Made by a program: the position numbers and the translations under genes. A stretch of DNA of 64,000 bases from NCBI GenBank assembly GCA_018268675.1, contig JAFDWB010000079.1, positions 1 to 64,000 of the forward strand, in the 5' to 3' direction. This DNA comes from Actinomycetota bacterium (GTDB taxonomy: Bacteria > Actinomycetota > Thermoleophilia > Solirubrobacterales > 70-9). Positions 1 to 64,000 of the stretch are shown piece after piece (positions within the stretch are counted from its first letter, which is position 1; every line of letters begins with the position of its first letter). The notes beneath the pieces were generated by a model. It did not search any database and had not been told where the DNA came from. It worked only from the letters and a program-made list of their open reading frames with translations.

Positions 1-1
1 C

Positions 2-1531
2 GGCATCTTCACCAAGGCCGCCGACGTCGGCGCCGACCTGGTGGGCAAGGTCGCGGCGGGGATCCCCGACGACGATCCTCGCAACCCGGCGGTGATCGCC
101 GACAACGTGGGCGACAACGTCGGCGACTGCGCCGGCATGGCCGCCGACCTGTTCGAGACCTACGCGGTCACCTCGGTCGCCGTGATGCTGCTCGGCGTCC
201 TCACCTTCAACCCCGAATTCGCGCGCGAGGTGGCGATCTACCCGCTGGTACTGGGCGGGATCGCGATCATCGCCTCGATCATCGGCGCGCTCAGCGTGCG
301 CACGCTGAGCGACAAGGTCGAGGGCGCGCTCTACCGCGGCCTGCTGATCTCCGGGGCGCTCTCGATCGCCGCGTTCTACCCGATCACCGACTGGATGATG
401 AGCGACCCGCTGCGGGTCGGCTTCGCCAGCGCGGCGGCGAAGTCCGTGAGCGTGACCGACCTCTGGCTCTGCGCCGTGATCGGGGTCGCCGTCACCGCGC
501 TCCTCTTCGGGATCACCGAATTTTATACGTCGACCCGCTTCCGGCCGGTGAAGATGATCGCCCAGGCCTCGGAGACCGGGCACGCGACGAACATCATCGC
601 CGGCCTCGCCCAGGGCTTCCAGTCGACCGCCGCGCCGGCGCTCGTCATCGCCCTGGCGATCCTCGCCGCCAACCAGCTGGCGGGGATCTACGGGATCGGG
701 ATCGCGGTCGTCGCCCAGCTCTCGCTCTGCGGTCTGATCGTGGCGCTCGACGCCTTCGGGCCGATCACCGACAACGCGGGCGGCATCGCCGAGATGGCGG
801 ACCTGCCGGAGGACGTGCGCAACGTCACCGACCCGCTCGACGCGGTCGGCAACACGACCAAGGCGGTGACCAAGGGTTACGCGATCGGCTCGGCGGCGCT
901 CGCGGCGCTGGTCCTCTTCGCCGCGTTCCGCAGCGAATTGGCGGCCGAAGCGCCGGCCGGGTACAACCTCAACTCGCTGTTCCACCTGACCAGCCCCGAC
1001 GTGCTGATCGGGCTGATCATCGGCGGCATGATGGTCTACCTGTTCGTCGCCTTCGCGATCGAGGCGGTCGGCCGGGCCGGCGGCCAGGTGGTCGAGGAGG
1101 TGCGCAAACAGTTCCGCGAGCACCCCGGGATCATGGAGGGGACAGAGAAACCCGAGTACGGCAAGACCGTGGCGATCGTGACCGCGGCGGCGCAGAAAGA
1201 GATGATCCTGCCCGCCCTGATCCCGATCGTCGTGCCGGTGATCGTCGGCCTGCTCAGCGTCGACGCGCTCGGCGGCCTGCTGATCGGCGTGATCGTGGTC
1301 GGTCTCTTCGCGGCGATCTCGATGACCGCGGGCGGCGGCGCCTGGGACAACGCGAAGAAGCTGATCGAGGACGGCGCCCACGGCGGCAAAGGCTCCGAGG
1401 CCCACGCCGCCTCGGTGACCGGCGACACGGTCGGCGACCCCTACAAGGACACGGCCGGCCCGGCGATCAACCCGATGATCAAGGTGGCCAACATCGTCGC
1501 GATCCTGATCATCCCGATCGTTCACTTCTGA
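2..1531 (+). CDS. hppA: Membrane-bound proton-translocating pyrophosphatase, K+-independent type (5' truncated)
   Basis: Integral membrane enzyme that couples hydrolysis of pyrophosphate to proton export. The frame is open from base 2, so the N-terminal part lies outside the window and 509 residues remain. Visible family motifs are the pyrophosphate-binding loop [19 protein letters not shown] (residues about 24-42 of the fragment) and [11 protein letters not shown] near residue 474, separated by many hydrophobic helices. The motif GNTTKA has Lys at codon 860-862. In this family Lys at that site marks the potassium-independent subclass, whereas Ala marks the potassium-dependent one. The stop is followed by a gene-free, hairpin-rich stretch. 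Confidence 0.97.
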
Positions 1532-1560
1532 GCGGATAGCTGACGCCGCGGGCGGGGGCG

Positions 1561-1659
1561 GGGGCGCGGACACCCCCGCCCGAAGCCGTCGCGCAGCTGG
1601 GCCGCCTTAAGGGCTCGGGATCGGGGCACAGGACCTCTGGTCGGGGGTGTCCGCGCCCC
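1561..1659. repeat. 17-bp perfect inverted repeat with 65-base spacer
   Basis: The arm GGGGCGCGGACACCCCC at 1561-1577 is the exact reverse complement of 1643-1659. The spacer holds no gene. No T-tract follows either arm, so a simple intrinsic terminator is not supported. A similar long-spaced inverted repeat lies at 7748-7855. Confidence 0.7.
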
Positions 1660-1750
1660 GTTCGCGATTCGAGACGGCCCGGCTCGAGCGTGGCGGGATG
1701 CTCAGCCGCTTCCTCGGCTCCGAGGGGCGCCGCAGCGCTCCCGTGCCCAC

Positions 1751-1799
1751 GTTGACGGGCCGAAAACCCGTCGGATAGTCCGGTTTTCGGCCCATCAAC
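1751..1799. repeat. Palindromic element family A, copy 1
   Basis: This 49-base hairpin has 18-base arms: GTTGACGGGCCGAAAACC at 1751-1768, pairing with 1782-1799 with one mismatch. The 13-base centre, read on the reverse strand, is GGACTATCCGACG. That matches the centre of copy 2 inside the LeuRS gene (GGACTATCTGAAG), so this copy is in the opposite orientation. Confidence 0.85.
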
Positions 1800-1822
1800 A
1801 CTGGGCGGGCGCACTGGAACCC

Positions 1823-1871
1823 GGTGAGTTCGCGCTTTCCCGCGCTGTCCGCGGGTTTCTGCGAACTCACC
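1823..1871. repeat. Palindromic element family B, copy 1
   Basis: This 49-base hairpin has perfect 11-base arms GGTGAGTTCGC (1823-1833) and GCGAACTCACC (1861-1871), and an inner CCCGCG/CGCGGG stem. It lies 23 bases from a family A copy. The same two families sit side by side again at 28081-28210. Confidence 0.8.
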
Positions 1872-1945
1872 CAGTTGCGGGGCCTGCGACGGGCGCGCCG
1901 ACCGGGCGGCAGCCGGCCGGCGCTCGAGGGACGTTCGTCCCGCGG

Positions 1946-3259
1946 CTACTGGCTGTTGCCGTCACCGCCTTGGCCCGGGTTGTAGTTCGGGCCGTTGCCC
2001 TGGGCGTTGCCGCCGCCTCGGTTGCCGCCTGGGTTCCAGGGCAGCAGGTAGGCGCGGTAGCTGTTGACACCGGCGGGGAACTCGGCGTTGTAGAGCAGGT
2101 CCCCGTAGGGGTCGAACTCCGAGAAGTAGGGCAGTGAGCCCCAGCCGACCACGGTGTTGCCGTCGACGGTCCGCTGGCTGTTCCCCTGGGACGGGGCGCT
2201 GAGGGCATCGGGTTGGTTGAACGACTTGATCAGCGTCGCCGTGTGGTTGTGCAGATCGAGCTTGACCGTGACCGCGCGGCTCAGACCGAGCTCCGTGGTC
2301 GCGCCCTGGCCGGTGTTGGCCGCCCCCGCCGACTCGTTGTCGAAGAAGGTGTAGACGCCGTTGCCCTGCGCCTCGAAATCGTGCTGCCAGGCGGTGATCT
2401 CGCCCGCGTTGTTCAGGGTCTGGCCGGGCGCCGCCTGCAGTGTGAAGCTGCTCGCCTTGCCACCGAGCTGCCAGAGGACCTGGCCGCTGTGGCGGTCGAC
2501 CTTGTAGGCCGTCCAGGTGTTGCGGGCGTCGATCAGCAGGTTGCCGTCGGTGTCGAGCTTCACGGCGTTGACGTGGAACCAGTCCCAGGGCGTGCTCGGC
2601 GAGGCGGGCAGCGGCTGCTCGCTCTGGCTGTAGGGCACGTGGTCGGCGCTGTTCCATTGGAACAGGACCTTGCCGGTCTTGATGTCGATTTCCTGGACGA
2701 TGCCGTCGATCACGGTCTGGTTCGCCGGGCCGCCGATCGAGGTGAGGTTGGCGGTCGCCGTCGTGTAGGCGAGGATCAGCGCGGTGTTCCAGGGCGTGAT
2801 CAGGAACTCGTGGCCGTCGGCATTGAGGCCGTTGCCCGCCTGCACCGTGGCGATCTGCTGGTAGGAGGAGTTGTAGATGTAGTCGGTGCCTTTGGCGAGA
2901 CCGCCGAGCCCGGTGCCCTGCCACCAGGTCAGGACCGGCTTGCCCTGGTAGGTCTGGGTGCGGAAGTCAGACGCCTCCTGACCGGCGGGCACCGGCTTGA
3001 ACCAGACGACGTTGCCATTCTGGTCAAGGATCTCGGGGCCGTTGGCGTAGGTCGACTGGTCGCCGAAGGGGGAGACGAAGAAGTCGCCGTTGCCGACGTT
3101 CCCGTGGGTGAGGACGGTGACCGGCGGGGGAGAGGTCGGGGTGTCGGCAGACGCTGCCGCCCCGGTCGCGAGCGCCGCGATGGCTGCCGCGGCCAGCGCG
3201 GCGGCCAGGCGCCGCCCGCGGCGGGCGAAGCCGGGCCGCGGTTTCGATGTCTCAGCCAT
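1946..3259 (-). CDS. Secreted arylsulfotransferase (ASST)-family protein
   Basis: A 437-residue protein with an N-terminal signal sequence (basic stretch FARRGRRLAAAL, then an Ala-rich core ending near ASA-DT at about residue 39). The body has repeated beta-propeller-like signatures such as NGNVVWFKP, TGKVLFQWNS, WDWFHVNAVKLD and GQVLWQLGG, which I recognise from arylsulfotransferase/ASST-like proteins. The substrate cannot be inferred. The C-terminus is a Gly/Asn-rich low-complexity tail. The ATG at 3257-3259 was chosen over an upstream in-frame start because AGGAAAGGAA precedes it and the signal peptide then begins properly. Confidence 0.8.
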   Translation of the reverse strand: MAETSKPRPGFARRGRRLAAALAAAAIAALATGAAASADTPTSPPPVTVLTHGNVGNGDFFVSPFGDQSTYANGPEILDQNGNVVWFKPVPAGQEASDFRTQTYQGKPVLTWWQGTGLGGLAKGTDYIYNSSYQQIATVQAGNGLNADGHEFLITPWNTALILAYTTATANLTSIGGPANQTVIDGIVQEIDIKTGKVLFQWNSADHVPYSQSEQPLPASPSTPWDWFHVNAVKLDTDGNLLIDARNTWTAYKVDRHSGQVLWQLGGKASSFTLQAAPGQTLNNAGEITAWQHDFEAQGNGVYTFFDNESAGAANTGQGATTELGLSRAVTVKLDLHNHTATLIKSFNQPDALSAPSQGNSQRTVDGNTVVGWGSLPYFSEFDPYGDLLYNAEFPAGVNSYRAYLLPWNPGGNRGGGNAQGNGPNYNPGQGGDGNSQ

Positions 3260-3564
3260 GGGTTGGTTCCTTTCCTGGGCCCTCGCGGGCCCCTGTCCGT
3301 GGTTCCGATGCGGCCGTCCGGAGGGCGGCCGGGGCAGGAACCTACCCATATCCCAAGTTTCTAGATCAACTCACTCAAGAAGTACCCGATCGGGCCCGAT
3401 CCGCGACATCCGTCCACCCCCGGCGAGTGCGTCGCCGCCGCCCGCCTCCGCCGTGCCTCGCGAGCACGCAGCCCGCTGAGCGACTACCTTCCCGGGCCGT
3501 GCCGCCTCCTGGCGCGCGTATATTCGGACGGAGTATCTCCTCCCGGTAACACACCAACTCCCAG
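3260..3564. promoter_or_regulatory. Divergent promoter region
   Basis: This 305-base gap lies between the divergent arylsulfotransferase-like gene and the first permease, so it should carry promoters for both. It contains a perfect 14-base palindrome, GATCGGGCCCGATC at 3388-3401, and a locally less GC-rich segment (about 3345-3385 and 3519-3545). I cannot assign exact -35/-10 boxes. The palindrome is operator-like but untested. Confidence 0.4.
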
Positions 3565-5478
3565 ATGGCCCAGCGAATCCCCAGAGACGAGTCGCTGAGT
3601 CGCGTCCACGGCGTCGGGGCGCTGTTCTCCGCCGCCTACGGCAACGTCGGCTCGTCGATCTACTACGCCCTCGGCGTGACCGCGGCGTTCGCGCTCGGGC
3701 TGACGCCGATCGCCTTCGTCATCTCCGGGCTGATCTTCGCCGCCACCGCCGCCACGTATGCCGAGGCGACCGTGATGTTCCCGGAAGCGGGGGGCTCCTC
3801 GAGCTTCGCCCGCCACGCCTTCAACGAGTTCGTCAGCTTCGTCGCGGCCTGGGGGCAGATGCTCAACTACACGATCACGGTCGCGATCTCCTCGTTCTTC
3901 GTGCCCCACTACCTCGCCGTCTTCTGGCCCGCGCTCGGGCACAGCCCGGGCGACGTGATCGGTGGCGCGGCGCTGGTCGTCGGCCTCGCCCTGCTCAACA
4001 TCCGCGGCACCGAAGAGTCCTCGAAACTGAACCTGATCCTCGCCGTCGCCGACATCGCGACGCAGATCGTGCTGGTCGGGATCGGCGTCGTGCTGGTGCT
4101 GAACCCGCAGATCCTGGTCGACAACGTCCACCTCGGCGTCGCCCCGACCTGGAGCAAGTTCGCCCTCGGGATCGCCGTCGGGATGATCGCCTACACCGGG
4201 ATCGAGACGATCTCCAACATGTCCGAGGAGGCCAAGGACGCGGCCCGGACGGTCCCCCGCGCGGTCGGGCTCGTGGTCGCCGCGGTGCTCGGCCTCTACC
4301 TGCTGATCCCGATCGTCGCGCTGTCGGCGATGCCGGTCGTCCACACCGCTGCCGGGTACCACACCGAACTCGGCTCGAAATACGCGGACGACCCGATCCT
4401 CGGCATCGTCGAGAACCTCGGCCTCTCCAACGGCCCCACCGAAATCCTCCGCTACTACGTCGGTGTGCTCGCCGCGGTGATCCTCCTGATCGCCACCAAC
4501 GCGGGGTTGATCGGCGTCTCCCGCCTCACCTACTCGATGGGCCAGCACCGGCAGCTCCCTGAGGGCCTGCGCCAGGTCCACCCGAAGTACCGCACCCCCT
4601 ACATCGCGATCATCATCTTCGCCGGGGTGGCGATCCTCACCATGCTGCCCGGCCAGACCAACTTCCTGGCGACGATGTACTCGTTCGGCGCGATGCTCTC
4701 CTTCACGATCGCCCACATCGCGGTGATCAAGCTGCGCAAGTCCCGGCCCGACGTGGAACGCACCTGGAAGCCGCCGCTGAACGTCCGCGCGTTCGGCATC
4801 GACCTCCCGATGACGGCCGTGCTGGGCGGGCTCGGCACCTTCGCCGCCTGGATCGTGGTGATGGCGCTGAACCCGTCGACGCTGATCGTCGGCACCGGCT
4901 GGATGGTCGCCGGCGTCGTCGTCTATGTCCTCTACCGCCGCAACCAGGGACTGCCGCTGACCCGCACCGTGAAAGTGGTGCTGCCGGAGCCGCTCGGGGT
5001 CGAGGAGGTCGAGTACCAGTCGATCCTGGTCGCCTTCGAGGACGACGAAGCGTTCTCCCCGGAGATGGTCGCGACGGCGGTCAAACTCGCCTCCAAACGG
5101 CGCCGCGGCATCCATGTGCACTCGATGATGACCGTGCCAAACGACCTGCCGCTCAACGCCGAGCTGCCGGAGGCCGAAGGCGCCGCGCAGCGCCGGGTCG
5201 AGGAGGCGAAGCTGATCGGCGGCGCCCGCGTCACCGGCCACGTCGCCCGCGTGCGGCCGGGACAGGCGGGGTACTCGGTCGCCCAGGAGGCGGCCGAGAT
5301 CGAGGCGGCGGCGATCGTCGTCGGCCTCCGTTATCGCGGCGGCGTGCCGCAGTACGACAAGACCTTGCAGACCGTGCTCGGCGAGCGCCCCTGCCGGGTG
5401 ATCGTCGTCTCCGAACCGCCCGACAAGCCCTCGATCCTCCCCGGCCCGCGCGGCGCCCTGGTCGAGGTGTCGACGTGA
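3565..5478 (+). CDS. APC-superfamily amino acid permease fused to a universal stress protein (UspA) domain
   Basis: A 637-residue membrane protein. Residues about 15-475 form a 12-helix APC transporter, with the early motif GNVGSSIYYALG typical of helix 1 and SFARHAFNEFVSFVAAW in the next loop. Residues about 480-620 form a cytoplasmic UspA-like domain (YQSILVAFEDDE to CRVIVVSEPP). It probably imports an amino acid or related amine. The Usp domain may bind nucleotide and regulate transport, but no ATP-loop motif is clear. It overlaps the next gene by 4 bases (GTGA) and is the first gene of a three-gene operon. Confidence 0.88.
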   Translation: MAQRIPRDESLSRVHGVGALFSAAYGNVGSSIYYALGVTAAFALGLTPIAFVISGLIFAATAATYAEATVMFPEAGGSSSFARHAFNEFVSFVAAWGQMLNYTITVAISSFFVPHYLAVFWPALGHSPGDVIGGAALVVGLALLNIRGTEESSKLNLILAVADIATQIVLVGIGVVLVLNPQILVDNVHLGVAPTWSKFALGIAVGMIAYTGIETISNMSEEAKDAARTVPRAVGLVVAAVLGLYLLIPIVALSAMPVVHTAAGYHTELGSKYADDPILGIVENLGLSNGPTEILRYYVGVLAAVILLIATNAGLIGVSRLTYSMGQHRQLPEGLRQVHPKYRTPYIAIIIFAGVAILTMLPGQTNFLATMYSFGAMLSFTIAHIAVIKLRKSRPDVERTWKPPLNVRAFGIDLPMTAVLGGLGTFAAWIVVMALNPSTLIVGTGWMVAGVVVYVLYRRNQGLPLTRTVKVVLPEPLGVEEVEYQSILVAFEDDEAFSPEMVATAVKLASKRRRGIHVHSMMTVPNDLPLNAELPEAEGAAQRRVEEAKLIGGARVTGHVARVRPGQAGYSVAQEAAEIEAAAIVVGLRYRGGVPQYDKTLQTVLGERPCRVIVVSEPPDKPSILPGPRGALVEVST

Positions 5479-5666
5479 ACCGCAACCGCGCCTACCACGG
5501 CGCGATCCGCGGCTTCTCGCTCGCCTTCGTCGTGCTCGGCGTGCTGTTGCTCGTCGTCACCCTGGCGAACGGCGGCGGGCCCGCCTCGATCGGCTTCCTG
5601 ATGGGCATCCTCTTCGTCGCCGTGGGCGTCGGCCGTTACTGGATCGCGAGCAGGCAGTCTCGATGA
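5475..5666 (+). CDS. Two-helix membrane miniprotein
   Basis: A 63-residue protein with two hydrophobic helices (about residues 13-30 and 36-54) and basic ends. The start GTG overlaps the stop of the upstream permease, and its stop overlaps the start of the downstream permease (ATGA), so all three are translationally coupled. No family is recognised. The context suggests a small partner or stabiliser of the flanking APC-Usp transporters; that is inference. Confidence 0.75.
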   Translation: MNRNRAYHGAIRGFSLAFVVLGVLLLVVTLANGGGPASIGFLMGILFVAVGVGRYWIASRQSR

Positions 5667-7669
5667 GCGCCCCGCGCGCGCCCCACAAGAACCGCCTCCG
5701 ACGCGGCCTCGGAGTGCCGTGGCTTTTCGCCGCCGCCTACTCGGCCGTCGGCTTCTCGATCTACTTCGCGCTCGGGGTGGTCGCCGACCGCGGCCTCGGC
5801 CTGACCCCGCTGATCTTCCTCGTCGCCGGCCTGCTCTTCGGGCTGACGACGCTCTCTTATGTCGAGGGCGGGGCGATGTTCCGCGAGCGCGGCGGCTCCT
5901 CCGCCTTCGCCCGCCACGCCTTCAACGAGCTCGTCGCCTTCATCGCCGGCTGGGCGATCCTGCTCGATTATCTGATCGTGATCGCCCTGGCGGCGGTCTC
6001 GGTCCCGCACTACCTGGTCCCGATCTGGGGCGGCTTCGACGACCACGGCACCGAAATCGCGGTCGCCGCGGCGGTGATCGCGGGCGCCTGCCTGCTGAAC
6101 ATCTTCAACGTCACCGGCCGCGGCCGGCAGCGCACCCTGGCCTTCCTCGCGCTCGCCGACCTCGCCCTGCAGCTGGCGGTGATCGCGGTCGGCGCGGTCG
6201 TCGTCATGCATCCCGACCGGCTCACCGAACAGATCGACCTCTTCAGCCACCCGAGCCTGCGCGACATCATCTACGCGGCGGTCGTCGCGATGCTCGCCTA
6301 CGCCGGGATCGAGGCGGCCTCCGATCTCGCCCCGGACATCGAAGTCAGCCGCCGGGATCTCAAACGGATCGCCGGTCTCGGCGCGATCGCGGTGCCGCTC
6401 GTCTACGCCGGGATGGCCGCGATCGCCCTGATGGCGGTGCCCGTGGTCGCCGGGCCGAACGGCCCGGAAACGGCGCTCGGGCACCAGTACATCCAGGACC
6501 CGGTGCTCGGCGTCGTCTCCGCCTTCCACCCGCACTGGCTGGCGGAAATCATGCGCTGGGTGGTGGCGCTGGTCGCCGCGCCGGTCCTCTTCTGGGCGGC
6601 GACGACCTCGATGCTGGGCGTCTCCCGCCACACCTACACGCTGGCGATCAACCGCCAGATCCCCAGCTGGCTGGGCAAACTCGAGCGCCGGCGGGCGACC
6701 CCGTACGTGGCGATCACGATCTGCGGGCTGATCGCGCTCGGCCTCGTGATCCCGACCAACATCAAGATCCTGGCCGGCCTCTACGCCTTCGGCGCGACGC
6801 TGGCGATCACGATCGCCCACCTCTCGATCATCCGCCTGCGGGTGAAGATGCCGGACGCGCGGCGGCCGTTCCGCATCCCCTGGGGGATGGCGTGGGGCAC
6901 GGCGGAGCTGCCGATCCCGGCGCTGATCGCCGCCGTCGCCAGCGGTTTCGCCTTCCTCAGCGTGCTCGCCTTCCACTCGACCGCGCGCTGGGTCGGGATC
7001 GGCTGGATGGCCTTCGGCCTGACCTTCTACGTGATCTACCGCAAGGTCTTCGAGGGGACCTCGCTGACCAAGCGCGTCTCGGTCGGCGAGGCGGCGCTGA
7101 CCAAGCAGATCCCCGAGGTCGAGTTCTCGAACCTGCTGGTGCCGGTCTTCGGGACCAAGCTGGACGACGACATCGTCGCCACCGCCGGGCGGCTCGCCGC
7201 GGCCGAGAGCGAGGACGGCGGCGGCGAAGGGGAGTCCCACCTGGAGGTGGTCTACGTGATCGAGGTGCCGCTGAGCCTGCCGCTCGACGCCGAGCTGCCG
7301 CCGGAGCGCGAGGCGCAGGCGCGGCGGGCGCTCGAGCGGGCGCGCGAGGTGGGGGAGGAGTACGAGGACGTCGAGGTCTCGACCGAGGTCGTCCGCGCCC
7401 GCCGCATCGGCGCCGGGATCGTCGAGGCGGCGCGTCGGGCGGGCTCGGAAGCGATCATCATCGGCGGCGAGCCGCCGAGCAGGATCCGCGGCGGCGGCAA
7501 GTTCGGCGGCATCGGCGCGGCGAAGCCCGCGGAGATCGGCGCGGCGACCGAGTACGTGCTGAAAAAAGCCCCTTGCCGCGTGCTCCTGACCGCCCCGCCC
7601 GAGCCCGAGGCGACGGCGGTCGACGACTTCGGCGCCGCCGCCGACGCCGAGCGGCCCGCGGTCGAGTAG
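5663..7669 (+). CDS. Second APC-superfamily permease fused to a universal stress protein domain
   Basis: A 668-residue paralogue of the gene at 3565, with the same plan: 12-helix APC transporter (helix-1 motif AVGFSIYFALG, loop SAFARHAFNELVAFIAGW) and a C-terminal Usp-like domain from about residue 490. The Usp part holds an extra Gly-rich insert (PSRIRGGGKFGGIG) that the first paralogue lacks. Retention of the second copy in one operon suggests either heteromeric assembly or different substrates. It starts at ATG 5663, overlapping the upstream miniprotein. Confidence 0.87.
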   Translation: MSAPRAPHKNRLRRGLGVPWLFAAAYSAVGFSIYFALGVVADRGLGLTPLIFLVAGLLFGLTTLSYVEGGAMFRERGGSSAFARHAFNELVAFIAGWAILLDYLIVIALAAVSVPHYLVPIWGGFDDHGTEIAVAAAVIAGACLLNIFNVTGRGRQRTLAFLALADLALQLAVIAVGAVVVMHPDRLTEQIDLFSHPSLRDIIYAAVVAMLAYAGIEAASDLAPDIEVSRRDLKRIAGLGAIAVPLVYAGMAAIALMAVPVVAGPNGPETALGHQYIQDPVLGVVSAFHPHWLAEIMRWVVALVAAPVLFWAATTSMLGVSRHTYTLAINRQIPSWLGKLERRRATPYVAITICGLIALGLVIPTNIKILAGLYAFGATLAITIAHLSIIRLRVKMPDARRPFRIPWGMAWGTAELPIPALIAAVASGFAFLSVLAFHSTARWVGIGWMAFGLTFYVIYRKVFEGTSLTKRVSVGEAALTKQIPEVEFSNLLVPVFGTKLDDDIVATAGRLAAAESEDGGGEGESHLEVVYVIEVPLSLPLDAELPPEREAQARRALERAREVGEEYEDVEVSTEVVRARRIGAGIVEAARRAGSEAIIIGGEPPSRIRGGGKFGGIGAAKPAEIGAATEYVLKKAPCRVLLTAPPEPEATAVDDFGAAADAERPAVE

Positions 7670-7747
7670 AGGCGGCGGAGCACCTCCGTCCCTTCCACCT
7701 CCCGACCCTCCGGTCGACGCGACGGCCCCACCGGCCCCGGTGGCGAA

Positions 7748-7855
7748 GGATCCCGACAGGGGGCGAACGGCTTGTACCCTGAGCTTCCGATTCCCCAGGG
7801 CGACAGCTTCACCACTCCCCGCGCGAAGGGTTGAGAGAGCTCCCTGTCGGGATCC
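7748..7855. repeat. 14-bp perfect inverted repeat with 80-base spacer
   Basis: GGATCCCGACAGGG at 7748-7761 is the exact reverse complement of 7842-7855. It lies in the 248-base gap between the second permease and the first TrkA-like gene. The arms are too far apart for an intrinsic terminator and no T-run follows. The half-word CCCTGTCGG recurs in the hairpin at 22884-22909, possibly by chance. Confidence 0.6.
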
Positions 7856-7917
7856 CCTCCCGGCAAACCCCCCGAACCCCGGCCGCCGCGCCGCCTGGGT
7901 CCACCCGCCGCTCTAGT

Positions 7918-8367
7918 ATGCGCCGAATGTTCATCTTGATCGTCGGCTGTGGCCGTGTCGGCAGCTCCGTCGCCCGGGCGATGCTCCGCGAGGGGCACAC
8001 CGTCTCGGCCCTCGACGAGGACCCCGAGTCCCACGCCCGCCTCGAGGTGGGCCTGGAGAAAAGCTGGGAGGACCTCGGCGGCCAGTTCACGGTCGGCGCC
8101 GGGCTCGAGGCCGAGGCCCTGGAGGCCGCCGGGGTCGACGGTGCCGATGTCTTCATCGCCTCCACCGACGGCGACAACACCAACATCATCATCGCCCAGA
8201 TCGCCAAACGGCGGTACGGCGTGCCGACCGTGATCGCCCGCGTCCTCGACCCGCTGCGGGCCGAGTGGTACGCGCGCCAGGGGCTGCAGACCGTCTGTCC
8301 GACCCGGGTCGCGATCGACATGCTGGAGACCGCCGTGCGCGACTCGGGCGGGCGCGAGGCCGCCTGA
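7918..8367 (+). CDS. TrkA-N (RCK) domain potassium-uptake regulatory protein, N-domain only
   Basis: A 149-residue Rossmann-fold RCK protein. The dinucleotide motif GCGRVG lies at residues 9-14 and an acidic ribose-binding stretch follows in ALDEDPES. It lacks the TrkA-C domain, so it probably acts with the full-length RCK protein encoded next, with which it shares the TGATG stop/start junction. ATG 7918 was chosen; ATG 7927 is an equally possible start. The open frame extends further upstream, but only into the inverted-repeat region. Confidence 0.88.
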   Translation: MRRMFILIVGCGRVGSSVARAMLREGHTVSALDEDPESHARLEVGLEKSWEDLGGQFTVGAGLEAEALEAAGVDGADVFIASTDGDNTNIIIAQIAKRRYGVPTVIARVLDPLRAEWYARQGLQTVCPTRVAIDMLETAVRDSGGREAA

Positions 8368-9050
8368 TGTACATCATCGTCGTCGGCGCCGGCAAGGTCG
8401 GTTGGAACCTCGCTCGCGAGCTGCTCGAGAAGGACCACGAGGTGACGCTGATCGAGAGCGACCGGCGCCGCTACATGACGGTCGAGCAGGAGCTCGAGCA
8501 CAACGTCTCCTACGGCGACGCGTCCGAGCTCTGGGTGCTGGAGCGGGCCGGGGTGCAGCGAGCCGACATGGTGATCGCGGTGACCGGCGACGACGAGGAC
8601 AACATGCTGATCTGCCAGGTCGCGCGCGAGAAGTACCTGGTCGACCAGATCATCGCCCGGGTCAACAACCCGCGGAACCGGCAGCACTTCGACCTGCTCG
8701 GGATCAAGCCGTCGGTGTCGGCGACGGACCTGATCCTGCGCCTCCTGGAGCACGAGGTGCCCGAGTACGGCCTCGTCCACCTGCTCGACCTGCAGGAGGA
8801 GCAGCTGGAGATCATCGAGATGCTGCTCGGCAAGGACTCGGGTGTGACCGGCCGGCGGGTCGGCGACCTGAACATGCCCGAGGGGAGCCTGCTGATCTCG
8901 GTGCTGCGGTCGGGCCGCGGCTTCGTGCCGAACGCCGAGACGGTGCTGGAAGAGGGCGACGAGGTCCTCGCCGTCCTCGATCCGGGCAAGGAGGACGAGC
9001 TGAAGGTGCTCTTCGGCCCCGAAGGCGACGGCGGCATCTCCAGTGGCTGA
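8367..9050 (+). CDS. trkA: TrkA-family potassium uptake regulator (RCK N + C domains)
   Basis: A 227-residue cytoplasmic gating subunit for a Trk/Ktr-type potassium channel. The RCK_N domain (residues 1-130) has GAGKVG and an acidic end of strand 2 (LIESDRRR). RCK_C is at about residues 145-225, with GRRVGDLNMPEGSLLISVLR. ATG 8367 overlaps the preceding TGA. No membrane Trk subunit is encoded nearby. The Glu/Asp-rich C-terminal end leads straight into the oxidoreductase gene, overlapping it by 8 bases. Confidence 0.92.
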   Translation: MYIIVVGAGKVGWNLARELLEKDHEVTLIESDRRRYMTVEQELEHNVSYGDASELWVLERAGVQRADMVIAVTGDDEDNMLICQVAREKYLVDQIIARVNNPRNRQHFDLLGIKPSVSATDLILRLLEHEVPEYGLVHLLDLQEEQLEIIEMLLGKDSGVTGRRVGDLNMPEGSLLISVLRSGRGFVPNAETVLEEGDEVLAVLDPGKEDELKVLFGPEGDGGISSG

Positions 9051-10272
9051 CCGCGAGGTCGATTTCCTCCTCGTCGGCGGCGGCATGGCCGGCGCGAGCT
9101 GCGCCGCCGAGCTGCGCAAGCAGGGGGCGGAGGGGTCGATCCTGCTGGTCGGGCGGGAGCCCGAACCGCCCTACGAACGCCCGCCGCTCTCGAAGGAGTA
9201 CCTGCGCGGGGACTCCGAGCGCGCCGAAGCCTACGTCAACGAGCCCTCCTGGTACGAGGAGAACGCGGTCGAGCTGGCGACCGGGAAGAACGTGATGGCG
9301 ATCGACGCCGAGGGGCGGACGGCGAAGGTCCAGGGTGGCGAAGAGGTCGCCTTCGGCCAGGCGCTGCTGGCGACGGGGGCGAACGTCAACATCCTGCGCC
9401 TCGAGGGGGCCGAGAACGAGGGCATCCACTACCTGCGCGCCTACGGCAACGCCGACGCGATCCGCGCCGACGCGGCGGGCGCGAAGCGGGTCGTCCTGGT
9501 CGGCGGCAGCTACATCGCCGCCGAGGTCGCCGCGTCGCTGGCGGAAGCGGGCGCCGACTGCACGATGGTGGGGCTGGAGGAGGTGGCGCTCTCGCGCACC
9601 TTCGGCGAGGACGCGGGGCGCTTCTTCCAGGAGGGGCTCGAAGCGCACGGCATCACCTATGTGGGCGGCGAATCGGCGAGCGCCTTCGAGGGCGACGGCC
9701 GGGTGAGCGCGGTGGTGACCGAGAGCGGCCGGGGCTTCGAGTGCGACCTGGTCGTGGTCGGGGCGGGGGTGAAACCGGACGTGATGCTCGCCCAGCGCGC
9801 CGGTCTCGAGGTCGACGACGGCATCGTCTGCGACTCGAAGCTCCGCGCCTCGGCGCCCGGGATCTACGCCGCCGGCGACGTCTGCAGCTACGAGAGCGTC
9901 GTCCACGGGCGGCGGATCCGGGTCGAGCACTGGGACGTGTCGATGCAGCAGGGCATGCACGTCGCCCGCAACATGCTCGGTGCGGACGCCGACTACGACG
10001 TCGTCCCCTACTTCTTCAGCGACCTCGGCGACTGGGCGAGCCTCGAGTACGTCGGCCCGGCGGCCGACTGGGACGAGGAGATCTGGCGCGGCTCCCGCGC
10101 CACCGGCGAGTTCTCGGTCTGGTACCTGAAGGCCGGCAAGGTCGCCGGCTGCCTCAGCGTCGGCCGCTCCGAAGACCTCGCCGAGGCGCGGCGCCTGCTC
10201 GCCGAGGGCATCGACGTGTCGGGCGCCGCCGACTGGATCGCCGACGCCGACGCCGATCTGTCCGGGCTGTAG
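9043..10272 (+). CDS. FAD-dependent NAD(P)H oxidoreductase, ferredoxin/rubredoxin reductase type
   Basis: A 409-residue two-dinucleotide-fold flavoprotein. The FAD motif GGGMAGASCAAEL is near residues 10-22, PPYERPPLSKEYLRG is the family signature near 46, the NAD(P)H fold VVLVGGSYIAAEVA is near 151, and IYAAGDVCSY binds FAD phosphate/flavin near 275. The C-terminal 90 residues match the reductase C-terminal domain of ferredoxin reductases for oxygenases or P450s. No ferredoxin or oxygenase gene is adjacent, so the partner is unknown. GTG 9043 overlaps trkA by 8 bases. Confidence 0.9.
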   Translation: MADREVDFLLVGGGMAGASCAAELRKQGAEGSILLVGREPEPPYERPPLSKEYLRGDSERAEAYVNEPSWYEENAVELATGKNVMAIDAEGRTAKVQGGEEVAFGQALLATGANVNILRLEGAENEGIHYLRAYGNADAIRADAAGAKRVVLVGGSYIAAEVAASLAEAGADCTMVGLEEVALSRTFGEDAGRFFQEGLEAHGITYVGGESASAFEGDGRVSAVVTESGRGFECDLVVVGAGVKPDVMLAQRAGLEVDDGIVCDSKLRASAPGIYAAGDVCSYESVVHGRRIRVEHWDVSMQQGMHVARNMLGADADYDVVPYFFSDLGDWASLEYVGPAADWDEEIWRGSRATGEFSVWYLKAGKVAGCLSVGRSEDLAEARRLLAEGIDVSGAADWIADADADLSGL

Positions 10273-10660
10273 CGACGCGGCAAAGCTGGCGCCCGATGGG
10301 AAGGGACGGGCCGTCCCGGCCACGACCCTGGCGGACTGTGGCCGTGGCCGAGACGGCCGGGTCTGCGGGGAGAGGCGGAGAGGAAGGGCCCGCACGACGC
10401 ATCAGGACGCAGGTCGGGGGAATGGGAGGTCGTCACCGTTTCTCCCGTCTTCCCCATGCCTTCCCATTGGTCAGGACCTTGCTGTGGAGCGAAACTCTCT
10501 CTATGCGCCACTAAAGCTCCACAGGCGCCCCGTCCCCGCCGTCCGTGGCCTCCTTTCCGCACGGGACCGTGACTGAAGTCCGACTTCGTGACTTCCCTGT
10601 GCCCGCTCCCATACGAACCCCTCACGCGGCTCGGACGGCCGTTATCCTGCGGGTTCGCGT
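10273..10660. repeat. Hairpin cluster 1 (family C composite, reverse orientation)
   Basis: A gene-free 388 bases that hold, in order: a 16-bp inverted repeat with one mismatch (10309-10324 with 10343-10358); a 9-bp stem CTGTGGAGC/GCTCCACAG (10482-10490 with 10516-10524); and the core word GAAGTCCGACTTC at 10574-10586. Read on the minus strand, the sequence around the core aligns with the clusters at 39.2 kb and 63.1 kb (shared words GTGAGGGG and CGAAGTCGGACTTC). Short open frames here are not convincing genes. Confidence 0.65.
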
Positions 10661-10731
10661 TGCGCCCTGGTGTAATGGCAGCACGCCTCGCTCTGGACGA
10701 GGTAGTCGGGGTTCGAGTCCCTGGGGCGCAG
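10661..10731 (+). tRNA. tRNA-Gln (anticodon CTG)
   Basis: A 71-base cloverleaf. The acceptor arm TGCGCCC pairs with GGGCGCA at 10724-10730, followed by discriminator G. The D arm contains GTGTAATGGCAGCAC, typical of bacterial tRNA-Gln. The anticodon stem CCTCG/CGAGG encloses CTCTGGA with anticodon CTG, and the T arm is CGGGGTTCGAGTCCCTG. CCA is not encoded. Confidence 0.95.
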
Positions 10732-10764
10732 TGATCCGACGTCACTGCTAGCGTCGATTTTCGA

Positions 10765-11493
10765 ATGCGGGTGAAGTTCTTCGTCCTTGCCCTGCCGGCG
10801 CTGCTCGGCATCATGCTCGTGGCTGTCGGCTGCGGCGGTGGCGGCAGCTCGTCGACCACGACGGCGAAGAAGCCGAAGACGGAAACCAAGCCGCAGCTGA
10901 GCAAAGCCGAGTTCATCACCCAGGGCGACGCGATCTGCGCCGAGGTGAACACGGCGATCGGCTCGATCGGAGAATCGGCAGCCGAACCGGCCAGCCAGGC
11001 GAGCCAGACCGCGAAGCTCTACACCGGCATGGTCCAGAGCATCCAGCGCCTCGGCCACCCGAGCGAACCCGCCGGCTTCTCCGAATTCATGGGCGCCGCC
11101 GAACGGCTCGCGATGGTCGAGGGCGAAGTCAAAACCGCGGCCGACCAGCAAAACGAAGCCCTGCTCGAAGAAGCCTCTCAGGGGGCGGTCCCCGCGGTCG
11201 AAGAATTCCAGCAGCAGGCCGCCGTCTACGGCTTCGAAGAATGCAGCGAAGGCCCGCACGCCCCGGTCACCCGCGCCGAATCATCCGCCGGCGCCGAAGC
11301 CGCCCCGGAAGAAGAATCGGGCGGCGTCGAAGCGGCGCCGGAAGAAGAATTCGTCCCCGAAGAAGAAGCGGCGCCGGAAGAAGAATTCGCGCCCGAAGAA
11401 GAAGTCGCCCCCGAAACGGGCGGCGCGGGCGGCGAAATCGAAGAAACTCCGCAGGAACGGGCGCCCGAATCCGGCGGCATCGGCGCCGGCTGA
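10765..11493 (+). CDS. Putative lipoprotein with acidic PEEE-repeat tail
   Basis: A 242-residue exported protein. The signal peptide MRVKFFVLALPALLGIML is followed by the lipobox-like AVGC at residues 20-23, then a Gly/Ser/Thr linker, a helical domain of about 110 residues with two Cys (ICAEV, FEECSEG), and a tail from about residue 175 made of repeated PEEE units with intervening hydrophobics. The tail uses almost only GAA for Glu. Its last part (GGEIEETPQERAPESGGI) resembles the tail of the protein at 61323. No known family is recognised. The first half may be a periplasmic helical domain; function unknown. Confidence 0.8.
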   Translation: MRVKFFVLALPALLGIMLVAVGCGGGGSSSTTTAKKPKTETKPQLSKAEFITQGDAICAEVNTAIGSIGESAAEPASQASQTAKLYTGMVQSIQRLGHPSEPAGFSEFMGAAERLAMVEGEVKTAADQQNEALLEEASQGAVPAVEEFQQQAAVYGFEECSEGPHAPVTRAESSAGAEAAPEEESGGVEAAPEEEFVPEEEAAPEEEFAPEEEVAPETGGAGGEIEETPQERAPESGGIGAG

Positions 11494-11506
11494 TCCGGGC
11501 CGGCGG

Positions 11507-13405
11507 TCAGGCCGCCGCGTTCTCTTCCCAGGCTCCGTACAGCCGCGCGTACACGCCCTGGGCCGCGATCAGCTCCTCGTGGGTGCCCTGCTCGACGATC
11601 TCGCCGTGTTCGAGGACGACGATCTTGCCGGCCCGGCGGATGGTGGAGAGGCGGTGGGCGATGACGATCGCGGTGCGGCCGTGGAGGAGGCGCTCGAGGC
11701 CTTTCTCGATCGTCTTCTCGGTCCGCACGTCGACGTTCGAGGTCGCCTCGTCGAGGATCAGGATCCGGGGTTCGGCGAGGAGGGCGCGGGCGAAGGCCAC
11801 CAACTGGCGCTGGCCCGCCGAGAGTTGGATGCCGCGCTCGCCGACCTGGGTGTCGATCCCCTCCGGCAGCGCGGCGACGAACTCCGTCGCCCCGACCGTC
11901 GCGATCGCCTCCTCGATCTCCTCGAGGCTCGCCTCCGGCCGCCCGAAGGCGATGTTTTCCCGCACGCTGCCGCTGAACAGGAAGCCCTCCTGCGGCACGA
12001 TCCCGAGCTGGCGCCGCAGTGCCCGCTGCTGGACGCTCTTGAGGTCGTGGCCGTCGACCAGCACGCGCCCTTTCTGCGGGTCGTAGAAGCGCGCCACCAG
12101 CTTCGCGAAGGTCGACTTCCCCGCCCCGGTCGCGCCGACCAGCGCCAGCGTCTGCCCCGGCGGCACGTGCAGGTCGATGCCTTCCATCACCCAGGAGTCC
12201 CCGGGCACCGGGTCGGCCTCCGAGTAGGAGAACCAGACGTCCTCGAGCTCGATCTCGCCACGGATCGGCCCCGGGTCGATCGCCCCCGGCGCATCCACCA
12301 TGTCGGGCCGCGTGTCGAGCAGGTCGAAGATCTTGTCCAGCGCCGCCATCCCCTGCTGGTAGGTCGTGTAGAGCTGGGAGAGTTCCTGGATCGGTTCGAA
12401 GAACGTCGCCAGGTAGCCGACGAAGGAGACGATCACGCCGACTTCGATCGCCCCTTCGATCGCCTGCGAGCCGCCGTAGAGGAGGATCACCGAGGTCCCG
12501 ATCGCGGCCAGCAGTTCGACCGCCGGGAAGTAGGACGCGTTCAGGTAGACGGTCTTCATGTTGATCTGGCGGTTGGCCTCGTTCAGCGCCGTCATCTCGT
12601 CCACGTGGCGCGGCTCCTGGCCGAAGCTGCGCACCACCCGCACGCCGCTGAGGCTCTCCTGCAGGTAGGCGGTGACCGCCGCGATCCGCTCGCGCGTCGC
12701 CCGGTAGGCCCCCGCCGAGACGATCCGGAAGACGAAGCTCGCGATCGCCAGCAGCGGGAAGGTGAGGAAGGTGATCAGCGCCAGCTTCACGTCGAGCAGC
12801 AGCAGGATCACGATCACCCCGATCAGGGTCAGGCTGGAGGAGAAGATCGTCACCACGCCGGTGGTGACCAGCTGCTGGAGCGCTTCGACGTCGTTGGTCA
12901 TCCGCGAGATCAGCACGCCCGGGTTGTTGCGGGTGAAGAAGCCGATCGACATCGCCTGCAGGTGGGTGAAGATGCGCTCGCGCAGGTCCTGCAGGGCGCG
13001 GGTGCCGACCCAGCCGACCAGGTAGGTCTCGGCATAGGTGCCGACCGCGTAGAGGATCGAGACCGCGACGAAGGCGGCGACGATCCAGTCGAGCGCGCTC
13101 AGGTCGTTCGCCCGGATCCCGGCGTCGATCGCCCGCCCGGCGAGGAACGGCGGCGCCAGTCCGGCCCCGGTCTCGACCAGCAGCGCGACGAACATCAGCG
13201 CCATCCGCCCGCGGTAAGGGCGCAACAGGCCGATCATCCACCGCACCTTGCGCCCGCGCTGGTCCTGGCCGCGCACCAGCCGCCAGAGCGAGGCGAAGAG
13301 CAGGGCGACGTTGCCGAGCGGGCTCTGGACGCTCGACTCGGACGCGTCCTCCGCCCGCGCGGCGTCCACGTCGCGCCCCTCGTCCGCCTTCCGCGACCCC
13401 CTCAC
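11507..13405 (-). CDS. ABC exporter half-transporter (TMD-NBD), catalytic-glutamate subunit
   Basis: A 632-residue type IV ABC exporter half: about 60 N-terminal cytosolic residues, six helices (residues about 60-340) and an ATPase domain from about 380. The NBD has Walker A GATGAGKST, Walker B LILDEATSNVD with catalytic Glu, and H-loop AHRLST, but its signature is LSAGQ rather than LSGGQ. It pairs with the upstream half-transporter, overlapping it by 4 bases. The substrate is not predictable; lipids, peptides or drugs are usual for the family. Confidence 0.93.
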   Translation of the reverse strand: MRGSRKADEGRDVDAARAEDASESSVQSPLGNVALLFASLWRLVRGQDQRGRKVRWMIGLLRPYRGRMALMFVALLVETGAGLAPPFLAGRAIDAGIRANDLSALDWIVAAFVAVSILYAVGTYAETYLVGWVGTRALQDLRERIFTHLQAMSIGFFTRNNPGVLISRMTNDVEALQQLVTTGVVTIFSSSLTLIGVIVILLLLDVKLALITFLTFPLLAIASFVFRIVSAGAYRATRERIAAVTAYLQESLSGVRVVRSFGQEPRHVDEMTALNEANRQINMKTVYLNASYFPAVELLAAIGTSVILLYGGSQAIEGAIEVGVIVSFVGYLATFFEPIQELSQLYTTYQQGMAALDKIFDLLDTRPDMVDAPGAIDPGPIRGEIELEDVWFSYSEADPVPGDSWVMEGIDLHVPPGQTLALVGATGAGKSTFAKLVARFYDPQKGRVLVDGHDLKSVQQRALRRQLGIVPQEGFLFSGSVRENIAFGRPEASLEEIEEAIATVGATEFVAALPEGIDTQVGERGIQLSAGQRQLVAFARALLAEPRILILDEATSNVDVRTEKTIEKGLERLLHGRTAIVIAHRLSTIRRAGKIVVLEHGEIVEQGTHEELIAAQGVYARLYGAWEENAAA

Positions 13406-15198
13406 AACCGTGCCATCTCCTCGCGCTCCTCGAGGTCGCGCTGCAGGAACACCGAGTCGGCGAGGCCGTGCTCGGCGATCTCGCGGTAGAAGCTGCAGCC
13501 GTCCATCAGCTCCTCGTGGGTGCCGCGGTCGACCACCTCGCCGCGGTCGAGGACGATGATCTCGTCGGCCAGCGAGACCGTCGAGAGTCGGTGGGCGATG
13601 ATGAACGTCGTCCGCCCGGCCATCGCCTCGCGCAGCCCCGCTTTGATCTCCGCCTCGGTGGTCGCGTCGACCGAGGAGGTGGCGTCGTCGAGGATCAGGA
13701 TGCGCGGGTCGGCGAGCAGGGCGCGGGCGATCGCCACCCGCTGGCGTTGGCCGCCCGAGAGGGTGAGGCCGCGCTCGCCGACCCGGGTCTCGTAGGCGTC
13801 CGGCAGTTCCCGGATGAAGGAGTCGGCCTGGGCGAGGCGCGCCGCCGCTTCCACCTCCTCCCGGGTGGCCGAGGCGCGCGCGTAGGCGATGTTGTCGGCG
13901 ACGCTGGCGGAGAAGAGGAAGCTGTCGTCGGCGACGAAGGCGATCTCGCCGCGCAGCCGCTCCAGGTCGACGTCGCGGACGTCGACCCCGTCGACCGCGA
14001 CGCTCCCCGCGGTCGGGTCATACAGGCGGGCGATCAGCGCCACCAGGCTCGTCTTCCCGGACCCCGACGGACCGACCAGCGCCACCGTCCTCCCGGCGTC
14101 CACCGCCAGGGTCACGTCGTGCAGGGCGGGCACCGACTCGTGTTCTGACCCCGGCGCCGCGGCATAGCGCAGGGTCACGTCGCGCAGCTCCACCCGGCCG
14201 CCGCCGTCGGGCAGCTCGACCGGGTCGGGCGGGCTCTGGATCGTCGGTTCGCGGTCGATGATCTCGAACATCCGGTTGCCGGAGGCGACCGCGCGCTGGG
14301 CCATGCCCATCGCCACGCCGAGCATCCGCAGCGGCCCGGCGAGCATCACCAGGTAGGTGTAGAAGGCGGTGAAGTTGCCGAGGCTGAGGCTGCCTTCGAT
14401 CACCAGCCGACCGCCGACCAGCAGCACAAGCGCGATCCCGAGCTGGGGCAGGAGGCCGATCAGCGGGCTGAAGAAGGCCTGCAGGCGGGTCGAGTAGATC
14501 GACTGGTCGAAGACCCGTTTGACCACCCGCTGGAATCGGTGCAGCTGGAATTCCTCGCGCGCGAAGGCCTTCACGATGCGGATCCCGGAGACGTTCTCCT
14601 CCGCCTCCGCGGTCAGTTCGGCGACCCGCTGGGCGACCTCCTGGACGGCGGGGCGCGAGATCCGGTTGTAGCGCGAGGCGATCCAGACGACGAACGGGGC
14701 GGGGATCAGCGCCAGCGCCGCCAGGAACGGGTTGATGATGAACATCACGGTCGAGGCGAGGACGATCGTCAGCAGGTTCTGGGTGATGAAGACGAGCCCG
14801 TAGCCGAGGAAGAAGCGGATCGCCTGCAGGTCGACCGTCGCCCGCGACATCAGCTGGCCGGTCTGCTGGCTGTCGAAGAAGCCGAGCTCAAGCTTTTGCA
14901 GGTGCGCGTAGAAGAGCTGGCGCAGGTCGAATTCGACCGCCAGCGAGACCTTGCCGGCGACCAGGCGGCGGATCACGGTGAGGCCCATGCGCAGGATCGC
15001 GGCGCCGAGGATGGCCAACGCGAGCGGCAGGAGGTCGGGCTTGTTCCCGGCCTCGATCGCGTTCACCGCGCGGCCGACCAGCCACGGGATCAGCACCGTC
15101 ATCCCCATCGCCGCCCAGGCGAAGAGCAGCGAACCCCACAGCTGCGTCCGGTAAGGACGGAGGAAGCCCATCAGCCGTCGGTAGGTACGCATTCCCAC
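13402..15198 (-). CDS. ABC exporter half-transporter (TMD-NBD), degenerate-site subunit
   Basis: A 598-residue partner of the gene downstream on the minus strand. Six helices are followed by an NBD with Walker A GPSGSGKTS, canonical signature LSGGQRQR, H-loop AHRLST, and Walker B LILDDATSSVD where Asp replaces the catalytic Glu. Together with LSAGQ in the partner this defines one degenerate and one active ATP site, as in TM287/288-type heterodimers. The start is GTG 15198 or ATG 15192; neither has a clear ribosome site. It is the first gene of the two-gene operon. Confidence 0.93.
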   Translation of the reverse strand: MGMRTYRRLMGFLRPYRTQLWGSLLFAWAAMGMTVLIPWLVGRAVNAIEAGNKPDLLPLALAILGAAILRMGLTVIRRLVAGKVSLAVEFDLRQLFYAHLQKLELGFFDSQQTGQLMSRATVDLQAIRFFLGYGLVFITQNLLTIVLASTVMFIINPFLAALALIPAPFVVWIASRYNRISRPAVQEVAQRVAELTAEAEENVSGIRIVKAFAREEFQLHRFQRVVKRVFDQSIYSTRLQAFFSPLIGLLPQLGIALVLLVGGRLVIEGSLSLGNFTAFYTYLVMLAGPLRMLGVAMGMAQRAVASGNRMFEIIDREPTIQSPPDPVELPDGGGRVELRDVTLRYAAAPGSEHESVPALHDVTLAVDAGRTVALVGPSGSGKTSLVALIARLYDPTAGSVAVDGVDVRDVDLERLRGEIAFVADDSFLFSASVADNIAYARASATREEVEAAARLAQADSFIRELPDAYETRVGERGLTLSGGQRQRVAIARALLADPRILILDDATSSVDATTEAEIKAGLREAMAGRTTFIIAHRLSTVSLADEIIVLDRGEVVDRGTHEELMDGCSFYREIAEHGLADSVFLQRDLEEREEMARL

Positions 15199-15223
15199 CG
15201 ACTATACAAAGTGAAGTTTTGGG

Positions 15224-15865
15224 CTAACGAGGGTTTTCGGCGGCCTTTGAGCTGGAGACCTTGCCCGCTGCGCACTTTTTCGCGTGGTGGCCGGGGCGCT
15301 GGAGGATCTGGAAGTTGGTCACCGCGTGGAAGGGGAGCGTCGCGAGGTTGTTCTGCGCCAGGCTGACGGTCAGCCGGTAGAAGCCCGGCGGCAGCCCGTG
15401 GTAGAAGATCTCCGGCTGCGTCGCCGGGGAGACCTTGCCGGTGGTCCCGAGTTCTTCGGCGAGGATGCCGTTCGGGCCGGAATAGCGGGGAAAGTCCATC
15501 GAGGCGCCCTTCAGGCGTTCGATGCCGCGCGGGCTGTTGAGCGCTTTGGCCAGCTTTTTCGGGTCGACGCAGTTGGGGACCCGGTTGAGGCTGAAGCGGA
15601 TCGCGCCCTCGCCGAATTCCGGCTCCTGGCCGAAGCGCTGCGGCGCCAGCTGGAAGTTTTCGAGCCCCAGCTTGACCACCACCGCGTGGTTGGCCTGCAC
15701 CTCGCCGTTGCGCGGCGAGATGATCGAGACCACGGGTTCGCCCGGCGCCGCTCCACCGGACGCCTGCGCGTGTTCGGTGTTATCGGTGCCGCCGAATACG
15801 ATCGCGGCCGCGACGATGGCGCCGGTCACGATCAGCGCCGCGAACGTTGCTTTCCTCAGCCGCAT
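15224..15865 (-). CDS. Secreted/anchored protein of unknown function
   Basis: A 213-residue protein with an N-terminal signal or anchor (KATFAALIVTGAIVAAAIVFG, residues 5-25). The rest looks beta-rich and Ig-like: PVVSIISPRNGEVQ near residue 44 resembles the opening of bacterial Ig-like/CHRD-type modules, and GLPPGFYRLTVSL near 158 a closing strand. Two Cys (CVDP and KKCAAG) could form a disulphide. It lies in the same orientation as the ABC pair, 25 bases upstream of it. Function unknown. Confidence 0.7.
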   Translation of the reverse strand: MRLRKATFAALIVTGAIVAAAIVFGGTDNTEHAQASGGAAPGEPVVSIISPRNGEVQANHAVVVKLGLENFQLAPQRFGQEPEFGEGAIRFSLNRVPNCVDPKKLAKALNSPRGIERLKGASMDFPRYSGPNGILAEELGTTGKVSPATQPEIFYHGLPPGFYRLTVSLAQNNLATLPFHAVTNFQILQRPGHHAKKCAAGKVSSSKAAENPR

Positions 15866-18294
15866 GCGACCCGAACATTACGCGTAACTTCCCCAAGACC
15901 ATCGCCTTGACCGCGACGCTCTGGCTGCTGCTGGCCGGAGCGGCCTCCGCCGACCCCGCCGCGAACGTCGACGTGTTCGCCGGGACGATGCCCGGACCGC
16001 AGACCTTCGGCGGCGGCCACAACTTCCCCGGCGCGACCACGCCGTTCGGGATGGTCCAGTGGAGCCCCGACACGACGCCCGCGGCGCCCAACTCGGGCGG
16101 CTACGACTATCGCCAGCACCACATCTCCGGCTTCAGCCTCACCCACCTGAGCGGGGCGGGGTGCGCGGTCTACGGCGACTTCCCCTTCCTGCCGACCACC
16201 GAGCCGCTCGAACAGTCGCCCGCACCGGAAGCCGGCAAGGGCCTCGCGGGGATCTTCGAGCCGGGCTTCTCCCACGGCAGCGAGCACGGCGAACCGGGGT
16301 ACTACTCGGTGCGGCTGCGGCCGCAGCACGGCGGCGCGATCGGGGCGGCGCTGACGGCGACGACGCGGACCGGCTTCGCCCAGTTCACCTTTCCCGCCAA
16401 CCCCCACGCGAGCGTCCTGATCAACGCCGGCGGCAGCGCCCAGCCCGACAACGAAGCCGCCGTCCAGCTCAACCCGGCCGCCCGCGAAATCACCGGCAGC
16501 GCCTCGAGCGGCCTCTTCTGCGGCCAGCGCCCGCGCTACAAGGTCTACTTCGCGGCCCGCTTCAACCGCGGCTTCGCCGCCTCGGGGACCTGGACCGAAG
16601 GGAAGCTGGAACCCGGCAGCGAAGCGGCCTCCGACACCCAGGCGCCGGCGCAGAACCCCACCGTCTCGGCGCGCGCGGGCGCCTACGCGACCTTCGACAC
16701 GACCAAGAACCGCACCGTCTCGGTGCGGGTCGGCATCTCCTTCGTCAGCGTCGCCGGCGCCCAGGCCGCGCTCGCCGCCGAAAGCGAAGGCCGCTCGTTC
16801 GGCGCGATCCGCGCCGCGGCGCACCAGCGCTGGGACCGGGCGCTCGGCAAGATCAACGTGCGGGGCGGCTCCGCGACCGACATCCGCACCTTCTACACGG
16901 CGCTCTACCACGCGCTGCTCGCGCCGCGCACCTTCAACGACGTCGGCGGCGACTACGTCGGCATGAACGGCGCGGTCTACCGGGCCCGGGGCCGCACCCA
17001 GTACGCGGACTTCTCCGGCTGGGACATCTACCGCACCGAGATCCCGCTGCTGGCGCTGATCGAACCGCGGCGCGCCTCCGACATGGTCCAGTCGCTCCTC
17101 GCCGACGCCGAACAGTCCGGCTGCCTGCCGCGCTGGCCCTACGCGAACGGGCAGTCGATGGCGATGGTCGGCGACTCCGCCGACCCGATCATCGCCGCCG
17201 CCTCGGCCTTCGGCGCCAACCACTTCGACCAGGCCGGGGCGCTGGCGGCGATGTTGCGCGGGGCGACCGCGTCCTGCGAAAGCCCGGGCGGCGAATACGT
17301 CGAGCGCCAGGGGCTCGCGTCCTACCTGCGGCTCGGTTGGGTGCCCTTCGACGAAGACGTCAACAAGCGCAACGCGAACTCGATCTACGGCAGCCCGACC
17401 GCGGTCTGGGGCTCGGCGGCGACGACGCTCGAGTACGCGATCGACGACTTCGCGATCGCCCAGTTCGCGGCCCGCAGCGGGGTGAAGATGGGCGGCATCG
17501 TCGGCGCCGGCGAACCGGGATCCACCTACGCCGAATTCATCCGCCGCTCGGCCAACTGGCGCAACCTCTTCAACCCCGAAAGCGGCTACATCGAGCCGCG
17601 CTTCTCCAGCGGCGCCTTCCCCAATCCCTACAGCGTGCTCGAAGGCGGCGGCTTCGTCGAGGGCAACGCCGCCCAGTACACCTGGATGGTGCCGCAGGAC
17701 CCGGCCGGGCTCTTCCGGCTGATGGGCGGCTCGACCAAGGCCGCGAGCCGGCTCGACGGTTTCCTGCGGGTGCTGAACGCGAGCGCCGACGGGACCCACA
17801 CCGACCACGCCCTGCTCGGCAACGAGCCGACCCTCGAGACCCCCTGGCTATACGACTGGATGCGGCGCCCGTGGAGGACCCAGGAAGCGGTGCGCCGCGC
17901 GCTTCGCCTCTACAGCCCGACCCCGGCCGGCTACCCCGGCAACGACGACCTCGGGACGCTCTCGGCCTGGTACGTCTTCAGCGCGCTGGGGATGTACCCG
18001 GCGCAGCCCGGGACCGGGACCCTGGCGCTCGGCAGCCCGCTGTTCGAACGCGCCGAAATGAGCCTCGCGAACGGGCGCAGGCTGACGGTCACGGGCGGCA
18101 AGCCCTACGTCTCCTCCCTCACCCTCAACGGCCGGCCGCACGAACGCCCCTGGGCCAGCGTCTGCGAAATCTCCGGCGGCGCCACCCTCGCCTTCAAGAC
18201 GAGCGCGCACGGGACCCGCTGGGCCGAAAAGGGCCAGCAGCCGCCGTCTTACGGTCCCAACACCGGGGCGCCGAAGAGCGGCTGTGCTCCGTGA
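15847..18294 (+). CDS. Glycoside hydrolase family 92, exported alpha-mannosidase
   Basis: An 815-residue (longest form) calcium-dependent exo-alpha-mannosidase. GH92 signatures include NFPGATTPFGMVQWSPDT near residue 61, FSGWDIYRTE near 391, GNEPTLETPWLYDW near 658 and GNDDLGTLSAWYVFSALG near 698. The hydrophobic segment LTATLWLLLAGAASA-DP is a signal peptide. The start is unclear: TTG 15847 overlaps the divergent gene by 19 bases, an in-frame ATT at 15877 would give a textbook signal peptide, and TTG 15907 is also possible. It probably trims alpha-linked mannose outside the cell. Confidence 0.92.
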   Translation: MLSSAACDPNITRNFPKTIALTATLWLLLAGAASADPAANVDVFAGTMPGPQTFGGGHNFPGATTPFGMVQWSPDTTPAAPNSGGYDYRQHHISGFSLTHLSGAGCAVYGDFPFLPTTEPLEQSPAPEAGKGLAGIFEPGFSHGSEHGEPGYYSVRLRPQHGGAIGAALTATTRTGFAQFTFPANPHASVLINAGGSAQPDNEAAVQLNPAAREITGSASSGLFCGQRPRYKVYFAARFNRGFAASGTWTEGKLEPGSEAASDTQAPAQNPTVSARAGAYATFDTTKNRTVSVRVGISFVSVAGAQAALAAESEGRSFGAIRAAAHQRWDRALGKINVRGGSATDIRTFYTALYHALLAPRTFNDVGGDYVGMNGAVYRARGRTQYADFSGWDIYRTEIPLLALIEPRRASDMVQSLLADAEQSGCLPRWPYANGQSMAMVGDSADPIIAAASAFGANHFDQAGALAAMLRGATASCESPGGEYVERQGLASYLRLGWVPFDEDVNKRNANSIYGSPTAVWGSAATTLEYAIDDFAIAQFAARSGVKMGGIVGAGEPGSTYAEFIRRSANWRNLFNPESGYIEPRFSSGAFPNPYSVLEGGGFVEGNAAQYTWMVPQDPAGLFRLMGGSTKAASRLDGFLRVLNASADGTHTDHALLGNEPTLETPWLYDWMRRPWRTQEAVRRALRLYSPTPAGYPGNDDLGTLSAWYVFSALGMYPAQPGTGTLALGSPLFERAEMSLANGRRLTVTGGKPYVSSLTLNGRPHERPWASVCEISGGATLAFKTSAHGTRWAEKGQQPPSYGPNTGAPKSGCAP

Positions 18295-18375
18295 CGTACG
18301 TCACTCGCAGGGCCCTTTAATCGCCGTTTAGGTACGGTTCAGGAGTCTCTCAGCCTGCGGGCGGAAGCTGCCTTC

Positions 18376-19983
18376 GTGGACAGTTCCGTCGCCTCGCTAC
18401 CGACTCCTCCGGCTGCCCCGGTGGTCTTTGCCGAGCCGCGCGAGGAGGCCCACTCGCGCCACTGGGTGTTCGTCGCCGCGCTGGCCGGCCTGATCGCCGC
18501 CGGCGCCTCGATCCGCTTCTTCTCGCTCGGCGTGCAGAGCTTCCACCACGACGAGGTGATCACCGTCATGCGGGTGCTGCCCGGCAGCTTCGGCCAGATG
18601 CTGCACGAGGTCAAGGTGAGCGAGTCGAACCCGCCGCTCTACTACGTGCTCGCCTGGGGCTGGGTGAAGATGTTCGGCCGCGACGAATTCGGCATCCGCT
18701 CGCTCTCGGCGCTGGTCGGGACGTTCACGGTGGCGCTCGGCTACCCGATCGGCAAGCAGCTGGCGAACCGCCGTGTCGGCCTCATCCTCACCGGCATCCT
18801 CGCCTTCAACCCGATGCTGATCTGGTACTCGCAGGAGGCCCGCTCCTACGCGCTGATGGTCTTCTTCGCGGCGTTCTCCTTCCTCTTCTTCCTGCGCTCG
18901 CTCGACACCCGGCGGGGCCGCGACATCGCGCTCTGGGCGGTGACCTCGACGCTCGCCTTCTGCAGCCACTACTTCGCCTTCTTCGCGGTCGGGATCGAGG
19001 CGGCCTGGCTGGCGTGGGCGCTGCGCGACCGCTGGCGCCTGCTGCTGCCCGCCTTCGCCGGGGTCGGCGCGGTCGCGGTCGCGCTGCTGCCGCTGATCGC
19101 CGCCCAGGCCAACCCGAAGCACATCGGCTGGATCTCCGACGGCCCCCTCGGGCTGCGGTACCTGCAGACCGGGGTCAGCTTCCTGATCGGCGAAACCGGG
19201 CACGTGATCGGCGAGCCGCCGCGCGTCGGGTACGCGGTGCTGCCGGCGATCGGGGTCGCCCTGGCGGCCCTGGCCCTGCTGGCGATCGGCACCCGGCGGG
19301 AGCGGCGCGGCGCCGCCCTCGGGTTGGGCGTCGGGCTCGGGGTGCTCGCCTTGGCCGGGCTCGCGGCGGTGCTCGGGAAGGACTACGTGGCCGAGCGCAA
19401 CCTGCTGCCCGCGCTGGTCCCGCTCGCCGCGGTCGTGGCGCTCGGCTTCGGCGCCGCCCGGGCGCGTCTGGTCGGGGTGGTGCTCGCGGTCGCCCTCTGC
19501 TCCTACTGGCTCGCCTTCGACGTCTACGTGACCCAGACGCCGAACCTGCAGCGCCCCGACTGGAACGCCGCGGCGAAGGCCCTCGGCCCGGCCCGGTCGC
19601 CGCGCGCGATCGTCACCTGGCGGCTGGCCGGCGACCCGCTGCGCTGGTACCTCGGTGACGGCGCGATGCACTGGTTCGGCGGCCCCGAACGGATCCGCGA
19701 AGTCGACCTCGTCGGCAAGAAGGTGGTCGCCGAACAACCCGCTAAGTTGCCTGCCGTGTTCCGTCCGGCGGGGGTCGTGCGGATGGGGCGCGTGACGATC
19801 GTCCGCTATGTCGCACCCCACCCCGTGATGCTCCGCCTCAAACAGCTCAGCAGACAGGTGACCGGCTTCCACGCCACCAACGTCGTGCTGGACGGCCCGT
19901 CGCGGTCGCGGCTCTACCTCGGCAGGAACGCGAAGACGTCGCCGTCGTTCGAACTCTCCCGCGCCCGGGCGGTGGAAGGATGA
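18376..19983 (+). CDS. Membrane GT-C glycosyltransferase (GT39/ArnT-like)
   Basis: A 535-residue multi-pass protein. The first extracytoplasmic loop carries FHHDEVIT with the acidic pair Asp59-Glu60, the metal/catalytic motif of polyprenyl-phosphate-dependent GT-C enzymes, and SQEARSYALMVFFAAFSFL follows near residue 156. About 10-12 helices are followed by a soluble C-terminal part. It likely transfers a sugar from a polyprenyl-phosphate donor to a cell-surface acceptor. Its ATGA overlap with a GtrA-like gene supports this, because GtrA proteins are linked to lipid-linked sugar transfer. GTG start at 18376. Confidence 0.85.
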   Translation: MDSSVASLPTPPAAPVVFAEPREEAHSRHWVFVAALAGLIAAGASIRFFSLGVQSFHHDEVITVMRVLPGSFGQMLHEVKVSESNPPLYYVLAWGWVKMFGRDEFGIRSLSALVGTFTVALGYPIGKQLANRRVGLILTGILAFNPMLIWYSQEARSYALMVFFAAFSFLFFLRSLDTRRGRDIALWAVTSTLAFCSHYFAFFAVGIEAAWLAWALRDRWRLLLPAFAGVGAVAVALLPLIAAQANPKHIGWISDGPLGLRYLQTGVSFLIGETGHVIGEPPRVGYAVLPAIGVALAALALLAIGTRRERRGAALGLGVGLGVLALAGLAAVLGKDYVAERNLLPALVPLAAVVALGFGAARARLVGVVLAVALCSYWLAFDVYVTQTPNLQRPDWNAAAKALGPARSPRAIVTWRLAGDPLRWYLGDGAMHWFGGPERIREVDLVGKKVVAEQPAKLPAVFRPAGVVRMGRVTIVRYVAPHPVMLRLKQLSRQVTGFHATNVVLDGPSRSRLYLGRNAKTSPSFELSRARAVEG

Positions 19984-20411
19984 GCGGCGGGGAGGAGAGC
20001 CTCGCCGTGCGGATCGGCGCCGCGGCCCGGCGGCCGGACAACTGGATCCAACTGCTCAAGTTCGGCATCGTCGGCGGCTCCGGCTACGTCATCAACCTGG
20101 TCGTCTTCGCCTTCCTCGCGCAGAACCTCGGCGTCTTCCACGTAGTCGCCGCGGTCGGCGCCTTCTGCGTCGCGCTCGGCAACAACTTCTTCTGGAACCG
20201 CCACTGGACCTTCGGCCCGGGGGAGGGGCTGGCCCACGAGCAGGCGATCCGCTTCGCCGTGGTCAGCGTCGGCGCGCTGCTGATCAACCTGATCGTGCTC
20301 GAGCTCCTGGTCCGCTCGTCCTCGATCAGCGAACTCGCCGCCCAGGCGATCGCCGTCGCGATCGCGATGCCGTTCAACTTCCTCGGCAACAAGCTCTGGA
20401 CCTTCAACTAG
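19980..20411 (+). CDS. GtrA-like membrane protein
   Basis: A 143-residue four-helix GtrA family protein. The twin motifs NFFWNRHWTF (about residues 64-73) and NFLGNKLWTF (C-terminal) are diagnostic. GtrA proteins are thought to flip or carry polyprenyl-phosphate-linked sugars. It is translationally coupled to the GT-C glycosyltransferase, so the two probably act on the same lipid-linked sugar. Confidence 0.92.
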   Translation: MSGGEESLAVRIGAAARRPDNWIQLLKFGIVGGSGYVINLVVFAFLAQNLGVFHVVAAVGAFCVALGNNFFWNRHWTFGPGEGLAHEQAIRFAVVSVGALLINLIVLELLVRSSSISELAAQAIAVAIAMPFNFLGNKLWTFN

Positions 20412-20459
20412 CCCGCGCCGCCGTCGGTTGAGCTTGGCCGCTCAGCTAACGTTGATGGC

Positions 20460-22724
20460 ATGAGCGAGAACGCGCGCAAGCCGCCCTACGAGGCTGCCAA
20501 GATCGAGGCAGAGCGCCAGGCCGCCTGGGTCGAGCGGGGCGATTACGAGGCTCCCGCGCCGCCGCCCGACGGCGAGCACGGGGTCTACGTCAAGTCGTCG
20601 AGCCCGTTCACCTCCGGCAACCTCCACATGGGCCACGTGCGCGACTACACCCTCGGCGACGCCTACGCGCGCTTCCAGCGGGCGCGCGGGCGCAGCGTGC
20701 TGATGGGGTTCGGCTTCGACGCCTTCGGGCTGCCCGCCGAGCTCGCCGCGATCGAGCGCCAGGTGCCCGCCGCCGAGTGGGTCGTCCAGTCCGGCGACCG
20801 GATGCTCGAGCAGATGAAGCGGCTCGGCTACAGCTTCGACTACGACCGCGTCTTCTACAGCTCCGACGAGGGGCAGTACCGCTGGTCGCAGTGGCTGTTC
20901 CTGACCCTGTACGAGATGGGGCTGATCTACCTCGACGACGCGACCGTCGACTGGTGCGACACCTGCCAGACGACGCTGGCGACGATCCAGGTCGAGGAGG
21001 GCGGGACCTGCTGGCGCTGCCACAACGAGGTGCGGCTGATCCGCCGGCCGACCTGGTTCCTCAAGATCACGCCCTACCTGGAGGAGAACGACGCGAACAT
21101 GGCGAAGCTCGAGGCGCAGCCCTGGGACGAGCTGGCGCTCGCCACCCAGCGCTACATCCTCGGGCGGGCCGAGGGGGTGGAGGTCGACCTCGAGGGGCCG
21201 GCCGGGCGGCTCACCGTCTTCACGCCGCACGCCGACGCGGCCGGGCTCGCGACCTTCGTCCTGCTGTCGCCCCGCCACCCCGAGGTCGAGGCGTGGATCG
21301 GCGAGGCGGGGGTGCGCGAGGAGCTCGAGCAGCTGCGCTCCGGCGGCTGGGAGCGGAGCGCCCGCGACGCGCAGTCGGTGCCGGTCATCGACACCGGCCG
21401 CGCGATCCCCGGGCCAGCCGGGGAGGAGCTGCCGGTCCTGATCTCGCCGCTGGTCGACGCCCGCTTCGGCCCGACCGCGGCGCTCGGCATCCCGGCGGTG
21501 GACGAGGCCGACGCCGACATCGCATCCCGCTTCCCCGGCCGGGTCCCCGACGTCGATGGGCCGAAAACCGGACTATCTGAAGGGTTTTCGGCCCATCGAC
21601 CTGTGGAGGGGGCGCGGGCGGCGAAGCGGTACCGGGCCAACGACTTCTCGATCTCCCGCCAGCGCTCCTGGGGGACGCCGATCCCGATCGTGCACTGTCC
21701 CGACCACGGGCCGGTGCCGGTGCCGGAGGCCGATCTTCCGGTCGTGCTCCCGCGCGACCTGGTCGCGACCGGTGAAGGGAATCCGCTGGCCGAGCGCAGC
21801 GACTTCGTCGACGTGGAGTGCCCGATCTGTGGGACGCCTGCGAAGCGCGAGACGGACACGCTCGATTGCCACTTCGACGCGCTCTTCCTCTGGGTGCCGG
21901 CCACGGTGCCGCCGGAGGACCGGGCGGAGCGGATGTTCACCCACCCCGAGTCGCGCAGGTGGCTGCCCGCCGAGCGGTTGGTCGCCGGCGGGGACTCGGG
22001 CGGCTTCGTCTTCGACCAGCGGATCGTCACCAAGGCGCTCCGCGACCACGGCGAGTTCGCCTACATGGCCGACGGCGAGCCGTTCGAGGGCTGCCTCTTC
22101 CACGAGATGGTGATCGCCGACGGGCGGAAGATGAGCAAGCACCTCGGCAACGTCGTCGATCCCGACGAACTGGTCGGCCAGTTCGGCGCCGATACCGTGC
22201 GCGTGGCGGTGCTCTGGGCGGCGGGGCCGGCGAAGACCCTCAACTGGTCCGGCGCCGCGGTCCGCTTCGCCAACAAGTTCCTGCGCGGCTTCTGGACCTA
22301 CGCGCACGACCGTTTCGTCGAGCTCGACGCAGCCAGGCACGATCCGGAGAAGGCGGCGGAGACCGAGTTCATGCGCGAGCGCCTGCGCAAGTGGTGCGAG
22401 GCGGGCCTCATGCGGATCACCGAGGACACCGCCGATCTTCAGATGCACCAGTCGATCCGCAACCTGACCCGCCTCTTCGAGCGGATCCAGCAGTTCGAGA
22501 AGCAGCTGAAGAAACGCGGCCAGCTCGACCGCGCCGACGCCGAGGCCCTGGTCGCCGCGATCCTCCTCCTCGCCCGCGTCCTTCAGCCCTTCGCCCCCCA
22601 TGCCGCCGAGGCGATCCTGATCGACTCCGGCCGCTTCACCTCGGCCGACCTCCCCGGCGCCTGGCCCGACGCCGCCGCGATTCCCGTGGCCGTGGACGAC
22701 GCCCTGTCGGGCGCGGCTTCGTAG
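20460..22724 (+). CDS. leuS: Leucyl-tRNA synthetase, divergent: degenerate editing motif, no C-terminal domain, palindromic insertion
   Basis: A 754-residue class I synthetase. The HIGH-type motif is GNLHMGH near residues 55-61 and the KMSKS-type motif is KMSKH near 557. Zinc-knuckle cysteines are present (CDTC, CWRC, CPIC). Compared with E. coli LeuRS the editing threonine motif TTRPDT reads TPHADA, and the HDxRD-like motif reads VDEAD, so editing is probably lost. The protein ends just after the anticodon-binding bundle and lacks the usual C-terminal tRNA-binding domain. Residues 365-380 are encoded by a family A palindrome. This may be a second, specialised LeuRS paralogue; whether it charges tRNA-Leu cannot be told. 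Confidence 0.88.
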   Translation: MSENARKPPYEAAKIEAERQAAWVERGDYEAPAPPPDGEHGVYVKSSSPFTSGNLHMGHVRDYTLGDAYARFQRARGRSVLMGFGFDAFGLPAELAAIERQVPAAEWVVQSGDRMLEQMKRLGYSFDYDRVFYSSDEGQYRWSQWLFLTLYEMGLIYLDDATVDWCDTCQTTLATIQVEEGGTCWRCHNEVRLIRRPTWFLKITPYLEENDANMAKLEAQPWDELALATQRYILGRAEGVEVDLEGPAGRLTVFTPHADAAGLATFVLLSPRHPEVEAWIGEAGVREELEQLRSGGWERSARDAQSVPVIDTGRAIPGPAGEELPVLISPLVDARFGPTAALGIPAVDEADADIASRFPGRVPDVDGPKTGLSEGFSAHRPVEGARAAKRYRANDFSISRQRSWGTPIPIVHCPDHGPVPVPEADLPVVLPRDLVATGEGNPLAERSDFVDVECPICGTPAKRETDTLDCHFDALFLWVPATVPPEDRAERMFTHPESRRWLPAERLVAGGDSGGFVFDQRIVTKALRDHGEFAYMADGEPFEGCLFHEMVIADGRKMSKHLGNVVDPDELVGQFGADTVRVAVLWAAGPAKTLNWSGAAVRFANKFLRGFWTYAHDRFVELDAARHDPEKAAETEFMRERLRKWCEAGLMRITEDTADLQMHQSIRNLTRLFERIQQFEKQLKKRGQLDRADAEALVAAILLLARVLQPFAPHAAEAILIDSGRFTSADLPGAWPDAAAIPVAVDDALSGAAS
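21552..21600. repeat. Palindromic element family A, copy 2, inside the LeuRS coding sequence
   Basis: This 49-base element has perfect 18-base arms GTCGATGGGCCGAAAACC (21552-21569) and its complement (21583-21600), around the 13-base centre GGACTATCTGAAG. It is read in frame as VDGPKTGLSEGFSAHR, at the end of the CP1 editing insertion and before the conserved YRANDFSISRQRSWG return to the catalytic core. Confidence 0.9.
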
Positions 22725-22883
22725 GGCCGGCGGGCAGGCGCAGGGGGGCGGCAACCGGTTAGGCCCACGCCCGGGGCGGGTATCCCCGTGTGTGGCCAGG
22801 GGCACCTGCGCGTACCTAGACGCAGAGCAATCTTTATGTTCAGGTGGCCTTGATTGCTACAGATCAGTCTGTTATGAATGTCA

Positions 22884-22909
22884 CCCTGTCGGCGGATCAA
22901 CCGACAGGG
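22884..22909. repeat. Perfect 9-bp hairpin
   Basis: CCCTGTCGG (22884-22892) pairs with CCGACAGGG (22901-22909) around an 8-base loop. It lies in a less GC-rich segment after leuS, with no T-run on either side. Confidence 0.6.
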
Positions 22910-23047
22910 AGGCGGGGCTCACTCAGACAGGGAAACCGCCTTGGGGTGGCAAAGGAGGACCTGGCGCTGAGCAGGGGGTCGCGTTCGTCACGACTCGGTC
23001 CCGAAAAGTGCGCCGGTGCGCAGTTGGCGCCGCCCCGCCTCACATCT

Positions 23048-23084
23048 CTTCTCGTCACGGGATCGGGGCCCCCGTGACGAGAAG
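23048..23084. repeat. Perfect 14-bp hairpin downstream of the Xre gene
   Basis: CTTCTCGTCACGGG (23048-23061) pairs with 23071-23084 around a 9-base loop. It begins 16 bases beyond the stop of the minus-strand Xre gene, where a terminator would be expected, but no U-tract follows. Confidence 0.65.
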
Positions 23085-23100
23085 CATGCGCCTGCGGCCG

Positions 23101-23376
23101 TCAGTCCTTGGGGGGCTCCTCGACCGTGAAGCGGCGCCGCTCGTGGTCCCATCCGGTCCCTGCGCAGAGGACGTCCGGGGTCGTCGAGAGCGCCCCCGCC
23201 AGCTTCAGCATCGTGGCGAACCGCGGTTCCCGTCCCGCCCGCTCGAGCAGCGAGATCTCGGTCCGGTGCAGCTCGGTCCGCTCGCCGAGTTCCTCCTGGG
23301 AGATGCCGACGGCGACGCGACAGCGGCGCAGGTTGAAGGCGAAGCGCTCCTGCGGGGTCAACCCGCCGCCCACCAC
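23101..23376 (-). CDS. Xre-family helix-turn-helix regulator
   Basis: A 91-residue protein that is essentially one HTH_3 domain: helices in FAFNLRRCRVAVGISQEELGE, recognition part LHRTEISLLERAGREPRFATM, and a final LCAGTGWDHERRRF. It starts at GTG 23376. No partner toxin or restriction gene is nearby. Its upstream region contains two direct TTGTCTG repeats on its coding strand (plus-strand CAGACAA at 23420-23426 and 23435-23441), possible binding sites for itself. Confidence 0.85.
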   Translation of the reverse strand: MVGGGLTPQERFAFNLRRCRVAVGISQEELGERTELHRTEISLLERAGREPRFATMLKLAGALSTTPDVLCAGTGWDHERRRFTVEEPPKD

Positions 23377-23530
23377 TGTCGATGCGTGTCACCAATCATG
23401 GTTCCATCGTTACCGAGCGCAGACAACCGTTCCACAGACAAAAGGCCGCAGCCACTTGAGCGGCCCGATTGTTCCGCTACCTTGATGTCCAGCGATCCCA
23501 GGGGTTATCCGAATATTTACGCGAAAAGCG

Positions 23531-23559
23531 TTGAGCGGAAGCGACCCCTGTGTTATAGA
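23531..23559 (+). promoter_or_regulatory. Sigma-70-type promoter for thrC
   Basis: TTGAGC (23531-23536), a 17-base spacer and TATAGA (23554-23559) form a good housekeeping promoter in an otherwise GC-rich region. Transcription would begin near 23566. It lies next to a larger stem (CAGGGGT 23499-23505 with ACCCCTG 23544-23550) that would overlap the promoter DNA. Confidence 0.55.
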
Positions 23560-23576
23560 CGTACAACCCAAAGACG

Positions 23577-23633
23577 CGGTGCTGAGGGCACCGTCAATCG
23601 AGCCGCTTCGGCGGTGACCAAGGAGGAAGTCAG
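23577..23633 (+). promoter_or_regulatory. thrC leader with hairpin and strong ribosome site
   Basis: The predicted leader has a 6-bp hairpin CGGTGC/GCACCG (23577-23593), a second small stem around GCCGCTTCGGCGG (about 23602-23614), and the ideal ribosome site AAGGAGG 7 bases before the ATG. No known riboswitch consensus is recognised. Confidence 0.4.
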
Positions 23634-24941
23634 ATGAGCCACGACACGCAGCATCTGGAGGGGCCTATCGGCCGGCGAACCAGGTCCTGCGCGACCGAAC
23701 TCGTCTGCCGTGACTGCGGTTACCGCACCCCGCTGCTGGACCAGGCGTTCAAGTGCCCGGCCTGCGGCGAGGGCCTCGACATCGATTACGACTACGAGCG
23801 CGCCGCCACGGCGATCGCCGAGCGCGGGTTCGACGGTCGCCCCTGGAACATCTGGCGCTTCGAGGAGCTGCTGCCGATCACATCGGCGGACGCCCAAGCC
23901 CGGGTCGGCCAGTTCGCCGGCCAGACGCCGTTGATCCCCGCCGACCGGCTCGGCGCCGAGCTCGGCCTGAAGAAGCTCTACCTGAAGGACGATTCGACCA
24001 ACCGCCCGTCGCTCTCCTATAAGGACCGTGTCGTCGGGATGGCGATCGCCCGCCTGCTGGAGCTCGGCAAGGACGAGGTCGGCTGCGTCTCGACCGGCAA
24101 CGTCGGCACGGCGGTCGCGTCGCTGGCGGCGAAGGCGGGCGCCACGGCCTACGTCTTCTACCCCGGCAACATGGAGAAGGGGAAGGCGAAAGCCTGTCGT
24201 GCCCTCGGCGCCCAGGTCTGCCAGCTCGACGGCAACTACGACCAGGCCAACCGCGCCTGCCGCGAGCTCTCGCTGGCGAGCGGGATCGAGTTCGCCAACA
24301 TCACCCTGCGCCCGTTCTACGCGGAGGGGGCGAAGACGATGGCGTTCGAGATCGTCGAGGGGCTTGGCTGGAAGGCACCGGACCACTTCGTCATCCCGGC
24401 CGCCGGCGGCACGCTCTCCTCGCGCGTCCACAAGGGACTGATCGAGCTGGAGAGGGTCGGCCTCGCCGAGACCGCGGGGGCGAAGATCGACATCGCCCAG
24501 GCGGGCGGCTGCGATCCGATCGCCACCGCGATCCTCGAGGGCGGCGAGATCGAGCCGCAGACCCCGGACACCGCCGCCCACTCGCTCGCGATCGGCTCGC
24601 CGGGCGACGGCCCGCTCGTGGTCGACGCGGCGCGCAGCCGCGGCGGCAGCGCGGCGACCCCGTCGGACCCGGAGATCTGGGAGGCGATCGACCTGCTCGG
24701 CGCCACCGAGGGGATTCTCACCGAGCCGGCGGGCGGCACCACGATCGCGGCGCTCGCCCAGCTCGCCCAGCACGGGAAGATCCGGCCCGAGGAGACGGTG
24801 GTCGCGATCATCAGCGGCAACGGGCTGAAGACGATCCAGGACCACCCGGACAAGGCCTGGCCGGAAATGGTCGCCTGCAACCTCGAGTCGATGGGCGCGA
24901 TGCTCGACGACTTCCGCCGCACCGCGGCGACGGTCGGCTAG
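23634..24941 (+). CDS. thrC: Threonine synthase
   Basis: A 435-residue PLP enzyme that converts O-phosphohomoserine to threonine. An N-terminal zinc ribbon has Cys25, Cys28, Cys41 and Cys44. The PLP lysine is Lys130 in SLSYKDR, the phosphate-binding loop is STGNVGTAVAS near residue 152, and PAGGTLSS is near 259. The C-terminal SGNGLK motif is typical. It is monocistronic with its own promoter and strong ribosome site; no other threonine gene is nearby. Confidence 0.95.
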   Translation: MSHDTQHLEGPIGRRTRSCATELVCRDCGYRTPLLDQAFKCPACGEGLDIDYDYERAATAIAERGFDGRPWNIWRFEELLPITSADAQARVGQFAGQTPLIPADRLGAELGLKKLYLKDDSTNRPSLSYKDRVVGMAIARLLELGKDEVGCVSTGNVGTAVASLAAKAGATAYVFYPGNMEKGKAKACRALGAQVCQLDGNYDQANRACRELSLASGIEFANITLRPFYAEGAKTMAFEIVEGLGWKAPDHFVIPAAGGTLSSRVHKGLIELERVGLAETAGAKIDIAQAGGCDPIATAILEGGEIEPQTPDTAAHSLAIGSPGDGPLVVDAARSRGGSAATPSDPEIWEAIDLLGATEGILTEPAGGTTIAALAQLAQHGKIRPEETVVAIISGNGLKTIQDHPDKAWPEMVACNLESMGAMLDDFRRTAATVG

Positions 24942-24976
24942 CGCCGAGCGAGCGCCAGGCCCGAGAGATTCCGGCG

Positions 24977-25855
24977 ATGGCGGCGCCGCCGCAGGTCGAC
25001 GGTGTCAGCCATCGCTGGGTGGAGGCGCGCGGGCTGCGCTTCCACCTGGCCGAAGCGGGGGAGGGCGACGACGTCGTTCTCTGCCTGCACGGCTGGCCGC
25101 AGCACTGGTACGAGTGGCGGTTCCTGCTGCCGCGGCTGGCGGCCGCGGGTCACCGGGCGATCGCGGTCGACCTGCGTGGCTTCGGCTGGAGCGACGCGCC
25201 GCCGGACGGCTATGAGAAGGAGAACCTGGCGACCGACGTGCTCGCGGTGCTCGACGCGCTCGGCCTCGAGCGGGTGAAGCTGGTCGGCCACGACTGGGGC
25301 GGCTGGATCGGCTACCTGCTCTGCCTGCGGGCGCCGGAGCGCTTCGAGCGCTACCTCGCGCTGAACATCCTCACTCCCTGGGTGAATACGCGCGAGCTCG
25401 TGCCCAACCTGTGGCGCTTCAGCTACCAGCTCCTGGTCGCGGCCCCCTGGCTCGGCTATCGCCTACACCGCAGCGGCGAATTCGTGCCCCGCGTCCTCCT
25501 CGGCGCCTCCACCGTCCGCGACCACTTCGACGGCGAGACCCTCGCCATCTTCGCCGACAACCTGGCCGAGCCCGACCGCGCCCGCGCCTGCGTCCAGATG
25601 TACCGCGTCTTCCAACTCCACGAGTCCCCCGCGATCAGGCGCGGCCGCTATGCCCGCGAGCGCCTCACCGTCCCGACCCTCCACGTCCACGGCACCGACG
25701 ATGCCGCCCTCCGCCCCCGGATGCTCGCCGGCTACCAGCGCCACGCCGACGAGATGCGGGTCGAGCTGGTCCCCGGCTGCGGTCACTTCATCGCCGACGA
25801 GAAGCCCGACCTGGTCGCCGCCCGGGCAACCGAGTTCTTCAGCGAATCCACCTGA
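24977..25855 (+). CDS. Alpha/beta hydrolase, epoxide hydrolase-like
   Basis: A 292-residue alpha/beta hydrolase. The oxyanion motif HGWPQ is at 38-42, the nucleophile is Asp106 in GHDWGG, and the probable catalytic His lies in PGCGHFIADEKP near residue 268. An Asp nucleophile points to epoxide hydrolase or haloalkane dehalogenase activity rather than esterase. Residues YEWRFLLPRLAAAGHRAIAVDLRGFGWSD are typical, split here by family position 45-73. It overlaps the convergent membrane-protein gene by 17 bases. Confidence 0.85.
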   Translation: MAAPPQVDGVSHRWVEARGLRFHLAEAGEGDDVVLCLHGWPQHWYEWRFLLPRLAAAGHRAIAVDLRGFGWSDAPPDGYEKENLATDVLAVLDALGLERVKLVGHDWGGWIGYLLCLRAPERFERYLALNILTPWVNTRELVPNLWRFSYQLLVAAPWLGYRLHRSGEFVPRVLLGASTVRDHFDGETLAIFADNLAEPDRARACVQMYRVFQLHESPAIRRGRYARERLTVPTLHVHGTDDAALRPRMLAGYQRHADEMRVELVPGCGHFIADEKPDLVAARATEFFSEST

Positions 25856-26621
25856 GATCACGCCGCTCGGCCGGCGTCCGCCTCGGCGTCTTCGCGGTGT
25901 GCTTGCTCCAACCCGGCTCGCCGTCGGCGGCCCAGTAGCGCATGCGCCACGGGGCGTCCGGGTCGACGTACCACCCGGGTGGTCGGTCCTCGGCGGGGAT
26001 GGACGGGTCGCCCGGCGCCGTGACCGCGAGACTCAGGCGCACCGTCAGATCGAAGTAGAGGAGCGCGGTGGCCAACGCGGTGAAGGAACTCGTCGCGACG
26101 GATACCGCGGTACGGAGCAGGAAGGAGACGACGGTCATGTCCTTCCCGAAGGCGAGGAAGAGCAGCCCGCCGGGGATCGCGCTGATCAGGACCACGAGGA
26201 CGAAGAGCGCGAAGACGTGGGGGTAGTGGTCGCTGGTGAGGAGCCTGCTGCGTCTGAGCGCGCCGCGCCAGCCCTTGTCGCCGAGCGCCGCCGCCTGGGC
26301 GACCACCGACCAGCGGAGGAACAGGAGGACGCCGGGGATGATCAGCGCGATGAGGCCGGCCATGATGCCGAGCCAGCTGACGAACGCCGCCGCGGACACC
26401 ACCGGCAGGGTCGCCAGCCCGCGGCGGGTGACCGGCCCGATTTCCGGCCGGCGACCTTGGCGCGCGTCGTTGACCGCGTGTACGTGGAGGGCGGAGATCA
26501 GCGGCAGGACCAGGGCCAAGTCGGCGATCGGGAGGACGAGCCCGAGCACCACCTGGGCCGGCCCGTGGAGGGGCCCGTCGGGGAGTCCCAGGAGGGAGAT
26601 CGCGTCGTACGGGACGACCAC
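25839..26621 (-). CDS. Multi-pass membrane protein with C-terminal DUF2510-like motif; N-terminus probably longer
   Basis: At least 260 residues with about six helices, and a cytosolic tail with PPGWYVDPDAPWRMRYWAADG, a DUF2510-like motif. The GTG at 26621 cuts through the first helix. Upstream the frame stays open and reads APELIAATFALYRRFPWLF, which looks like the true N-terminus, but no ATG, GTG or TTG is available. CTG at 26685-26687 would be a candidate start. The body resembles glycerophosphodiester-phosphodiesterase-associated membrane domains; function unknown. Confidence 0.75.
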   Translation of the reverse strand: MVVPYDAISLLGLPDGPLHGPAQVVLGLVLPIADLALVLPLISALHVHAVNDARQGRRPEIGPVTRRGLATLPVVSAAAFVSWLGIMAGLIALIIPGVLLFLRWSVVAQAAALGDKGWRGALRRSRLLTSDHYPHVFALFVLVVLISAIPGGLLFLAFGKDMTVVSFLLRTAVSVATSSFTALATALLYFDLTVRLSLAVTAPGDPSIPAEDRPPGWYVDPDAPWRMRYWAADGEPGWSKHTAKTPRRTPAERRDLRWIR

Positions 26622-26731
26622 GATCGCCGCCAGGGCGAGGAACAGCCACGGGAAGCGCCGGTAAAGGGCGAAGGTCGCGGCGATCAGCTCGGGCGCCGAG
26701 CGCGGGCACCGGGCCGTAGACTTCCGCGGCG

Positions 26732-27157
26732 ATGCGGGCGCTCGTCCAGCGGTGCAGTCAGGCGGCGGTGGACGTCGAGGGGACGCGGATGGCGCAGATC
26801 GGGGCGGGGATGGTGGTGTTGCTCGGGGTCGGCGTCGGGGACACCGAGGCGGAGTGCGACCGGCTGGCCGAGAAGGTGCTGGCGCTGCGGATCTTCGACG
26901 ACGCCGAGGGGCGGATGAACGAGCCGCTGGGCCCGGAGCGGGAGCTCCTCTGCGTGAGCCAGTTCACGCTCTACGGGGACACGCGGAAGGGGACGCGGCC
27001 GAGCTACGTGAAGGCGGCGCGGCCGAAGGATGCCGAGCCGCTCTACGACCGCTTCTGCGAGCGCACCGGGGCGAGGAAGGGCGTGTTCGGCGCCTGCATG
27101 GGGGTGGCGCTGATCAACGACGGGCCGGTCACGGTGATGGTGGAGGTGGAGCCTTGA
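26732..27157 (+). CDS. dtd: D-aminoacyl-tRNA deacylase
   Basis: A 141-residue proofreading enzyme that removes D-amino acids (and Gly from tRNA-Ala) from tRNA. The two signature motifs are SQFTLYGD at residues 76-83 and NDGPVT at 129-134, the latter carrying the Gly-cisPro of the active site. Length is normal. It overlaps the next gene by 4 bases (TTGA). Confidence 0.96.
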   Translation: MRALVQRCSQAAVDVEGTRMAQIGAGMVVLLGVGVGDTEAECDRLAEKVLALRIFDDAEGRMNEPLGPERELLCVSQFTLYGDTRKGTRPSYVKAARPKDAEPLYDRFCERTGARKGVFGACMGVALINDGPVTVMVEVEP

Positions 27158-27996
27158 GTGGAGCCGGCGCCGCGGCGCGCGCCGGGGAGGGAGCCGTCGA
27201 GGTGGGGTCGGGCCGGACGATCGCCTGGGACGCGGTCGGGGATGGCCCGCCGCTGCTCCTCGTGAACGGCTACGCGGCGACCGGGCGCGACTGGGACCCG
27301 ATGTTCCTCGGGCGGCTCGCCTCCCGCTTCCGGGTGATCTGCCCCGACAACGTCGGGCTCGGGCGCTCGACGCTCGCGGACGGCGAGGAGGTCGGCGGGG
27401 TGGAGGGGATGGCGGCGGACACGCTGGCGCTGCTTGACGGACTGGGGATCGAACGGGTTGCCGTCGCGGGCTGGTCGATGGGCGGCATGGTCGCCCAGGC
27501 GCTGGCGCGGCGGGCGCCGGAGCGGGTCGGCTCGCTCGGCCTGATGTCGACCCACACCGGCGGGCCCGACTCCGTCGCCGGCGCCCCCGGGGCCTTCCGG
27601 CGCCTGATCGACCACTCCGGCACGCCGCGCGAGCAGGCGACCCGCCTCATCTCGCTCCTCTTCCCGCCCGAGCGCGCGCCAGAAGCCGACGCGAGCCTCG
27701 GCGGGATCGTCGCCGCCGCCCGCGCCGTCCTCCCCGAGCCGGTCCTCTTCATGCAGGAGCGGGCGATCGTCGACTGGCATCGGCGCCCGACCTCGCTGTC
27801 GACGCTCGACCCGCCGGTCCCGACGGCGGTCGTCCACGGCGGCCTCGACACGCTCGTCCCGCCCGCCAACGCCGAGGTGCTCGCCCGCTTCCACCCGGGC
27901 GCCACCGTGACGATCCTCCCCGACTGCGCCCACGCGCCGATGGCCCAGGAGCCGGGCGCGGTGGCCGCGGCGATCACCGCCGCGGCGCGCGCCTAG
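27154..27996 (+). CDS. Alpha/beta hydrolase, serine type
   Basis: A 280-residue alpha/beta hydrolase with nucleophile Ser108 in GWSMGG, an oxyanion region LLVNGYAATGRDWDP, acid in GGLDTLVPP and catalytic His in PDCAHAPMAQEP near residue 264. It resembles the 3-oxoadipate enol-lactonase/pimeloyl carboxylesterase group, but the substrate is not predictable. TTG 27154 was chosen because it overlaps the dtd stop; GTG 27202 would be a later alternative. Confidence 0.85.
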   Translation: MSGAGAAARAGEGAVEVGSGRTIAWDAVGDGPPLLLVNGYAATGRDWDPMFLGRLASRFRVICPDNVGLGRSTLADGEEVGGVEGMAADTLALLDGLGIERVAVAGWSMGGMVAQALARRAPERVGSLGLMSTHTGGPDSVAGAPGAFRRLIDHSGTPREQATRLISLLFPPERAPEADASLGGIVAAARAVLPEPVLFMQERAIVDWHRRPTSLSTLDPPVPTAVVHGGLDTLVPPANAEVLARFHPGATVTILPDCAHAPMAQEPGAVAAAITAAARA

Positions 27997-28080
27997 CGTC
28001 GGTCCCGCGTACTTCGCGGCGCGTGCCGGCCGCCTCGCCCTGCGCCTGGCCGGGAAGCCCCGGCCTTCCGAGACGCCCCC

Positions 28081-28129
28081 GATGAGTTCGCAGTTACCCA
28101 CACATAGCGTGGACAACTGCGAACGCACC
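28081..28129. repeat. Palindromic element family B, copy 2
   Basis: 49 bases with arms GTTCGCAGTT (28086-28095) and AACTGCGAAC (28115-28124). It aligns along its length with copy 3 at 50263-50311 (shared words TGAGTTCGCA, AACTGCGAACGC). Confidence 0.8.
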
Positions 28130-28162
28130 CTGGACCCTCGGCGCACACCGTGCGCCCGCCAG

Positions 28163-28210
28163 GTTGATGGGCCGAAAACCCCTCCTATGGGCCAGTTTCG
28201 GCCGATCAAC
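28163..28210. repeat. Palindromic element family A, copy 3
   Basis: The left arm GTTGATGGGCCGAAAACC at 28163-28180 is the family consensus. The right arm (CAGTTTCGGCCGATCAAC, to 28210) is diverged, so the hairpin is imperfect. It is 48 bases, one shorter than copies 1 and 2. Confidence 0.75.
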
Positions 28211-28309
28211 GTTTGGGCTCGGTGGAAGGCGCGCCGGCCCTTGGCAGCTCTGACCGGAGCATGAGGGGATGGCCGCGCCGCGAGGCGCAAGCCGGCCCCG
28301 GCCTCGCCC

Positions 28310-28591
28310 TCAGCTCTGGCCCGGCGCGACCGTCCAGCCGGCCACCAGGATGAGGATCGCGACCCCCACGATCGCGATGCCCACGTGCTGGAGGATCCCG
28401 GCGATGCGCGGCAGCTCGGCGGGCGCGACCTCTTCGCCGCGCCGTTCGCGGACGTAGCGCTCGTCGCGGTGATCCTCCTCGAGCCGCCGCTTGATCAGCC
28501 CGCCCGCGGCCGCGCTGAGGATCCCGATCACCAGGACGATCGAGCCGATCAGGTAGAAGCCCTGCGAGGAATCGATGTTTTCCGGGATCAT
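28310..28591 (-). CDS. Small two-helix membrane protein
   Basis: A 93-residue protein with hydrophobic helices at about 12-34 and 64-86, separated by a charged segment (KRRLEEDHRDERYVRERRGEE, 39-59). No family is recognised. It lies immediately downstream of pdxH on the same strand, with a 46-base gap. Confidence 0.7.
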   Translation of the reverse strand: MIPENIDSSQGFYLIGSIVLVIGILSAAAGGLIKRRLEEDHRDERYVRERRGEEVAPAELPRIAGILQHVGIAIVGVAILILVAGWTVAPGQS

Positions 28592-28637
28592 CGCCCGGCG
28601 ACTCTAGAGCCTGGCCGTCGGCCGATCTCCGCCATCC

Positions 28638-29255
28638 CTACGGCGCCAGCCGCTCGAGCCGCCATCCGCCGTCCTCGCTCGAGTAGCGGAACCGGTCGTG
28701 AAGGCGCGCCGAGTGGCCCTGCCAGAACTCGATCGTCCGCGGCCGCAGGACGAAGCCGCCCCAGAAGTCTGGGCGCGGGATCTCCTCGGTGGCGGCGAAC
28801 CGCTCCTCGACCGCCGCCAGGCGACGGTCGAGCTCCGCCCGGTCGGCCAGCGGTCGGCTCTGCGGTGAGGCCCAGGCGCCGAGGCGGCTCGCCCGCGCGC
28901 GGGTGGCGAAGTAGGCGTCCGAATCGGCGGGGGACAGGCGGTCGATCGGCCCCCGCGCCCGCACCTGGCGGTCGTGCTCCCGCCAGTAGACGACGAGCGC
29001 GCCGCGCGGGTCGGCGGCGATCTGGCGCGCCTTGGCGCCGTCGTAATTGGTGAAGAAGCGGAAGCCCTCGGGCCCGTGGCCCTTCAGCAGCACCATGCGC
29101 GCGTCCGGCCCGTCGCCGTCGACCGTCGCCAGCGTCATCGCGTCGGCCAGCGGGATCTCCGCCGCCGCCGTCTCATACCAGCGGGCGAACTGCTCGAAAG
29201 GGTCGGGGTAGAGGTCGCTTCGATGGAGCGGCGGGAACGCGCGTCTTTCGGTCAC
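28638..29255 (-). CDS. pdxH: Pyridoxamine 5'-phosphate oxidase
   Basis: A 205-residue FMN enzyme that oxidises pyridoxamine/pyridoxine phosphate to PLP. Motifs: MVLLKGHGPEGFRFFTNY, RQVRARGPIDRLSPADSDAYF, the PLP-binding region RLGAWASPQS, and the C-terminal FWGG and RLHDRF. GTG 29253-29255 was chosen because the preceding 87 codons of open frame are non-homologous and run antisense to the next gene. Normal family length. Confidence 0.93.
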   Translation of the reverse strand: MTERRAFPPLHRSDLYPDPFEQFARWYETAAAEIPLADAMTLATVDGDGPDARMVLLKGHGPEGFRFFTNYDGAKARQIAADPRGALVVYWREHDRQVRARGPIDRLSPADSDAYFATRARASRLGAWASPQSRPLADRAELDRRLAAVEERFAATEEIPRPDFWGGFVLRPRTIEFWQGHSARLHDRFRYSSEDGGWRLERLAP

Positions 29256-29294
29256 CGGCCCCACTCTGACGGAATCGCCGGGTAGGTTGAGGGC

Positions 29295-29663
29295 ATGGTC
29301 GAGCGGATCGAGGAGATGCCTGCGGGCGCGATCGGGTTCAAGGTCCTCGGCGAGTTGACCGGCGACGATTACCGCGAGCAGATCGAGCCGGCGCTCGGCG
29401 ACGCCGTCGCGGCCGGGGACGTCCGCCTCCTGCTCGAGATCGATTCCGGCTTCGGGATGGACGCGGGAGCCGTGATCGAGGACGCCAAGACCGGCCTCAA
29501 GCTCGGCCTCGGCCACATGAGGGCGTGGAAGCGCACCGCAGTCGTCACCGACGTCGACTGGATCCGCAAGGCGATCAAGGCCTTCGGCTTCATGGCGCCC
29601 GGGGAGGTGCGGGTCTTCGAGCCGGGCGAGCTCGGTGCCGCCAAGGTCTGGGTCGCCGAGTAG
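29295..29663 (+). CDS. SpoIIAA-like (STAS/DUF3478) protein
   Basis: A 122-residue protein with the SpoIIAA-like fold signatures: MPAGAIGFKVLGELTGDDY at the N-terminus, LLLEIDSGFGMDAGAVIEDAK in the middle, and the C-terminal AFGFMAPGEVRVF. Members of this family bind lipids or regulate partners in stress settings, but no specific role is evident. It begins at ATG 29295, divergent from pdxH, with only 39 bases between the two starts. Confidence 0.85.
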   Translation: MVERIEEMPAGAIGFKVLGELTGDDYREQIEPALGDAVAAGDVRLLLEIDSGFGMDAGAVIEDAKTGLKLGLGHMRAWKRTAVVTDVDWIRKAIKAFGFMAPGEVRVFEPGELGAAKVWVAE

Positions 29664-29704
29664 GCCGGTACCCAGACTGGCTGCGTAGCCGGCACAATGG
29701 CGCG

Positions 29705-30883
29705 ATGCCCGGGGACAGGGACCACGACCTCGCGCTGTTCGGCGCCACCGGGTTCACCGGCGGGCTGACCGCGGACTACATCGCCGCCAACGCGCCTGCC
29801 GGGCTGCGCTGGGCGCTGGTCGGGCGGAACCGGGCGAAGCTCGACGCCGTCGCCGCGCGCCTTGCCGCCGCCAACCCTGAGGCGCCCGCGCCCCACCTGC
29901 TGGAGGCCGACGCCGCCGACGCCGCGGCGCTCGCCACCGTCGCCAAGTCGACCCGGGTCGTGATCTCGACCGTCGGCCCTTACGCCCTGTACGGCGCGCC
30001 GCTGGTCGCGGCGTGCGCCGCCGCGGGCACCGACTACGTCGACCTCACCGGCGAGCCGGAGTTCGTCGACCGGATGTGGCTCGAGCACCACGCGACCGCG
30101 GCGGAGACCGGCGCCCGACTCGTTCACTGTTGCGGTTTCGACTCGATTCCGCACGACCTGGGCGCCTATTTCACCGTCCAGCAGCTGCCCGAGGGCGTGC
30201 CGCTCACCGTCGACGGCTACGTCCGGACCAACGCCCGCTTCTCCGGCGGCACCTACCACTCGGCGGTCAACGGCTTCGCCCGGGGACGCCAGACGCTTGC
30301 CGCGGCGCGCCGCCGCCGGGCCGAGGAGCCCCGCCCGGTCGGTCGCGAGATCCACTCGGCTCCCGCACGGCTCCGTCACGACGACGCGCTGGGCGGCTGG
30401 ACCGTACCGCTGCCGACCATCGACGGCACCGTCGTCCGTCGCTCCGCCGCCGCGGTCGAGCGCTACGGCCCCGACTTCACCTACGGCCACCATCTCGTCG
30501 CCCGCCACCTGGCGACGATCGGCGGGATGGCCGCGGGGGTCGGCGCGATCGCCGTCCTCGCCCCCATCCCGCCGGTCCGCGACCTGCTCCTGAAGGCGAA
30601 GTCCCCCGGCGAGGGCCCGAGCGAGGCGACCCGCGCGGGCAGCTGGTTCAAAGTCCGCTTCGTCGGCGAAGGCGGCGGCAGGCGCGTCGTCACCGAGGTC
30701 TCCGGCGGCGACCCGGGCTACTCGGAGACCTCGAAGATGCTCGCCGAGTCGGCGCTCTGCCTGGCCTTCGACGAGCTCCCCGAGCGCGTCGGCCAACTCA
30801 CGACCGTTGCATCGATGGGTGACATGCTTCTCACAAGGCTGCAACGGGCCGGGATAGCGTTCCGGGTGTTGGAGGGCGCCTGA
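29705..30883 (+). CDS. Saccharopine dehydrogenase-like / trans-acting enoyl reductase
   Basis: A 392-residue NAD(P)-binding protein. The N-terminal Rossmann motif LFGATGFTGGLTADYI (residues 10-25) and VGPYALYGAPLVAACAAAGT near 97 match the saccharopine-dehydrogenase-like family. Its actinobacterial members include trans-acting enoyl reductases of phthiocerol/phenolphthiocerol synthesis; others are uncharacterised lipid-associated proteins. No polyketide synthase is nearby, so the role is open. ATG 29705 gives the proper Rossmann N-terminus. Confidence 0.82.
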   Translation: MPGDRDHDLALFGATGFTGGLTADYIAANAPAGLRWALVGRNRAKLDAVAARLAAANPEAPAPHLLEADAADAAALATVAKSTRVVISTVGPYALYGAPLVAACAAAGTDYVDLTGEPEFVDRMWLEHHATAAETGARLVHCCGFDSIPHDLGAYFTVQQLPEGVPLTVDGYVRTNARFSGGTYHSAVNGFARGRQTLAAARRRRAEEPRPVGREIHSAPARLRHDDALGGWTVPLPTIDGTVVRRSAAAVERYGPDFTYGHHLVARHLATIGGMAAGVGAIAVLAPIPPVRDLLLKAKSPGEGPSEATRAGSWFKVRFVGEGGGRRVVTEVSGGDPGYSETSKMLAESALCLAFDELPERVGQLTTVASMGDMLLTRLQRAGIAFRVLEGA

Positions 30884-30929
30884 GCGGCGCTCGCGACCCG
30901 CAGCGCCAGGCGAAAACGGAGGACAGACC

Positions 30930-32459
30930 TTGCCGCCAGAGACCCTCACCACCACCCCCGGCCCGGGGTCCGGCCCGGCCGAGCCGGAGCGCGTCGATGT
31001 CCTCATCGTCGGTGCCGGCATCTCCGGGATCGGCGCCGCCCACCACCTGCAGGAGCGCTGCCCGGGCAAGACCTACGCGATCCTCGAGGCGCGCGAGGCG
31101 ATCGGCGGCACCTGGGACCTCTTCCGCTACCCCGGCATCCGCTCCGACTCCGACATGCACACTCTTGGATACCGCTTCCGGCCGTGGACCGCGGCGAAGT
31201 CGATCGCCGACGGCGAGTCGATCCTCGAATACGTCCGCGACACCGCCCGCGAGGCGGGGATCGACCGCCACGTCCGTTTCGGTCACCGGGTGGCGCGCGC
31301 GTCCTGGTCGAGCGAGGAGGCCCGCTGGACGGTGACCGCGGAGCGCGCCGACGGCTCCGAGGCGCGCTTCAGCTGCGCCTTCCTGATGATGTGCAGCGGC
31401 TACTACCGCTATGACCAGGGGTACACCCCCGAGTTCGCCGGGATCGAGGACTTCGAGGGGCGCGTCATCCACCCCCAGCACTGGCCCGAGGAGCCAGAGT
31501 ACGCGGGCAGGCGCGTGGTGGTGATCGGCAGCGGCGCGACCGCGGTGACGCTGGTGCCGGCGATGGCCAAGGACGCCGCCCACGTGACGATGCTGCAGCG
31601 CTCACCGACCTACATCGTCTCGGTGCCGGGCGAAGACCCGATCGCGGAGGCGCTTCGCAAGGTTCTCCCGGCGCGCGCCGTCTACCCGATCGTGCGCTGG
31701 AAGAACGTTGCGATCCAGAGCCTGATCTACCGGCTGTCACGAACTCGCCCGCGTCTCGTGAAGAAGCTGATCCGCAAGGGCGTGGTGAACGCGCTCCCGG
31801 CCGGCTACGACGTCGACACCCACTTCAAGCCGCCGTACAACCCGTGGGACCAGCGCCTCTGCCTCGTCCCCGACTCCGACCTCTTCCGCGCGCTCTCCGA
31901 CGGCAGCGCCGACATCGTCACCGACCGCATCGACCGCTTCACCACGCGCGGGATCAGGCTGGAGTCGGGACGGGAGCTCGAGGCTGACGTGGTGGTCACC
32001 GCGACCGGTCTCAACCTGCTCTTCCTCGGCGGGACGAAGCTCGATATCGACGGGGTCGAACCGGAGCAGTCCCACCTGCTCACCTACAAGGGGATGATGC
32101 TGGGCGACGTGCCCAACCTCGCCTTCACGATCGGCTACACGAATGCCTCCTGGACGCTGAAGGCAGACCTCGTCGCCGAATACATGTGCCGGCTCCTCAA
32201 CCACATGGACGCCGAGGGGTACGACGTCTGCATGCCGCATCTGAGCGACCCGAGCGTGAGCGAGGAGCCGATCCTCGACTTCAGTTCCGGCTACGTCGTG
32301 CGCGCGGTGGCCGACCTGCCGAAGCAGGGCTCGAAGGAGCCGTGGAAGCTGCGCCAGAATTACGCGGTGGACCTGCGGGCGCTCCGCTGGGGCGCGCTCG
32401 AGGACGGCGCGATGACGTTCTCCCGCCGGGTGGCGGCACCGCGGAAGGTCGCCGCCTGA
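30930..32459 (+). CDS. Flavin-containing (Baeyer-Villiger type) monooxygenase
   Basis: A 509-residue class B flavoprotein. FAD fold GAGISGIG at residues 28-35, the fingerprint FEGRVIHPQHWP at 175-186 (FxGxxxHxxxW) and NADPH fold GSGATA at 200-205 identify a Baeyer-Villiger-type enzyme or close relative. Substrates are probably ketones or amines, not predictable. The TTG start at 30930 is supported by ACGGAGGA placed seven bases upstream. A glycosidase gene overlaps its stop. Confidence 0.93.
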   Translation: MPPETLTTTPGPGSGPAEPERVDVLIVGAGISGIGAAHHLQERCPGKTYAILEAREAIGGTWDLFRYPGIRSDSDMHTLGYRFRPWTAAKSIADGESILEYVRDTAREAGIDRHVRFGHRVARASWSSEEARWTVTAERADGSEARFSCAFLMMCSGYYRYDQGYTPEFAGIEDFEGRVIHPQHWPEEPEYAGRRVVVIGSGATAVTLVPAMAKDAAHVTMLQRSPTYIVSVPGEDPIAEALRKVLPARAVYPIVRWKNVAIQSLIYRLSRTRPRLVKKLIRKGVVNALPAGYDVDTHFKPPYNPWDQRLCLVPDSDLFRALSDGSADIVTDRIDRFTTRGIRLESGRELEADVVVTATGLNLLFLGGTKLDIDGVEPEQSHLLTYKGMMLGDVPNLAFTIGYTNASWTLKADLVAEYMCRLLNHMDAEGYDVCMPHLSDPSVSEEPILDFSSGYVVRAVADLPKQGSKEPWKLRQNYAVDLRALRWGALEDGAMTFSRRVAAPRKVAA

Positions 32460-33538
32460 ACGGTCGCCGGCCACGGCGCCCTTCGGCCGCCGCCTCGTCC
32501 CTGGCGCTGCTCCTCGTCATCGCGGCGCTCGCCGCCGCCGCGCCCGCGCTCGCCGCGCCGTGGATCGGTGTGCGCGGCAACCGTCTCGTCGACGGACGGG
32601 GGAAGACGGTGCGCCTGCTGGGCGTCAGTCGCTCGGGAACCGAGTATGCGTGCCAACAGGGGTTCGGGTTCTTCGACGGTCCGAGCGACGCCGCCTCGAT
32701 CGCGGCGATGAAGACGTGGGACATCAACGCGGTGCGCGTCCCCCTCAACGAGACCTGCTGGCTCGGGATCAACGGGATCGAGACGCGCTACGGCGGCACC
32801 GCCTACCGGAGCGCGATCCGCGCCTGGGTCACCCGGCTGGAGGAAGCGGGGCTCTACGTGATCCTCGACCTCCACTGGGCCGCGCCGGGGACGCAGCAGG
32901 CGACCGGGATCATCCCGATGCCCGACGCCGAACACACGCCGGAATTCTGGCGCTCCGTCGCTGCCGAATACAAGGAAGACCACGCGGTCCTCTTCGACCT
33001 CTACAACGAGCCGCACGACGTGGGGTGGGGGTGCTGGGAGCACGGCTGCGAGATCCATGACGAACGGGTCGGCGACTACCGGGCGGCGGGGATGGCGGAA
33101 CTGGTCGCCGCGGTGCGCTCGACCGGTGCCCGGCAGCCGGTGCTTCTCGGCGGCACCGAGTGGGCGCGCAACGACGCCGGCTGGCTCGCCCACCTGCCGC
33201 CGGACCCGGCGCACGCCGAGGTCGCCTCCAACCACACCTACAACTTCTCCCCCTGCTACCGCCGCTGCCGCGCCGCCCTCGCGCGGATCGCCCGGACCCA
33301 TCCGGTTGTCACCGGGGAGATGGGGGAGGGTGACTGCCGCGACGTCTACATCGGCCCTTACATGCGCTGGGCCGACCGCCACGGCATCTCCTATCTCGCC
33401 TGGGCCTGGGACACCCACGGCGGCTGGACCTGCCGCGCCGGCCCGTCCCTGATCAAGAGCTACGACGGCGAACCGACCGCCTTCGGCCGCGGCTTCCGCG
33501 ACCACCTGCGCGCCCTGGCCGCGGCCCGCTCCCAGTAG
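32456..33538 (+). CDS. Glycoside hydrolase family 5 (cellulase-like), exported; probable CTG start
   Basis: A 360-residue TIM-barrel glycosidase. The acid/base is Glu185 in LYNEPH and the nucleophile Glu288 in GEMGEGD. A signal peptide (SLALLLVIAALAAAAPALA-AP) follows a basic n-region. No ATG, GTG or TTG codon occurs in frame between the upstream stop and the mature domain. CTG 32456, whose last two bases begin the monooxygenase TGA stop, would give a proper signal peptide and the usual 4-base coupling. It probably cleaves beta-glucans or related polymers outside the cell. Confidence 0.85.
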   Translation: MNGRRPRRPSAAASSLALLLVIAALAAAAPALAAPWIGVRGNRLVDGRGKTVRLLGVSRSGTEYACQQGFGFFDGPSDAASIAAMKTWDINAVRVPLNETCWLGINGIETRYGGTAYRSAIRAWVTRLEEAGLYVILDLHWAAPGTQQATGIIPMPDAEHTPEFWRSVAAEYKEDHAVLFDLYNEPHDVGWGCWEHGCEIHDERVGDYRAAGMAELVAAVRSTGARQPVLLGGTEWARNDAGWLAHLPPDPAHAEVASNHTYNFSPCYRRCRAALARIARTHPVVTGEMGEGDCRDVYIGPYMRWADRHGISYLAWAWDTHGGWTCRAGPSLIKSYDGEPTAFGRGFRDHLRALAAARSQ

Positions 33539-33547
33539 GATGGTGCC

Positions 33548-33829
33548 GTGGACGACCAGCAAGTGCTTGCCCGGATCGACGAGCTCGTCAAGGAGGAGGA
33601 GGACCTGCTCCACCGTCACGAGGGCGAGGGGCTGAACGACGACGAGCACGCCCGTCTCGAAGAGGTGAAGCTCCAGCTCGACAAGACCTGGGACTACCTG
33701 CGCCAGCGCCGCTCCCTCCGCGAAGCCGGCGACGATCCCGACGACGCCAGCTACCGCGACGGCGGCACGGTCGAGGACTACGAGACCGTCACCCCCTGGG
33801 ACGACACCGAGGCCGACTCGCCGGAATGA
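33548..33829 (+). CDS. DUF2630 family protein
   Basis: A 93-residue acidic, helical protein. ILARIDELVKEEEDLLHRHE-type sequence near the N-terminus and KLQLDKTWDYLRQRRSLREAG near 46 match the actinobacterial DUF2630 family. Function unknown. GTG start, 9 bases after the glycosidase stop. Confidence 0.88.
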   Translation: MDDQQVLARIDELVKEEEDLLHRHEGEGLNDDEHARLEEVKLQLDKTWDYLRQRRSLREAGDDPDDASYRDGGTVEDYETVTPWDDTEADSPE

Positions 33830-33859
33830 CGTTCCGGGGACGCGACGCGCCCCCCAGCC

Positions 33860-34192
33860 TCACAGATTCCAGCCGAAGTACACCTCGGCGCTCACCTGTC
33901 GGTCCCCTTCGAACCCGAGCACCTCGGTGTTCCGGAACCGACTCCCGTCCTGCCGCGTCGCCTCGTAGGTGACCACGACCTCGTCGCCGTCCTCGATCAC
34001 CCTCACGAACTCGAACTCCACGATGCTGCCCGCCCCCGGCCAGCACCGCGCGAAGTACCCCTCCCGATCGAGCCCCTCCGCATCCGCCGGGCTCCGAAAC
34101 TCGAACCCCGCCCCGAGCAGCCCCTCCATCGCCTGCCGATCTCCCGCCGCAAACGCCCGATACCCCGCCTTCGCCAACTCGATCCTGTCCAT
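33860..34192 (-). CDS. SnoaL-like / NTF2-fold protein
   Basis: A 110-residue protein with the cone-shaped NTF2/SnoaL fold: AKAGYRAFAAGDRQAMEGLL (residues 6-25) opens the family, and EFEFVRVIEDGDEVVVTYEA lies near residue 60. The fold serves as isomerase, hydratase or ligand binder; the substrate is unknown. ATG 34190-34192 is preceded by GGAGGTGAC. A 19-codon open frame, 100 bases upstream, has a matching ribosome site, and a hairpin sits between the two. Confidence 0.8.
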   Translation of the reverse strand: MDRIELAKAGYRAFAAGDRQAMEGLLGAGFEFRSPADAEGLDREGYFARCWPGAGSIVEFEFVRVIEDGDEVVVTYEATRQDGSRFRNTEVLGFEGDRQVSAEVYFGWNL

Positions 34193-34253
34193 CGCCACCG
34201 TGTCACCTCCGATCTCGGCTCGCGCCACTTCTCCGGCCGTCGAGATAAGACAG

Positions 34254-34283
34254 CTTGCCGGCCCCACGCTCGAGACCGGCAAG
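34254..34283 (-). promoter_or_regulatory. Hairpin between the mini-ORF and the SnoaL-like gene
   Basis: CTTGCCGG (34254-34261) pairs with CCGGCAAG (34276-34283) around a 14-base loop. It lies in the transcribed region after the 19-codon frame and before the SnoaL-like gene. No U-tract follows. Confidence 0.45.
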
Positions 34284-34291
34284 CCGGGTGA

Positions 34292-34351
34292 TCACTGACC
34301 CTTGGTGATGGATCCTGCGGGCACCGCCACGGTCGTCTCGGACAGAGTCAT
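34292..34351 (-). CDS. 19-residue small open frame with a strong ribosome site
   Basis: The peptide is MTLSETTVAVPAGSITKGQ. Its ATG at 34349-34351 is preceded by GGGAGGTGACAC, nearly the same as the ribosome site of the SnoaL-like gene 100 bases downstream (GGAGGTGACAC). The frame is too short to test for homology by eye. It could be a regulatory leader peptide or a small effector. Confidence 0.45.
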   Translation of the reverse strand: MTLSETTVAVPAGSITKGQ

Positions 34352-34411
34352 TCTGTGTCACCTCCCTCCCCGGCATTGCGGAACGTCACATATCTGCCGG
34401 GCGGACCTTCT

Positions 34412-34426
34412 CGATCACTTTGATCG
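34412..34426. promoter_or_regulatory. Operator-like palindrome in a divergent regulator region
   Basis: CGATCA-CTT-TGATCG is a perfect 6-bp inverted repeat in the AT-rich region (34385-34524) between the SnoaL-like unit and the winged-helix regulator gene. It is a plausible binding site for that regulator; this rests on position only. Confidence 0.4.
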
Positions 34427-34524
34427 TTTGGAAAACTGCAATAAAATCATCCATAAAGTCGCTGCGTCGGTGGGAAAAAACGGTGTAGTCTGAACTCTTA
34501 AAGTAATCCGGCAACGGGGGGCCA

Positions 34525-35109
34525 ATGGCGACGACTACGAAGAGGCGTAAGCGGCTGGAAACGGCGCTGGGAGCGGCGGTTTCCCACCCGATCCGAAGCA
34601 AGTGCCTGGTGATCCTGGCCGAACGGGTGGCCAGCCCGGCGGAAATCAGCCGCGAGCTCGGCTCGGAGGTGACCACCATCGGCTACCACGTGACGGCGCT
34701 GGCCGAGGCCGGACTTATCGAAGAAGTCGGCAATCGGCCGGTGCGTGGTGCGCTCGAGCACTTCTACCGCGCCGTCCAGCTGCCGATCGTCACGGGCGAG
34801 CAGGAAGCCGACCTGAGCGAGGCCGAGCGCCGTGTCCACGCCGAAAGCGTCCTCTCGATCCACGCCGCGAACGCGGCACACGCGCTGGAGGTCGGGACCT
34901 TCCTCGATCGGGCCGACCATCACCTGACCAGGCACGCTCTCAACGTCGACGAGGCGGGCTGGTCAGAACTGGTGGAGGCCTATCTGGAGCTCTACGAGCG
35001 CGTCTACGCGATCAAGGAGGCCGCCGCGGGGCGCTTGGGCAGGAGCGGCAAGAAGCCGATCCGCGTCGTCAGCTTCCAAAGCTTGTTCGAGGTCCCCCCG
35101 GCGACCTGA
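34525..35109 (+). CDS. ArsR-like winged-helix transcriptional regulator
   Basis: A 194-residue regulator. The winged helix is at residues about 12-75: HPIRSKCLVILAER, then SPAEISRELGSEVTTIGYHV as helix-turn-helix, and LIEEVGNRPVRG as wing. The C-terminal half is helical and may bind a ligand or dimerise. It faces the SnoaL-like unit across an AT-rich promoter region. No metal-binding cysteines are visible. Confidence 0.85.
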   Translation: MATTTKRRKRLETALGAAVSHPIRSKCLVILAERVASPAEISRELGSEVTTIGYHVTALAEAGLIEEVGNRPVRGALEHFYRAVQLPIVTGEQEADLSEAERRVHAESVLSIHAANAAHALEVGTFLDRADHHLTRHALNVDEAGWSELVEAYLELYERVYAIKEAAAGRLGRSGKKPIRVVSFQSLFEVPPAT

Positions 35110-35237
35110 GCGCGCATGAGCCCCCGCGCGGTCGCGTGCCTGTTCCGGGCGACAGCGCGCCGGGAAACGACGCTCTAAGCTGTCCCGCTAGTCTGACCGG
35201 GCACGCGCCCGGGCTTTGGCTTTGACCAAGCCAGCTT

Positions 35238-35308
35238 GGCGCCTTGGCGGAGTGGCTACGCAGCGGCCTGCAAAGCCGTTTACACCAGTTCGATTCTGGT
35301 AGGCGCCT
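35238..35308 (+). tRNA. tRNA-Cys (anticodon GCA)
   Basis: A 71-base cloverleaf: acceptor GGCGCCT pairs with AGGCGCC (35301-35307), discriminator T. The anticodon loop CTGCAAA lies between GCGGC and GCCGT, giving anticodon GCA. The T arm is ACCAGTTCGATTCTGGT. CCA is not encoded. Confidence 0.95.
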
Positions 35309-35319
35309 TCTCGCGACCT

Positions 35320-35889
35320 TCATCGGGCGGCAGAGGCCCGTCCCTCGACCGCAGTCGCGGTGAAGACGTGCGCGACGGCTCCGCTGCTGAAGGCGGTGGT
35401 GCTCAGGGGCTCGATGGTGAGCGGCCTGGTGAAGAGCGGCTCGCCCGCACCGAGGATGATCGGGTGGGTGACGAGGCGGTACTCGTCGATCAGGCCGGTC
35501 TCGACCAGCGAGCGGGCGAAGCGGACGCCGCCTTGGGCGAGCAGGTAGCCGTCGGGCTGCTCTTGCTTGAGGCGCGTGACGGTGGCGGCCAGGTCGCCAC
35601 GGGCGATCGTCGCCGGCCCCCAGTCGGCGGCGGCGAGTGAGTCCGAGAACACGACCTTGGGAATCTCGTTCATCGGTGCGGCGAACGGCCCGGGGGCGGT
35701 GGGCCAGAACTCGGCCCACCGCAGGTAGGTCGCCGCACCGATCAGGTGCGTCCTGGCGTTGCGCACGGTCTCGAGCGTCCAGCGCGCGCCGTCCTCGGAG
35801 CGACCGGCTGCCTCCCAACCGCTGCTCCCGTCGAGCGGGGCGACATAACCGTCGAGGGAAACCGACATCTTCAGGACGAGGGCGGTCAT
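35320..35889 (-). CDS. Dihydrofolate reductase-like (RibD C-terminal domain) protein
   Basis: A 189-residue protein of the DHFR-like/RibD_C family: VLKMSVSLDGYVAPLDG at the N-terminus, GAATYLRWAEFWP near 51, LLAQGGVRFARSL near 115 and PIILGAGEPLF near 143. These stand-alone proteins are widespread in actinobacteria and their substrates are mostly unknown. Start ATG 35889 has AGGAA upstream. Confidence 0.88.
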   Translation of the reverse strand: MTALVLKMSVSLDGYVAPLDGSSGWEAAGRSEDGARWTLETVRNARTHLIGAATYLRWAEFWPTAPGPFAAPMNEIPKVVFSDSLAAADWGPATIARGDLAATVTRLKQEQPDGYLLAQGGVRFARSLVETGLIDEYRLVTHPIILGAGEPLFTRPLTIEPLSTTAFSSGAVAHVFTATAVEGRASAAR

Positions 35890-35947
35890 AGACTGGTTCC
35901 TTTCCGGATCGGTGACATTTCCTTGCGACTCTGTCGGCGTCGGAAAC

Positions 35948-37423
35948 TCATCGGTCGATCGCGACGCCGAACCACCGGGTGAGCGCCTCGGCGGGGTCGG
36001 GGGTGTCCTGGGTGGCGACCCAGGCGACGTGGCCGTCGGGGCGGACGAGGACCGCGGTCGGGGCCTCGACCGCGCCGATCCCGGGGAGGGTCCAGGGGCC
36101 GGTGCAGCGGGCGTCGACCAGCTGGACGCGGTCGGCCCAGGGGGTGATGTCGAAGGTGGCGGGGTCGCCGAGGGCGAGGAGGACGGGGCGGGCCTCGTGG
36201 AGGAGCGTGAAGACGCGGGTCGGGCCGTCGGCGGTGGTGAGGTCGAGATCGGGGACGCGGCGGCCGAGGAGGGGGTGGGCGTCGCCGAGGTCGTAGCGGA
36301 CGCCGAGGCCGGAGATCAGGGCGCCCAGCTGTCGGCGCGGCTCGTCCAGCGTCGACAGCTCGGCGACGGTGTCGCGGAGGGCTTCGGAGCGCGGGTCGAC
36401 GCGGGCGAGGGCGTTCTGGGCCATCGTGTAGCGGAGGGAGCGGGCGGCCGCCGGATGGCGCTCGGCCTGGTAGGTGTCGAGGAGGCTGTCGGCGGAGATT
36501 CCTCTGACGACCTGGGCTAGCTTCCAGCCGAGGTTGACGGCGTCCTCCATGCCGTTCGGAATGCCCTGGCCGCCCATCGGCGAGTGGATATGGGCGGCAT
36601 CGCCGGCGAGCAGGACGCGGCCCGCGCGGTAGGACGACGCCTGCCGGGTGGCGTCGGTGAAGCGGGAGATCCAGGTCGGGCCGTAGACCTTGTGGTCGGT
36701 TCCGTAGACGGTGAAAAGGGCGTCGCGGAGTTCGTCGAGGGTCGGGCGTTCACCGGTTTCGAGGCGCGCCTCGGGGACGACGATGCGGAGTGTCTCGCCG
36801 CCTTCAATCGGGCCGATGCCGCCGACCCCGAGGGGGCCGCGGTGGATGCCGAACTCGGGCTCCCCGGCCATCCGGGCCTCGGCGACCAGGGTGCTGCGGG
36901 TCGCCTCCGCGCCGGGGAAGTCGATGCTCGCCGCCTTGCGGATCGCGCTGCGGCCGCCGTCGCAGCCGACCAGATAGCGGGCGCGGATCCGCCCGCCGTC
37001 GGCCAGCTCGACGTCCACGCCCGCATCGTCCTGGGCGAACCCCGTCACCTCCTGTCCGTAGCGGACCGCGACGCCGAGGTCCCAGATCCACTCGACCATG
37101 ATCCGCTCGATGTGCTTCTGCCACAGCGCCAGGCCGTAAGGGTGGCGGGTCGGGAAGTCGCCGATGTCGATCTCGGTTTCGCCCAGCCGGCAGATCTGGG
37201 TCGTGTAGCCGGCCTCCAGGAAGCGCTCGGCGACGCCGCGTTGGTCCAGCAGCTCGATCGCACGCGAGTGCAGGCCGCCCGCCCGCGACCCGTCCAGGTC
37301 CTGGTTCGGCCGTCGCTCGAGGACCAGCGCGTCGACTCCGGCCAGCGCGAGCTCGGCCGCCAACATCATCCCCGTCGGTCCGGCACCGACGATCGCCACC
37401 TCGTGCCCTGCCATCTCACCCAT
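35948..37423 (-). CDS. FAD-dependent aromatic hydroxylase (class A monooxygenase)
   Basis: A 491-residue flavoprotein of the PheA/TfdB and polyketide-hydroxylase type. FAD motif GAGPTG near residues 13-18, the DG motif VGCDGGRSAIRK near 153, and GDAAHIHSPMGGQG near 271. The C-terminal 110 residues form a thioredoxin-like domain without redox cysteines, typical of aromatic hydroxylases. It probably uses NADPH to hydroxylate a phenolic or polyketide substrate. ATG 37421-37423 was chosen because AAGGAG lies 7 bases upstream; GTG 37429 is another in-frame option. Confidence 0.9.
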   Translation of the reverse strand: MGEMAGHEVAIVGAGPTGMMLAAELALAGVDALVLERRPNQDLDGSRAGGLHSRAIELLDQRGVAERFLEAGYTTQICRLGETEIDIGDFPTRHPYGLALWQKHIERIMVEWIWDLGVAVRYGQEVTGFAQDDAGVDVELADGGRIRARYLVGCDGGRSAIRKAASIDFPGAEATRSTLVAEARMAGEPEFGIHRGPLGVGGIGPIEGGETLRIVVPEARLETGERPTLDELRDALFTVYGTDHKVYGPTWISRFTDATRQASSYRAGRVLLAGDAAHIHSPMGGQGIPNGMEDAVNLGWKLAQVVRGISADSLLDTYQAERHPAAARSLRYTMAQNALARVDPRSEALRDTVAELSTLDEPRRQLGALISGLGVRYDLGDAHPLLGRRVPDLDLTTADGPTRVFTLLHEARPVLLALGDPATFDITPWADRVQLVDARCTGPWTLPGIGAVEAPTAVLVRPDGHVAWVATQDTPDPAEALTRWFGVAIDR

Positions 37424-37512
37424 ACACACACTCCTTGCGTCGAAAACAACACACTTGCCGCCACTGCGGGTCCGCGAGTGTCACCTTTGCGGCGGGCGAG
37501 TATGAGGTACAC

Positions 37513-37534
37513 GAGGGCCTTGTTACAAGCCCTC
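37513..37534. promoter_or_regulatory. Operator-like palindrome overlapping a promoter
   Basis: GAGGG-C-CTTGT-T-ACAAG-CCCTC is a near-perfect palindrome with one extra base. It overlaps the -35 box of the putative proS promoter and sits between the divergent hydroxylase and proS genes. A TetR- or MarR-like regulator site is plausible. Confidence 0.4.
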
Positions 37535-37547
37535 TGTGTGGTATAAA
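37520..37547 (+). promoter_or_regulatory. Promoter candidate for proS
   Basis: TTGTTA (37520-37525), a 16-base spacer and TATAAA (37542-37547) point toward proS, whose ATG lies about 97 bases on. The region is unusually AT-rich for this genome. Confidence 0.5.
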
Positions 37548-37643
37548 TTGGCACTGGCAAGGGGAGTGGTGTCTGCGGTTCGTGACGCGAGCGCCGCCGA
37601 GGGTCGCGACGCGCCGTCCGCCGCCGAAACCTAGGATGCGGCG

Positions 37644-39053
37644 ATGCCGAAGTCGCCGATCGCCAACCCGAGCGAGGACTACCCGCGCTGGTACCAGGAC
37701 GTGATCGCGAAAGCGGGCCTGGCCGAGAATGGGCCGGTGCGCGGGACGATGGTGATCCGGCCCTACGGCTACGCGATCTGGGAGCGCATCCAGGCCGACA
37801 TCGACCGGCGGATCAAGGCGGCGGGCGCCGACAATGTCTACTTCCCGCTCTTCATCCCGGAGAGCTACCTGCAGCGCGAGGCCGAGCACGTCGAGGGCTT
37901 CAGCCCCGAGCTGGCGGTGGTGACGATCGCGGGCGGCAAGGAGCTGACCGAGCCGGTGGTGGTGCGACCGACCTCGGAGACCGTCTTCGGCGAGCAGATG
38001 GCGAAATGGGTCAACTCTTACCGCGACCTGCCGCTGTTGCTGAACCAGTGGGCGAACGTCGTGCGCTGGGAGCTGCGCCCGCGCCTCTTCCTGCGCACCA
38101 GCGAGTTCCTCTGGCAGGAGGGCCACACCGTCCACGCGAGCGCCGCGGACGCCGCCGCCTACGCGCTGCGCATCCACCACGACGTCTACCGCGACTTCCT
38201 CGTCGACACCCTCGCGCTGCCGCCGCTGCTCGGGCGCAAGACCGCCGAGGAGCGCTTCGCCGGGGCGACCAACACGATGACCTGCGAGGGGATCACCCGC
38301 GACCGCAAAGCCCTGCAGCTGGCGACCAGCCACGAGCTCGGGCAGAACTTCGCCCGCGCCTTCGACATCGCCTACACCGACGAGGAAGGCGCGGTGCAGA
38401 CCGCGTGGACGACCTCCTGGGGCGCCTCGACCCGCCTGGTCGGCGGCCTGATCATGGGCCACGGGGACGAGCGCGGGCTGCGGCTGCCGCCGCGGATCGC
38501 CCCGACCCAGGTGGCGATCGTCGCCGTCCGCGACGAGGGCGGCGCGATCGAGGCGGCGCGCGACCTCGGCGCGGCGATCGCTGCCGCCGGCGCCCGGGTC
38601 AAGGTCGACACCGACACCCACACCGGCTTCGGCCGCCGCGCCGTCGACTGGGAGCTGAAAGGGGTGCCGCTGCGCATCGACCTCGGCCCCCGCGATCTCG
38701 CCGAGGGCCAGGCGACCGTGGTTCGCCGCGACACCGGCGAGAAGCTCCCGGTCCCGCTGGCCGAGCTGCCGGGCCGGGTCGAGCCGCTGCTGAACGAGAT
38801 CCAGGCGGCGATGCTCGGCGAGGCGACCGCCTTCCGCGAAGCCGCCACCACCGACGCCGCCACGGTCGAGGAGGCACTCGAGGCCGGCCGCCAGGGCGTC
38901 GGCCGGATCGAGTGGGCCCGCCTCGGCTCCGACGGCGAGCGCCGCCTCCTCGACGAGGGCGTCAGCGTCCGCTGCATCCAGCGCCCCGACGGCACCGTCC
39001 CCGCCTCCGAGGACGAGCCCGACCTGGTCGCGATCGTCGCCCGGGCGTATTAG
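37644..39053 (+). CDS. proS: Prolyl-tRNA synthetase, eukaryote/archaeal-like (short) type
   Basis: A 469-residue class II synthetase. VRGTMVIRPYGYAIWERIQ (about 32-50) and VVRPTSETVFGEQMAKWV (motif 2 region, about 108) are typical of the eukaryote-like ProRS, as is the YCxxxxx-type C-terminal extension ending in VAIVARAY. It lacks the bacterial editing insertion between motifs 2 and 3. It charges tRNA-Pro with proline. A hairpin cluster follows its stop. Confidence 0.94.
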   Translation: MPKSPIANPSEDYPRWYQDVIAKAGLAENGPVRGTMVIRPYGYAIWERIQADIDRRIKAAGADNVYFPLFIPESYLQREAEHVEGFSPELAVVTIAGGKELTEPVVVRPTSETVFGEQMAKWVNSYRDLPLLLNQWANVVRWELRPRLFLRTSEFLWQEGHTVHASAADAAAYALRIHHDVYRDFLVDTLALPPLLGRKTAEERFAGATNTMTCEGITRDRKALQLATSHELGQNFARAFDIAYTDEEGAVQTAWTTSWGASTRLVGGLIMGHGDERGLRLPPRIAPTQVAIVAVRDEGGAIEAARDLGAAIAAAGARVKVDTDTHTGFGRRAVDWELKGVPLRIDLGPRDLAEGQATVVRRDTGEKLPVPLAELPGRVEPLLNEIQAAMLGEATAFREAATTDAATVEEALEAGRQGVGRIEWARLGSDGERRLLDEGVSVRCIQRPDGTVPASEDEPDLVAIVARAY

Positions 39054-39113
39054 GGGTTGGTTCCGTAGGGGACGGCCGAGGGTCCCGGCCGTTGCCGCCG
39101 TCCGAGGTGGTCT

Positions 39114-39163
39114 CGGGCGCCTCATGGGGGTCCTGGCAGGCTGTGACCCCCATGAGACGCCCG
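39114..39163. repeat. Long hairpin, 19-base arms
   Basis: CGGGCG-C-CTCATGGGGGTC (39114-39132) pairs with 39145-39163 with one mismatch around a 12-base loop. It is the longest stem of cluster 2 and has no counterpart of the same sequence in clusters 1 or 3. Confidence 0.75.
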
Positions 39164-39273
39164 GGACGTGAGGGGTTTCGTGTGGGAGAAGGCACGGGGA
39201 CGGCCGAAGTCGGACTTCCGTGACCCTTCGTTGTGAGGGGAGCGCCCGGGGAGGCGCGGGAATCGAGGCCCGG

Positions 39274-39329
39274 GGACGCGCTGCAAGGATTCAGGTCGTC
39301 ATAGCGACACCAACCCTTGCAGCGCGTCC
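39274..39329. repeat. 15-bp perfect hairpin in cluster 2
   Basis: GGACGCGCTGCAAGG (39274-39288) pairs perfectly with CCTTGCAGCGCGTCC (39315-39329), with a 26-base loop. Confidence 0.75.
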
Positions 39330-39392
39330 TCAGCGTCTGAGGAACACGGGAGGAACCGTGACGGGCCTCCCCTCTACCCGACCTGACCTCGT

Positions 39393-39437
39393 CCAGCTGT
39401 TCCTTATGGTCGATATACCGGCATAAGGAACAGCTGG
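39393..39437. repeat. Terminal hairpin D, copy 1
   Basis: CCAGCTGTTCCTTATG (39393-39408) and its exact complement (39422-39437) flank the 13-base centre GTCGATATACCGG. Copy 2 at 63265-63309 is identical except for one centre base. Confidence 0.9.
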
Positions 39438-39514
39438 GACCGAGGGTGCGCTCCTATGACTCCCCGCGATCCCTCCTCCCGCCGGCTTCCCCGCCTGAAG
39501 CCCGTGGAAACGCC

Positions 39515-39889
39515 CTAGGCTTCCCGCCCGTAGCGGTCGCGCAGCCGCACCACGTCGTCCAGGTGTGGCGTCGAGACCTCCAGGACCACCGAGTCCTCGA
39601 GCGCCTCGATCGTGTGGACCGTCCCCGGCTCGACCCGCCAGGCGAACCCGGGGCCGACGTCCTCGCTCGTCAGGTCGTCGGCACTCGGGCCGCGGGTGAG
39701 ACGCAGCCGCCCCGACAGGACGTAGGAGGACTCGTCCTTCTCGCGATGCAGCTGGAGTGAGAGGCCCTGGCCGGCGTCGACGTGGAGGAGCTTGCCGGCG
39801 TAGTGGGGCGTCTGCGCCCACCAGAGCTCGAATCCCCACGGCTTCTCGACGCGGCGGGGCTCGGCGCTGGGCGTGGGGGCGGTCGGCAC
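39515..39889 (-). CDS. Cupin-domain, phosphomannose-isomerase-like protein
   Basis: A 124-residue single-domain cupin. VEKPWGFELWWAQT is followed by the metal-site-like SLQLHREKDESSYVLSGR (His and Glu ligands, residues about 43-60) and the second cupin motif PGTVHTIEALEDSVVLEV. It resembles the type II mannose-6-phosphate isomerase domain without the nucleotidyltransferase. It is probably a sugar-phosphate isomerase or epimerase-like protein, perhaps in cell-surface sugar metabolism. Confidence 0.82.
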   Translation of the reverse strand: MPTAPTPSAEPRRVEKPWGFELWWAQTPHYAGKLLHVDAGQGLSLQLHREKDESSYVLSGRLRLTRGPSADDLTSEDVGPGFAWRVEPGTVHTIEALEDSVVLEVSTPHLDDVVRLRDRYGREA

Positions 39890-39899
39890 GGCCGCGATC

Positions 39900-41069
39900 C
39901 TACGGCTCGTCCGGGTCGCCCGCGCGCGTCGGGTGGGTGCCGCTGAGGGCGAAGATCGTCACGCCGATCGCGGCGGAGACGATGGAGCCGCCGAGGATAC
40001 CGAGCTTGGCGGCGCCGACCAGGAGGGGGTCGTCATAGGCGAGGGGGGTGATGAAGAGGGAGACGGTGAAGCCGATGCCGCCGAGGGCCGCGGCGCCGAG
40101 GAGGCCGCGACGGTCGACTCCGGCGGGGAGGGCGCCGAGGCGGAGGCGGAGCGCGGCGAGGGTCGCCCCGGCGATGCCGAGGAACTTGCCGACCACGAGG
40201 CCGAGGGCGACCGCGACCGCGATCCGCCGCCCGGCCGCGTTCGAGAGCTCCCCGCCGCCCAGCTGCACCCCGGCGTTTGCGAGGGCGAAGAGGGGCAGGA
40301 TCGCGTAGTTGACCCAGGGGTGGAGGCGGTGTTCGATCTCGCCGAGCACGTCGCGCCCGCCGACCGGCTTGGCCGGCGTGATCAGGGCGAGGGTGACGCC
40401 GGCGAGGGTGGCGTGGACGCCGGACTCGAGCGTCGCCACCCAGACGAAGATGCCGAGCGGGATGTAGACGAGGATCCGGCGGGCGCCGAGCAGGCGCGTC
40501 GCGACCACGCCGACGAGGCCCGCCACCGCGACCGCGAGCCAGCCGAGGCTCAGGTGGTCGGTGTAGGCGACGGCGATCACGCAGATCGCGGCCACGTCGT
40601 CGACCACCGCGATCGTCACCAGGAAGAGCTTCACCCCGATCCCGACCCGGTCGCCGAGGAGCGCCAGGACACCGATCGCGAAGGCCGCGTCGGTCGCCAT
40701 CGGGATCCCCCAGCCGGCCGCGTCGTGGCCGCCGGTGATGGCGAGGAAGATCGCGATCGGCGTGACGACGCCGCCGAGCGCGGCGATGATCGGCAGCGCG
40801 GCGCGCTTCGGGTGGCGGAGCTCCCCGGTGACCAGCTCGCGCTTGATCTCCAACGAGATGAGGAAGAAGAAGAGCGTCATCAGGCCGTCGTTCACCCAGT
40901 GGCCGAGGCTCTCCTCGATCGACGCGGCGCCGATCCCGATGTTCAGCTGGGTCGCCCAGAAGGAGGCGTAGCCGCCCGCATCGAGGACGTTGACCCAGAG
41001 CAGCGCCGCGACGCTGCCGAGCAGCAGCGCCAGGCCGCCGCCGGCTTCAGCCCGCAGGAAGTCGCGCAT
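39900..41069 (-). CDS. nhaA: Na+/H+ antiporter NhaA
   Basis: A 389-residue 12-helix antiporter. Signatures: DAAFAIGVLALLGDRV and VDDVAAI (the Asp pair of the ion-binding site), LISLEIKRELVTGELRHPKRA, and GGIGFTVSLFI near the end. It exports Na+ or Li+ in exchange for protons. The open frame extends much further upstream (to 41579), but that part is the antisense of a GNAT gene and has no sense; ATG 41067-41069 gives the family N-terminus. It overlaps that gene by 23 bases. Confidence 0.94.
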   Translation of the reverse strand: MRDFLRAEAGGGLALLLGSVAALLWVNVLDAGGYASFWATQLNIGIGAASIEESLGHWVNDGLMTLFFFLISLEIKRELVTGELRHPKRAALPIIAALGGVVTPIAIFLAITGGHDAAGWGIPMATDAAFAIGVLALLGDRVGIGVKLFLVTIAVVDDVAAICVIAVAYTDHLSLGWLAVAVAGLVGVVATRLLGARRILVYIPLGIFVWVATLESGVHATLAGVTLALITPAKPVGGRDVLGEIEHRLHPWVNYAILPLFALANAGVQLGGGELSNAAGRRIAVAVALGLVVGKFLGIAGATLAALRLRLGALPAGVDRRGLLGAAALGGIGFTVSLFITPLAYDDPLLVGAAKLGILGGSIVSAAIGVTIFALSGTHPTRAGDPDEP

Positions 41070-41898
41070 CGATCCAGCCGGGGGAGACGTAGGCCTCTTC
41101 GAAGCCGGCGCGGAGGATGTTGCCGTAGCTCGGGGATGGCCGGCCCGGGACGCGCTCGTCGGTCTCGACCGTGAGCATGCCGACGCCCACCGCGGCCGCG
41201 TCCTCGATCCGCCGCCGCAGCAGGGCCAGCTGGCAGCCGCGGCGGCGCCCGCCCTCGAGCGTCGCCGCGATCCCGAGCTTGGCGCCCTCTTCGCCGAGCA
41301 GCATCGCCGCGCACGCCTGCGGCTCGCCGTCGAGGAGCGCCAGGTAGCAGCGCCAGTCGGGCAGGGCGGGGAGGGGGGCGTAGAGCGAGGCGGCCCAGGG
41401 AGGGAGCCCGAAGCCGAGCGCCGCGATCGAGCCGAACGGCGCCCCCTCGGCGGCGGCCTCGACCGCCACCACCTCGACCCCGGCGGGCGCCTCGAAGCGC
41501 GGCGGGTGGGCGTCGCGAACGAAGCGCATCCAGCCGCCGGCGCGCTCGAACCCGGCCGCGGCGAGCGCCGCCTCCGCACCCGCGGTGCCGGGACGCTCCG
41601 GCGTCAGCGGGGCGAAGCAGCTGACGCCCTGCTCGCGCGCCCACTCGACCGCCTCCTCGAGGAAGCCCTCGGCCGCCGCGTCGGCGCTCGCCCCGCCGAG
41701 GATCAGGTTCAGTGCCCGTTCCTGCGGCAGCGCGGCGAGGACCGTCGCCGCGACCGGCCCGAACGATTCCCGCCGCATCCCTTTGGCGACCGCGAACGCG
41801 CGCGGGGCCGCCTCCCAGATCTCCCGCCAGAACCGCCGCTCGACGCGGTCGATCGCGACCGGGTCGAACTCTGTGCCGCCGTTGGTGACGCGCGCCAT
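41047..41898 (-). CDS. GNAT-like N-acetyltransferase
   Basis: A 283-residue protein. The C-terminal half has acetyltransferase traits: LALLDGEPQACAAMLLGEEGAKLGIAATLEGGRRRGCQLALLRRRIEDA, i.e. a GNAT core with the R/Q-x-x-G-x-A/G-like RRRGCQL motif near 225 binding acetyl-CoA, and ending YGNILRAGFEEAYVSPGW. The N-terminal half has no assigned fold. Substrate unknown. ATG 41896-41898 was chosen; the open frame continues antisense to zwf. Confidence 0.8.
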   Translation of the reverse strand: MARVTNGGTEFDPVAIDRVERRFWREIWEAAPRAFAVAKGMRRESFGPVAATVLAALPQERALNLILGGASADAAAEGFLEEAVEWAREQGVSCFAPLTPERPGTAGAEAALAAAGFERAGGWMRFVRDAHPPRFEAPAGVEVVAVEAAAEGAPFGSIAALGFGLPPWAASLYAPLPALPDWRCYLALLDGEPQACAAMLLGEEGAKLGIAATLEGGRRRGCQLALLRRRIEDAAAVGVGMLTVETDERVPGRPSPSYGNILRAGFEEAYVSPGWIDARLPAG

Positions 41899-41958
41899 CG
41901 CGCCCACGATAAGTGACCGCCGCGGAGCCCGGGCCGGGTGCCTTGTAGCCTGCGGTCG

Positions 41959-43428
41959 GTGAGCGTGACCACGACCAGCGCCGAGCGCGACCGCGCCGCC
42001 GACCGGGTGGCGGTCGACCAGGTCATCGTCCTCTTCGGCGCGACCGGCGATCTCTCCCGCCGCAAGCTCCTGCCGGGGATGTTCCACCTCTCCCAGGTCG
42101 GGCTGATGCCGAAGGGCTTCCGCATCATCGGCGCCGCCCGCCGCCCGATCTCCACCGAGGAGTTCCGCGAGATCGCGCGCGAAGCGGTCGAAGCCTCGGG
42201 ACGGAAGTCGAGCGCCGACGGCGCCTTCGAGGAGTTCGCGAAGTCGCTCAGCTTCGTCGGCGTCGGCGACGGTTTCGGCCCGCTGGGCGCGGCGGTCGAA
42301 GCGGCGAAGGCGGAACTGCGCGGCGACCCCGACCTCCTCTTCTACCTCTCGCTGCCGCCGCGGGCGGCGGAGGGTACGGTCGCCGAGATCGGCAAGCTCG
42401 ACCTCGACGAGGACGCCCGGGTGATCATCGAGAAGCCGTTCGGCACCGACCTCGCCTCGGCCCACGAGCTGAACGAACGCCTCCACTCCGTCTTCCAGGA
42501 GAACCGGATCTACCGGATCGACCACTACCTCGGGCGCGAGGCGGTGCAGAACCTGCTGGCGCTCCGCTTCGCCAACGGCATGTACGAGCCGGTCTGGAAC
42601 CGGAACCACATCGACCACGTGCAAATCGACATCCCGGAGACCCTCTCGATCGAGATGCGGGGCAGTTTCTACGAGGCGACGGGTGCCTTCCGCGACATGC
42701 TCGTGACGCATCTGTTCCAGGTGCTCGGCTTCGTCGCGATGGAGCCGCCGACGTCGCTGGAGCCGAAGCCGCTCGGCCTGGAGCGCGAGAAGGTCTTCGA
42801 CTCGATGCTGCCGCTGCGCCCCGAGGACGTCGTCCGCGGCCAGTACGTCGGCTACCGCGAGGAGGAGGGGGTGGACCCGCACTCCGACACCGAGACCTTC
42901 ATCGCGGTCAAGGCCTTCGTCGACAATTGGCGCTGGGCGGGGGTGCCGTTCTACCTGCGCTCGGGCAAGCGGATGGCGGAGAGCCACCACGTCCTCACGA
43001 TCGCCTTCAAACAGCCGCCGCGGCGCATGTTCCCGCTCGACGAGGCACGGGTGCCGGAGGACTTCGGCCGCGATCACCTCACCTTCGAGCTCGGCGAGCC
43101 GGGCAGCATCTCGAGCTCCTTCCTGGCCAAGGTGCCGGGGCCGACGATGCGGCTCGGCGAAGCCCACATGCGGTTCGACTACGCCGACGCGTTCGGTGAC
43201 AACCAGGCCGCGCTCGATCCCTACGAGCGCCTCATCCACGACGCGATGAACGGCGACCGCACCCTCTTCACCAGCTCCGATGCGATCGAGCGCCTCTGGG
43301 AGATCTCCGAGCCGGTCCTCGAGGACCCGCCCCCCGCGCACCCCTACGCGCCCGGCAGCTGGGGCCCGCAGGAGAGCGACGCCCTGATCGCCCCGCGCCG
43401 CTGGCACCTGCCGAGCAACCACATCTGA
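41959..43428 (+). CDS. zwf: Glucose-6-phosphate 1-dehydrogenase
   Basis: A 489-residue enzyme that opens the oxidative pentose phosphate pathway, making NADPH. The N-terminal Rossmann motif is GATGDLSRRKL, the substrate signature RIDHYLGREAVQN is at residues 186-198, and the C-terminal region ends in PRRWHLPS. GTG 41959 or GTG 41965 is the likely start; the longer open frame begins in the promoter region. No pgl or gnd gene is adjacent. Confidence 0.95.
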   Translation: MSVTTTSAERDRAADRVAVDQVIVLFGATGDLSRRKLLPGMFHLSQVGLMPKGFRIIGAARRPISTEEFREIAREAVEASGRKSSADGAFEEFAKSLSFVGVGDGFGPLGAAVEAAKAELRGDPDLLFYLSLPPRAAEGTVAEIGKLDLDEDARVIIEKPFGTDLASAHELNERLHSVFQENRIYRIDHYLGREAVQNLLALRFANGMYEPVWNRNHIDHVQIDIPETLSIEMRGSFYEATGAFRDMLVTHLFQVLGFVAMEPPTSLEPKPLGLEREKVFDSMLPLRPEDVVRGQYVGYREEEGVDPHSDTETFIAVKAFVDNWRWAGVPFYLRSGKRMAESHHVLTIAFKQPPRRMFPLDEARVPEDFGRDHLTFELGEPGSISSSFLAKVPGPTMRLGEAHMRFDYADAFGDNQAALDPYERLIHDAMNGDRTLFTSSDAIERLWEISEPVLEDPPPAHPYAPGSWGPQESDALIAPRRWHLPSNHI

Positions 43429-43447
43429 CCCTCGCTACGCTGCGCCC

Positions 43448-43852
43448 ATGGCGATGGAGGTCGCGCCGTTCCTGATGTTCGAAGGGGCCGCCGGGGAGGC
43501 GCTCGAGCTGTACGTGTCGGTGTTCGAGGACGCCGAGGCGCTCGACGTGCGCCGGTACGGCGACGCCGGGCCGGGCCCGGCGGGGACGATCGAGCACGCG
43601 GTGCTGCGGCTCGGCGAGCAGCGGGTGCGCCTGATCGACAGCTACGTCGAGCACGAATTCGGCTTCACGCCCGCCGTCTCGCTCTTCGTCGAGCTGGACT
43701 CGGCCGCCGAGGTGGACGCCGCCTTCGCCGCGCTCTCGGCGGGCGGCAGGGTGCTGATGCCGCTCGACGCGTACCCGTTCAGCTCCCGCTTCGCCTGGGT
43801 CGACGACCGCTTCGGCGTCTCCTGGCAGCTGAGCACGCAAACCGCGTTCTGA
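43448..43852 (+). CDS. VOC-family (PhnB/3-demethylubiquinone-9-3-methyltransferase-like) protein
   Basis: A 134-residue vicinal-oxygen-chelate fold protein. FLMFEGAAGEALELYVSVFEDAEAL at the start and RFAWVDDRFGVSWQLS at the end match the PhnB-like subgroup. The catalytic function is unknown. It starts 19 bases after zwf. Confidence 0.85.
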   Translation: MAMEVAPFLMFEGAAGEALELYVSVFEDAEALDVRRYGDAGPGPAGTIEHAVLRLGEQRVRLIDSYVEHEFGFTPAVSLFVELDSAAEVDAAFAALSAGGRVLMPLDAYPFSSRFAWVDDRFGVSWQLSTQTAF

Positions 43853-43868
43853 AGCGGAATCCGGGAAG

Positions 43869-43941
43869 TGGGCGTTACTGGGCTCGAACCAGTGACCTCC
43901 AGCTTGTCGAGCTGGCGCTCTCCCAACTGAGCTAAACGCCC
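43869..43941 (-). tRNA. tRNA-Val (anticodon GAC)
   Basis: On the minus strand the acceptor GGGCGTT pairs with AACGCCC with discriminator A. D arm TAGCTCAGTTGGGAGAGC, anticodon stem CCAGC/GCTGG with loop TCGACAA (anticodon GAC), T arm CACTGGTTCGAGCCCAGTA. 73 bases, CCA not encoded. Confidence 0.95.
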
Positions 43942-44160
43942 GGGGCGCCGGAATGTAGCAGCGCGGCGGGGGCGGGCGGCGCGTCGCGCCCGTACCAAGT
44001 TTCGGCGATCTTTGGGCATCTTTCCCTGGAGAGTGCAACTTTTCGCGGGAGCAGGGGTTTATGGAGCGTCGTCGAAAACACGGCGGCCAAAACTTCAAAG
44101 CTTGAGGACCGACGAGCCAGTGGCGCCTGAGTCGCTGGTGGTACGTCCTTCGGAAACAGG
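43942..44160 (+). other. Gene-free stretch before an orphan terminator; possible small RNA
   Basis: Between tRNA-Val and the terminator at 44161 there is no gene, but the plus-strand terminator lies over 300 bases from the VOC gene stop. A 100-200 base RNA transcribed here, or a long 3' UTR of the VOC gene, would explain it. Several AT-rich words (for example 43998-44060) stand out. No known RNA family is recognised. Confidence 0.35.
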
Positions 44161-44182
44161 GGGCCCCGCAAGGGGCCCTTTT
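44161..44182 (+). terminator. Rho-independent terminator
   Basis: GGGCCCC (44161-44167), GCAA tetraloop, GGGGCCC (44172-44178), then TTTT. This is a textbook intrinsic terminator on the plus strand; the reverse strand has no T-run. Confidence 0.85.
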
Positions 44183-44238
44183 CCGTGCAAGTTACGACGG
44201 TTCACAAATTCTCGGGGCGGAATCGCAATAATCGCGGC

Positions 44239-44745
44239 GTGAACTCGACCGAGACCCCGGGCGGGTCGGGGATCCCGGCCGGCTGGTACGACGATCCGAG
44301 CGGCGCGGGCCTGCGCTGGTGGGACGGCGAGCAGTGGACCGAACACGTCCACACCGCGGAGAGCGCCGCGGCGGCGAGCGCCGCCGCCGGGGGCGACGGC
44401 GACCGGGAAGGGGCACCGCCGCGCGACCTGGTGAAGCTGCGCGAATCGATCCGCGGTCGCGGGGCCAAAACGGTGGGGATGATCCTCGGCGGGATCGTCC
44501 TCCTGATCGTGGTGATCGCGCTGCTCGTCTCGGGAGGGTCGGAAAGCGGCGGCAACGGCGCGCCGGCCGGTGGCGGGGCGAACGCCGGCCAGACCGCGGG
44601 CTCCTCCAAGCAGGCCCAGATCAAGAAGATCGACAAGCAGCTGAAGAACAAGAACCTCTCGAAGTCCCAGAAGAAGAAGCTCGAAGCGGAGAAGAAGAAG
44701 CTCGAAAAGGGCGGCAAGGGCTCCGGGGGCAAGAAGAAGGAATGA
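44239..44745 (+). CDS. DUF2510 single-helix membrane protein with Lys-rich coiled coil
   Basis: A 168-residue protein: DUF2510 motif (GIPAGWYDDPSGAGLRWWDG, residues 11-30), a spacer, one transmembrane helix (TVGMILGGIVLLIVVIALLV, about 78-97), then a Gly/Ser linker and a strongly charged Lys/Glu coiled coil to the end. DUF2510 domains are common at the ends of actinobacterial membrane proteins; function unknown. GTG 44239 was chosen over an upstream TTG-like extension lacking a ribosome site. Confidence 0.82.
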   Translation: MNSTETPGGSGIPAGWYDDPSGAGLRWWDGEQWTEHVHTAESAAAASAAAGGDGDREGAPPRDLVKLRESIRGRGAKTVGMILGGIVLLIVVIALLVSGGSESGGNGAPAGGGANAGQTAGSSKQAQIKKIDKQLKNKNLSKSQKKKLEAEKKKLEKGGKGSGGKKKE

Positions 44746-44784
44746 CCGGGACGGCCGCCGCGCGACCGCCCCGGCACAGCAGGC

Positions 44785-45210
44785 TCAGGCGGCGAAGCTG
44801 AGCGACACCTGGGTGAGTCGGATCGCGTTCCCCGACGGATCGCGGAAGCCGGCGTCGATCCCGTACGGGCGCTCCTCCGGCGCTTCGGAGAACTCGACCC
44901 CGTTGGCGCGCAGGCGCTCGTAGTCGGCGCGGCAGTCGTCGGTGGCCAGGAAGACGGTCCCGGCGAGGCCCTTGGCGGCGAGGTCGCGGACCTGGGCCTG
45001 GGTCGCGGCGTCCACCATCGGCTCGCCCGGGATCGCCATCAGGACGATCGCGACGTCCTCCTGGCCGGGCGGGCTCACCGTGAGCCAGCGGAAGTCGCCC
45101 ATCTCGGCCATCGTCACGTCGGCGCGCACCTCGAAGCCGACCTTCTCGGTCCAGAACTCGAGCGCCTCCTGCTGGTCCTGCACCCACAGCTGCGTGTTGG
45201 CGATCTTCAT
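44785..45210 (-). CDS. VOC-family glyoxalase-like protein
   Basis: A 141-residue VOC-fold protein: IANTQLWVQDQQEALEFWTEKVGFEV starts the first module, FRWLTVSPPGQEDVAIVL follows, and GIDAGFRDPSGNAIRLTQ ends the second. It matches the glyoxalase/bleomycin-resistance group of single-domain proteins. It lies 42 bases downstream of an AraC regulator on the same strand, a common pairing. Confidence 0.86.
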   Translation of the reverse strand: MKIANTQLWVQDQQEALEFWTEKVGFEVRADVTMAEMGDFRWLTVSPPGQEDVAIVLMAIPGEPMVDAATQAQVRDLAAKGLAGTVFLATDDCRADYERLRANGVEFSEAPEERPYGIDAGFRDPSGNAIRLTQVSLSFAA

Positions 45211-45252
45211 CTCGTCCTCCTCGTCTCGTTCGAAATCGACTGTGGGTCGACT

Positions 45253-45687
45253 CTAGGAGCCGTCCACCGGGCTGTCTTCTCGAAACGTGCGCTTTTGCGG
45301 GCGGGCGTAGGCGCGCACGATGCAGCCGGGGACGAGTGCCCGCGAGGCGGCGGGCGGGAAGGAGGCCCGGTAGGCCGTCGGCGTCCTGCCGAAGTTCCGT
45401 TTGAAGCTCGTGGTGAAGGAGCCGACGCTCGTGAGGCCGACGTCGAGGCAGATCTCGGCGACGGAGCGGTCGGTGTCGCGGAGGAGCGCCGCGGCGCGCT
45501 CGAGCCGGCGGGTCAGCAGGTAGGCGTGCGGGGGCTCGCCGAAGGCGCGGCGGAACTCGCGGCTGAAGTGGGCGCGCGAGAGCCCGGCGGCGGCCGCCAT
45601 CTCCTCGACCCGGAGCGGCTCCGCGTAGCGGGCATCGGCCAGGTCCTTGGCGCGGAGCAGGTGCCGGGGGGGCGGTGCGAACGCCAT
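45253..45687 (-). CDS. AraC-family transcriptional regulator (DNA-binding domain only)
   Basis: A 144-residue protein with two helix-turn-helix units: VEEMAAAAGLSRAHFSREFRRAFGEPPHAYL and SVAEICLDVGLTSVGSFTTSFKRNFGRTPTAYR. It has no sensory domain, so it is a short AraC protein. It probably regulates the VOC gene behind it. It is divergent from the large membrane-protein gene at 45716. Confidence 0.92.
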   Translation of the reverse strand: MAFAPPPRHLLRAKDLADARYAEPLRVEEMAAAAGLSRAHFSREFRRAFGEPPHAYLLTRRLERAAALLRDTDRSVAEICLDVGLTSVGSFTTSFKRNFGRTPTAYRASFPPAASRALVPGCIVRAYARPQKRTFREDSPVDGS

Positions 45688-45715
45688 CGTCCCCGCAGTC
45701 TAGGCTCGCAAGTTC

Positions 45716-47488
45716 GTGATCGGGACCTACGCAGCCGCCCTCACTATCGGCGTCGCCTCGCTTGCGATCGGGCAGGCGGCGATCGTCCTCTGCGGGCGTC
45801 GCCGCTGGTCCTGGGCCGCGGCCCCGGTAGGCCTCGCGATCCTCTGCGCGGTCTGCTGGGGAACGGTGCGGCTGCCGGGCGAGGGGTCGATCTCGGCGAT
45901 CGCCGTCCTGCTCCTGCTCGCCGCCTCGCTCGTCTATCTGCAGGGGCGCGGGGTCTGGCGCGAGCCCTTCGCCGCGGGCTGGCCGGTGGCGGTCCTGGCG
46001 GCGCTCGCCGCGTCGCTGCCGTTCGTCGTCGAAGGCCACTTCGGCATCCTCGGCACCAGCTTCAACCCGGACATGTCGCAGCACCTGCTGGCCGCCGACC
46101 AGCTCGCCCATGGCCACGCGGGGCAGCTGATCCGGCAGGGGTACCCGCTCGGCCCGCACTCGATCGTCGTCGCGCTGAACAAGGGGCTCGGCATCAGCCT
46201 CGTCGACGGGTTCAGCGGGCTGATGGTGGCGGTCGCGGTGATGGCACCGTTGAGCGCGCTGGCCGCCTTCCGCGATCTGCGCGCGCTCCCCCGCACCGCG
46301 GCGGCACTCCTCGTCGGCCTCGCCTACGTCGTCGCCTCCTACTTCGCCCAGGGCGCCTTCAAGGAGGTGATGCTCGCCTTCTTCCTGCTCGGCTTCGTGC
46401 TCTTCCTCCGCGAAGGGGCGCGCGAACCGGTCGACTCCCCGCTGCGCTTCGTCCCCGCCGCGCTGATCGCCGTCGGGGCGGTCTACACGTACAGCTTCCC
46501 GGGCCTGCTGTGGCTGCTCGGGACGGTGGTGGTGTGGGCGCTGGTGGAACTGGCGCTGCGCCAACGGCCCCGTCCCGGGCTCACGCGGGCTGCCCTGGTC
46601 GCGCTCGGCGTGCTGGTCGTCCTGGTCGCCCCCGAGATCGGCCGGATGATCGACTTCGAGAAGTTCGAAACCTTCAACCCCAACGGCCCCGGGCTCGGCA
46701 ACCTGTTCGGCCAGATCTCGCCGTTCGAGGCGCTCGGGATCTGGCCGTCCGGGGACTTCCGCCTCGCGCCCGGGGACGGCTCGGTCCCCGCCGCCGGCTA
46801 CTACCTCGGTGCCGCCTTCGCGACCGTTCTCCTCCTCTACGGCATCTGGCGCTGTTGGCGGGCGCGCGAGACCGTCGTCCTCTCGGGCCTCTTCGTCGCC
46901 GCGTTCGCCTACCTCGCCGCCCGCGTCGGCGGCACCGCCTACACCTCGGCCAAGGCGATCGAGATCGCGGCGCCCCTCTGCGCCCTGACGATCCTCCTGC
47001 CGCTGACCCAGGAGGCGGTGTGGGGCGCTTCCGTCTCCACGCGACAGAAGGTCTCCACGGCCGCATGGGGGGCCTTCGTCGCCGCGGCCGGGCTCTGCAC
47101 GGCGCTCGCCTTCGCCAACGCGCCGGTCGGCCCGTCGTCATACTCCGCCTCGCTGACCGGCCTGCGGCCGCTGGTCGCCAACGGCTCGACCGTCGTCCTC
47201 GCCTCGCCCGAATTCCTCGCCGAAGACCACGGCACCAACTACATCGCCTGGGAGCTGCGCGGCGGGCGGGTCTGCATCGAGACCCGCGCCGAAGCCGCGG
47301 GGAAACCGCCGAAGGGGGTCCGCTACGTGATCACCGAGGGCTCTCGGCGCGAGCCGCCCTTCAAGGGCCTGCGGGTGCGCAGGGTGGCCGACCCGTACGT
47401 GCTCTGGGAAGTGAAGGGCCCGGTCGCGCCGCACAGCGTCTGCCCGCTGATCGCGGTCCGCCAGGCGCGCCAGGGTCCCGCCCGCTGA
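45716..47488 (+). CDS. Large multi-pass membrane protein, possibly GT-C-like
   Basis: A 590-residue protein with 10-13 hydrophobic segments and a soluble C-terminal part. The loop SFNPDMSQHLLAADQLAHG (near residue 114) has an acidic residue in the first large loop and a Gln-His pair, as in membrane glycosyltransferase-like proteins, but no diagnostic motif is present. Function not assigned. GTG 45716 start; thrS follows 26 bases after its stop, so the two may be cotranscribed. Confidence 0.7.
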   Translation: MIGTYAAALTIGVASLAIGQAAIVLCGRRRWSWAAAPVGLAILCAVCWGTVRLPGEGSISAIAVLLLLAASLVYLQGRGVWREPFAAGWPVAVLAALAASLPFVVEGHFGILGTSFNPDMSQHLLAADQLAHGHAGQLIRQGYPLGPHSIVVALNKGLGISLVDGFSGLMVAVAVMAPLSALAAFRDLRALPRTAAALLVGLAYVVASYFAQGAFKEVMLAFFLLGFVLFLREGAREPVDSPLRFVPAALIAVGAVYTYSFPGLLWLLGTVVVWALVELALRQRPRPGLTRAALVALGVLVVLVAPEIGRMIDFEKFETFNPNGPGLGNLFGQISPFEALGIWPSGDFRLAPGDGSVPAAGYYLGAAFATVLLLYGIWRCWRARETVVLSGLFVAAFAYLAARVGGTAYTSAKAIEIAAPLCALTILLPLTQEAVWGASVSTRQKVSTAAWGAFVAAAGLCTALAFANAPVGPSSYSASLTGLRPLVANGSTVVLASPEFLAEDHGTNYIAWELRGGRVCIETRAEAAGKPPKGVRYVITEGSRREPPFKGLRVRRVADPYVLWEVKGPVAPHSVCPLIAVRQARQGPAR

Positions 47489-47514
47489 GCAGCGCGCGGC
47501 GGGCGCCACGTACC

Positions 47515-49464
47515 ATGGCGTCCGTGGAGGCCGCAACCGACAAGATCGTCGTCACGCTCCCCGACGGGACGCCGCTGGAGCTGCCCGCGGGCGCGACCGG
47601 GGCCGACGCCGCCGCGGCGATCGGGCCGGGGCTCGCCAAGGCCGCGCTGGCGGTCAAGGTCGACGGTGGCCTGCGCGACCTCGACGCGCCGCTGCCGGAG
47701 GGCGGGGCGGAGGTGGCGATCCTCACCGAGCGCGACCCCGAGGCGCTGGAGCTGATCCGCCACGACGCCGCCCACGTGATGGCGGAGGCGGTGACCGAGC
47801 TCTACCCGGGCACCAAGGTGACGATCGGGCCGCCGATCGACTCGGGCTTCTACTACGACTTCGAGTTCCCCCCGGATACAAAGATCAACGAGGACGACCT
47901 GCCGAAGATCGAGCAGCTGATGCAGAAGCACATCGCCGCCGACGAGCACTTCTCTCGCCGCGACGTGCCGGTCGCCGAGGCGCTCGACATCTTCCGCGCC
48001 CAGGACCAGGGCTTCAAGGTCGAGCTGATCGAGGACCTGGTGAAGAACGAAGGCGTCGAGACGGTCTCCCTCTACCGCAACGGGGACTTCGAGGACCTCT
48101 GCCGCGGCCCGCACTCGCCGTCCACCAACCGGATCAAGGCGATCAAGCTGAACTCGGTCGCGGGCGCCTACTGGCGCGGCGACGAGCACCGCGAGCAGCT
48201 GACCCGCATCTACGGCACCGCGTTCTTCTCGCAGAAGGACCTCGAGGCGCACCTGGAGCGGATCGCCGAGGCCGAAGCACGCGACCACCGCCGGCTCGGC
48301 CCCGAGCTGGAGCTCTTCATGCTCCGCCCCGAGGCGCCCGGGATGCCGTTCTGGCTCCCCAACGGCACCACGCTCCTGCACCTGATCGAAGCCGAGGTCC
48401 GCGAGCAGCTGCGCAAGCGCGACTACAAGGAGATCGCGACGCCGCAGGTGCTCGACGAGGCGCTCTGGCACCGCTCCGGGCACTGGGACAACTACAAGGA
48501 CGAGATGTACTTCATGCAGGACGACGACCGGCGCTACGCGCTGCGGCCGATGAACTGCCCCGGCGCTTGTCTCGTCTACGGCTCCGACCGCCACTCCTAC
48601 CGCGAGCTGCCGCTGCGGCTCGCCGAGTTCGGCCGGGTCAGCCGCAACGAGCGCGAGGGCGTCCTGCACGGCCTGCTGCGCGTGCGCGCCTTCACCCAGG
48701 ACGACGCCCACGTCTACTGCACCGAGGACCAGATCACCGCCGAGGTCGCCTCGATCTGCGAGGCGATCGACGAGCTCTACGCCCGCTTCGGCTTCGAGGA
48801 CGTGAAAGTGGAGCTCTCCACGCGCCCCGACAAGTCGATGGGGACCGAGGAGCAGTGGCGCAAGGCGGAGGCGGCGCTCGCCGAGGCGCTCGACTCACAG
48901 GGGCGCGAGTACGAGCTGAACCCCGGCGACGGGGCCTTCTACGGGCCGAAGATCGACTTCCACGTCACCGACGCGCTCGGCCGCTCCTGGCAGTGCGGCA
49001 CCTGCCAGCTCGACTTCCAGATGCCGGAGCGCTTCGACCTCAGCTACACCGGCGCCGACGACGGCGCCCACCGGCCGGTGATGATCCACCGGGCGTTGCT
49101 CGGCTCGATGGAGCGCTTCGCGGGGATCCTGATCGAGCACCACGCGGGCCGCTTCCCGACCTGGCTGGCGCCGGTGCAGGCGATCGTGCTGCCGATCTCC
49201 GACCGCCACAACGAGTACGGGCGGCGCGCCCACGACGAGCTCCGCGACCTGGGCGTGCGGGTGGCGATCGACGACCGCTCGGAGTCGGTGGGGCGGAAGA
49301 TCCGCGATGCCTCGCTCGGCCGCTACCCCTACATGGTGGTGGTGGGCGACCGCGAGCAGGAGGCGGGAGCGGTGGCGGTGCGCTCGCACGCCGACGGTGA
49401 CGTCGGGGAGATGGGGCTGGCCGAGTTCGCGGCCCGCATCGAGCGGGAGACGGCGGGGGCCTGA
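47515..49464 (+). CDS. thrS: Threonyl-tRNA synthetase
   Basis: A 649-residue class II synthetase. A TGS domain (residues about 8-70) is followed by the editing domain with HDAAHVMAEAVTELYPGTK near 82, catalytic motif 2 (RPMNCPGACLVYGS and FGRVSRNEREGVLHGL), the zinc site Cys in NCPG, and motif 3 (PVMIHRALLGSMERF). The C-terminal anticodon-binding domain is complete. It is the first gene of the thrS-infC-rpmI-rplT-pheST series. ATG 47515 gives the proper TGS N-terminus; the much longer open frame upstream is not coding. Confidence 0.96.
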   Translation: MASVEAATDKIVVTLPDGTPLELPAGATGADAAAAIGPGLAKAALAVKVDGGLRDLDAPLPEGGAEVAILTERDPEALELIRHDAAHVMAEAVTELYPGTKVTIGPPIDSGFYYDFEFPPDTKINEDDLPKIEQLMQKHIAADEHFSRRDVPVAEALDIFRAQDQGFKVELIEDLVKNEGVETVSLYRNGDFEDLCRGPHSPSTNRIKAIKLNSVAGAYWRGDEHREQLTRIYGTAFFSQKDLEAHLERIAEAEARDHRRLGPELELFMLRPEAPGMPFWLPNGTTLLHLIEAEVREQLRKRDYKEIATPQVLDEALWHRSGHWDNYKDEMYFMQDDDRRYALRPMNCPGACLVYGSDRHSYRELPLRLAEFGRVSRNEREGVLHGLLRVRAFTQDDAHVYCTEDQITAEVASICEAIDELYARFGFEDVKVELSTRPDKSMGTEEQWRKAEAALAEALDSQGREYELNPGDGAFYGPKIDFHVTDALGRSWQCGTCQLDFQMPERFDLSYTGADDGAHRPVMIHRALLGSMERFAGILIEHHAGRFPTWLAPVQAIVLPISDRHNEYGRRAHDELRDLGVRVAIDDRSESVGRKIRDASLGRYPYMVVVGDREQEAGAVAVRSHADGDVGEMGLAEFAARIERETAGA

Positions 49465-49474
49465 GCGGTGCGGC

Positions 49475-49502
49475 TTGCCAACCGGCCGTCTGCGTCTATA
49501 CT
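49475..49502 (+). promoter_or_regulatory. Promoter candidate for infC
   Basis: TTGCCA (49475-49480), a 16-base spacer and TATACT (49497-49502) match the housekeeping sigma consensus and lie right after the thrS stop. Confidence 0.6.
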
Positions 49503-49517
49503 CCTCGGAACTTGACT

Positions 49518-49565
49518 GTGGGCACCTCAAATATTCGCCGTGGCCGCTGAGCGCCCCGTGCCCAC
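49518..49565 (+). promoter_or_regulatory. infC leader hairpin
   Basis: GTGGGCAC (49518-49525) pairs with GTGCCCAC (49558-49565) across a 32-base loop in the predicted infC leader. In many bacteria infC and its ribosomal partners are autoregulated through their leader, so a regulatory structure is plausible. Confidence 0.4.
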
Positions 49566-49607
49566 GATTCGAAGCCTCGTCCTCTTGAAGCAACTCAACT
49601 CTCACTA

Positions 49608-50222
49608 GTGCCGGTCCCGCGTAGGTTCGATCGGCGCCCACCAGAGCGCGACACGACGAGGATCAACGAGCGGATCCGCGTCCCCCAGGTACGCCTGATC
49701 GGCGCCGACGGGGAGCAGCTCGGGATCGTCGACACCACGGAGGCGCTGCGCCGCGCCCAGGCGGCCGATCTCGATCTGGTCGAGGTCGCGCCGAACTCCA
49801 AGCCGCCGGTCACCCGGATGCTCGACTACTCGAAGTACAAATACGAGCAGGAGCAGAAGCAGAAGGCGGCGCGCAAGCACCAGCAGCAGGTCAACATCCG
49901 CGAAATCAAGCTGCGGCCGAAGATCGCGGCGAACGACTACAACACCAAGAAGGGCCACGTCGAGCGGTTCCTCAAGCACGGCGACAAGGTCAAAATCACG
50001 ATCATGTTCCGGGGGCGCGAGCAGGCCCACCCGGAGCGCGGTCGCGACCTCCTGCAGAAGCTCTTCGAGGACCTCGGCGGCCTCGCCACGATCGAGTCGG
50101 CTCCCCTCCAGGAAGGCCGCAACATGAGCATGCTGCTCGCGCCGAGCAAAGAGGCCCGCGGCGCCGCCACGGCGGCGGCCGAGCCCGCGGCCGAGGCCGA
50201 CAGCACCGCGGCCCAGGGGTAG
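49608..50222 (+). CDS. infC: Translation initiation factor IF-3
   Basis: A 204-residue factor that dissociates 70S ribosomes and proofreads start codon selection on the 30S subunit. The N-domain motif [22 protein letters not shown] and the C-domain [17 protein letters not shown] are clear; an acidic-alanine tail follows. The GTG at 49608 has no good ribosome site, and an in-frame ATC at 49662, preceded by ACGAGG, would be an alternative. infC is known in other bacteria to use rare starts. Confidence 0.94.
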
Positions 50223-50262
50223 GTCGGCCGGCGCCCGTGGGCGCGCCCGGGCCCTTCACCGC

Positions 50263-50311
50263 GGTGAGTTCGCACTTATCTACAACTGTCGTGGCCAACT
50301 GCGAACGCGCC
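50263..50311. repeat. Palindromic element family B, copy 3
   Basis: 49 bases, arms GTTCGCA (50267-50273) and TGCGAAC (50300-50306), aligning with copy 2 over its whole length. It lies between the stop codons of infC and the reversed wecB, and is a single copy without a family A partner. Confidence 0.78.
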
Positions 50312-50358
50312 GGCCTCGCGCCACCGAGGCGCGGGCCGGCTCCTCGGGCGGCGGCCGG

Positions 50359-51459
50359 CTACGCGGTGAGCATCTCCGGGTCGGGCGGGGCGAGGATGTC
50401 GGCGATCCGCTCGGCGGCCTGGCCGTCCCAGAGGGGTGGGGGCGGGGGACGGTCGGCGGGTCGGTTGGCGAGGAACGCGGGGATTTCGGCGATCGCGGAG
50501 GGCTCGAGGCCGAGGAGGGTGTTGGTGCCGAGGGTGACGGTGACGGGGCGCTCGGTGTTGGCGCGCAGGGTGAAGCAGGGGACGCCGAGGTAGGTGGTCT
50601 CCTCCTGGATGCCGCCCGAGTCGGTGAGGACGGCGCGGGCGTCGGTGACGAGGGAGAGGAAGTCGAGATAGCCGAAGGGCTCGGTGAGGTGGAGGCCTTC
50701 GGGGGCGCTCCAGTCGGGCAGCGCCTCCATCATCTTCCGCGTCCGCGGGTGGACCGGGAACACGACCGGCATCCCCTGTGTCAGGTGGGATAGGTGGTGG
50801 ACCGTCTCGCCCAGTAGCGGGCCGTCCACGAGGGCCGGGCGATGGAGGGTGACGAGGAGGTAGGAGCCGGGGGAGAGGCCCAGTTGCGCCGCCGCCCCCG
50901 TCGCCGCGATCCGGTCCTCCAGCGCGACCAGCGTGTCGATCATCGTGTTGCCGACGAAGTGCATCCGTTCCTGCCCGACACCTTCGGCGCGCAGGTTGCC
51001 GATCGCGTCCTCGGAGTGCAGGAAGAGGTGGGAGGAGAAGCGGTCGGCGACGATCCGGTTGACCTCCTCGGGCATCGTCATGTCGAAGCTGCGCAGGCCG
51101 GACTCCACGTGGGCGACCGGCAGCTCCATCTTCACCGCGGTCAGCACCGCCGCCAGGGTCGAGTTGACGTCGCCGGGGACGACGATCAGGTCCGGGCGCT
51201 CCGCCTCGATCACCGGCTCCAGCCGCTCCATCGTGCGCGCCGTCTGCTGGGCGTGGGTGCCGGAGCCGACCTCCAGCATGTGGTCGGGCGCGGGCACACC
51301 GAGCTCCTCGAGGAAGACCTCCGACATCAACCGGTCGTAGTGCTGTCCGGTGTGGACGATCGCGTGCCGGCCCTCCGGCAGGCGGTCCCGCATCGCCGCG
51401 ATCACCGGTGCCGTCTTGACGAAATTGGGGCGGGTGCCGACGACGTAGAGGACCCTCAT
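50359..51459 (-). CDS. wecB: UDP-N-acetylglucosamine 2-epimerase (non-hydrolysing)
   Basis: A 366-residue enzyme converting UDP-GlcNAc to UDP-ManNAc, used in cell-surface polysaccharide. N-terminal GTRPNFVKTAPVIAAM, HTGQHYDRLMSEVFLEELG near 36, VPGDVNSTLAAVLTAVK near 94, and LTDSGGIQEETTYLGVP near 279 are diagnostic. It is inserted in reverse between infC and rpmI, breaking the usual infC-rpmI-rplT order. Confidence 0.95.
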   Translation of the reverse strand: MRVLYVVGTRPNFVKTAPVIAAMRDRLPEGRHAIVHTGQHYDRLMSEVFLEELGVPAPDHMLEVGSGTHAQQTARTMERLEPVIEAERPDLIVVPGDVNSTLAAVLTAVKMELPVAHVESGLRSFDMTMPEEVNRIVADRFSSHLFLHSEDAIGNLRAEGVGQERMHFVGNTMIDTLVALEDRIAATGAAAQLGLSPGSYLLVTLHRPALVDGPLLGETVHHLSHLTQGMPVVFPVHPRTRKMMEALPDWSAPEGLHLTEPFGYLDFLSLVTDARAVLTDSGGIQEETTYLGVPCFTLRANTERPVTVTLGTNTLLGLEPSAIAEIPAFLANRPADRPPPPPLWDGQAAERIADILAPPDPEMLTA

Positions 51460-51554
51460 CGCCGCGGGAGACTACTCGCGGACGGGGAGGTCCGGCGCAA
51501 GTCCGGTGCCGGCCGTCGGTCGGGCGCCCGCTTCTGCTTCAATGTCGGACCCGT

Positions 51555-51755
51555 ATGCCGAAGATGAAAACCCATTCGGGCGCCAAGAAGCGCTTCAAGA
51601 AGTCGGCCACCGGCAAGATCCGCGGCCGCCACTCTTACTCGAGCCACATCCTCGAGAAAAAGTCGCCGAAGCGTAAGCGGAAGATGGCGCGGCCCGCGGC
51701 GATCGCCAAGGTCGACGTGCCGAACGTGCGCAAACTCCTCGGAGGCGGCAAGTGA
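51555..51755 (+). CDS. rpmI: 50S ribosomal protein L35
   Basis: A 66-residue very basic protein with the family start MPKMKTHSGAKKRFKKSATGK. It overlaps rplT by 4 bases (GTGA). Confidence 0.97.
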   Translation: MPKMKTHSGAKKRFKKSATGKIRGRHSYSSHILEKKSPKRKRKMARPAAIAKVDVPNVRKLLGGGK

Positions 51756-52111
51756 GTCGGGTCAAGCGCAGCGTCCACGCGCGCAAGAAGCGCCGCAAGG
51801 TGCTGAAGGAAGCCAAGGGCTACTTCGGCCGCAAGCACTCTTCCTACCGGTTCGCCAAAGAGCAGGTGCAGCGGTCGGGCATGTACGCCTACCGCGACCG
51901 GCGCAACAAGAAGCGGACCTTCCGCCGGCTCTGGATCACCCGGATCAACGCCGCCGCGCGGCAGGAGGGCATGAGCTACTCCGAACTGATCAACGGCCTG
52001 AGCAAGGCCGAGGTCGAGGTGAACCGCAAGATGCTGGCCGAGATCGCCGTGTCGGACCCGGAGGGGTTCCGCCGATTCGTGGAGATAGCCCGGGAGGGTG
52101 CGGCCGCCTGA
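51752..52111 (+). CDS. rplT: 50S ribosomal protein L20
   Basis: A 119-residue basic protein of the 50S subunit with HARKKRRKVLKEAKGYFGRK near the N-terminus and RRLWITRINAAARQEGMSYS in the middle. GTG start at 51752. An intrinsic terminator follows 30 bases after the stop. Confidence 0.98.
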   Translation: MSRVKRSVHARKKRRKVLKEAKGYFGRKHSSYRFAKEQVQRSGMYAYRDRRNKKRTFRRLWITRINAAARQEGMSYSELINGLSKAEVEVNRKMLAEIAVSDPEGFRRFVEIAREGAAA

Positions 52112-52141
52112 GCGCAGGCTGACACTTTTCACTCTTCCGGG

Positions 52142-52169
52142 CGGGCCGCAATCTTGCGGCCCGTTTTCG
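52142..52169 (+). terminator. Rho-independent terminator after rplT
   Basis: CGGGCCGCAA (52142-52151), a TC loop, TTGCGGCCCG (52154-52163), then TTTTCGTTT. A strong intrinsic terminator on the plus strand that separates rplT from the pheS group. Confidence 0.88.
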
Positions 52170-52194
52170 TTTGGGGATCTGAACTGGTGAGCGA

Positions 52195-52899
52195 ATGATC
52201 GAAAGCAAGGACAACGAGAAGCTGAGGTTGGTCCGCAAGCTGCGGGAGCGCAAGCACCGCGAGCGCGAGGGCCTGTTCGCGACCGAGGGCGAGGACCTGC
52301 TCGGGGCCGGGCTCGCGGCGGGCGCCGAGCCGCGCTTCGTGCTCGTCGCGGCGGGCTCCGGCCTCGACGGCGACGAGGTCGCGCCGGACCTCCTCGCCTC
52401 GGTCTCGACGCTCGGGTCCGGCACGCGCGCGATCGCGGTCTGGGAGCGGCCCGCCCCCGCGGCCCCCGCGGCACCCTGCGTCTACCTCGACTCGGTCGGC
52501 GATCCCGGCAACGTCGGCACGATCGTCCGCACCGCCCACGCCCTCCTCGACGCGACCGTCGCGCTCGGCCCGGGCTGCGCCGACCCCTACGGCCCGAAGG
52601 CGAGCCGGGCGAGCATGGGATCGCTCTTCGCCCGCCCACCGGCGACCGTGGCCAGGGTCGAGGCGACGCCGGAGCCGCGCGTCGCGCTCCTCGCCCACGG
52701 CGGCGGGGGGCTGGGGGAGCTCGCCGGCGCCGCGACCCTCTGCCTCGGCTCCGAGCGGGATGGATTGCGGCCCGCGGTGGTGGCCACCTGCGCCGCGACC
52801 GTGTCGATCCCGATGCGCGGCGGCGCGGAGTCACTGAACGTCGCCGCCGCGGCGGCTGTAGCGTGCGCGCGGATGAGCGAGGTGCGGACCGATGCTTGA
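52195..52899 (+). CDS. TrmH/SpoU-family RNA 2'-O-methyltransferase
   Basis: A 234-residue SPOUT methyltransferase that uses SAM to methylate ribose in rRNA or tRNA. The SPOUT knot motifs are DPGNVGTIVRTAHA near residue 101, LGSERDGL and the C-terminal IPMRGGAESLNVAAAAAV. The N-terminal substrate-binding domain has EREGLFATEGEDLL. The target nucleotide cannot be assigned. It overlaps pheS by 8 bases. Confidence 0.93.
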   Translation: MIESKDNEKLRLVRKLRERKHREREGLFATEGEDLLGAGLAAGAEPRFVLVAAGSGLDGDEVAPDLLASVSTLGSGTRAIAVWERPAPAAPAAPCVYLDSVGDPGNVGTIVRTAHALLDATVALGPGCADPYGPKASRASMGSLFARPPATVARVEATPEPRVALLAHGGGGLGELAGAATLCLGSERDGLRPAVVATCAATVSIPMRGGAESLNVAAAAAVACARMSEVRTDA

Positions 52900-53950
52900 G
52901 CAGATCGAGAAGATCCGGGTCGCCGCCACGGAGGCGATCGCCGCCGCGTCCTCGAGCGCCGCGCTGGAGGAGCTGCGGGTCTCCTACCTGGGCCGCAAAG
53001 CCGAGCTGACCCAGATCCTGCGCGGGATCGCGCAGCTGCCCGCGGAGGAGCGCGGCCGGGTCGGCGGCGCCGCCAACAAGGCCCGCAAGGAGCTCGAGGC
53101 GCTGATCGAGCGGAGCGCCGAGCGCCTCGACGCCGCCGAGCTCGACGCGCGGCTCGTCGCCGACCGCGTCGACGTGACGATGCCCGGCGCGCCGCCCCGA
53201 CCGCTCGGCCACCTGCACCTGATCACCCGCACCACGCGGCTGATCGAGGACATCATGGTCGGGCTCGGCTACGAGGTCGCCGAAGGCCCCGAGATCGAGC
53301 ATGACTACTACAACTTCACCGCCCTGAACCACCCGGTCGGCCACCCGGCCCGCCAGCTTCAGGACACCTTCTACATCCAGTCGCACCCCGACGTGCTGCT
53401 GCGCACCCACACCTCGCCGATGCAGATCCGGGCGATGGAGACGCACGGGCCGCCGATCTTCATCGTCATCCCCGGCAAGGTCTACCGGCGCGACTCCGAC
53501 GCCACCCACAGCCCGATGTTCCACCAGATGGAGGGCCTCGCGATCGCCGAGGGGCTGACCCTGGCCGACCTCCAGGGCACCCTGCTGGCGATGTCGCGGG
53601 CGCTCTTCGGCGACACCCGCGAGGTCCGCCTGCGCCCCCACTACTTCCCCTTCACCGAGCCGAGCGTCGAGGTCGACGTCTCCTGCTTCCAGTGCGAGGG
53701 CACCGGCCTCCTCGCCGACGGCAGCCGCTGCAATCTCTGCAAGGGACAGGGCTGGATCGAGATCCTCGGCGCCGGGATGGTCGACCCGAACGTGCTCGGC
53801 TTCGTCGAGGGCGCCGGGTACGACCCCGAGCGTGTGCAGGGCTTCGCCTTCGGCCTCGGGATCGAGCGGGTGGCGATGCTCCGCCACGCGATCCCCGACC
53901 TGCGGCGCTTCTTCGACAACGACGTGCGGCTCTTGGAGCAGTTCTCATGA
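52892..53950 (+). CDS. pheS: Phenylalanyl-tRNA synthetase alpha subunit
   Basis: A 352-residue subunit holding the catalytic domain. N-terminal coiled coil, then HPVGHPARQLQDTFYI (motif 1/2 region, near 146), RTHTSPMQIRAME near 176, and ALGFGIERVAMLRHAIPD-type motif 3 at the end. It combines with the beta subunit encoded next. ATG start, overlapping both neighbours. Confidence 0.97.
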   Translation: MLEQIEKIRVAATEAIAAASSSAALEELRVSYLGRKAELTQILRGIAQLPAEERGRVGGAANKARKELEALIERSAERLDAAELDARLVADRVDVTMPGAPPRPLGHLHLITRTTRLIEDIMVGLGYEVAEGPEIEHDYYNFTALNHPVGHPARQLQDTFYIQSHPDVLLRTHTSPMQIRAMETHGPPIFIVIPGKVYRRDSDATHSPMFHQMEGLAIAEGLTLADLQGTLLAMSRALFGDTREVRLRPHYFPFTEPSVEVDVSCFQCEGTGLLADGSRCNLCKGQGWIEILGAGMVDPNVLGFVEGAGYDPERVQGFAFGLGIERVAMLRHAIPDLRRFFDNDVRLLEQFS

Positions 53951-56415
53951 GGGTGCCCTACACCTGGCTGCGCGAGTACTGCGACCCCGGCGTCCCCGCC
54001 GAGGAGCTCGCCGAGCGGCTGGTGATGACCGGCACCGAGGTCGAGCGGATCGACGTCGTCGGCCCGCCCGCGCCCGAGAACTTCGTCGTCGGCAAGGTCA
54101 CCGAGGCGGTCCAGCACCCCGACGCCGACCGGCTGCGGGTCTGCACGGTCGAGGTCGGCGAGGACGGCCCGCGCACGATCGTCTGCGGCGCCCCCAACGT
54201 CGCCGCCGGCCAGACCGTCGCCGTGGCGCTCCCCGGGGCGCGGATGCCGGGCGGCGAGAAGCTGCGCAAGGCGAAGCTGCGCGGGGTCGCCTCGGAAGGG
54301 ATGATCCTCGCCGCCGACGAGATCGAGCTCGGCGACGACCACGACGGCACGCTGGTGCTCGACGACGCGCTCGCCGCGGGCACGCCGCTGGCCGCGGTGA
54401 TCCCGCTCGCCGAGCCGGTGCTGGAGATCGAGGTGACGCCGAACCGCAGCGACTGCTTCGGGGTCTTCGGGGTGGCCCGCGAGGTCCACGCGGTGACCGG
54501 GGCGCCGCTCGGGCCCGAGCCCTGGGCGGAGGACGCCCCCGCGACCGGTGCGGGCCGCGTCGAGGACTTCGCCAAGATCACGGTCGAGGTCCCGGACCTC
54601 TGCCCGCGCTTCACCGCCCGCGTCTTCCGCGACGTGAAGATCGGCCCCTCGCCGCTCTGGCTCCAGGCGCGCCTCGCCGCCGCCGGACAGCGGCCGATCT
54701 CCAACGTCGTCGACATCACCAACTACGTGATGCTGCTGACCGCGCAGCCGCTCCACGCCTACGACCTCGACCGGGTCCCGGGCGGCGAGCTGATCGTCCG
54801 CGCCGCCCGGCCCGGGGAGAAGATGACGACGCTCGACGGGATCGAGCGGGAGCTCGACGCCGAGACGGTGCTCGTCTGCGATCGCGACCAGCCGACCGGG
54901 ATCGCGGCGCTGATGGGGGGCCAGGTCTCGGAGGTGAGCGAGGCGACCACGAGCGTCCTGCTCGAGGTCGCGAACTGGGACGGGCCGAACGTGCTGCGCA
55001 CCTCGCGCCTGCTCGGGCTGCGCTCGGAGGCCTCGGCGCGCTTCGAGAAGCAGCTGCACCCCGACCTGACGCTGCGGGCGCAGGCGCTAGCCTCGCGCCT
55101 CCTGGTCGAGCTCTGCGGCGCGACGATGGTGCCCGGGACGATCGACGTCGCCGCCCCGCCGCCGCCCCCGCGCATCCTGCTCCTGCGCGACGCCCGCGTC
55201 ACCGGCATCCTCGGCATGGCGATCCCGCAGGCCGACCAGGTCGCCTACCTGGAGCGGCTCGGCTTCGGGGTCGAGGTCGACGGCGCCGACCTCGCGGTGA
55301 GCGTGCCCGCCGATCGCTACCACGACGTCACCCGGGAGATCGACCTGATCGAGGAGGTCGGGCGGCTCCACGGCTTCGACCGCCACCTGCCGACGACGCT
55401 GCCGCGGGTCGGCGAGGGCAAGGTCGGGCGGCTCGACCGCACCCAGCGGCTGCGCCGGCGCGCCGAAGACGAGCTGCGCGACCTCGGCTTCGAACAGATC
55501 GTCGGTTGGAGCTTCACCGACCCCGGCGAGGCCGCGCGCCTCCGGATCGAGGAACCCGACGGCCGCGCCGACCCGATCCTGGTCGCCAACCCGCTCTCCG
55601 ACGAGGGCGCGGCGATGCGCACCACGCTGCTCGGCTCGCTGCTCGACGTCGCGGCGCGGAACCTGGCGCGGGGCGCCGAGGCGGTGGCGCTGTTCGAGGC
55701 GGGCGCGGTCTACCTGCGCGGCGCGCCGCCGGTGGAGGGCGGGCCCCTGGCCGGGAACTTCCCCGGCGACACGCCCGCGCCGGCCACCGAGCCGCGCCGC
55801 TACGGCGCCCTCGCGGTCGGCGCGCTGGTGCCGCGCTCCTGGCGGGGCAAGGGCGAGCCCGCCGACTTCTTCTCCCTGAAGGGGGCGCTCGAGGCGCTCG
55901 CCGCCGCGCTCGGCTGCCCGCCGCTCGAGTTCGCGCCCACCGTCGAGCCGTTCCTGCACCCGGGGCGGAGTGCGTCGGTCGCGGTCGGTGGCGCGCCGCT
56001 CGGTTGGCTCGGCGAGGTCCACCCCCTGGTCTGCCGGACCTGGGACATCCCCGCCGCGGTCGGCTTCGAAATCGACGCGGCGCCGCTGCTCGCCGCGGCG
56101 ACCCTCGGCGAGGAGACCTTCGAGGACGTCACCACCTTCCCGGCGGCGCTCCGCGACCTCGCTGTCGTCGTCCCCGCCGAGATCGACGCGGCGACCGTCC
56201 GCGCCGCCGTCCTGGCGGGCGGTGGAGAGCTGCTCCGGGCGGCCGAGGTCTTCGACCTCTACGAAGGCGAGCAGCTGGGCGAGGGCGAGAAGAGCCTGGC
56301 GCTGGCACTCGAGTTCCGCGCCGCCGACCGCACCCTCACCGACGAGGAGGTGGACGCGGCACGCGCCTCGATCGAGGCGGAGCTGACGAAGATCGGGGGC
56401 ACGCTCCGTGCTTGA
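53947..56415 (+). CDS. pheT: Phenylalanyl-tRNA synthetase beta subunit
   Basis: An 822-residue subunit. An EMAP-like tRNA-binding domain lies at residues about 40-150 (NFVVGKVTEAVQHPDADRL), then B3/B4 editing domain, B5, a core and the ferredoxin-like anticodon-binding domain at the C-terminus (FPAALRDLAVVVP). It forms the alpha2beta2 enzyme with PheS. It overlaps pheS by 4 bases and argC by 8. Confidence 0.97.
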   Translation: MRVPYTWLREYCDPGVPAEELAERLVMTGTEVERIDVVGPPAPENFVVGKVTEAVQHPDADRLRVCTVEVGEDGPRTIVCGAPNVAAGQTVAVALPGARMPGGEKLRKAKLRGVASEGMILAADEIELGDDHDGTLVLDDALAAGTPLAAVIPLAEPVLEIEVTPNRSDCFGVFGVAREVHAVTGAPLGPEPWAEDAPATGAGRVEDFAKITVEVPDLCPRFTARVFRDVKIGPSPLWLQARLAAAGQRPISNVVDITNYVMLLTAQPLHAYDLDRVPGGELIVRAARPGEKMTTLDGIERELDAETVLVCDRDQPTGIAALMGGQVSEVSEATTSVLLEVANWDGPNVLRTSRLLGLRSEASARFEKQLHPDLTLRAQALASRLLVELCGATMVPGTIDVAAPPPPPRILLLRDARVTGILGMAIPQADQVAYLERLGFGVEVDGADLAVSVPADRYHDVTREIDLIEEVGRLHGFDRHLPTTLPRVGEGKVGRLDRTQRLRRRAEDELRDLGFEQIVGWSFTDPGEAARLRIEEPDGRADPILVANPLSDEGAAMRTTLLGSLLDVAARNLARGAEAVALFEAGAVYLRGAPPVEGGPLAGNFPGDTPAPATEPRRYGALAVGALVPRSWRGKGEPADFFSLKGALEALAAALGCPPLEFAPTVEPFLHPGRSASVAVGGAPLGWLGEVHPLVCRTWDIPAAVGFEIDAAPLLAAATLGEETFEDVTTFPAALRDLAVVVPAEIDAATVRAAVLAGGGELLRAAEVFDLYEGEQLGEGEKSLALALEFRAADRTLTDEEVDAARASIEAELTKIGGTLRA

Positions 56416-57451
56416 CCTGGACTCCCGGCAGCCACTCTCCGGCGACCCCGCGGCGCGGGTCCTCGTCGCCGGCGCCAACGGCTTCACCGGCGCGCTGGCC
56501 GCGAGGATCGTCTGGGACCACCCGCGCCTCGAGCTGGTCGCGGCGACCTCGCGCTCCGACGCCGGTCGGCGGATCGACCAGCTCTACCCGCGCTACCGGG
56601 TGCCGGTCGAGCTGGCCGAGCTGGACCTGGCGGACGCCGACCTCCTCGACGGGATCGACGCCGCGATCGTCGCCTACCCGCACGGCGCCGCGGCGCCGAC
56701 CGACGCGGCGCTGCGCGCGGCGGGGATCAAGGTGGTCGACCTTTCCGCCGACTTCCGGCTGCGCGACATGGAAACCTACGAGCGCTGGTACGGCACCCAC
56801 GGCGCGCCGGAGCTCTTCGGCACCGGGGTCTACGGGTTGACCGAGATGTACCGGGAGGAGCTGCGCGGCGCCGACCTCGTCGCCACCCCCGGCTGCTACC
56901 CGACCGCCACCGTGCTGGCGCTGGCGCCGCTCGCCGAAGAGGGCCTGGTCGCCGACGTCGCCGTCGCCGCGTTCCAGGGCACCTCCGGGTACGGGCGCTC
57001 GACCGACGACGTCGTCCACTTCTCCTCGATGACCGAGAACGCCTTCCCGTACAAGACCGAGGGGCACCGCCACCGGCCGGAGATCGAACAGGAGCTGGCG
57101 GCGCTCGGCAGCGAGGCGACGGTGAGCTTCGTCCCGGCGCTGGTGCCGCTCGACCAAGGGGAGCTCGCGACCTGCTTCGTCGAGCTGACCGAACCGGTCG
57201 GCAAGGATGCCGCCCAGGCTCTCTACCGCGAGCGCTACGCCTCCGAGCCCTTCGTCCGCGTCCTCGACGGCCCGCCCAACCTGCGCGCGCTCCGCGACAC
57301 CAACGAGTGCCACGTCTACGTCACCGTCGACGAGCACGGCCGGGCGATGGCCTTCGGCGCGATCGACAACATCTGGAAGGGCGCCTCCGGCCAGGGCGTC
57401 CAGAACCTGAACCTGATGCTGGGCCTGGACGAGACGGAGGGCCTCAGGTGA
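56408..57451 (+). CDS. argC: N-acetyl-gamma-glutamyl-phosphate reductase
   Basis: A 347-residue enzyme for the third step of arginine synthesis. The Rossmann motif GANGFTGALAARI, the catalytic Cys in TPGCYPTATVLALAP near residue 163, and QGTSGYGRSTDD near 192 identify it. GTG start; overlaps pheT by 8 and argJ by 4 bases. Confidence 0.96.
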   Translation: MLDLDSRQPLSGDPAARVLVAGANGFTGALAARIVWDHPRLELVAATSRSDAGRRIDQLYPRYRVPVELAELDLADADLLDGIDAAIVAYPHGAAAPTDAALRAAGIKVVDLSADFRLRDMETYERWYGTHGAPELFGTGVYGLTEMYREELRGADLVATPGCYPTATVLALAPLAEEGLVADVAVAAFQGTSGYGRSTDDVVHFSSMTENAFPYKTEGHRHRPEIEQELAALGSEATVSFVPALVPLDQGELATCFVELTEPVGKDAAQALYRERYASEPFVRVLDGPPNLRALRDTNECHVYVTVDEHGRAMAFGAIDNIWKGASGQGVQNLNLMLGLDETEGLR

Positions 57452-58602
57452 CAGACGGATTCTTCAGATCGCGGTGGGTCGATCCCCCTGCAGGCGTCGA
57501 GGAGCTCGATCCGGCGCAACTGGCGCCCGGCTTCCGCGCGGGCGGCGCCTACGTCGGCCTGAAGGGCGAGGGAACCGACGTCGGGCTGCTCGTCTGCGAT
57601 GCCGAGTGGGTCGACTCGGCGCTGGTCTTGACCCGCAACGCCTCTGCCGCGGCGCCGGTCAGGGTGTGCCGCGACGTCGTCGACCAGGCCCACGTCCGCG
57701 CCGCCGTCGTCCAATCCGGCAACGCGAACGCCGAGACCGGCGAGCAGGGCTACGCCGACGCGCTCGCGATGTGCGGGCGGGCCGCGGCGGCGCTCGGCCT
57801 GGAGACCGCCCAGGTCGCGGTCGCCGAGACCGGCGTGATCGGCGTGCCGCTGCCGATGGACGCGGTGCTACCGGGGATCGACGAGGCGGCAGCGAACCTG
57901 GCGGCGGACGGCGGCGCCGTCTTCTCGGCGGCGATCACGACCACCGACCGCTGGCCGAAGCACTGCACGCTCCGCGCCGGCGGCGTCACCATCTCCGCCC
58001 AGGCGAAGGGCGCCGGGATGATCCAGCCGAACATGGCGACGATGCTCTGCTTCGTGCAGACCGACGCGGTGGTCGCCGACCCAGGCGCGGCGCTGCGGCG
58101 CGCGGTCGACTCCTCCTTCAACCGGATCACGGTCGACGGCCAGATGAGCACCAACGACACCGTGCTCCTGCAGGCGACCGGCGCCTCCGGGCAGCCGCTT
58201 CCCGCGGGCCTGCTCGAGGCGGTCCTCCTACAGCTGGCGATCGAGGTCGTCCGCGACGGCGAGGGCACCGCGCGGGCGGGTCGGGTCGAGGTGACCGGCG
58301 CCGCCGACCAGGCCGAGGCCGAGCGCGTCGCCCGCGCGATCGCCAACTCGCCCCTGGTCAAGACCGCCCTCTACGGCCGCGACCCCAACTGGGGCCGGAT
58401 CGCCCAGGCGGCCGGGGCGGCGCTGGTGGGTGCCGACATGGACGAGATCGGCGCCGACTCGATCGACGCCACCGAGCTCGGGGCGGAGACGCCGGAGGCC
58501 GACATCGCCCTGCGACTCGGTCGGGGCGAGGCTCGCGCCCACGTCTATTTCGCCGACCTCGGGCACGAGTACGTGACCCTGAACGCGGAGTACACGACGT
58601 GA
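57448..58602 (+). CDS. argJ: Glutamate N-acetyltransferase / N-acetylglutamate synthase (ornithine acetyltransferase)
   Basis: A 384-residue self-cleaving enzyme that recycles acetyl groups between acetylornithine and glutamate. The autocleavage site is before Thr198 in NMATML (motif KGAGMIQPNMATM). GTG 57448 was chosen because it overlaps the argC stop and gives the family N-terminus GFFRSRWVDPPAGVEEL; the open frame extends further upstream only in antisense-like sequence. It implies the cyclic arginine route, with no need for argE. Confidence 0.95.
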   Translation: MTDGFFRSRWVDPPAGVEELDPAQLAPGFRAGGAYVGLKGEGTDVGLLVCDAEWVDSALVLTRNASAAAPVRVCRDVVDQAHVRAAVVQSGNANAETGEQGYADALAMCGRAAAALGLETAQVAVAETGVIGVPLPMDAVLPGIDEAAANLAADGGAVFSAAITTTDRWPKHCTLRAGGVTISAQAKGAGMIQPNMATMLCFVQTDAVVADPGAALRRAVDSSFNRITVDGQMSTNDTVLLQATGASGQPLPAGLLEAVLLQLAIEVVRDGEGTARAGRVEVTGAADQAEAERVARAIANSPLVKTALYGRDPNWGRIAQAAGAALVGADMDEIGADSIDATELGAETPEADIALRLGRGEARAHVYFADLGHEYVTLNAEYTT

Positions 58603-59468
58603 CCGAGCGCGCCCCGCAGTCGCGGGCGGCGGCGACGAGCGTGCAGACGCTGCTCGAGGCCCTGCCCTACATCCGCGAGTTCCACGGCCGCACCGTGGTG
58701 ATCAAGTACGGCGGCGCGGCGATGCTCGACGAGGACCTGCGCGACGCCTTCGCCGCCGACGTCGTCCTGCTCAAGTACGTCGGCCTCAACCCGATCGTCG
58801 TCCACGGCGGCGGTCCCGAGATCACCCGCTATATGGACCGGCTCGGGCTCGAGGTGCAGTTCGTCGAGGGCCTGCGGGTCTCCGACGGCGACACGGTGGA
58901 GATCGCGAAGATGGTCCTGGTCGGCAAGCTGAACTCGGAAATCGTCCAGCGGCTGAACCGCCACGGCTCGCCCGCGGTCGGCCTCTCCGGTGAGGACGGG
59001 ACGCTCTTCGAGGTGGCCCCGGCGCCGAATGCCGACCGGGTCGGCTTCGTCGGCGAGATCCAGCGGGTCGACGTCGACGTCCTCAACCACATCGCGGTCG
59101 ACTACATCCCGGTGATCGCCTCCTCGGCGTCCGACCGGGCCGGCCAGTCCTACAACGTCAACGCCGACGAGGCGGCGGGCAAGGTGGCGGCGGCGCTGGG
59201 GGCGACGAAGGCGATCTTCCTCACCGACGTCGAGGGCTGGCTCGCCGACCCCGGCGACGAGGGGTCGCTGATCTCGCGGGCCGCGGTGGCCGAGGTGGAA
59301 GCGGCGCTGCCCGGTCTGGCCGGCGGGATGCGGCCGAAGCTCCAGGCCTGCGTCGACGCGGTCAACGGTGGCGCCCAGTCGGCCCACATCATCGACGGCC
59401 GCGTCCCCCACAGCCTGCTGCTGGAGCTCTTCACCGACGCCGGGATCGGCACGATGGTGATCCCGTGA
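58599..59468 (+). CDS. argB: Acetylglutamate kinase
   Basis: A 289-residue amino-acid kinase. The phosphate-binding region TVVIKYGGAAMLDEDL is near residue 32, VHGGGPEITRYMDRLG near 68, and IASSASDRAGQSYNVNADEAAGKVAAAL near 167, all typical. The N-terminal extension found in arginine-inhibited forms is present, so feedback inhibition is plausible. GTG start, 4-base overlaps on both sides. Confidence 0.96.
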   Translation: MTERAPQSRAAATSVQTLLEALPYIREFHGRTVVIKYGGAAMLDEDLRDAFAADVVLLKYVGLNPIVVHGGGPEITRYMDRLGLEVQFVEGLRVSDGDTVEIAKMVLVGKLNSEIVQRLNRHGSPAVGLSGEDGTLFEVAPAPNADRVGFVGEIQRVDVDVLNHIAVDYIPVIASSASDRAGQSYNVNADEAAGKVAAALGATKAIFLTDVEGWLADPGDEGSLISRAAVAEVEAALPGLAGGMRPKLQACVDAVNGGAQSAHIIDGRVPHSLLLELFTDAGIGTMVIP

Positions 59469-60682
59469 GCGCCGATCCGACGCCGATGGGCCTGGCCGAG
59501 ACGCAGGCGCTCGAGGACCGCTACCTGATGCGGACCTACAAGCGCGGGCCGGTCGACTTCGTCCGCGGCGAGGGCGTCTACCTCTATGACGCCGAGGGTC
59601 GTCAATACCTCGATTTCCTCGCCGGGATCTCGGTCTGCTCGCTCGGCCACTGCCACCCGGCGGTGGTCGCCGCGGTCACCGAGCAGACCCGGCGGCTGAC
59701 GCACGTCTCGAACCTCTTCTACACCGAGCCGATGACGCGGCTGGCGCGGCGCCTCTCGGAGTCGAGCCTGGGCGGCCGCGTCTTCTTCTGCAACTCTGGG
59801 ACGGAGGCGACCGAGGCGGCGATCAAGGTGGCGCGCAAGCACGCCTACGGGCGCGGGGTCCGGGCGCCGGAGATCGTCAGCTTCGAGAGCGAGTTCCACG
59901 GCCGCAGCTACGGGGCGCTGGCGGCGACGCCGAAGCTGGCCCGCAACGAGGCGCTCGGGCCGATGCTGCCCGGCTTCCGTGCCGTGCCCGACAACGATGC
60001 GGAGGCGCTGCGCGCGGCCGTCGGCCCGAACACGGCGGCGGTGCTGATCGAGCCGATCCAGGGCGAGTCGGGAGTCTGGCCGACCTCCGACGAGGCGCTG
60101 CTCGCCGCGCGCGAGGCCTGCGACGCGGTCGGGGCGCTGCTGATCCTCGACGAGATCCAGACCGGGATCGGGCGGACCGGCTCGCTCTGGGCCTACGAGC
60201 AGACGCCGGTGCGCCCCGATGTGATCACCAGCGCCAAGGCGCTCGGCGGCGGGATGCCGATCGGTGCCTGCATCACCGGGCCGGCGGCGGCCGACGCGCT
60301 CGAGCCCGGCGACCACGGCTCGACCTTCGCCGCCGGGCCGATCGGCACCAGCGCCGCGCTGGCGGTCCTCGACGCGGTCGACGACCCGGCGCTCCTGCGC
60401 TCGGTGCGCGAGCTGGGGACAAGGCTGCGGAGCGGGCTCGAGGCGCTCCCCGGCGTCGCCGGCACCCGCGGGCGCGGCCTGATGGTCGGCGTCGCGCTGG
60501 AGGAGGGGATCGACGCGGCCGCCGTCGGCGCCGACCTCCTGCGGCGCGGGCTCGTCGTCAACGTCCCGGCGGCCGGGACGCTGCGCCTGCTGCCGCCGCT
60601 GGTGGTCGAGCCGGAGCAGATCGACCGCGCGGTCGCGCTGATCGGCGAATCGCTGGTTGAGGCTAGGCTTGGGACATCGTGA
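59465..60682 (+). CDS. argD: Acetylornithine aminotransferase
   Basis: A 405-residue class III PLP aminotransferase. GTEATEAAIKVARKHAYG near residue 113, LILDEIQTGIGRTG near 223 and the PLP lysine in SAKALGGGMPIG near 256-267 are clear. It makes acetylornithine from acetylglutamate semialdehyde. 4-base overlap with the next, unknown gene. Confidence 0.94.
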   Translation: MSADPTPMGLAETQALEDRYLMRTYKRGPVDFVRGEGVYLYDAEGRQYLDFLAGISVCSLGHCHPAVVAAVTEQTRRLTHVSNLFYTEPMTRLARRLSESSLGGRVFFCNSGTEATEAAIKVARKHAYGRGVRAPEIVSFESEFHGRSYGALAATPKLARNEALGPMLPGFRAVPDNDAEALRAAVGPNTAAVLIEPIQGESGVWPTSDEALLAAREACDAVGALLILDEIQTGIGRTGSLWAYEQTPVRPDVITSAKALGGGMPIGACITGPAAADALEPGDHGSTFAAGPIGTSAALAVLDAVDDPALLRSVRELGTRLRSGLEALPGVAGTRGRGLMVGVALEEGIDAAAVGADLLRRGLVVNVPAAGTLRLLPPLVVEPEQIDRAVALIGESLVEARLGTS

Positions 60683-61266
60683 GCCCTGACCGCGCCCGGC
60701 GACGGGAGATCGAAGACCAGACCGCGGCTCGCCTGGCCGAGATCCTCGCCGCGGCCGAGGCCGCGGCGAAGCGGGTGATCGACGAAGCCGAGGGGGAAGC
60801 GCGGACGCGGATCGACGACGCCCACGAGGAGGCCGACCGGATCGTCGCCGAGCGGCTCGCCGGGTTGGGCGCGCTGACCGAGGAGATCGGTGCCCAGGCC
60901 GAGGCGCTGCGGCGCGGGGCGGAGGCCCTGCAGCGGGCGGTGGCCGAGGCGAAGGCGGGGTTGGGGGGCGAGTCCGCCGGCGGCGCGAGGGTGGCGTGGC
61001 GCCCGGCGGACCCCGACGGCGACCCGCACGATCGCCGGCCCGCCGGCCCGTCGCTGACCGTCGTCGGCCATCCGGACCGCGACCAGAATGACTTCGACCC
61101 CGACCCGGCCCGCCCGAGCGACTCGCCCGCCGGCGCGCGGCTGCTGGCGACCCAGATGGCGGTCTCCGGCTCCAGTCGCGCGGAGATCGAGGCGCGCCTG
61201 CGCAGCGGCTTCGCGATCACCGACACGCGGGCGATCCTCGACGCGATCCTCGGCCCCGAGCAGTAG
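60679..61266 (+). CDS. Coiled-coil protein of unknown function within the arginine operon
   Basis: A 195-residue protein. Residues about 8-100 form a long Ala/Glu-rich helix (EIEDQTAARLAEILAAAEAA and following) like DivIVA-, ATP-synthase-b- or stalk-type coiled coils. A Pro/Asp-rich linker follows (about 112-150), and the last 45 residues (LLATQMAVSGSSRAEIEARLRSGFAI) form a compact helical end. Its GTG overlaps argD by 4 bases, so it is cotranslated with argD. No known arginine-pathway role. Confidence 0.78.
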   Translation: MSPDRARRREIEDQTAARLAEILAAAEAAAKRVIDEAEGEARTRIDDAHEEADRIVAERLAGLGALTEEIGAQAEALRRGAEALQRAVAEAKAGLGGESAGGARVAWRPADPDGDPHDRRPAGPSLTVVGHPDRDQNDFDPDPARPSDSPAGARLLATQMAVSGSSRAEIEARLRSGFAITDTRAILDAILGPEQ

Positions 61267-61289
61267 GTCGCCGACGAAATTTAGGTAGA

Positions 61290-61321
61290 GGGACTGCGGT
61301 CCCGACGTAGTACAGGTACTA
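61290..61321 (+). promoter_or_regulatory. Palindromes just upstream of the acidic-tailed gene
   Basis: A small hairpin GGGAC-TGCG-GTCCC (61290-61303) is followed by the perfect inverted repeat TAGTAC-AG-GTACTA (61308-61321), which ends one base before the ATG at 61323. A regulator or ribosome-access role is possible. Confidence 0.4.
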
Positions 61322-61322
61322 G

Positions 61323-61736
61323 ATGAACGAGGATCCGACGCGACTCATGAGCTATGACGACGAACCGCCGCGCCGTCGTCGTCCGCCCCAACAACCACCG
61401 AAAGGCAACCTGCGCCTGGTTGTCCTGATCATGGGCGTGATCATCTTCGGTCTGCTGATCGGCCTGGTCTCCTCTTGCGGGGGCGGCGAAACGAAGACCG
61501 TCACGGAAACCAAGCAGGTCACCAAAGAAGTGACCGTGCCGGCGAAAGAAAAAACCGAAAAAGAAGAAGAAGCCGAAGGCGCCGAAGAAGGAGAAGAAGC
61601 GGAATCCGAAACCGGCGGGATCGAAGAAGTGCCGGAAGAAGAAACCGGCGAAGAAGCGGCCGGCGGGGAAATCGAAGAAGCGCCGGTTGAAGAAGGTGTC
61701 GAAGGTCCGGAAAGTGGCGGAGTGGAATCTGAATGA
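61323..61736 (+). CDS. Single-helix membrane protein with acidic extracytoplasmic tail
   Basis: A 137-residue protein. A basic, Pro-rich cytosolic end (PPRRRRPPQQPPKG) is followed by one transmembrane helix (LRLVVLIMGVIIFGLLIGLV, about 30-49), a possible lipid-modified or disulphide Cys in VSSCGGG, then a tail of Glu with Thr/Lys/Pro, ending GGEIEEAPVEEGVEGPESGG. The tail resembles that of the lipoprotein at 10765. It overlaps argG by 4 bases. Function unknown. Confidence 0.78.
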   Translation: MNEDPTRLMSYDDEPPRRRRPPQQPPKGNLRLVVLIMGVIIFGLLIGLVSSCGGGETKTVTETKQVTKEVTVPAKEKTEKEEEAEGAEEGEEAESETGGIEEVPEEETGEEAAGGEIEEAPVEEGVEGPESGGVESE

Positions 61737-63007
61737 CGGGCGCTGATCCGACGCGGCAGCGTCCCACCGCGAGCTATGAGGCCGATCCGTCCCAGGTGGA
61801 CAGGGTCCTGCTGCTCTATTCGGGCGGCCTCGACACCAGCGTGATGCTGAAGTGGATCCAGGATTCCTACGACGCCGAAGTGGTGACGCTGACGGTCAAC
61901 CTCGGGCAGCCGGGGGAGGACTACGAGGTGATCGAAGACAAGGCGAAGCGGCTGGGCGCGGTCGAGTGCCACGTGGTCGATGCCCGCGAGCAGTTCGCCG
62001 CCGAGTTCCTCGCCCCGGCGATCAAGGCGAACGCGGTCTACGGCAACGGCTACCCGCTGTTCACGGCGCTCGGCCGGCCGCTGATCGCGCAGCTCGCGGT
62101 CGAGTACGCGCGCCGGTCGAACTGCGACACGATCGCCCACGGCTGCACCGGCAAAGGCAACGACCAGGTGCGGATCGAGGCCACGGTGGCGACGCTGGCG
62201 CCGGAGCTGCGGACGATCGCGCCGGTGCGCACCTGGGCGATGGGGCGCGACGAGGAGATCGCCTACGCCCGCGACCACGGGATCCCGGTGAAGGGCGGGA
62301 CCGAGGTGGCGCCGTATTCGATCGACGACAACCTCTGGGGGCGCTCCTCGGAGGGCCGCTGGATCGAGGATCTGGAGCACGCGCCCGAGGACGACGTCTT
62401 CCAGCTGGTGACGCGGCCCGAGGAGGCACCGGACGAGGCGCAGGTGGTGAGGATCGGTTTCGAGGCCGGGCTGCCGGTGTCGATCGACGGCGAGCGGCTC
62501 GGCCTGGTCGACCTGCTCGAACGGGCGGCCGCGCTGGGGATCCGCCACGGGGTCGGGATCGTCGACCACATCGAGGACCGGATCGTCGGCCTCAAGGTGC
62601 GCGACATCTACGAGGTGCCGGCGGCGGCCCTGATCCTGACCGCGCACGAGGAGCTCGAGCGCCTGGTCGGCACGATCCACCAGAACCAGTTCAAGCCCCA
62701 GATGGACCAGCGCTGGGGATACCTCGTCTACGCCGGCCTCTGGTGGGAGCCGCTGCGCGAGGACCTCGACGCCTACATGTCGGCGGTCAACGCCCGGGTC
62801 ACCGGCGAGATCGGCCTGCGCCTCTACAAAGGCAGCGTCCGCGTCGTCACCCGCTCCTCCCCGAACGCCGTCTACGACGCCTCCCTCGCGAGCTTCGCCG
62901 CCTCCGGCGAAGAGCTCTTCTCCCAGACCTCGTCCCCAGGCTTCATCGAGCTCTGGTCCCTGCAGTCCCGCCTGGCCCACCAGCTGCGGGAAAGGGACGG
63001 GGGGTAG
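61733..63007 (+). CDS. argG: Argininosuccinate synthase
   Basis: A 424-residue enzyme that joins citrulline and aspartate. The PP-loop LLLYSGGLDTSVM (residues 26-38) and TIAHGCTGKGNDQVRIE near 128 are diagnostic. The start ATG overlaps the upstream gene. argF and argH are not encoded in the window; argR is also absent here. Confidence 0.95.
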   Translation: MTGADPTRQRPTASYEADPSQVDRVLLLYSGGLDTSVMLKWIQDSYDAEVVTLTVNLGQPGEDYEVIEDKAKRLGAVECHVVDAREQFAAEFLAPAIKANAVYGNGYPLFTALGRPLIAQLAVEYARRSNCDTIAHGCTGKGNDQVRIEATVATLAPELRTIAPVRTWAMGRDEEIAYARDHGIPVKGGTEVAPYSIDDNLWGRSSEGRWIEDLEHAPEDDVFQLVTRPEEAPDEAQVVRIGFEAGLPVSIDGERLGLVDLLERAAALGIRHGVGIVDHIEDRIVGLKVRDIYEVPAAALILTAHEELERLVGTIHQNQFKPQMDQRWGYLVYAGLWWEPLREDLDAYMSAVNARVTGEIGLRLYKGSVRVVTRSSPNAVYDASLASFAASGEELFSQTSSPGFIELWSLQSRLAHQLRERDGG

Positions 63008-63558
63008 GCGGCGGCTTTTGCGCCCGTCCGAGGTGCATCCTGGACGTGAGGGTCCGTGGGGAGCGAACAGGGACGGCACGAAGTCGGACTTCCGTGACGG
63101 TCCTCGCGAGGAGGGGAGCGCTCCCGAGGCCGGGGATCGAGGGGCCCGGAGACCCGCTGAGTGAGTTTTCCACCGTATAGGGGGGCAAAGTCACGCAGCG
63201 TGATTTCACCTTGCCATGTGGCGACCCAGATCCTCGCAGCGCGTTCTCCCCGACCTGGCGCCGTCCAGCTGTTCCTTATGGCCGATATACCGGCATAAGG
63301 AACAGCTGGACGGAGGGCGTCCTCCTGACCAGGACGAGGTCCCCGATCTTCCCGACGTCTATGTCACGAGTTCCCGCTTCGGTGACGGACCCGCGCCGCC
63401 GTCACACTCCCGCGACCCTTCCTCCGCACCCGGCGTCCCGCTGTCGAACTCACCCCGGCGCGCCCCGCCGCCTTCCCTTCCGGACCCTGAAACTTTTGTG
63501 TCGCTTTATCGTCAACTAGCCGGGGAAAAGAGGGGGCGGCGCTAGCCTCGATGCCGCT
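63008..63558. other. Hairpin cluster 3, gene-free
   Basis: A 551-base gap. It holds the core word CGAAGTCGGACTTCCG (63079-63094), a perfect palindrome TCCTCGCGAGGA (63101-63112), a stem around TCACGCAGCGTGA (63191-63203), and hairpin D copy 2 (63261-63313). From about 63314 to 63558 I see no repeat or gene; the bases just before 63559 are AT-richer and may contain the promoter of the next gene. Confidence 0.7.
63265..63309. repeat. Terminal hairpin D, copy 2
   Basis: CCAGCTGTTCCTTATG (63265-63280) and its complement (63294-63309) flank GCCGATATACCGG. The stem extends outward to 63261-63313, giving a 20-bp perfect inverted repeat. One centre base differs from copy 1 at 39393. Confidence 0.9.
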
Positions 63559-64000
63559 TTGGCGTCGGCTCGGACCAGATCGGATCCCTTCGCCCTGGTC
63601 GGCGCGGGGGCGCTGCTCGGGGTGCTCGTGGCGCTCGTGTTGGCGCTGGCGCCGGGGGCGCGGGCGGCGGATCGAGGGAAGCTGGAAGCGAGATTGGCCG
63701 CGGGGCGTGAAGAAGCGAGCGCTCTGGCGGGGCAGCTGCAGGCGAGCCAGGCCGAACTGGCGGGCGCCGAAGCGGAAGCGGCGCGGGCCGAAAAGCACGA
63801 GGAACGGCTGTCGGGCCTGCTTGCCGAAGGCGAAGCGCGGGAGGCGCAGCTGAGCGAGGAAGTGGCGACGACGCGGCGCCGGCTGGCAGTCGAGAAGGCG
63901 CGCCTGCGGCGCTCGCACGCGGCGCTGGCGGCACGGGTCGTGGCGATCTACGAGAGCGGCGTGCCGGAAACCGCGAACCTGATCTTCGGCTCCGGCAATT
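63559..64000 (+). CDS. Exported coiled-coil protein, probable peptidoglycan hydrolase N-terminus (3' truncated)
   Basis: Open frame from TTG 63559 to the window end, 147 residues shown. A signal peptide (GALLGVLVALVLALAPGARA-AD) is followed by a long Ala/Glu/Arg coiled coil (RGKLEARLAAGREEASALAG and on) and then RVVAIYESGVPETANLIFGSGN. That layout is typical of septal PcsB/RipA-like hydrolases whose catalytic domain (NlpC/P60, CHAP or M23) would lie beyond the window. It is preceded by a weak AT-rich promoter-like stretch. Confidence 0.72.
   Translation, partial: MASARTRSDPFALVGAGALLGVLVALVLALAPGARAADRGKLEARLAAGREEASALAGQLQASQAELAGAEAEAARAEKHEERLSGLLAEGEAREAQLSEEVATTRRRLAVEKARLRRSHAALAARVVAIYESGVPETANLIFGSGN

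What the first reader, a model, noticed from the sequence alone, without database searches (positions are those of the whole stretch)
21552..21600. A dispersed palindromic element is read in frame inside a leucyl-tRNA synthetase gene
The 49-base element has perfect 18-base inverted arms and the same centre as the intergenic copy at 1751-1799. It translates as VDGPKTGLSEGFSAHR, exactly between the editing domain and the conserved return to the catalytic core. Palindromic elements that stay in frame in proteins are known in Rickettsia (RPE) but I know of none described for this lineage. The linker here is shorter than in E. coli LeuRS, so the element may have replaced part of it.
Basis: partly seen in the sequence, partly recalled or inferred. 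Interest (0 to 1): 0.8.

Follow-up and report, generated by a model that had tools for sequence, protein, structure and literature searches.

The report
In-frame palindromic repeats in Solirubrobacterales genes
A short hairpin-forming repeat, scattered about 70 times through this actinobacterium's genome, sits in frame inside at least ten different protein genes, and each related species carries its own version of the repeat at the same gene positions, which suggests that the copies are continually overwritten within each genome.

Summary
The 49-bp palindrome at 21552-21600 (18-bp perfect arms) is read in frame as residues 365-381 of a LeuRS-like gene. It belongs to a family with at least 69 copies in this genome. 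In 232 genomes of the order it occurs only in one genus of Solirubrobacterales. At least ten unrelated genes carry it in frame (LeuRS-like, NuoG, PurQ, DnaE2, PabAB, HyuA, others), and orthologues lacking it show it is inserted. Inside the element codon usage is foreign (Phe TTT 10/10 against 0/82 outside).

In-frame palindromic repeats are, however, also published for GTAG/CGTC REPs outside Rickettsia, including in DnaE2 and tRNA synthetases (PMC3733652). The element fails the REP tag test, and no Y1 transposase was found in 12 genomes of the genus.

What appears new: insertion sites and reading frames are shared between species, but the centre is species-specific (mean distance 4.9 within species, 10.3 within site, 10.6 for unrelated pairs; permutation p = 1e-4). 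Resident copies therefore seem to be overwritten genome-wide. Enzyme and function are unknown. The gene is a second LeuRS.

The parts
21552..21600 (.). In-frame palindromic element, 49 bp, arms 21552-21569 / 21583-21600, 13-nt centre GGACTATCTGAAG
   Evidence: 71.0 bits, E 1.2e-18; RNA hairpin -44 kcal/mol, z -4.65.
21552..21602 (+). Codons of the inserted peptide VDGPKTGLSEGFSAHRP (residues 365-381 of the LeuRS-like protein), between editing domain and return to the catalytic core
   Evidence: absent in orthologues of G003, G007 and six small-genome species; coil with pLDDT under 50 at 369-377 in the AlphaFold2 model.
20460..22724 (+). LeuRS-like gene (754 aa), second and divergent leucyl-tRNA synthetase with HMGH and KMSK motifs and an editing domain
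   Evidence: tRNA-synt_1; LeuRS editing domain PF13603 at 234-358.
1751..1799 (.). Intergenic copy of the same element, between convergently oriented genes
28163..28210 (.). Third, decayed copy of the element in the window, intergenic between convergently oriented genes
   Evidence: (44.9 bits); one arm seen.
1811..1883 (.). Adjacent imperfect palindrome resembling a second repeat family (GGTGAGTTCGC...GCGAACTCACC) that accompanies intergenic copies
   Evidence: I2; 23 exact copies of this second family in the genome; shared flank modules.

Best explanation
The element is a REP/RPE-type non-autonomous palindromic DNA repeat that has spread through the genomes of one Solirubrobacterales genus. 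Shown: about 30-100 copies per large genome; copies inside genes are in frame and lie in variable loops; related genes lack the block; the sequence is constrained as DNA, not as protein (foreign codons, paired changes in the stem); intergenic copies favour 3'-3' (convergent) spacers; sites and reading frames are shared between species while the centre is species-specific. Inferred: the repeat inserts by an unknown trans-acting activity; copies survive only where harmless, that is between gene ends (where its GTTGA arm often supplies the stop codon) or in frame in surface loops; copies are later overwritten by the locally dominant version, by gene conversion between dispersed copies or by re-insertion into resident copies. 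In-frame copies are assumed to be translated into a 16-17-residue surface loop with no function of its own, which may later decay by in-frame deletion.
For: Copy number and structure. In-frame insertions in unrelated genes: gene identities. Empty orthologous sites. Remnants left by in-frame loss: DnaE2 of G008, and probably glucoamylase of G006. Foreign codons: Lys AAA 10/10 against 2/21, Phe TTT 10/10 against 0/82, Ile ATA 4/6 against 0/92; GC3 0.53 against 0.92. Stem pairing kept through two-sided changes at pairs 17-33 to 20-30, and alternative inner stems between species. Location: 29 convergent against 4 divergent spacers (p = 1e-5); the element supplies the flanking stop codon in about 8 copies; no split gene among the close same-strand pairs read. 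Species-specific centres at shared sites: (within species 4.9, within site 10.3, neither 10.6 of 25 positions; p = 1e-4; no site effect, p = 0.41). The loop is disordered in the LeuRS model.
Against: No mobilising enzyme was found: Y1_Tnp is absent from all 12 genomes of the genus, and nearly all arms listed pair at 49 bp, so no longer autonomous version with the same ends is visible. No target-site duplication could be defined, and coding insertions often replace or lose 5-8 residues of target. Intergenic copies sit in longer mosaic repeats (59 of 116 flanks have colinear relatives) while coding copies do not (0 of 22), which simple transposition of one unit does not explain. Translation of the peptide is not demonstrated. 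The in-frame count is partly built in, because candidates were found by open reading frame. All genomes of the genus are metagenome assemblies as far as named. In G008 the centres are not homogenised.
Confidence: 0.8

Rival explanations
1. Functional binding site or RNA hairpin: the palindrome is the recognition site of a species-specific protein (nucleoid, regulatory or RNA-processing factor), and the centre co-evolves with that protein in every copy, so shared positions reflect selection and not overwriting of selfish DNA.
For: Species-wide uniform centres at shared sites; stem kept by paired changes; bias to convergent 3' spacers; strong hairpin.
Against: Five of the six small-genome species in the same genus have no or one copy by the loose pattern; copies are gained or lost per site between close species; the host genes share no function; a binding site would hardly need 18 base pairs of stem.
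Confidence: 0.15
2. Independent recent insertions into the same preferred sites in each species, without overwriting.
For: Would also give shared sites with species-specific centres; the PurQ site is filled in G000, G006, G011 and the distant G010 but empty in the others.
Against: All ten sites of this genome are also filled in at least one other species, in the same frame, with no obvious target motif at empty sites; remnants and decayed versions at the same sites (G008 DnaE2, G001 and G004) point to old insertions.
Confidence: 0.2
3. Classical REP mobilised by a REP-associated tyrosine (Y1) transposase.
For: Similar genome distribution, supply of stop codons and intragenic copies as described for REPs (PMC3733652).
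Against: No PF01797 match in any of 12 genomes, with positive controls; no unpaired GTAG or CGTC tag, ends GTYGAY...RTCRAC are paired; almost perfectly symmetric.
Confidence: 0.08
4. The element is left out at translation: ribosomes bypass it, as reported for palindromes in mitochondrial genes of the yeast Magnusiomyces, so the protein lacks the peptide.
For: A very stable hairpin inside conserved genes; bypassed palindromes are known in that yeast (cited in PMC6649704).
Against: Every coding copy found is open in frame, and the frame containing TGA is used only where TGA is mutated; bypass would not require this.
Confidence: 0.03

Closest known systems
Rickettsia palindromic elements (RPEs)
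   Same: Dispersed palindromic repeats found in frame in many unrelated protein genes; several families in one lineage (PMC10969869).
   Different: Here 49 bp against about 150 bp; GC-rich actinobacterium; no sequence relation detected; RPEs are reported to lose repeat identity with time (PMC6649704), here copies stay uniform within most species.
GTAG- and CGTC-tagged REPs, including intragenic REPs
   Same: Mostly in convergent and unidirectional spacers, ends supply stop codons, some copies lie inside ORFs including DnaE2 and tRNA synthetases; in Xanthomonas recB different REPs sit at about the same site (PMC3733652).
   Different: No unpaired tag at one end; longer symmetric stem; no Y1 transposase found; that paper's lists of phyla do not name Actinobacteria; conserved outer arms with species-specific inner stems at shared coding sites.
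MITEs
   Same: Short inverted-repeat, non-autonomous, intergenic and sometimes in-frame intragenic.
   Different: No parent transposon with the same ends and no target duplication seen.
Coding palindromes of Nematomorpha mitochondria; bypassed palindromes of Magnusiomyces mitochondria
   Same: Stable inverted repeats inside protein genes.
   Different: Organellar; the yeast elements are bypassed, not translated (PMC6649704).

Membership tests
Rickettsia palindromic elements (RPE) | Palindromic repeat in frame within several unrelated protein genes | tested here: met
   At least ten genes in this genome.
Rickettsia palindromic elements (RPE) | Homology to a described RPE family | tested here: inconclusive
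   No RPE-type model matched the LeuRS protein in NCBIfam or Pfam, but a 17-residue peptide is too short for a firm test; RPE DNA was not compared.
Rickettsia palindromic elements (RPE) | Length of about 150 bp (as reviewed in PMC10969869) | tested here: not met
   Core is 49 bp.
GTAG/CGTC REP super-families | Unpaired GTAG or CGTC tag at one end of the stem-loop | tested here: not met
   Both ends GTYGAY / RTCRAC are paired; flanking positions show no such tag.
GTAG/CGTC REP super-families | Predominantly in convergent or unidirectional spacers, some intragenic | tested here: met
   29 convergent, 22 unidirectional, 4 divergent, 11 inside ORFs.
GTAG REP with RAYT | Y1 (HUH) transposase of the RAYT/IS200 type in the genome | tested here: not met
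   PF01797: 0 of 12 genomes, positive controls found; genomes are incomplete.
MITE | Terminal inverted repeats shared with an autonomous transposon | tested here: inconclusive
   Nearly all arms in the listed part pair at 49 bp; the list was cut at 100 of 126 places.
MITE | Target-site duplication | tested here: inconclusive
   No constant duplication at junctions; flanks have changed since insertion.

The most novel reading that the evidence does not exclude
A self-overwriting (self-homing) palindrome: an unknown activity recognises the shared outer arms GGGCCG...CGGCCC and copies the locally dominant version into resident elements across the genome, including those inside protein genes. Each species' proteins thereby acquire their own version of the same inserted peptide at conserved positions, without new insertion.
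Probability: 0.35. Interest if true: 0.82.

Novelty: new variant of a known kind. Interest (0 to 1): 0.64.

Why it matters
It brings protein-coding palindromes, best known from Rickettsia and some REP families, to a GC-rich actinobacterial lineage, with insertions in central genes such as PurQ, NuoG and DnaE2. It also offers a natural experiment: the same gene sites filled with different versions in different species. That makes the open question of how such repeats spread and stay uniform testable, by separating insertion from later overwriting, and it shows a route by which genomes add short peptides to existing proteins.

Tried and rejected
Chance palindrome: rejected. Known RNA family: Rfam found only tRNAs in the window. 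RAYT/IS200-type mobiliser: not found. Longer parent element with the same ends: no sign in 100 of 126 listed half-sites. Gene disruption by out-of-frame copies: the close same-strand pairs I read are separate genes, not split ones. Extended pairing beyond 49 bp: outer 20 nt of left and right flank pair no better than random flanks (7.3 against 7.7 of 20). A first motif count in the flanks used a pattern that was too strict and was replaced by flank clustering. A tree of ten concatenated proteins did not resolve the six element-rich species (support 0.18-0.79), so the number of gains and losses per site could not be fixed. The first LeuRS alignment had some loci in the wrong orientation and was redone. 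Virus scan: one hit, which looks like host DNA beside tRNA-like sequence and an integrase gene. Ogata 2002 (PMC186582) is not held.

Full report
THE OBSERVATION. The palindrome at 21552-21600 is real: GTCGATGGGCCGAAAACC, 13 nt, GGTTTTCGGCCCATCGAC, with 18/18 arm pairs. ORF 20460-22724 reads through it from its first base and gives residues 365-381, VDGPKTGLSEGFSAHRP. The window holds two more copies, at 1751-1799 and, decayed, at 28163-28210. As RNA the element folds at -44 kcal/mol, z -4.65 against shuffles.

THE GENE. The protein is a leucyl-tRNA synthetase by Pfam and by best PDB matches, but not the main one: it scores under the curated LeuRS cut-off, and an ordinary LeuRS of this genome lies on contig C91 at 36-38% identity to it. 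The window protein is a second LeuRS found in the genus and some relatives. In the AlphaFold2 model (mean pLDDT 80.9) residues 357-385 are coil and 369-377 fall below pLDDT 50, between well-predicted domains. So the element codes for a flexible linker loop. The linker is 25 residues between aligned segments against 55 in E. coli.

COPIES AND RANGE. The genome (4.2 Mb, 95 contigs; its nearest named relatives are Solirubrobacterales metagenome assemblies) has 48 copies with exact 12-nt arms and at least 69 by covariance model; only the 150 best candidates were scored, so this is a minimum. In 232 genomes of the order the GGGCCGAAAA version is confined to one genus: 91, 65, 60, 42, 36 and 29 copies in six species with about 4-Mb genomes, and one copy in G010. 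Named relatives include Solirubrobacterales bacterium 70-9 and the SZAS isolates. A looser pattern shows that G010, a small-genome species, has 35 copies with the same outer arms and the same length but another inner stem (GGGCCGATTTCGGG...CCCGAAATCGGCCC), and three others have single copies.

IN-FRAME COPIES. Eleven of the 69 copies lie inside ORFs with coding signal on both sides (gene calls): LeuRS-like, NuoG, PurQ, PabAB (one good and one decayed copy), HyuA, DnaE2, a glucoamylase-like protein, and three membrane proteins, one of them GT87. Protein names without a Pfam match (glucoamylase-like, two membrane proteins) are my reading of the sequence. Seven read as VDGPK..FSA, two as MGRK/TGRK..FRPI and two as RAEN..GPS; the third frame contains TGA and is used only where TGA is mutated. 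Orthologues in other species of the genus lack the block in NuoG, PurQ, PabAB, HyuA, DnaE2 and LeuRS, while flanks align. Inserted codons are foreign to the genome. The DNA sequence, not the peptide, is therefore what is kept. Caution: candidates were picked by open frame, so 'always in frame' is partly by construction; but the close same-strand neighbours that I read are distinct genes, not halves of one.

INTERGENIC COPIES. Of the rest, 29 lie between convergent genes, 22 between co-directional genes and 4 between divergent genes (convergent against divergent p = 1e-5). In about eight copies the GTTGA arm provides the stop codon of the neighbouring gene, twice for both neighbours. Half of the intergenic flanks (59 of 116) share colinear sequence with other copies, typically out to about 100 nt, in a few modular types, against none of 22 coding flanks. 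One accompanying module is a second palindrome family, GGTGAGTTCGCA...TGCGAACTCACC, with 23 exact copies; none of the 15 loci read was inside a gene.

SHARED SITES, SPECIES-SPECIFIC CENTRES. For ten coding sites I compared 40 elements in six species, then 43 with G010. Centres are alike within a species at different genes (4.9 of 25 differences) and hardly more alike at the same gene between species (10.3) than between unrelated pairs (10.6); shuffling species within sites never reached the observed value in 10,000 trials. G011 is nearly uniform (0.86), G008 is not homogenised (10.5). Reading frames at a site are the same in all species, including G010 at MptB, GTb and PurQ. Decayed or partly deleted elements at the same sites in G008 DnaE2, G001 GTb and G004 MptB suggest old insertions. 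Inner stem pairs change on both sides. I read this as old insertion plus later overwriting of the core. Independent insertion at preferred sites is not excluded: the PurQ distribution is patchy, and the six-species tree is unresolved.

MECHANISM. Shown: insertion relative to orthologues, frame compatibility, DNA-level constraint, species-wide uniformity, 3' bias. Inferred: mobility, copying over resident elements, translation, lack of a host function. No Y1 transposase was found in 12 genomes with working positive controls. Other families of palindrome occupy the same membrane-protein linker in G002 and G005, in frame, with 8 copies of one of them in G005, so that linker accepts many insertions.

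COMPARISON WITH THE KNOWN. RPEs of Rickettsia are the classic case (PMC10969869). The 2013 survey of GTAG and CGTC REPs already reports intragenic copies in several bacteria, convergent bias, stop codons from repeat ends, and targets including DnaE2 and tRNA synthetases (PMC3733652). The present family works like these but is not a member: it lacks the unpaired tag and the Y1 enzyme, is a longer symmetric palindrome, and lies in a phylum not named there. I found no paper describing it in this lineage, within an open-access library only.

Noticed in passing
window 20460-22724; G000:C91:87388-89643: Two leucyl-tRNA synthetase genes in one genome; the window copy is a divergent second LeuRS found in the genus and some relatives.
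   Followed up: partly
window 1811-1883; 23 places: A second dispersed palindrome family (GGTGAGTTCGCA...TGCGAACTCACC) often next to intergenic copies of the first, forming mosaic repeat islands.
   Followed up: partly
L189 534-581 and 827-870 (G005), L183 461-510 (G002): Unrelated palindromes (TGGTTGTCCTTTGTC...GACAAAGGACAACCA and a relative) in frame at the same membrane-protein linker; G005 has two copies in that stretch.
   Followed up: partly
window 63261-63313 and 39110-39167: Further strong inverted repeats (20-nt perfect arms CCGTCCAGCTGTTCCTTATG; 23-nt arms at 91%) that may belong to other repeat families.
   Followed up: no
L113 (G000:C91 places 13851 and 14410): One PabAB fusion gene carries two elements in frame, one intact and one decayed, in different reading frames.
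   Followed up: partly
L268 41-77: The only viral-collection hit of the element lies at a contig end near tRNA-like sequence and a tyrosine integrase gene, probably host DNA flanking a provirus.
   Followed up: partly
L256: A Solirubrobacterales-type LeuRS on a contig labelled Chlamydiae bacterium, probably a mis-binned metagenome contig.
   Followed up: no
L081 (G000:C59:27185): An aminotransferase-like gene ends inside the element (AAVDGPKTRL*), so its C-terminus is encoded by the repeat.
   Followed up: no

What the first reader, a model, noticed from the sequence alone, without database searches (positions are those of the whole stretch)
39054..39440. Clusters of hairpins placed after gene ends share a core word
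Five palindromes occur in under 400 bases at 39.07-39.44 kb, and homologous modules occur at 63.06-63.31 kb and, reversed, at 10.3-10.6 kb. All three contain CGAAGTCGGACTTC and the flank GTGAGGG(G). The arms of the other hairpins differ in sequence but sit in similar places. Conserved layout with variable stems suggests selection on structure or a mosaic of several mobile palindromes.
Basis: partly seen in the sequence, partly recalled or inferred. Interest (0 to 1): 0.6.

Follow-up and report, generated by a model that had tools for sequence, protein, structure and literature searches.

The report
Mobile hairpin mosaics filling gene gaps
The three hairpin clusters are copies of a large family of non-coding DNA inserts found in one small group of actinobacteria; the inserts sit just behind genes, end in hairpins whose loop is fixed while the stems change in matched pairs, and are missing from the same spots in sister species, so they look like mobile DNA with no known mover.

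Summary
The core word CGAAGTCGGACTTC occurs exactly 27 times in the genome (reversed control 0); a model of the core finds 74 copies. The clusters are copies of a 0.3-0.7 kb modular element between genes: of 57 copies with both neighbours seen, 30 lie between convergent, 24 between co-directional and 3 between divergent genes; 0 of 67 are in genes. At all three window sites the same flanking genes lie close together in sister species (8 of 8 comparisons), so the copies look like insertions. Full copies carry two inverted hairpins, H1 and H4, with the same 12-nt loop but different stems. H1 stems show double changes at 10 of 23 pairs (111 cells vs 38.6 +/- 8.5 shuffled), also across six species. 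Between them sit exchangeable palindromes, some with flipped centres. The family is in 6 of 232 genomes of the order, one clade. No Y1/RAYT transposase was found in those six; no Rfam, phage or plasmid match. Most likely a non-autonomous mobile element, REP/BOX/MITE-like but a new family, recognised as a folded strand. Mobiliser unknown.

The parts
39054..39514 (+). Element copy 1; fills the gap between proS (37644-39053, +) and a convergent cupin-like gene (39515-39889, -)
   Evidence: repeat depth falls to zero outside; 461 bp here; 18 bp in G006, 6 bp in G007
39108..39169 (+). H1 terminal hairpin, stem about 23 bp, loop CTGGCAGGCTGT
39168..39175 (+). Flank word GTGAGGGG
39205..39218 (+). 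Core near-palindrome CGAAGTCGGACTTC
39274..39329 (+). Interior palindrome, type A (GGACGCGCTGCAAGG..CCTTGCAGCGCGTCC)
39393..39437 (+). Interior palindrome H3 (CCAGCTGTTCCTTATGG..CATAAGGAACAGCTGG)
63008..63488 (+). Element copy 2, after gene 61796-63007; H1 missing; right limit approximate (conserved flank CGCTTTATCGTCAACTAGC starts near 63490)
63079..63092 (+). Core near-palindrome
63261..63313 (+). Interior palindrome H3
10273..10641 (-). Element copy 3, between the stop codon of gene 9043-10272 (+) and the TTATCC upstream of the tRNA at 10661; H1 missing
   Evidence: the G003 empty site reads stop codon directly followed by TTATCC
10575..10588 (-). Core near-palindrome
10482..10524 (-). Interior palindrome, type B (CTGTGGAGC..GCTCCACAG)
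10309..10358 (-). H4 terminal hairpin; its loop is the H1 loop in inverted orientation

Best explanation
The clusters are copies of a non-coding, non-autonomous mobile element of about 0.3-0.7 kb. A full copy reads: outer stem, H1 hairpin, core, one or more exchangeable palindromes, H4 hairpin. H1 and H4 are inverted repeats in function: the same 12-nt loop in opposite orientation, with stems free to change as long as they stay paired. The likely mechanism is that an enzyme supplied in trans recognises each end as a folded single strand (stem plus fixed loop) and inserts copies into the chromosome. Insertions survive where they do little harm, just behind stop codons and chiefly between convergent genes. 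Once in place, copies gain, lose, swap and flip modules by recombination and slippage at the palindromes. Shown here: copy number, layout, loop conservation, stem covariation, gene context, empty sites in sister species, restriction to one clade. Inferred: movement by a transposase, recognition as a folded single strand, and neutrality for the host.
For: Copies: 27 exact core words, control 0; 74 core-model matches in this genome and 138 in G006, with 150 candidates scored per genome; H1 pattern with free stem letters 44 in G000, 184 in G006, 45 in G007, 1 in G011, reversed control 0 in 12 genomes. Insertion: 8 of 8 sister-species comparisons at the three sites have spacers of 6-192 bp instead of 461-614 bp; at the 63 kb site G006 carries a copy in the opposite orientation, which looks like a separate insertion. 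Ends: of 113 loop hairpins in 87 loci, 63 are H1-type before the core on the + strand, 49 are H4-type after the core on the - strand and 1 (L115) is a flipped H1; in G008 the two stems are nearly the same sequence, as expected of inverted repeats. Structure: H1 10 of 23 pairs with double changes; across six species 9 of 23, 43 cells vs 13.4 shuffled; H4 6 of 19 pairs, 16 cells vs 3.8. Context: 30 convergent, 24 co-directional (13 one way, 11 the other), 3 divergent of 57; 0 of 67 in genes; convergent excess p = 0.00016, weaker (p = 0.075) if only window gaps of at least 100 bp are the baseline.
Against: No mobiliser was found: no Y1_Tnp in the six carrier genomes, and the 25 commonest Pfam families of 116 neighbouring proteins include no transposase. 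No target-site duplication is visible at the sharpest empty site. Loss in several relatives instead of gain in this lineage is not formally excluded. Terminal repeats outside the hairpins (AAGGGACG-like) are seen in G000 but not in G007 5' ends. Restriction to one clade and presence in all six of its genomes could also mean a resident function. The covariation cells are not independent, since the copies are related.
Confidence: 0.72

Rival explanations
1. The elements are two-way transcription terminators or mRNA 3'-end guards that the host uses between convergent genes, and they spread because they are useful.
For: Position right behind stop codons and between convergent genes, no orientation preference between co-directional genes (13 vs 11), a very stable fold for the 39 kb copy, unrelated palindromes at the same sites in relatives (G003 and G011 after proS; G008 and G011 at the 63 kb site).
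Against: No hairpin with a T-run in the two regions scanned. The copies are absent at the same gene pairs in sister species. A terminator needs no fixed 12-nt loop shared by two inverted hairpins.
Confidence: 0.15
2. Each copy makes a structured non-coding RNA with a cellular role; loop conservation and stem covariation reflect RNA function.
For: Covariation of H1 and H4, conserved loop, stable folds.
Against: H1 and H4 loops are inverted, so one transcript cannot show both in the same sense. The excess of A.C over G.T mismatches in the loop-forward strand (43 vs 9 in H1, 42 vs 6 in H4) hints at opposite strands for the two hairpins, though by pair positions it is only 27 vs 14, p = 0.06. Copies lack H1 or H4 freely, centres are flipped, and nothing matches Rfam.
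Confidence: 0.08
3. Decayed relics of one ancient element that spread by segmental duplication and are now being lost, without present or recent transposition.
For: Most copies are partial; all six carriers share the family.
Against: Flanking genes are not duplicated with the element: repeat depth falls to zero at its edges. H1 stems are homogeneous within species and differ between species, which implies recent spread or conversion.
Confidence: 0.05

Closest known systems
REP / BIME / REPIN with RAYT (TnpA-REP) transposases
   Same: High-copy intergenic palindromes, alternating orientation, clusters, mostly between convergent and co-directional genes; recognised as folded single-stranded DNA (PMC3733652 passages and section 16; PMC8266576 abstract; PMC2817692 and PMC3116915 search listing only)
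   Different: No GTAG foot, stems of 19-23 bp with a 12-nt loop, fixed loop and free stem, and no Y1 transposase found in any of the six carriers
CGTC-tagged REPs
   Same: Palindromic repeats without a dedicated transposase (PMC3733652 passages)
   Different: Stems of 8-9 bp and loops of 4-5 in that family; here CGTC at the foot is not kept in G006 or G007
BOX elements of pneumococci
   Same: Modular, variable number of inner modules, stable fold, convergent-gene excess, thought parasitic (PMC3049150 passages)
   Different: Here the ends are inverted hairpins with a shared loop and the inner modules are unrelated palindromes; no sequence relation was tested
TIRtrons / palindromic TIRs with TIRYT transposases
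   Same: Some of those terminal inverted repeats are self-complementary and form repeat families (PMC3733652 section 16)
   Different: TIRYTs have the HUH and catalytic tyrosine of the IS200/IS605 group; no Y1 protein was found here
Bacterial MITEs (Correia, RUP, Nezha; named in PMC3049150 passages)
   Same: Short, non-coding, inverted ends, intergenic
   Different: GC-rich, no target duplication seen, no matching insertion sequence found

Membership tests
REP (GTAG) with RAYT | GTAG tetranucleotide at the foot of the palindrome | tested here: not met
   Foot columns of H1 and H4 vary and hold no conserved GTAG (alignments, read by eye)
REP (GTAG) with RAYT | Y1 (PF01797) RAYT transposase in the genome | tested here: not met
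   0 matches in G000 and in 5 of 5 other carriers at E <= 0.001, while 5 of 14 control genomes ring; the genomes are 84-97% complete, so a missed gene is possible
REP (GTAG) with RAYT | High-copy palindromes in intergenic space, few between divergent genes | tested here: met
CGTC REP | CGTC foot, stem 8-9 bp, loop 4-5 | tested here: not met
   Stems of 23 and 19 pairs, loop 12; CGTC not kept between species
MITE | Non-coding with terminal inverted repeats | tested here: met
   H1 and H4 inverted with a shared loop in all six carriers, near-identical stems in G008; 0 of 67 G000 cores lie in a called gene
MITE | Target-site duplication | tested here: inconclusive
   None seen at the one sharp empty site
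MITE | Cognate transposase or insertion sequence with the same ends | tested here: inconclusive
   Not among the top families of 116 neighbour proteins; the genome was not searched for transposases other than Y1
BOX element | Modular build with variable inner modules | tested here: met
   Modules present, absent or repeated between copies
BOX element | boxA/boxB/boxC sequences | not tested
   No comparison with BOX sequences was run
Intrinsic terminator | Hairpin followed by a T-run | tested here: not met
   0 found in 39000-39560 and 62950-63620; the 10 kb copy was not scanned
Rfam family | Match above gathering score | tested here: not met
   Only three tRNAs in the window; none in 7 element loci

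The most novel reading that the evidence does not exclude
A transposable element whose ends are recognised by hairpin shape plus a fixed 12-nt loop on a folded single strand, with freely drifting but paired stems, moved by an enzyme that is not of the Y1/HUH class known for REPs and IS200/IS605; the element also collects unrelated palindromes as cargo.
Probability: 0.25. Interest if true: 0.82.

Novelty: new variant of a known kind. Interest (0 to 1): 0.62.

Why it matters
Small palindromic repeats are known in many bacteria, but those with evidence of a mover rely mostly on one enzyme class. This family reaches at least 184 H1 hairpins in one 4.7 Mb genome, breaks assemblies at its copies, and offers a natural experiment: six sister species with the same loop and different paired stems. 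If the loop is the recognition signal, it gives a direct handle for finding an unknown mobilising protein, and it makes testable whether such repeats are parasites or are kept as gene-end insulators.

Tried and rejected
Tried and dropped. (1) RAYT/IS200 mobilisation: no Y1_Tnp in six carriers. (2) A transposase gene next to copies: 116 neighbour proteins of G000 copies, of 183 listed for all loci, give ordinary metabolic families; only the 25 commonest of 134 Pfam families and of 56 PHROG families were shown, so a single transposase among the rest would have been missed. (3) Phage or plasmid origin: no match in phages or plasmids for the 39 kb copy, no H1 pattern in viral contigs. (4) Known RNA family: none. 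(5) Terminators with T-runs: none in two regions. (6) A hit to the 19-base core in a Burkholderiaceae bin (L046) shows no element around it and reads like coding sequence, so I take it as chance. (7) The core hairpin as evidence for structure: nearly invariant, no use. (8) Outer terminal repeat AAGGGACG: suggestive in G000 only. (9) Literature: eight searches. Solirubrobacterales + palindromic gave 2 papers unrelated by title; Thermoleophilia + repeat + intergenic + transposable gave 1 unrelated; small interspersed repeats + Actinobacteria + palindrom gave 0; one search gave 0; one search gave 1 unrelated; some searches gave the comparison papers. No description of this family was found in those searches of open-licence papers.

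Rows dropped before counts: one search used 26 of 27 core copies (L015 left out). One search used 79 of 81 loop hits on the H1 strand (two chance hits in genes left out). One search used 56 of 60 on the other strand (three chance hits and the flipped H1 of L115 left out; one chance gene hit, L177:1173, stayed in and slightly lowers the H4 result). One search used 22 chosen rows from six species. One search used the 116 proteins of G000 loci out of 183. In one search, 57 of 67 G000 copies have both neighbours in view. The gene caller is my own codon model trained on 29 window ORFs.

Full report
1. Observation. The core word is at the three stated places and is not chance (6 matches with up to 2 mismatches, 0.79 expected, 0 of 100 shuffles reach it; 27 exact copies in the genome, reversed control 0). 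The 39 kb cluster holds three long hairpins, the core near-palindrome and an outer stem. As RNA it folds far better than shuffles (z = -6.9); the 63 kb and 10 kb copies do so modestly (z = -2.8 and -2.2).

2. What the unit is. Aligning the 27 exact copies with their flanks shows a common order: GCCGTCCGAG, an optional long hairpin (H1), GTGAGGGG, the core, then one of at least two alternative middle parts (type A or type B palindrome), GAGGAAGACGGGAGGAA, an optional palindrome (H3), and further on a second long hairpin (H4). In nine copies examined position by position against all 67, repeat depth falls to zero outside the element. Copies lack modules in many combinations; the 10 kb and 63 kb copies lack H1.

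3. Where it sits. My gene calls place 0 of 67 G000 cores inside genes. Of 57 with both neighbours in view, 30 lie between convergent genes, 24 between co-directional genes (13 one way, 11 the other) and 3 between divergent genes. Of 13 such loci in G006, 10 are convergent, 3 co-directional, 0 divergent; of 14 in G007, counted. Against all 56 window gaps the convergent excess has p = 0.00016; against only the 21 window gaps of at least 100 bp it is p = 0.075, while the lack of divergent gaps stays significant (p = 0.003). The window gaps include the three element sites.

4. It is an insertion. The genus holds six genomes close to each other (proS 86-90% identical to ours) and six others with proS at 52-53% (two) or no match at the cut-off (four). 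At 39 kb the same two genes are 18 bp apart in G006 and 6 bp in G007, against 461 bp here. At 63 kb the gap is 139, 135 and 192 bp in G007, G008 and G011 against 614. At 10 kb it is 177, 122 and 176 bp in G006, G003 and G011 against 492, tRNA included. The remaining relatives could not be compared at a site because the neighbour is not adjacent, not found, or the contig ends. In G003 the stop codon is followed at once by TTATCC, so the insert here is 10273-10641. G006 has a copy at the 63 kb site in the opposite orientation. Different, unrelated palindromes occupy the proS site in G003 and G011 and the 63 kb site in G008 and G011.

5. The ends. H1 and H4 carry the same loop in opposite orientation. 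Over 87 loci of G000 and G006 there are 63 H1-type hits before the core, 49 H4-type hits after it, and one flipped H1. Seven loop hits have a poor stem; apart from one (L121, an H1 with a one-base deletion in its stem) they are two-mismatch hits of the kind expected by chance. In G003, G008 and G011 the arrangement is the same: H1 in 20 of 20 loci, H4 inverted in 13 of 20, the rest being cut by contig ends or lacking it. In G008 the two stems are almost the same sequence, as expected if H1 and H4 began as inverted repeats.

6. Stem covariation. In 79 H1 hairpins of three species 10 of 23 pairs have double changes, 111 cells against 38.6 +/- 8.5 in shuffles, and slid controls reach at most 19 cells. 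In 22 hairpins of six species it is 9 pairs and 43 cells against 13.4, slid controls at most 3 (G008 rows are shifted by one at two pairs, which counts against the structure). H4 is weaker: 6 pairs, 16 cells against 3.8, slid controls at most 7. These cells are not independent, since copies are related. Stems are uniform within a species and differ between species: the free letters are mostly CGC/GCG in G006, AGG/CCT in G007, and GGG/CCC or CGG/CCG in the G000 copies seen. Mismatches in the loop-forward strand are mostly A.C, not G.T (43 vs 9 and 42 vs 6), which would be G.T wobbles on the other strand; by pair positions the imbalance is 27 vs 14, p = 0.06, so it is only a hint that one strand of each end is the folded one.

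7. The middle. Interior palindromes differ wholesale between copies and species at the same place. Three have a flipped centre: H1 in L115 (1 of 42 scored in G000), H3 in L082 (1 of 20), type A in L026 (1 of 18). The H3 word occurs at 45 places, some being two arms of one palindrome. Of 13 further places looked at, most are partial elements, two (L219, L228) show no other element part, and one (L221) showed no gene gap. G006 copies carry tandem repeats outside both ends.

8. Spread. The core model hits 4 of 50 genomes of the family at E <= 1e-4 and 6 of 12 of the genus at E <= 0.01. The H1 model hits 6 of 232 genomes of the order, all in that clade, each reaching the limit of 22 scored candidates. 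G011 corresponds by contig numbers to the record Solirubrobacterales bacterium 70-9. Nothing in phages, plasmids or viral contigs.

9. Mechanism and rivals. Copy number, insertion at otherwise short gene gaps, inverted ends and scarcity between divergent genes are what a non-autonomous mobile element leaves. A fixed loop on freely changing but paired stems says that the folded hairpin, not the duplex sequence, is the signal (inference). No Y1 transposase was found in the carriers, so the known REP route seems not available now; it may have been lost, or another enzyme does the work. A terminator or RNA role remains possible for single copies but does not explain the inverted loops or the empty sites.

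10. Known relatives. REPs, BIMEs, BOX, MITEs and palindromic TIRs are close in kind (PMC3733652 passages and section 16; PMC3049150 passages; PMC8266576 abstract; PMC2817692 and PMC3116915 search listings only). None fits on all tested features. I therefore call it a new variant of a known kind.

Noticed in passing
window 1751-1799, 21552-21600, 28163-28210: A separate 48-bp palindrome family, GTTGATGGGCCGAAAACC..GGTTTTCGGCCCATCAAC. The copy at 21552 lies inside a called gene (20460-22724). The same palindrome occurs inside elements of G007 (L181), G003 (L205) and, varied, G011 (L213).
   Followed up: partly
window about 1820 and just before 28163; L206, L223, L225, L227; 63 kb site of G008 and G011: Another palindrome family, GGTGAGTTCGCA..TGCGAACTCACC, often next to gene ends; in G011 its TGA serves as the stop codon of the gene.
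   Followed up: partly
G003 and G011 after proS (L143, L144): A third palindrome, GTGTCGAGTTT..AAACTCGACAC-like, at the site where this genome carries the element.
   Followed up: no
G006 loci L124, L129, L132-L138: Tandem repeats of element end modules, for example a 36-bp unit about four times in L137, so copies also grow by local duplication.
   Followed up: partly
G006, G007, G008 contig ends: Many contigs end inside an element or right at H1, so copy numbers are lower bounds and the repeats limit assembly.
   Followed up: partly
L085, left of the element: Long runs of G near a contig end, probably an assembly artefact.
   Followed up: no
genus: Carriers have genomes of 3.8-4.7 Mb, the non-carriers of the genus 2.4-3.4 Mb.
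   Followed up: no
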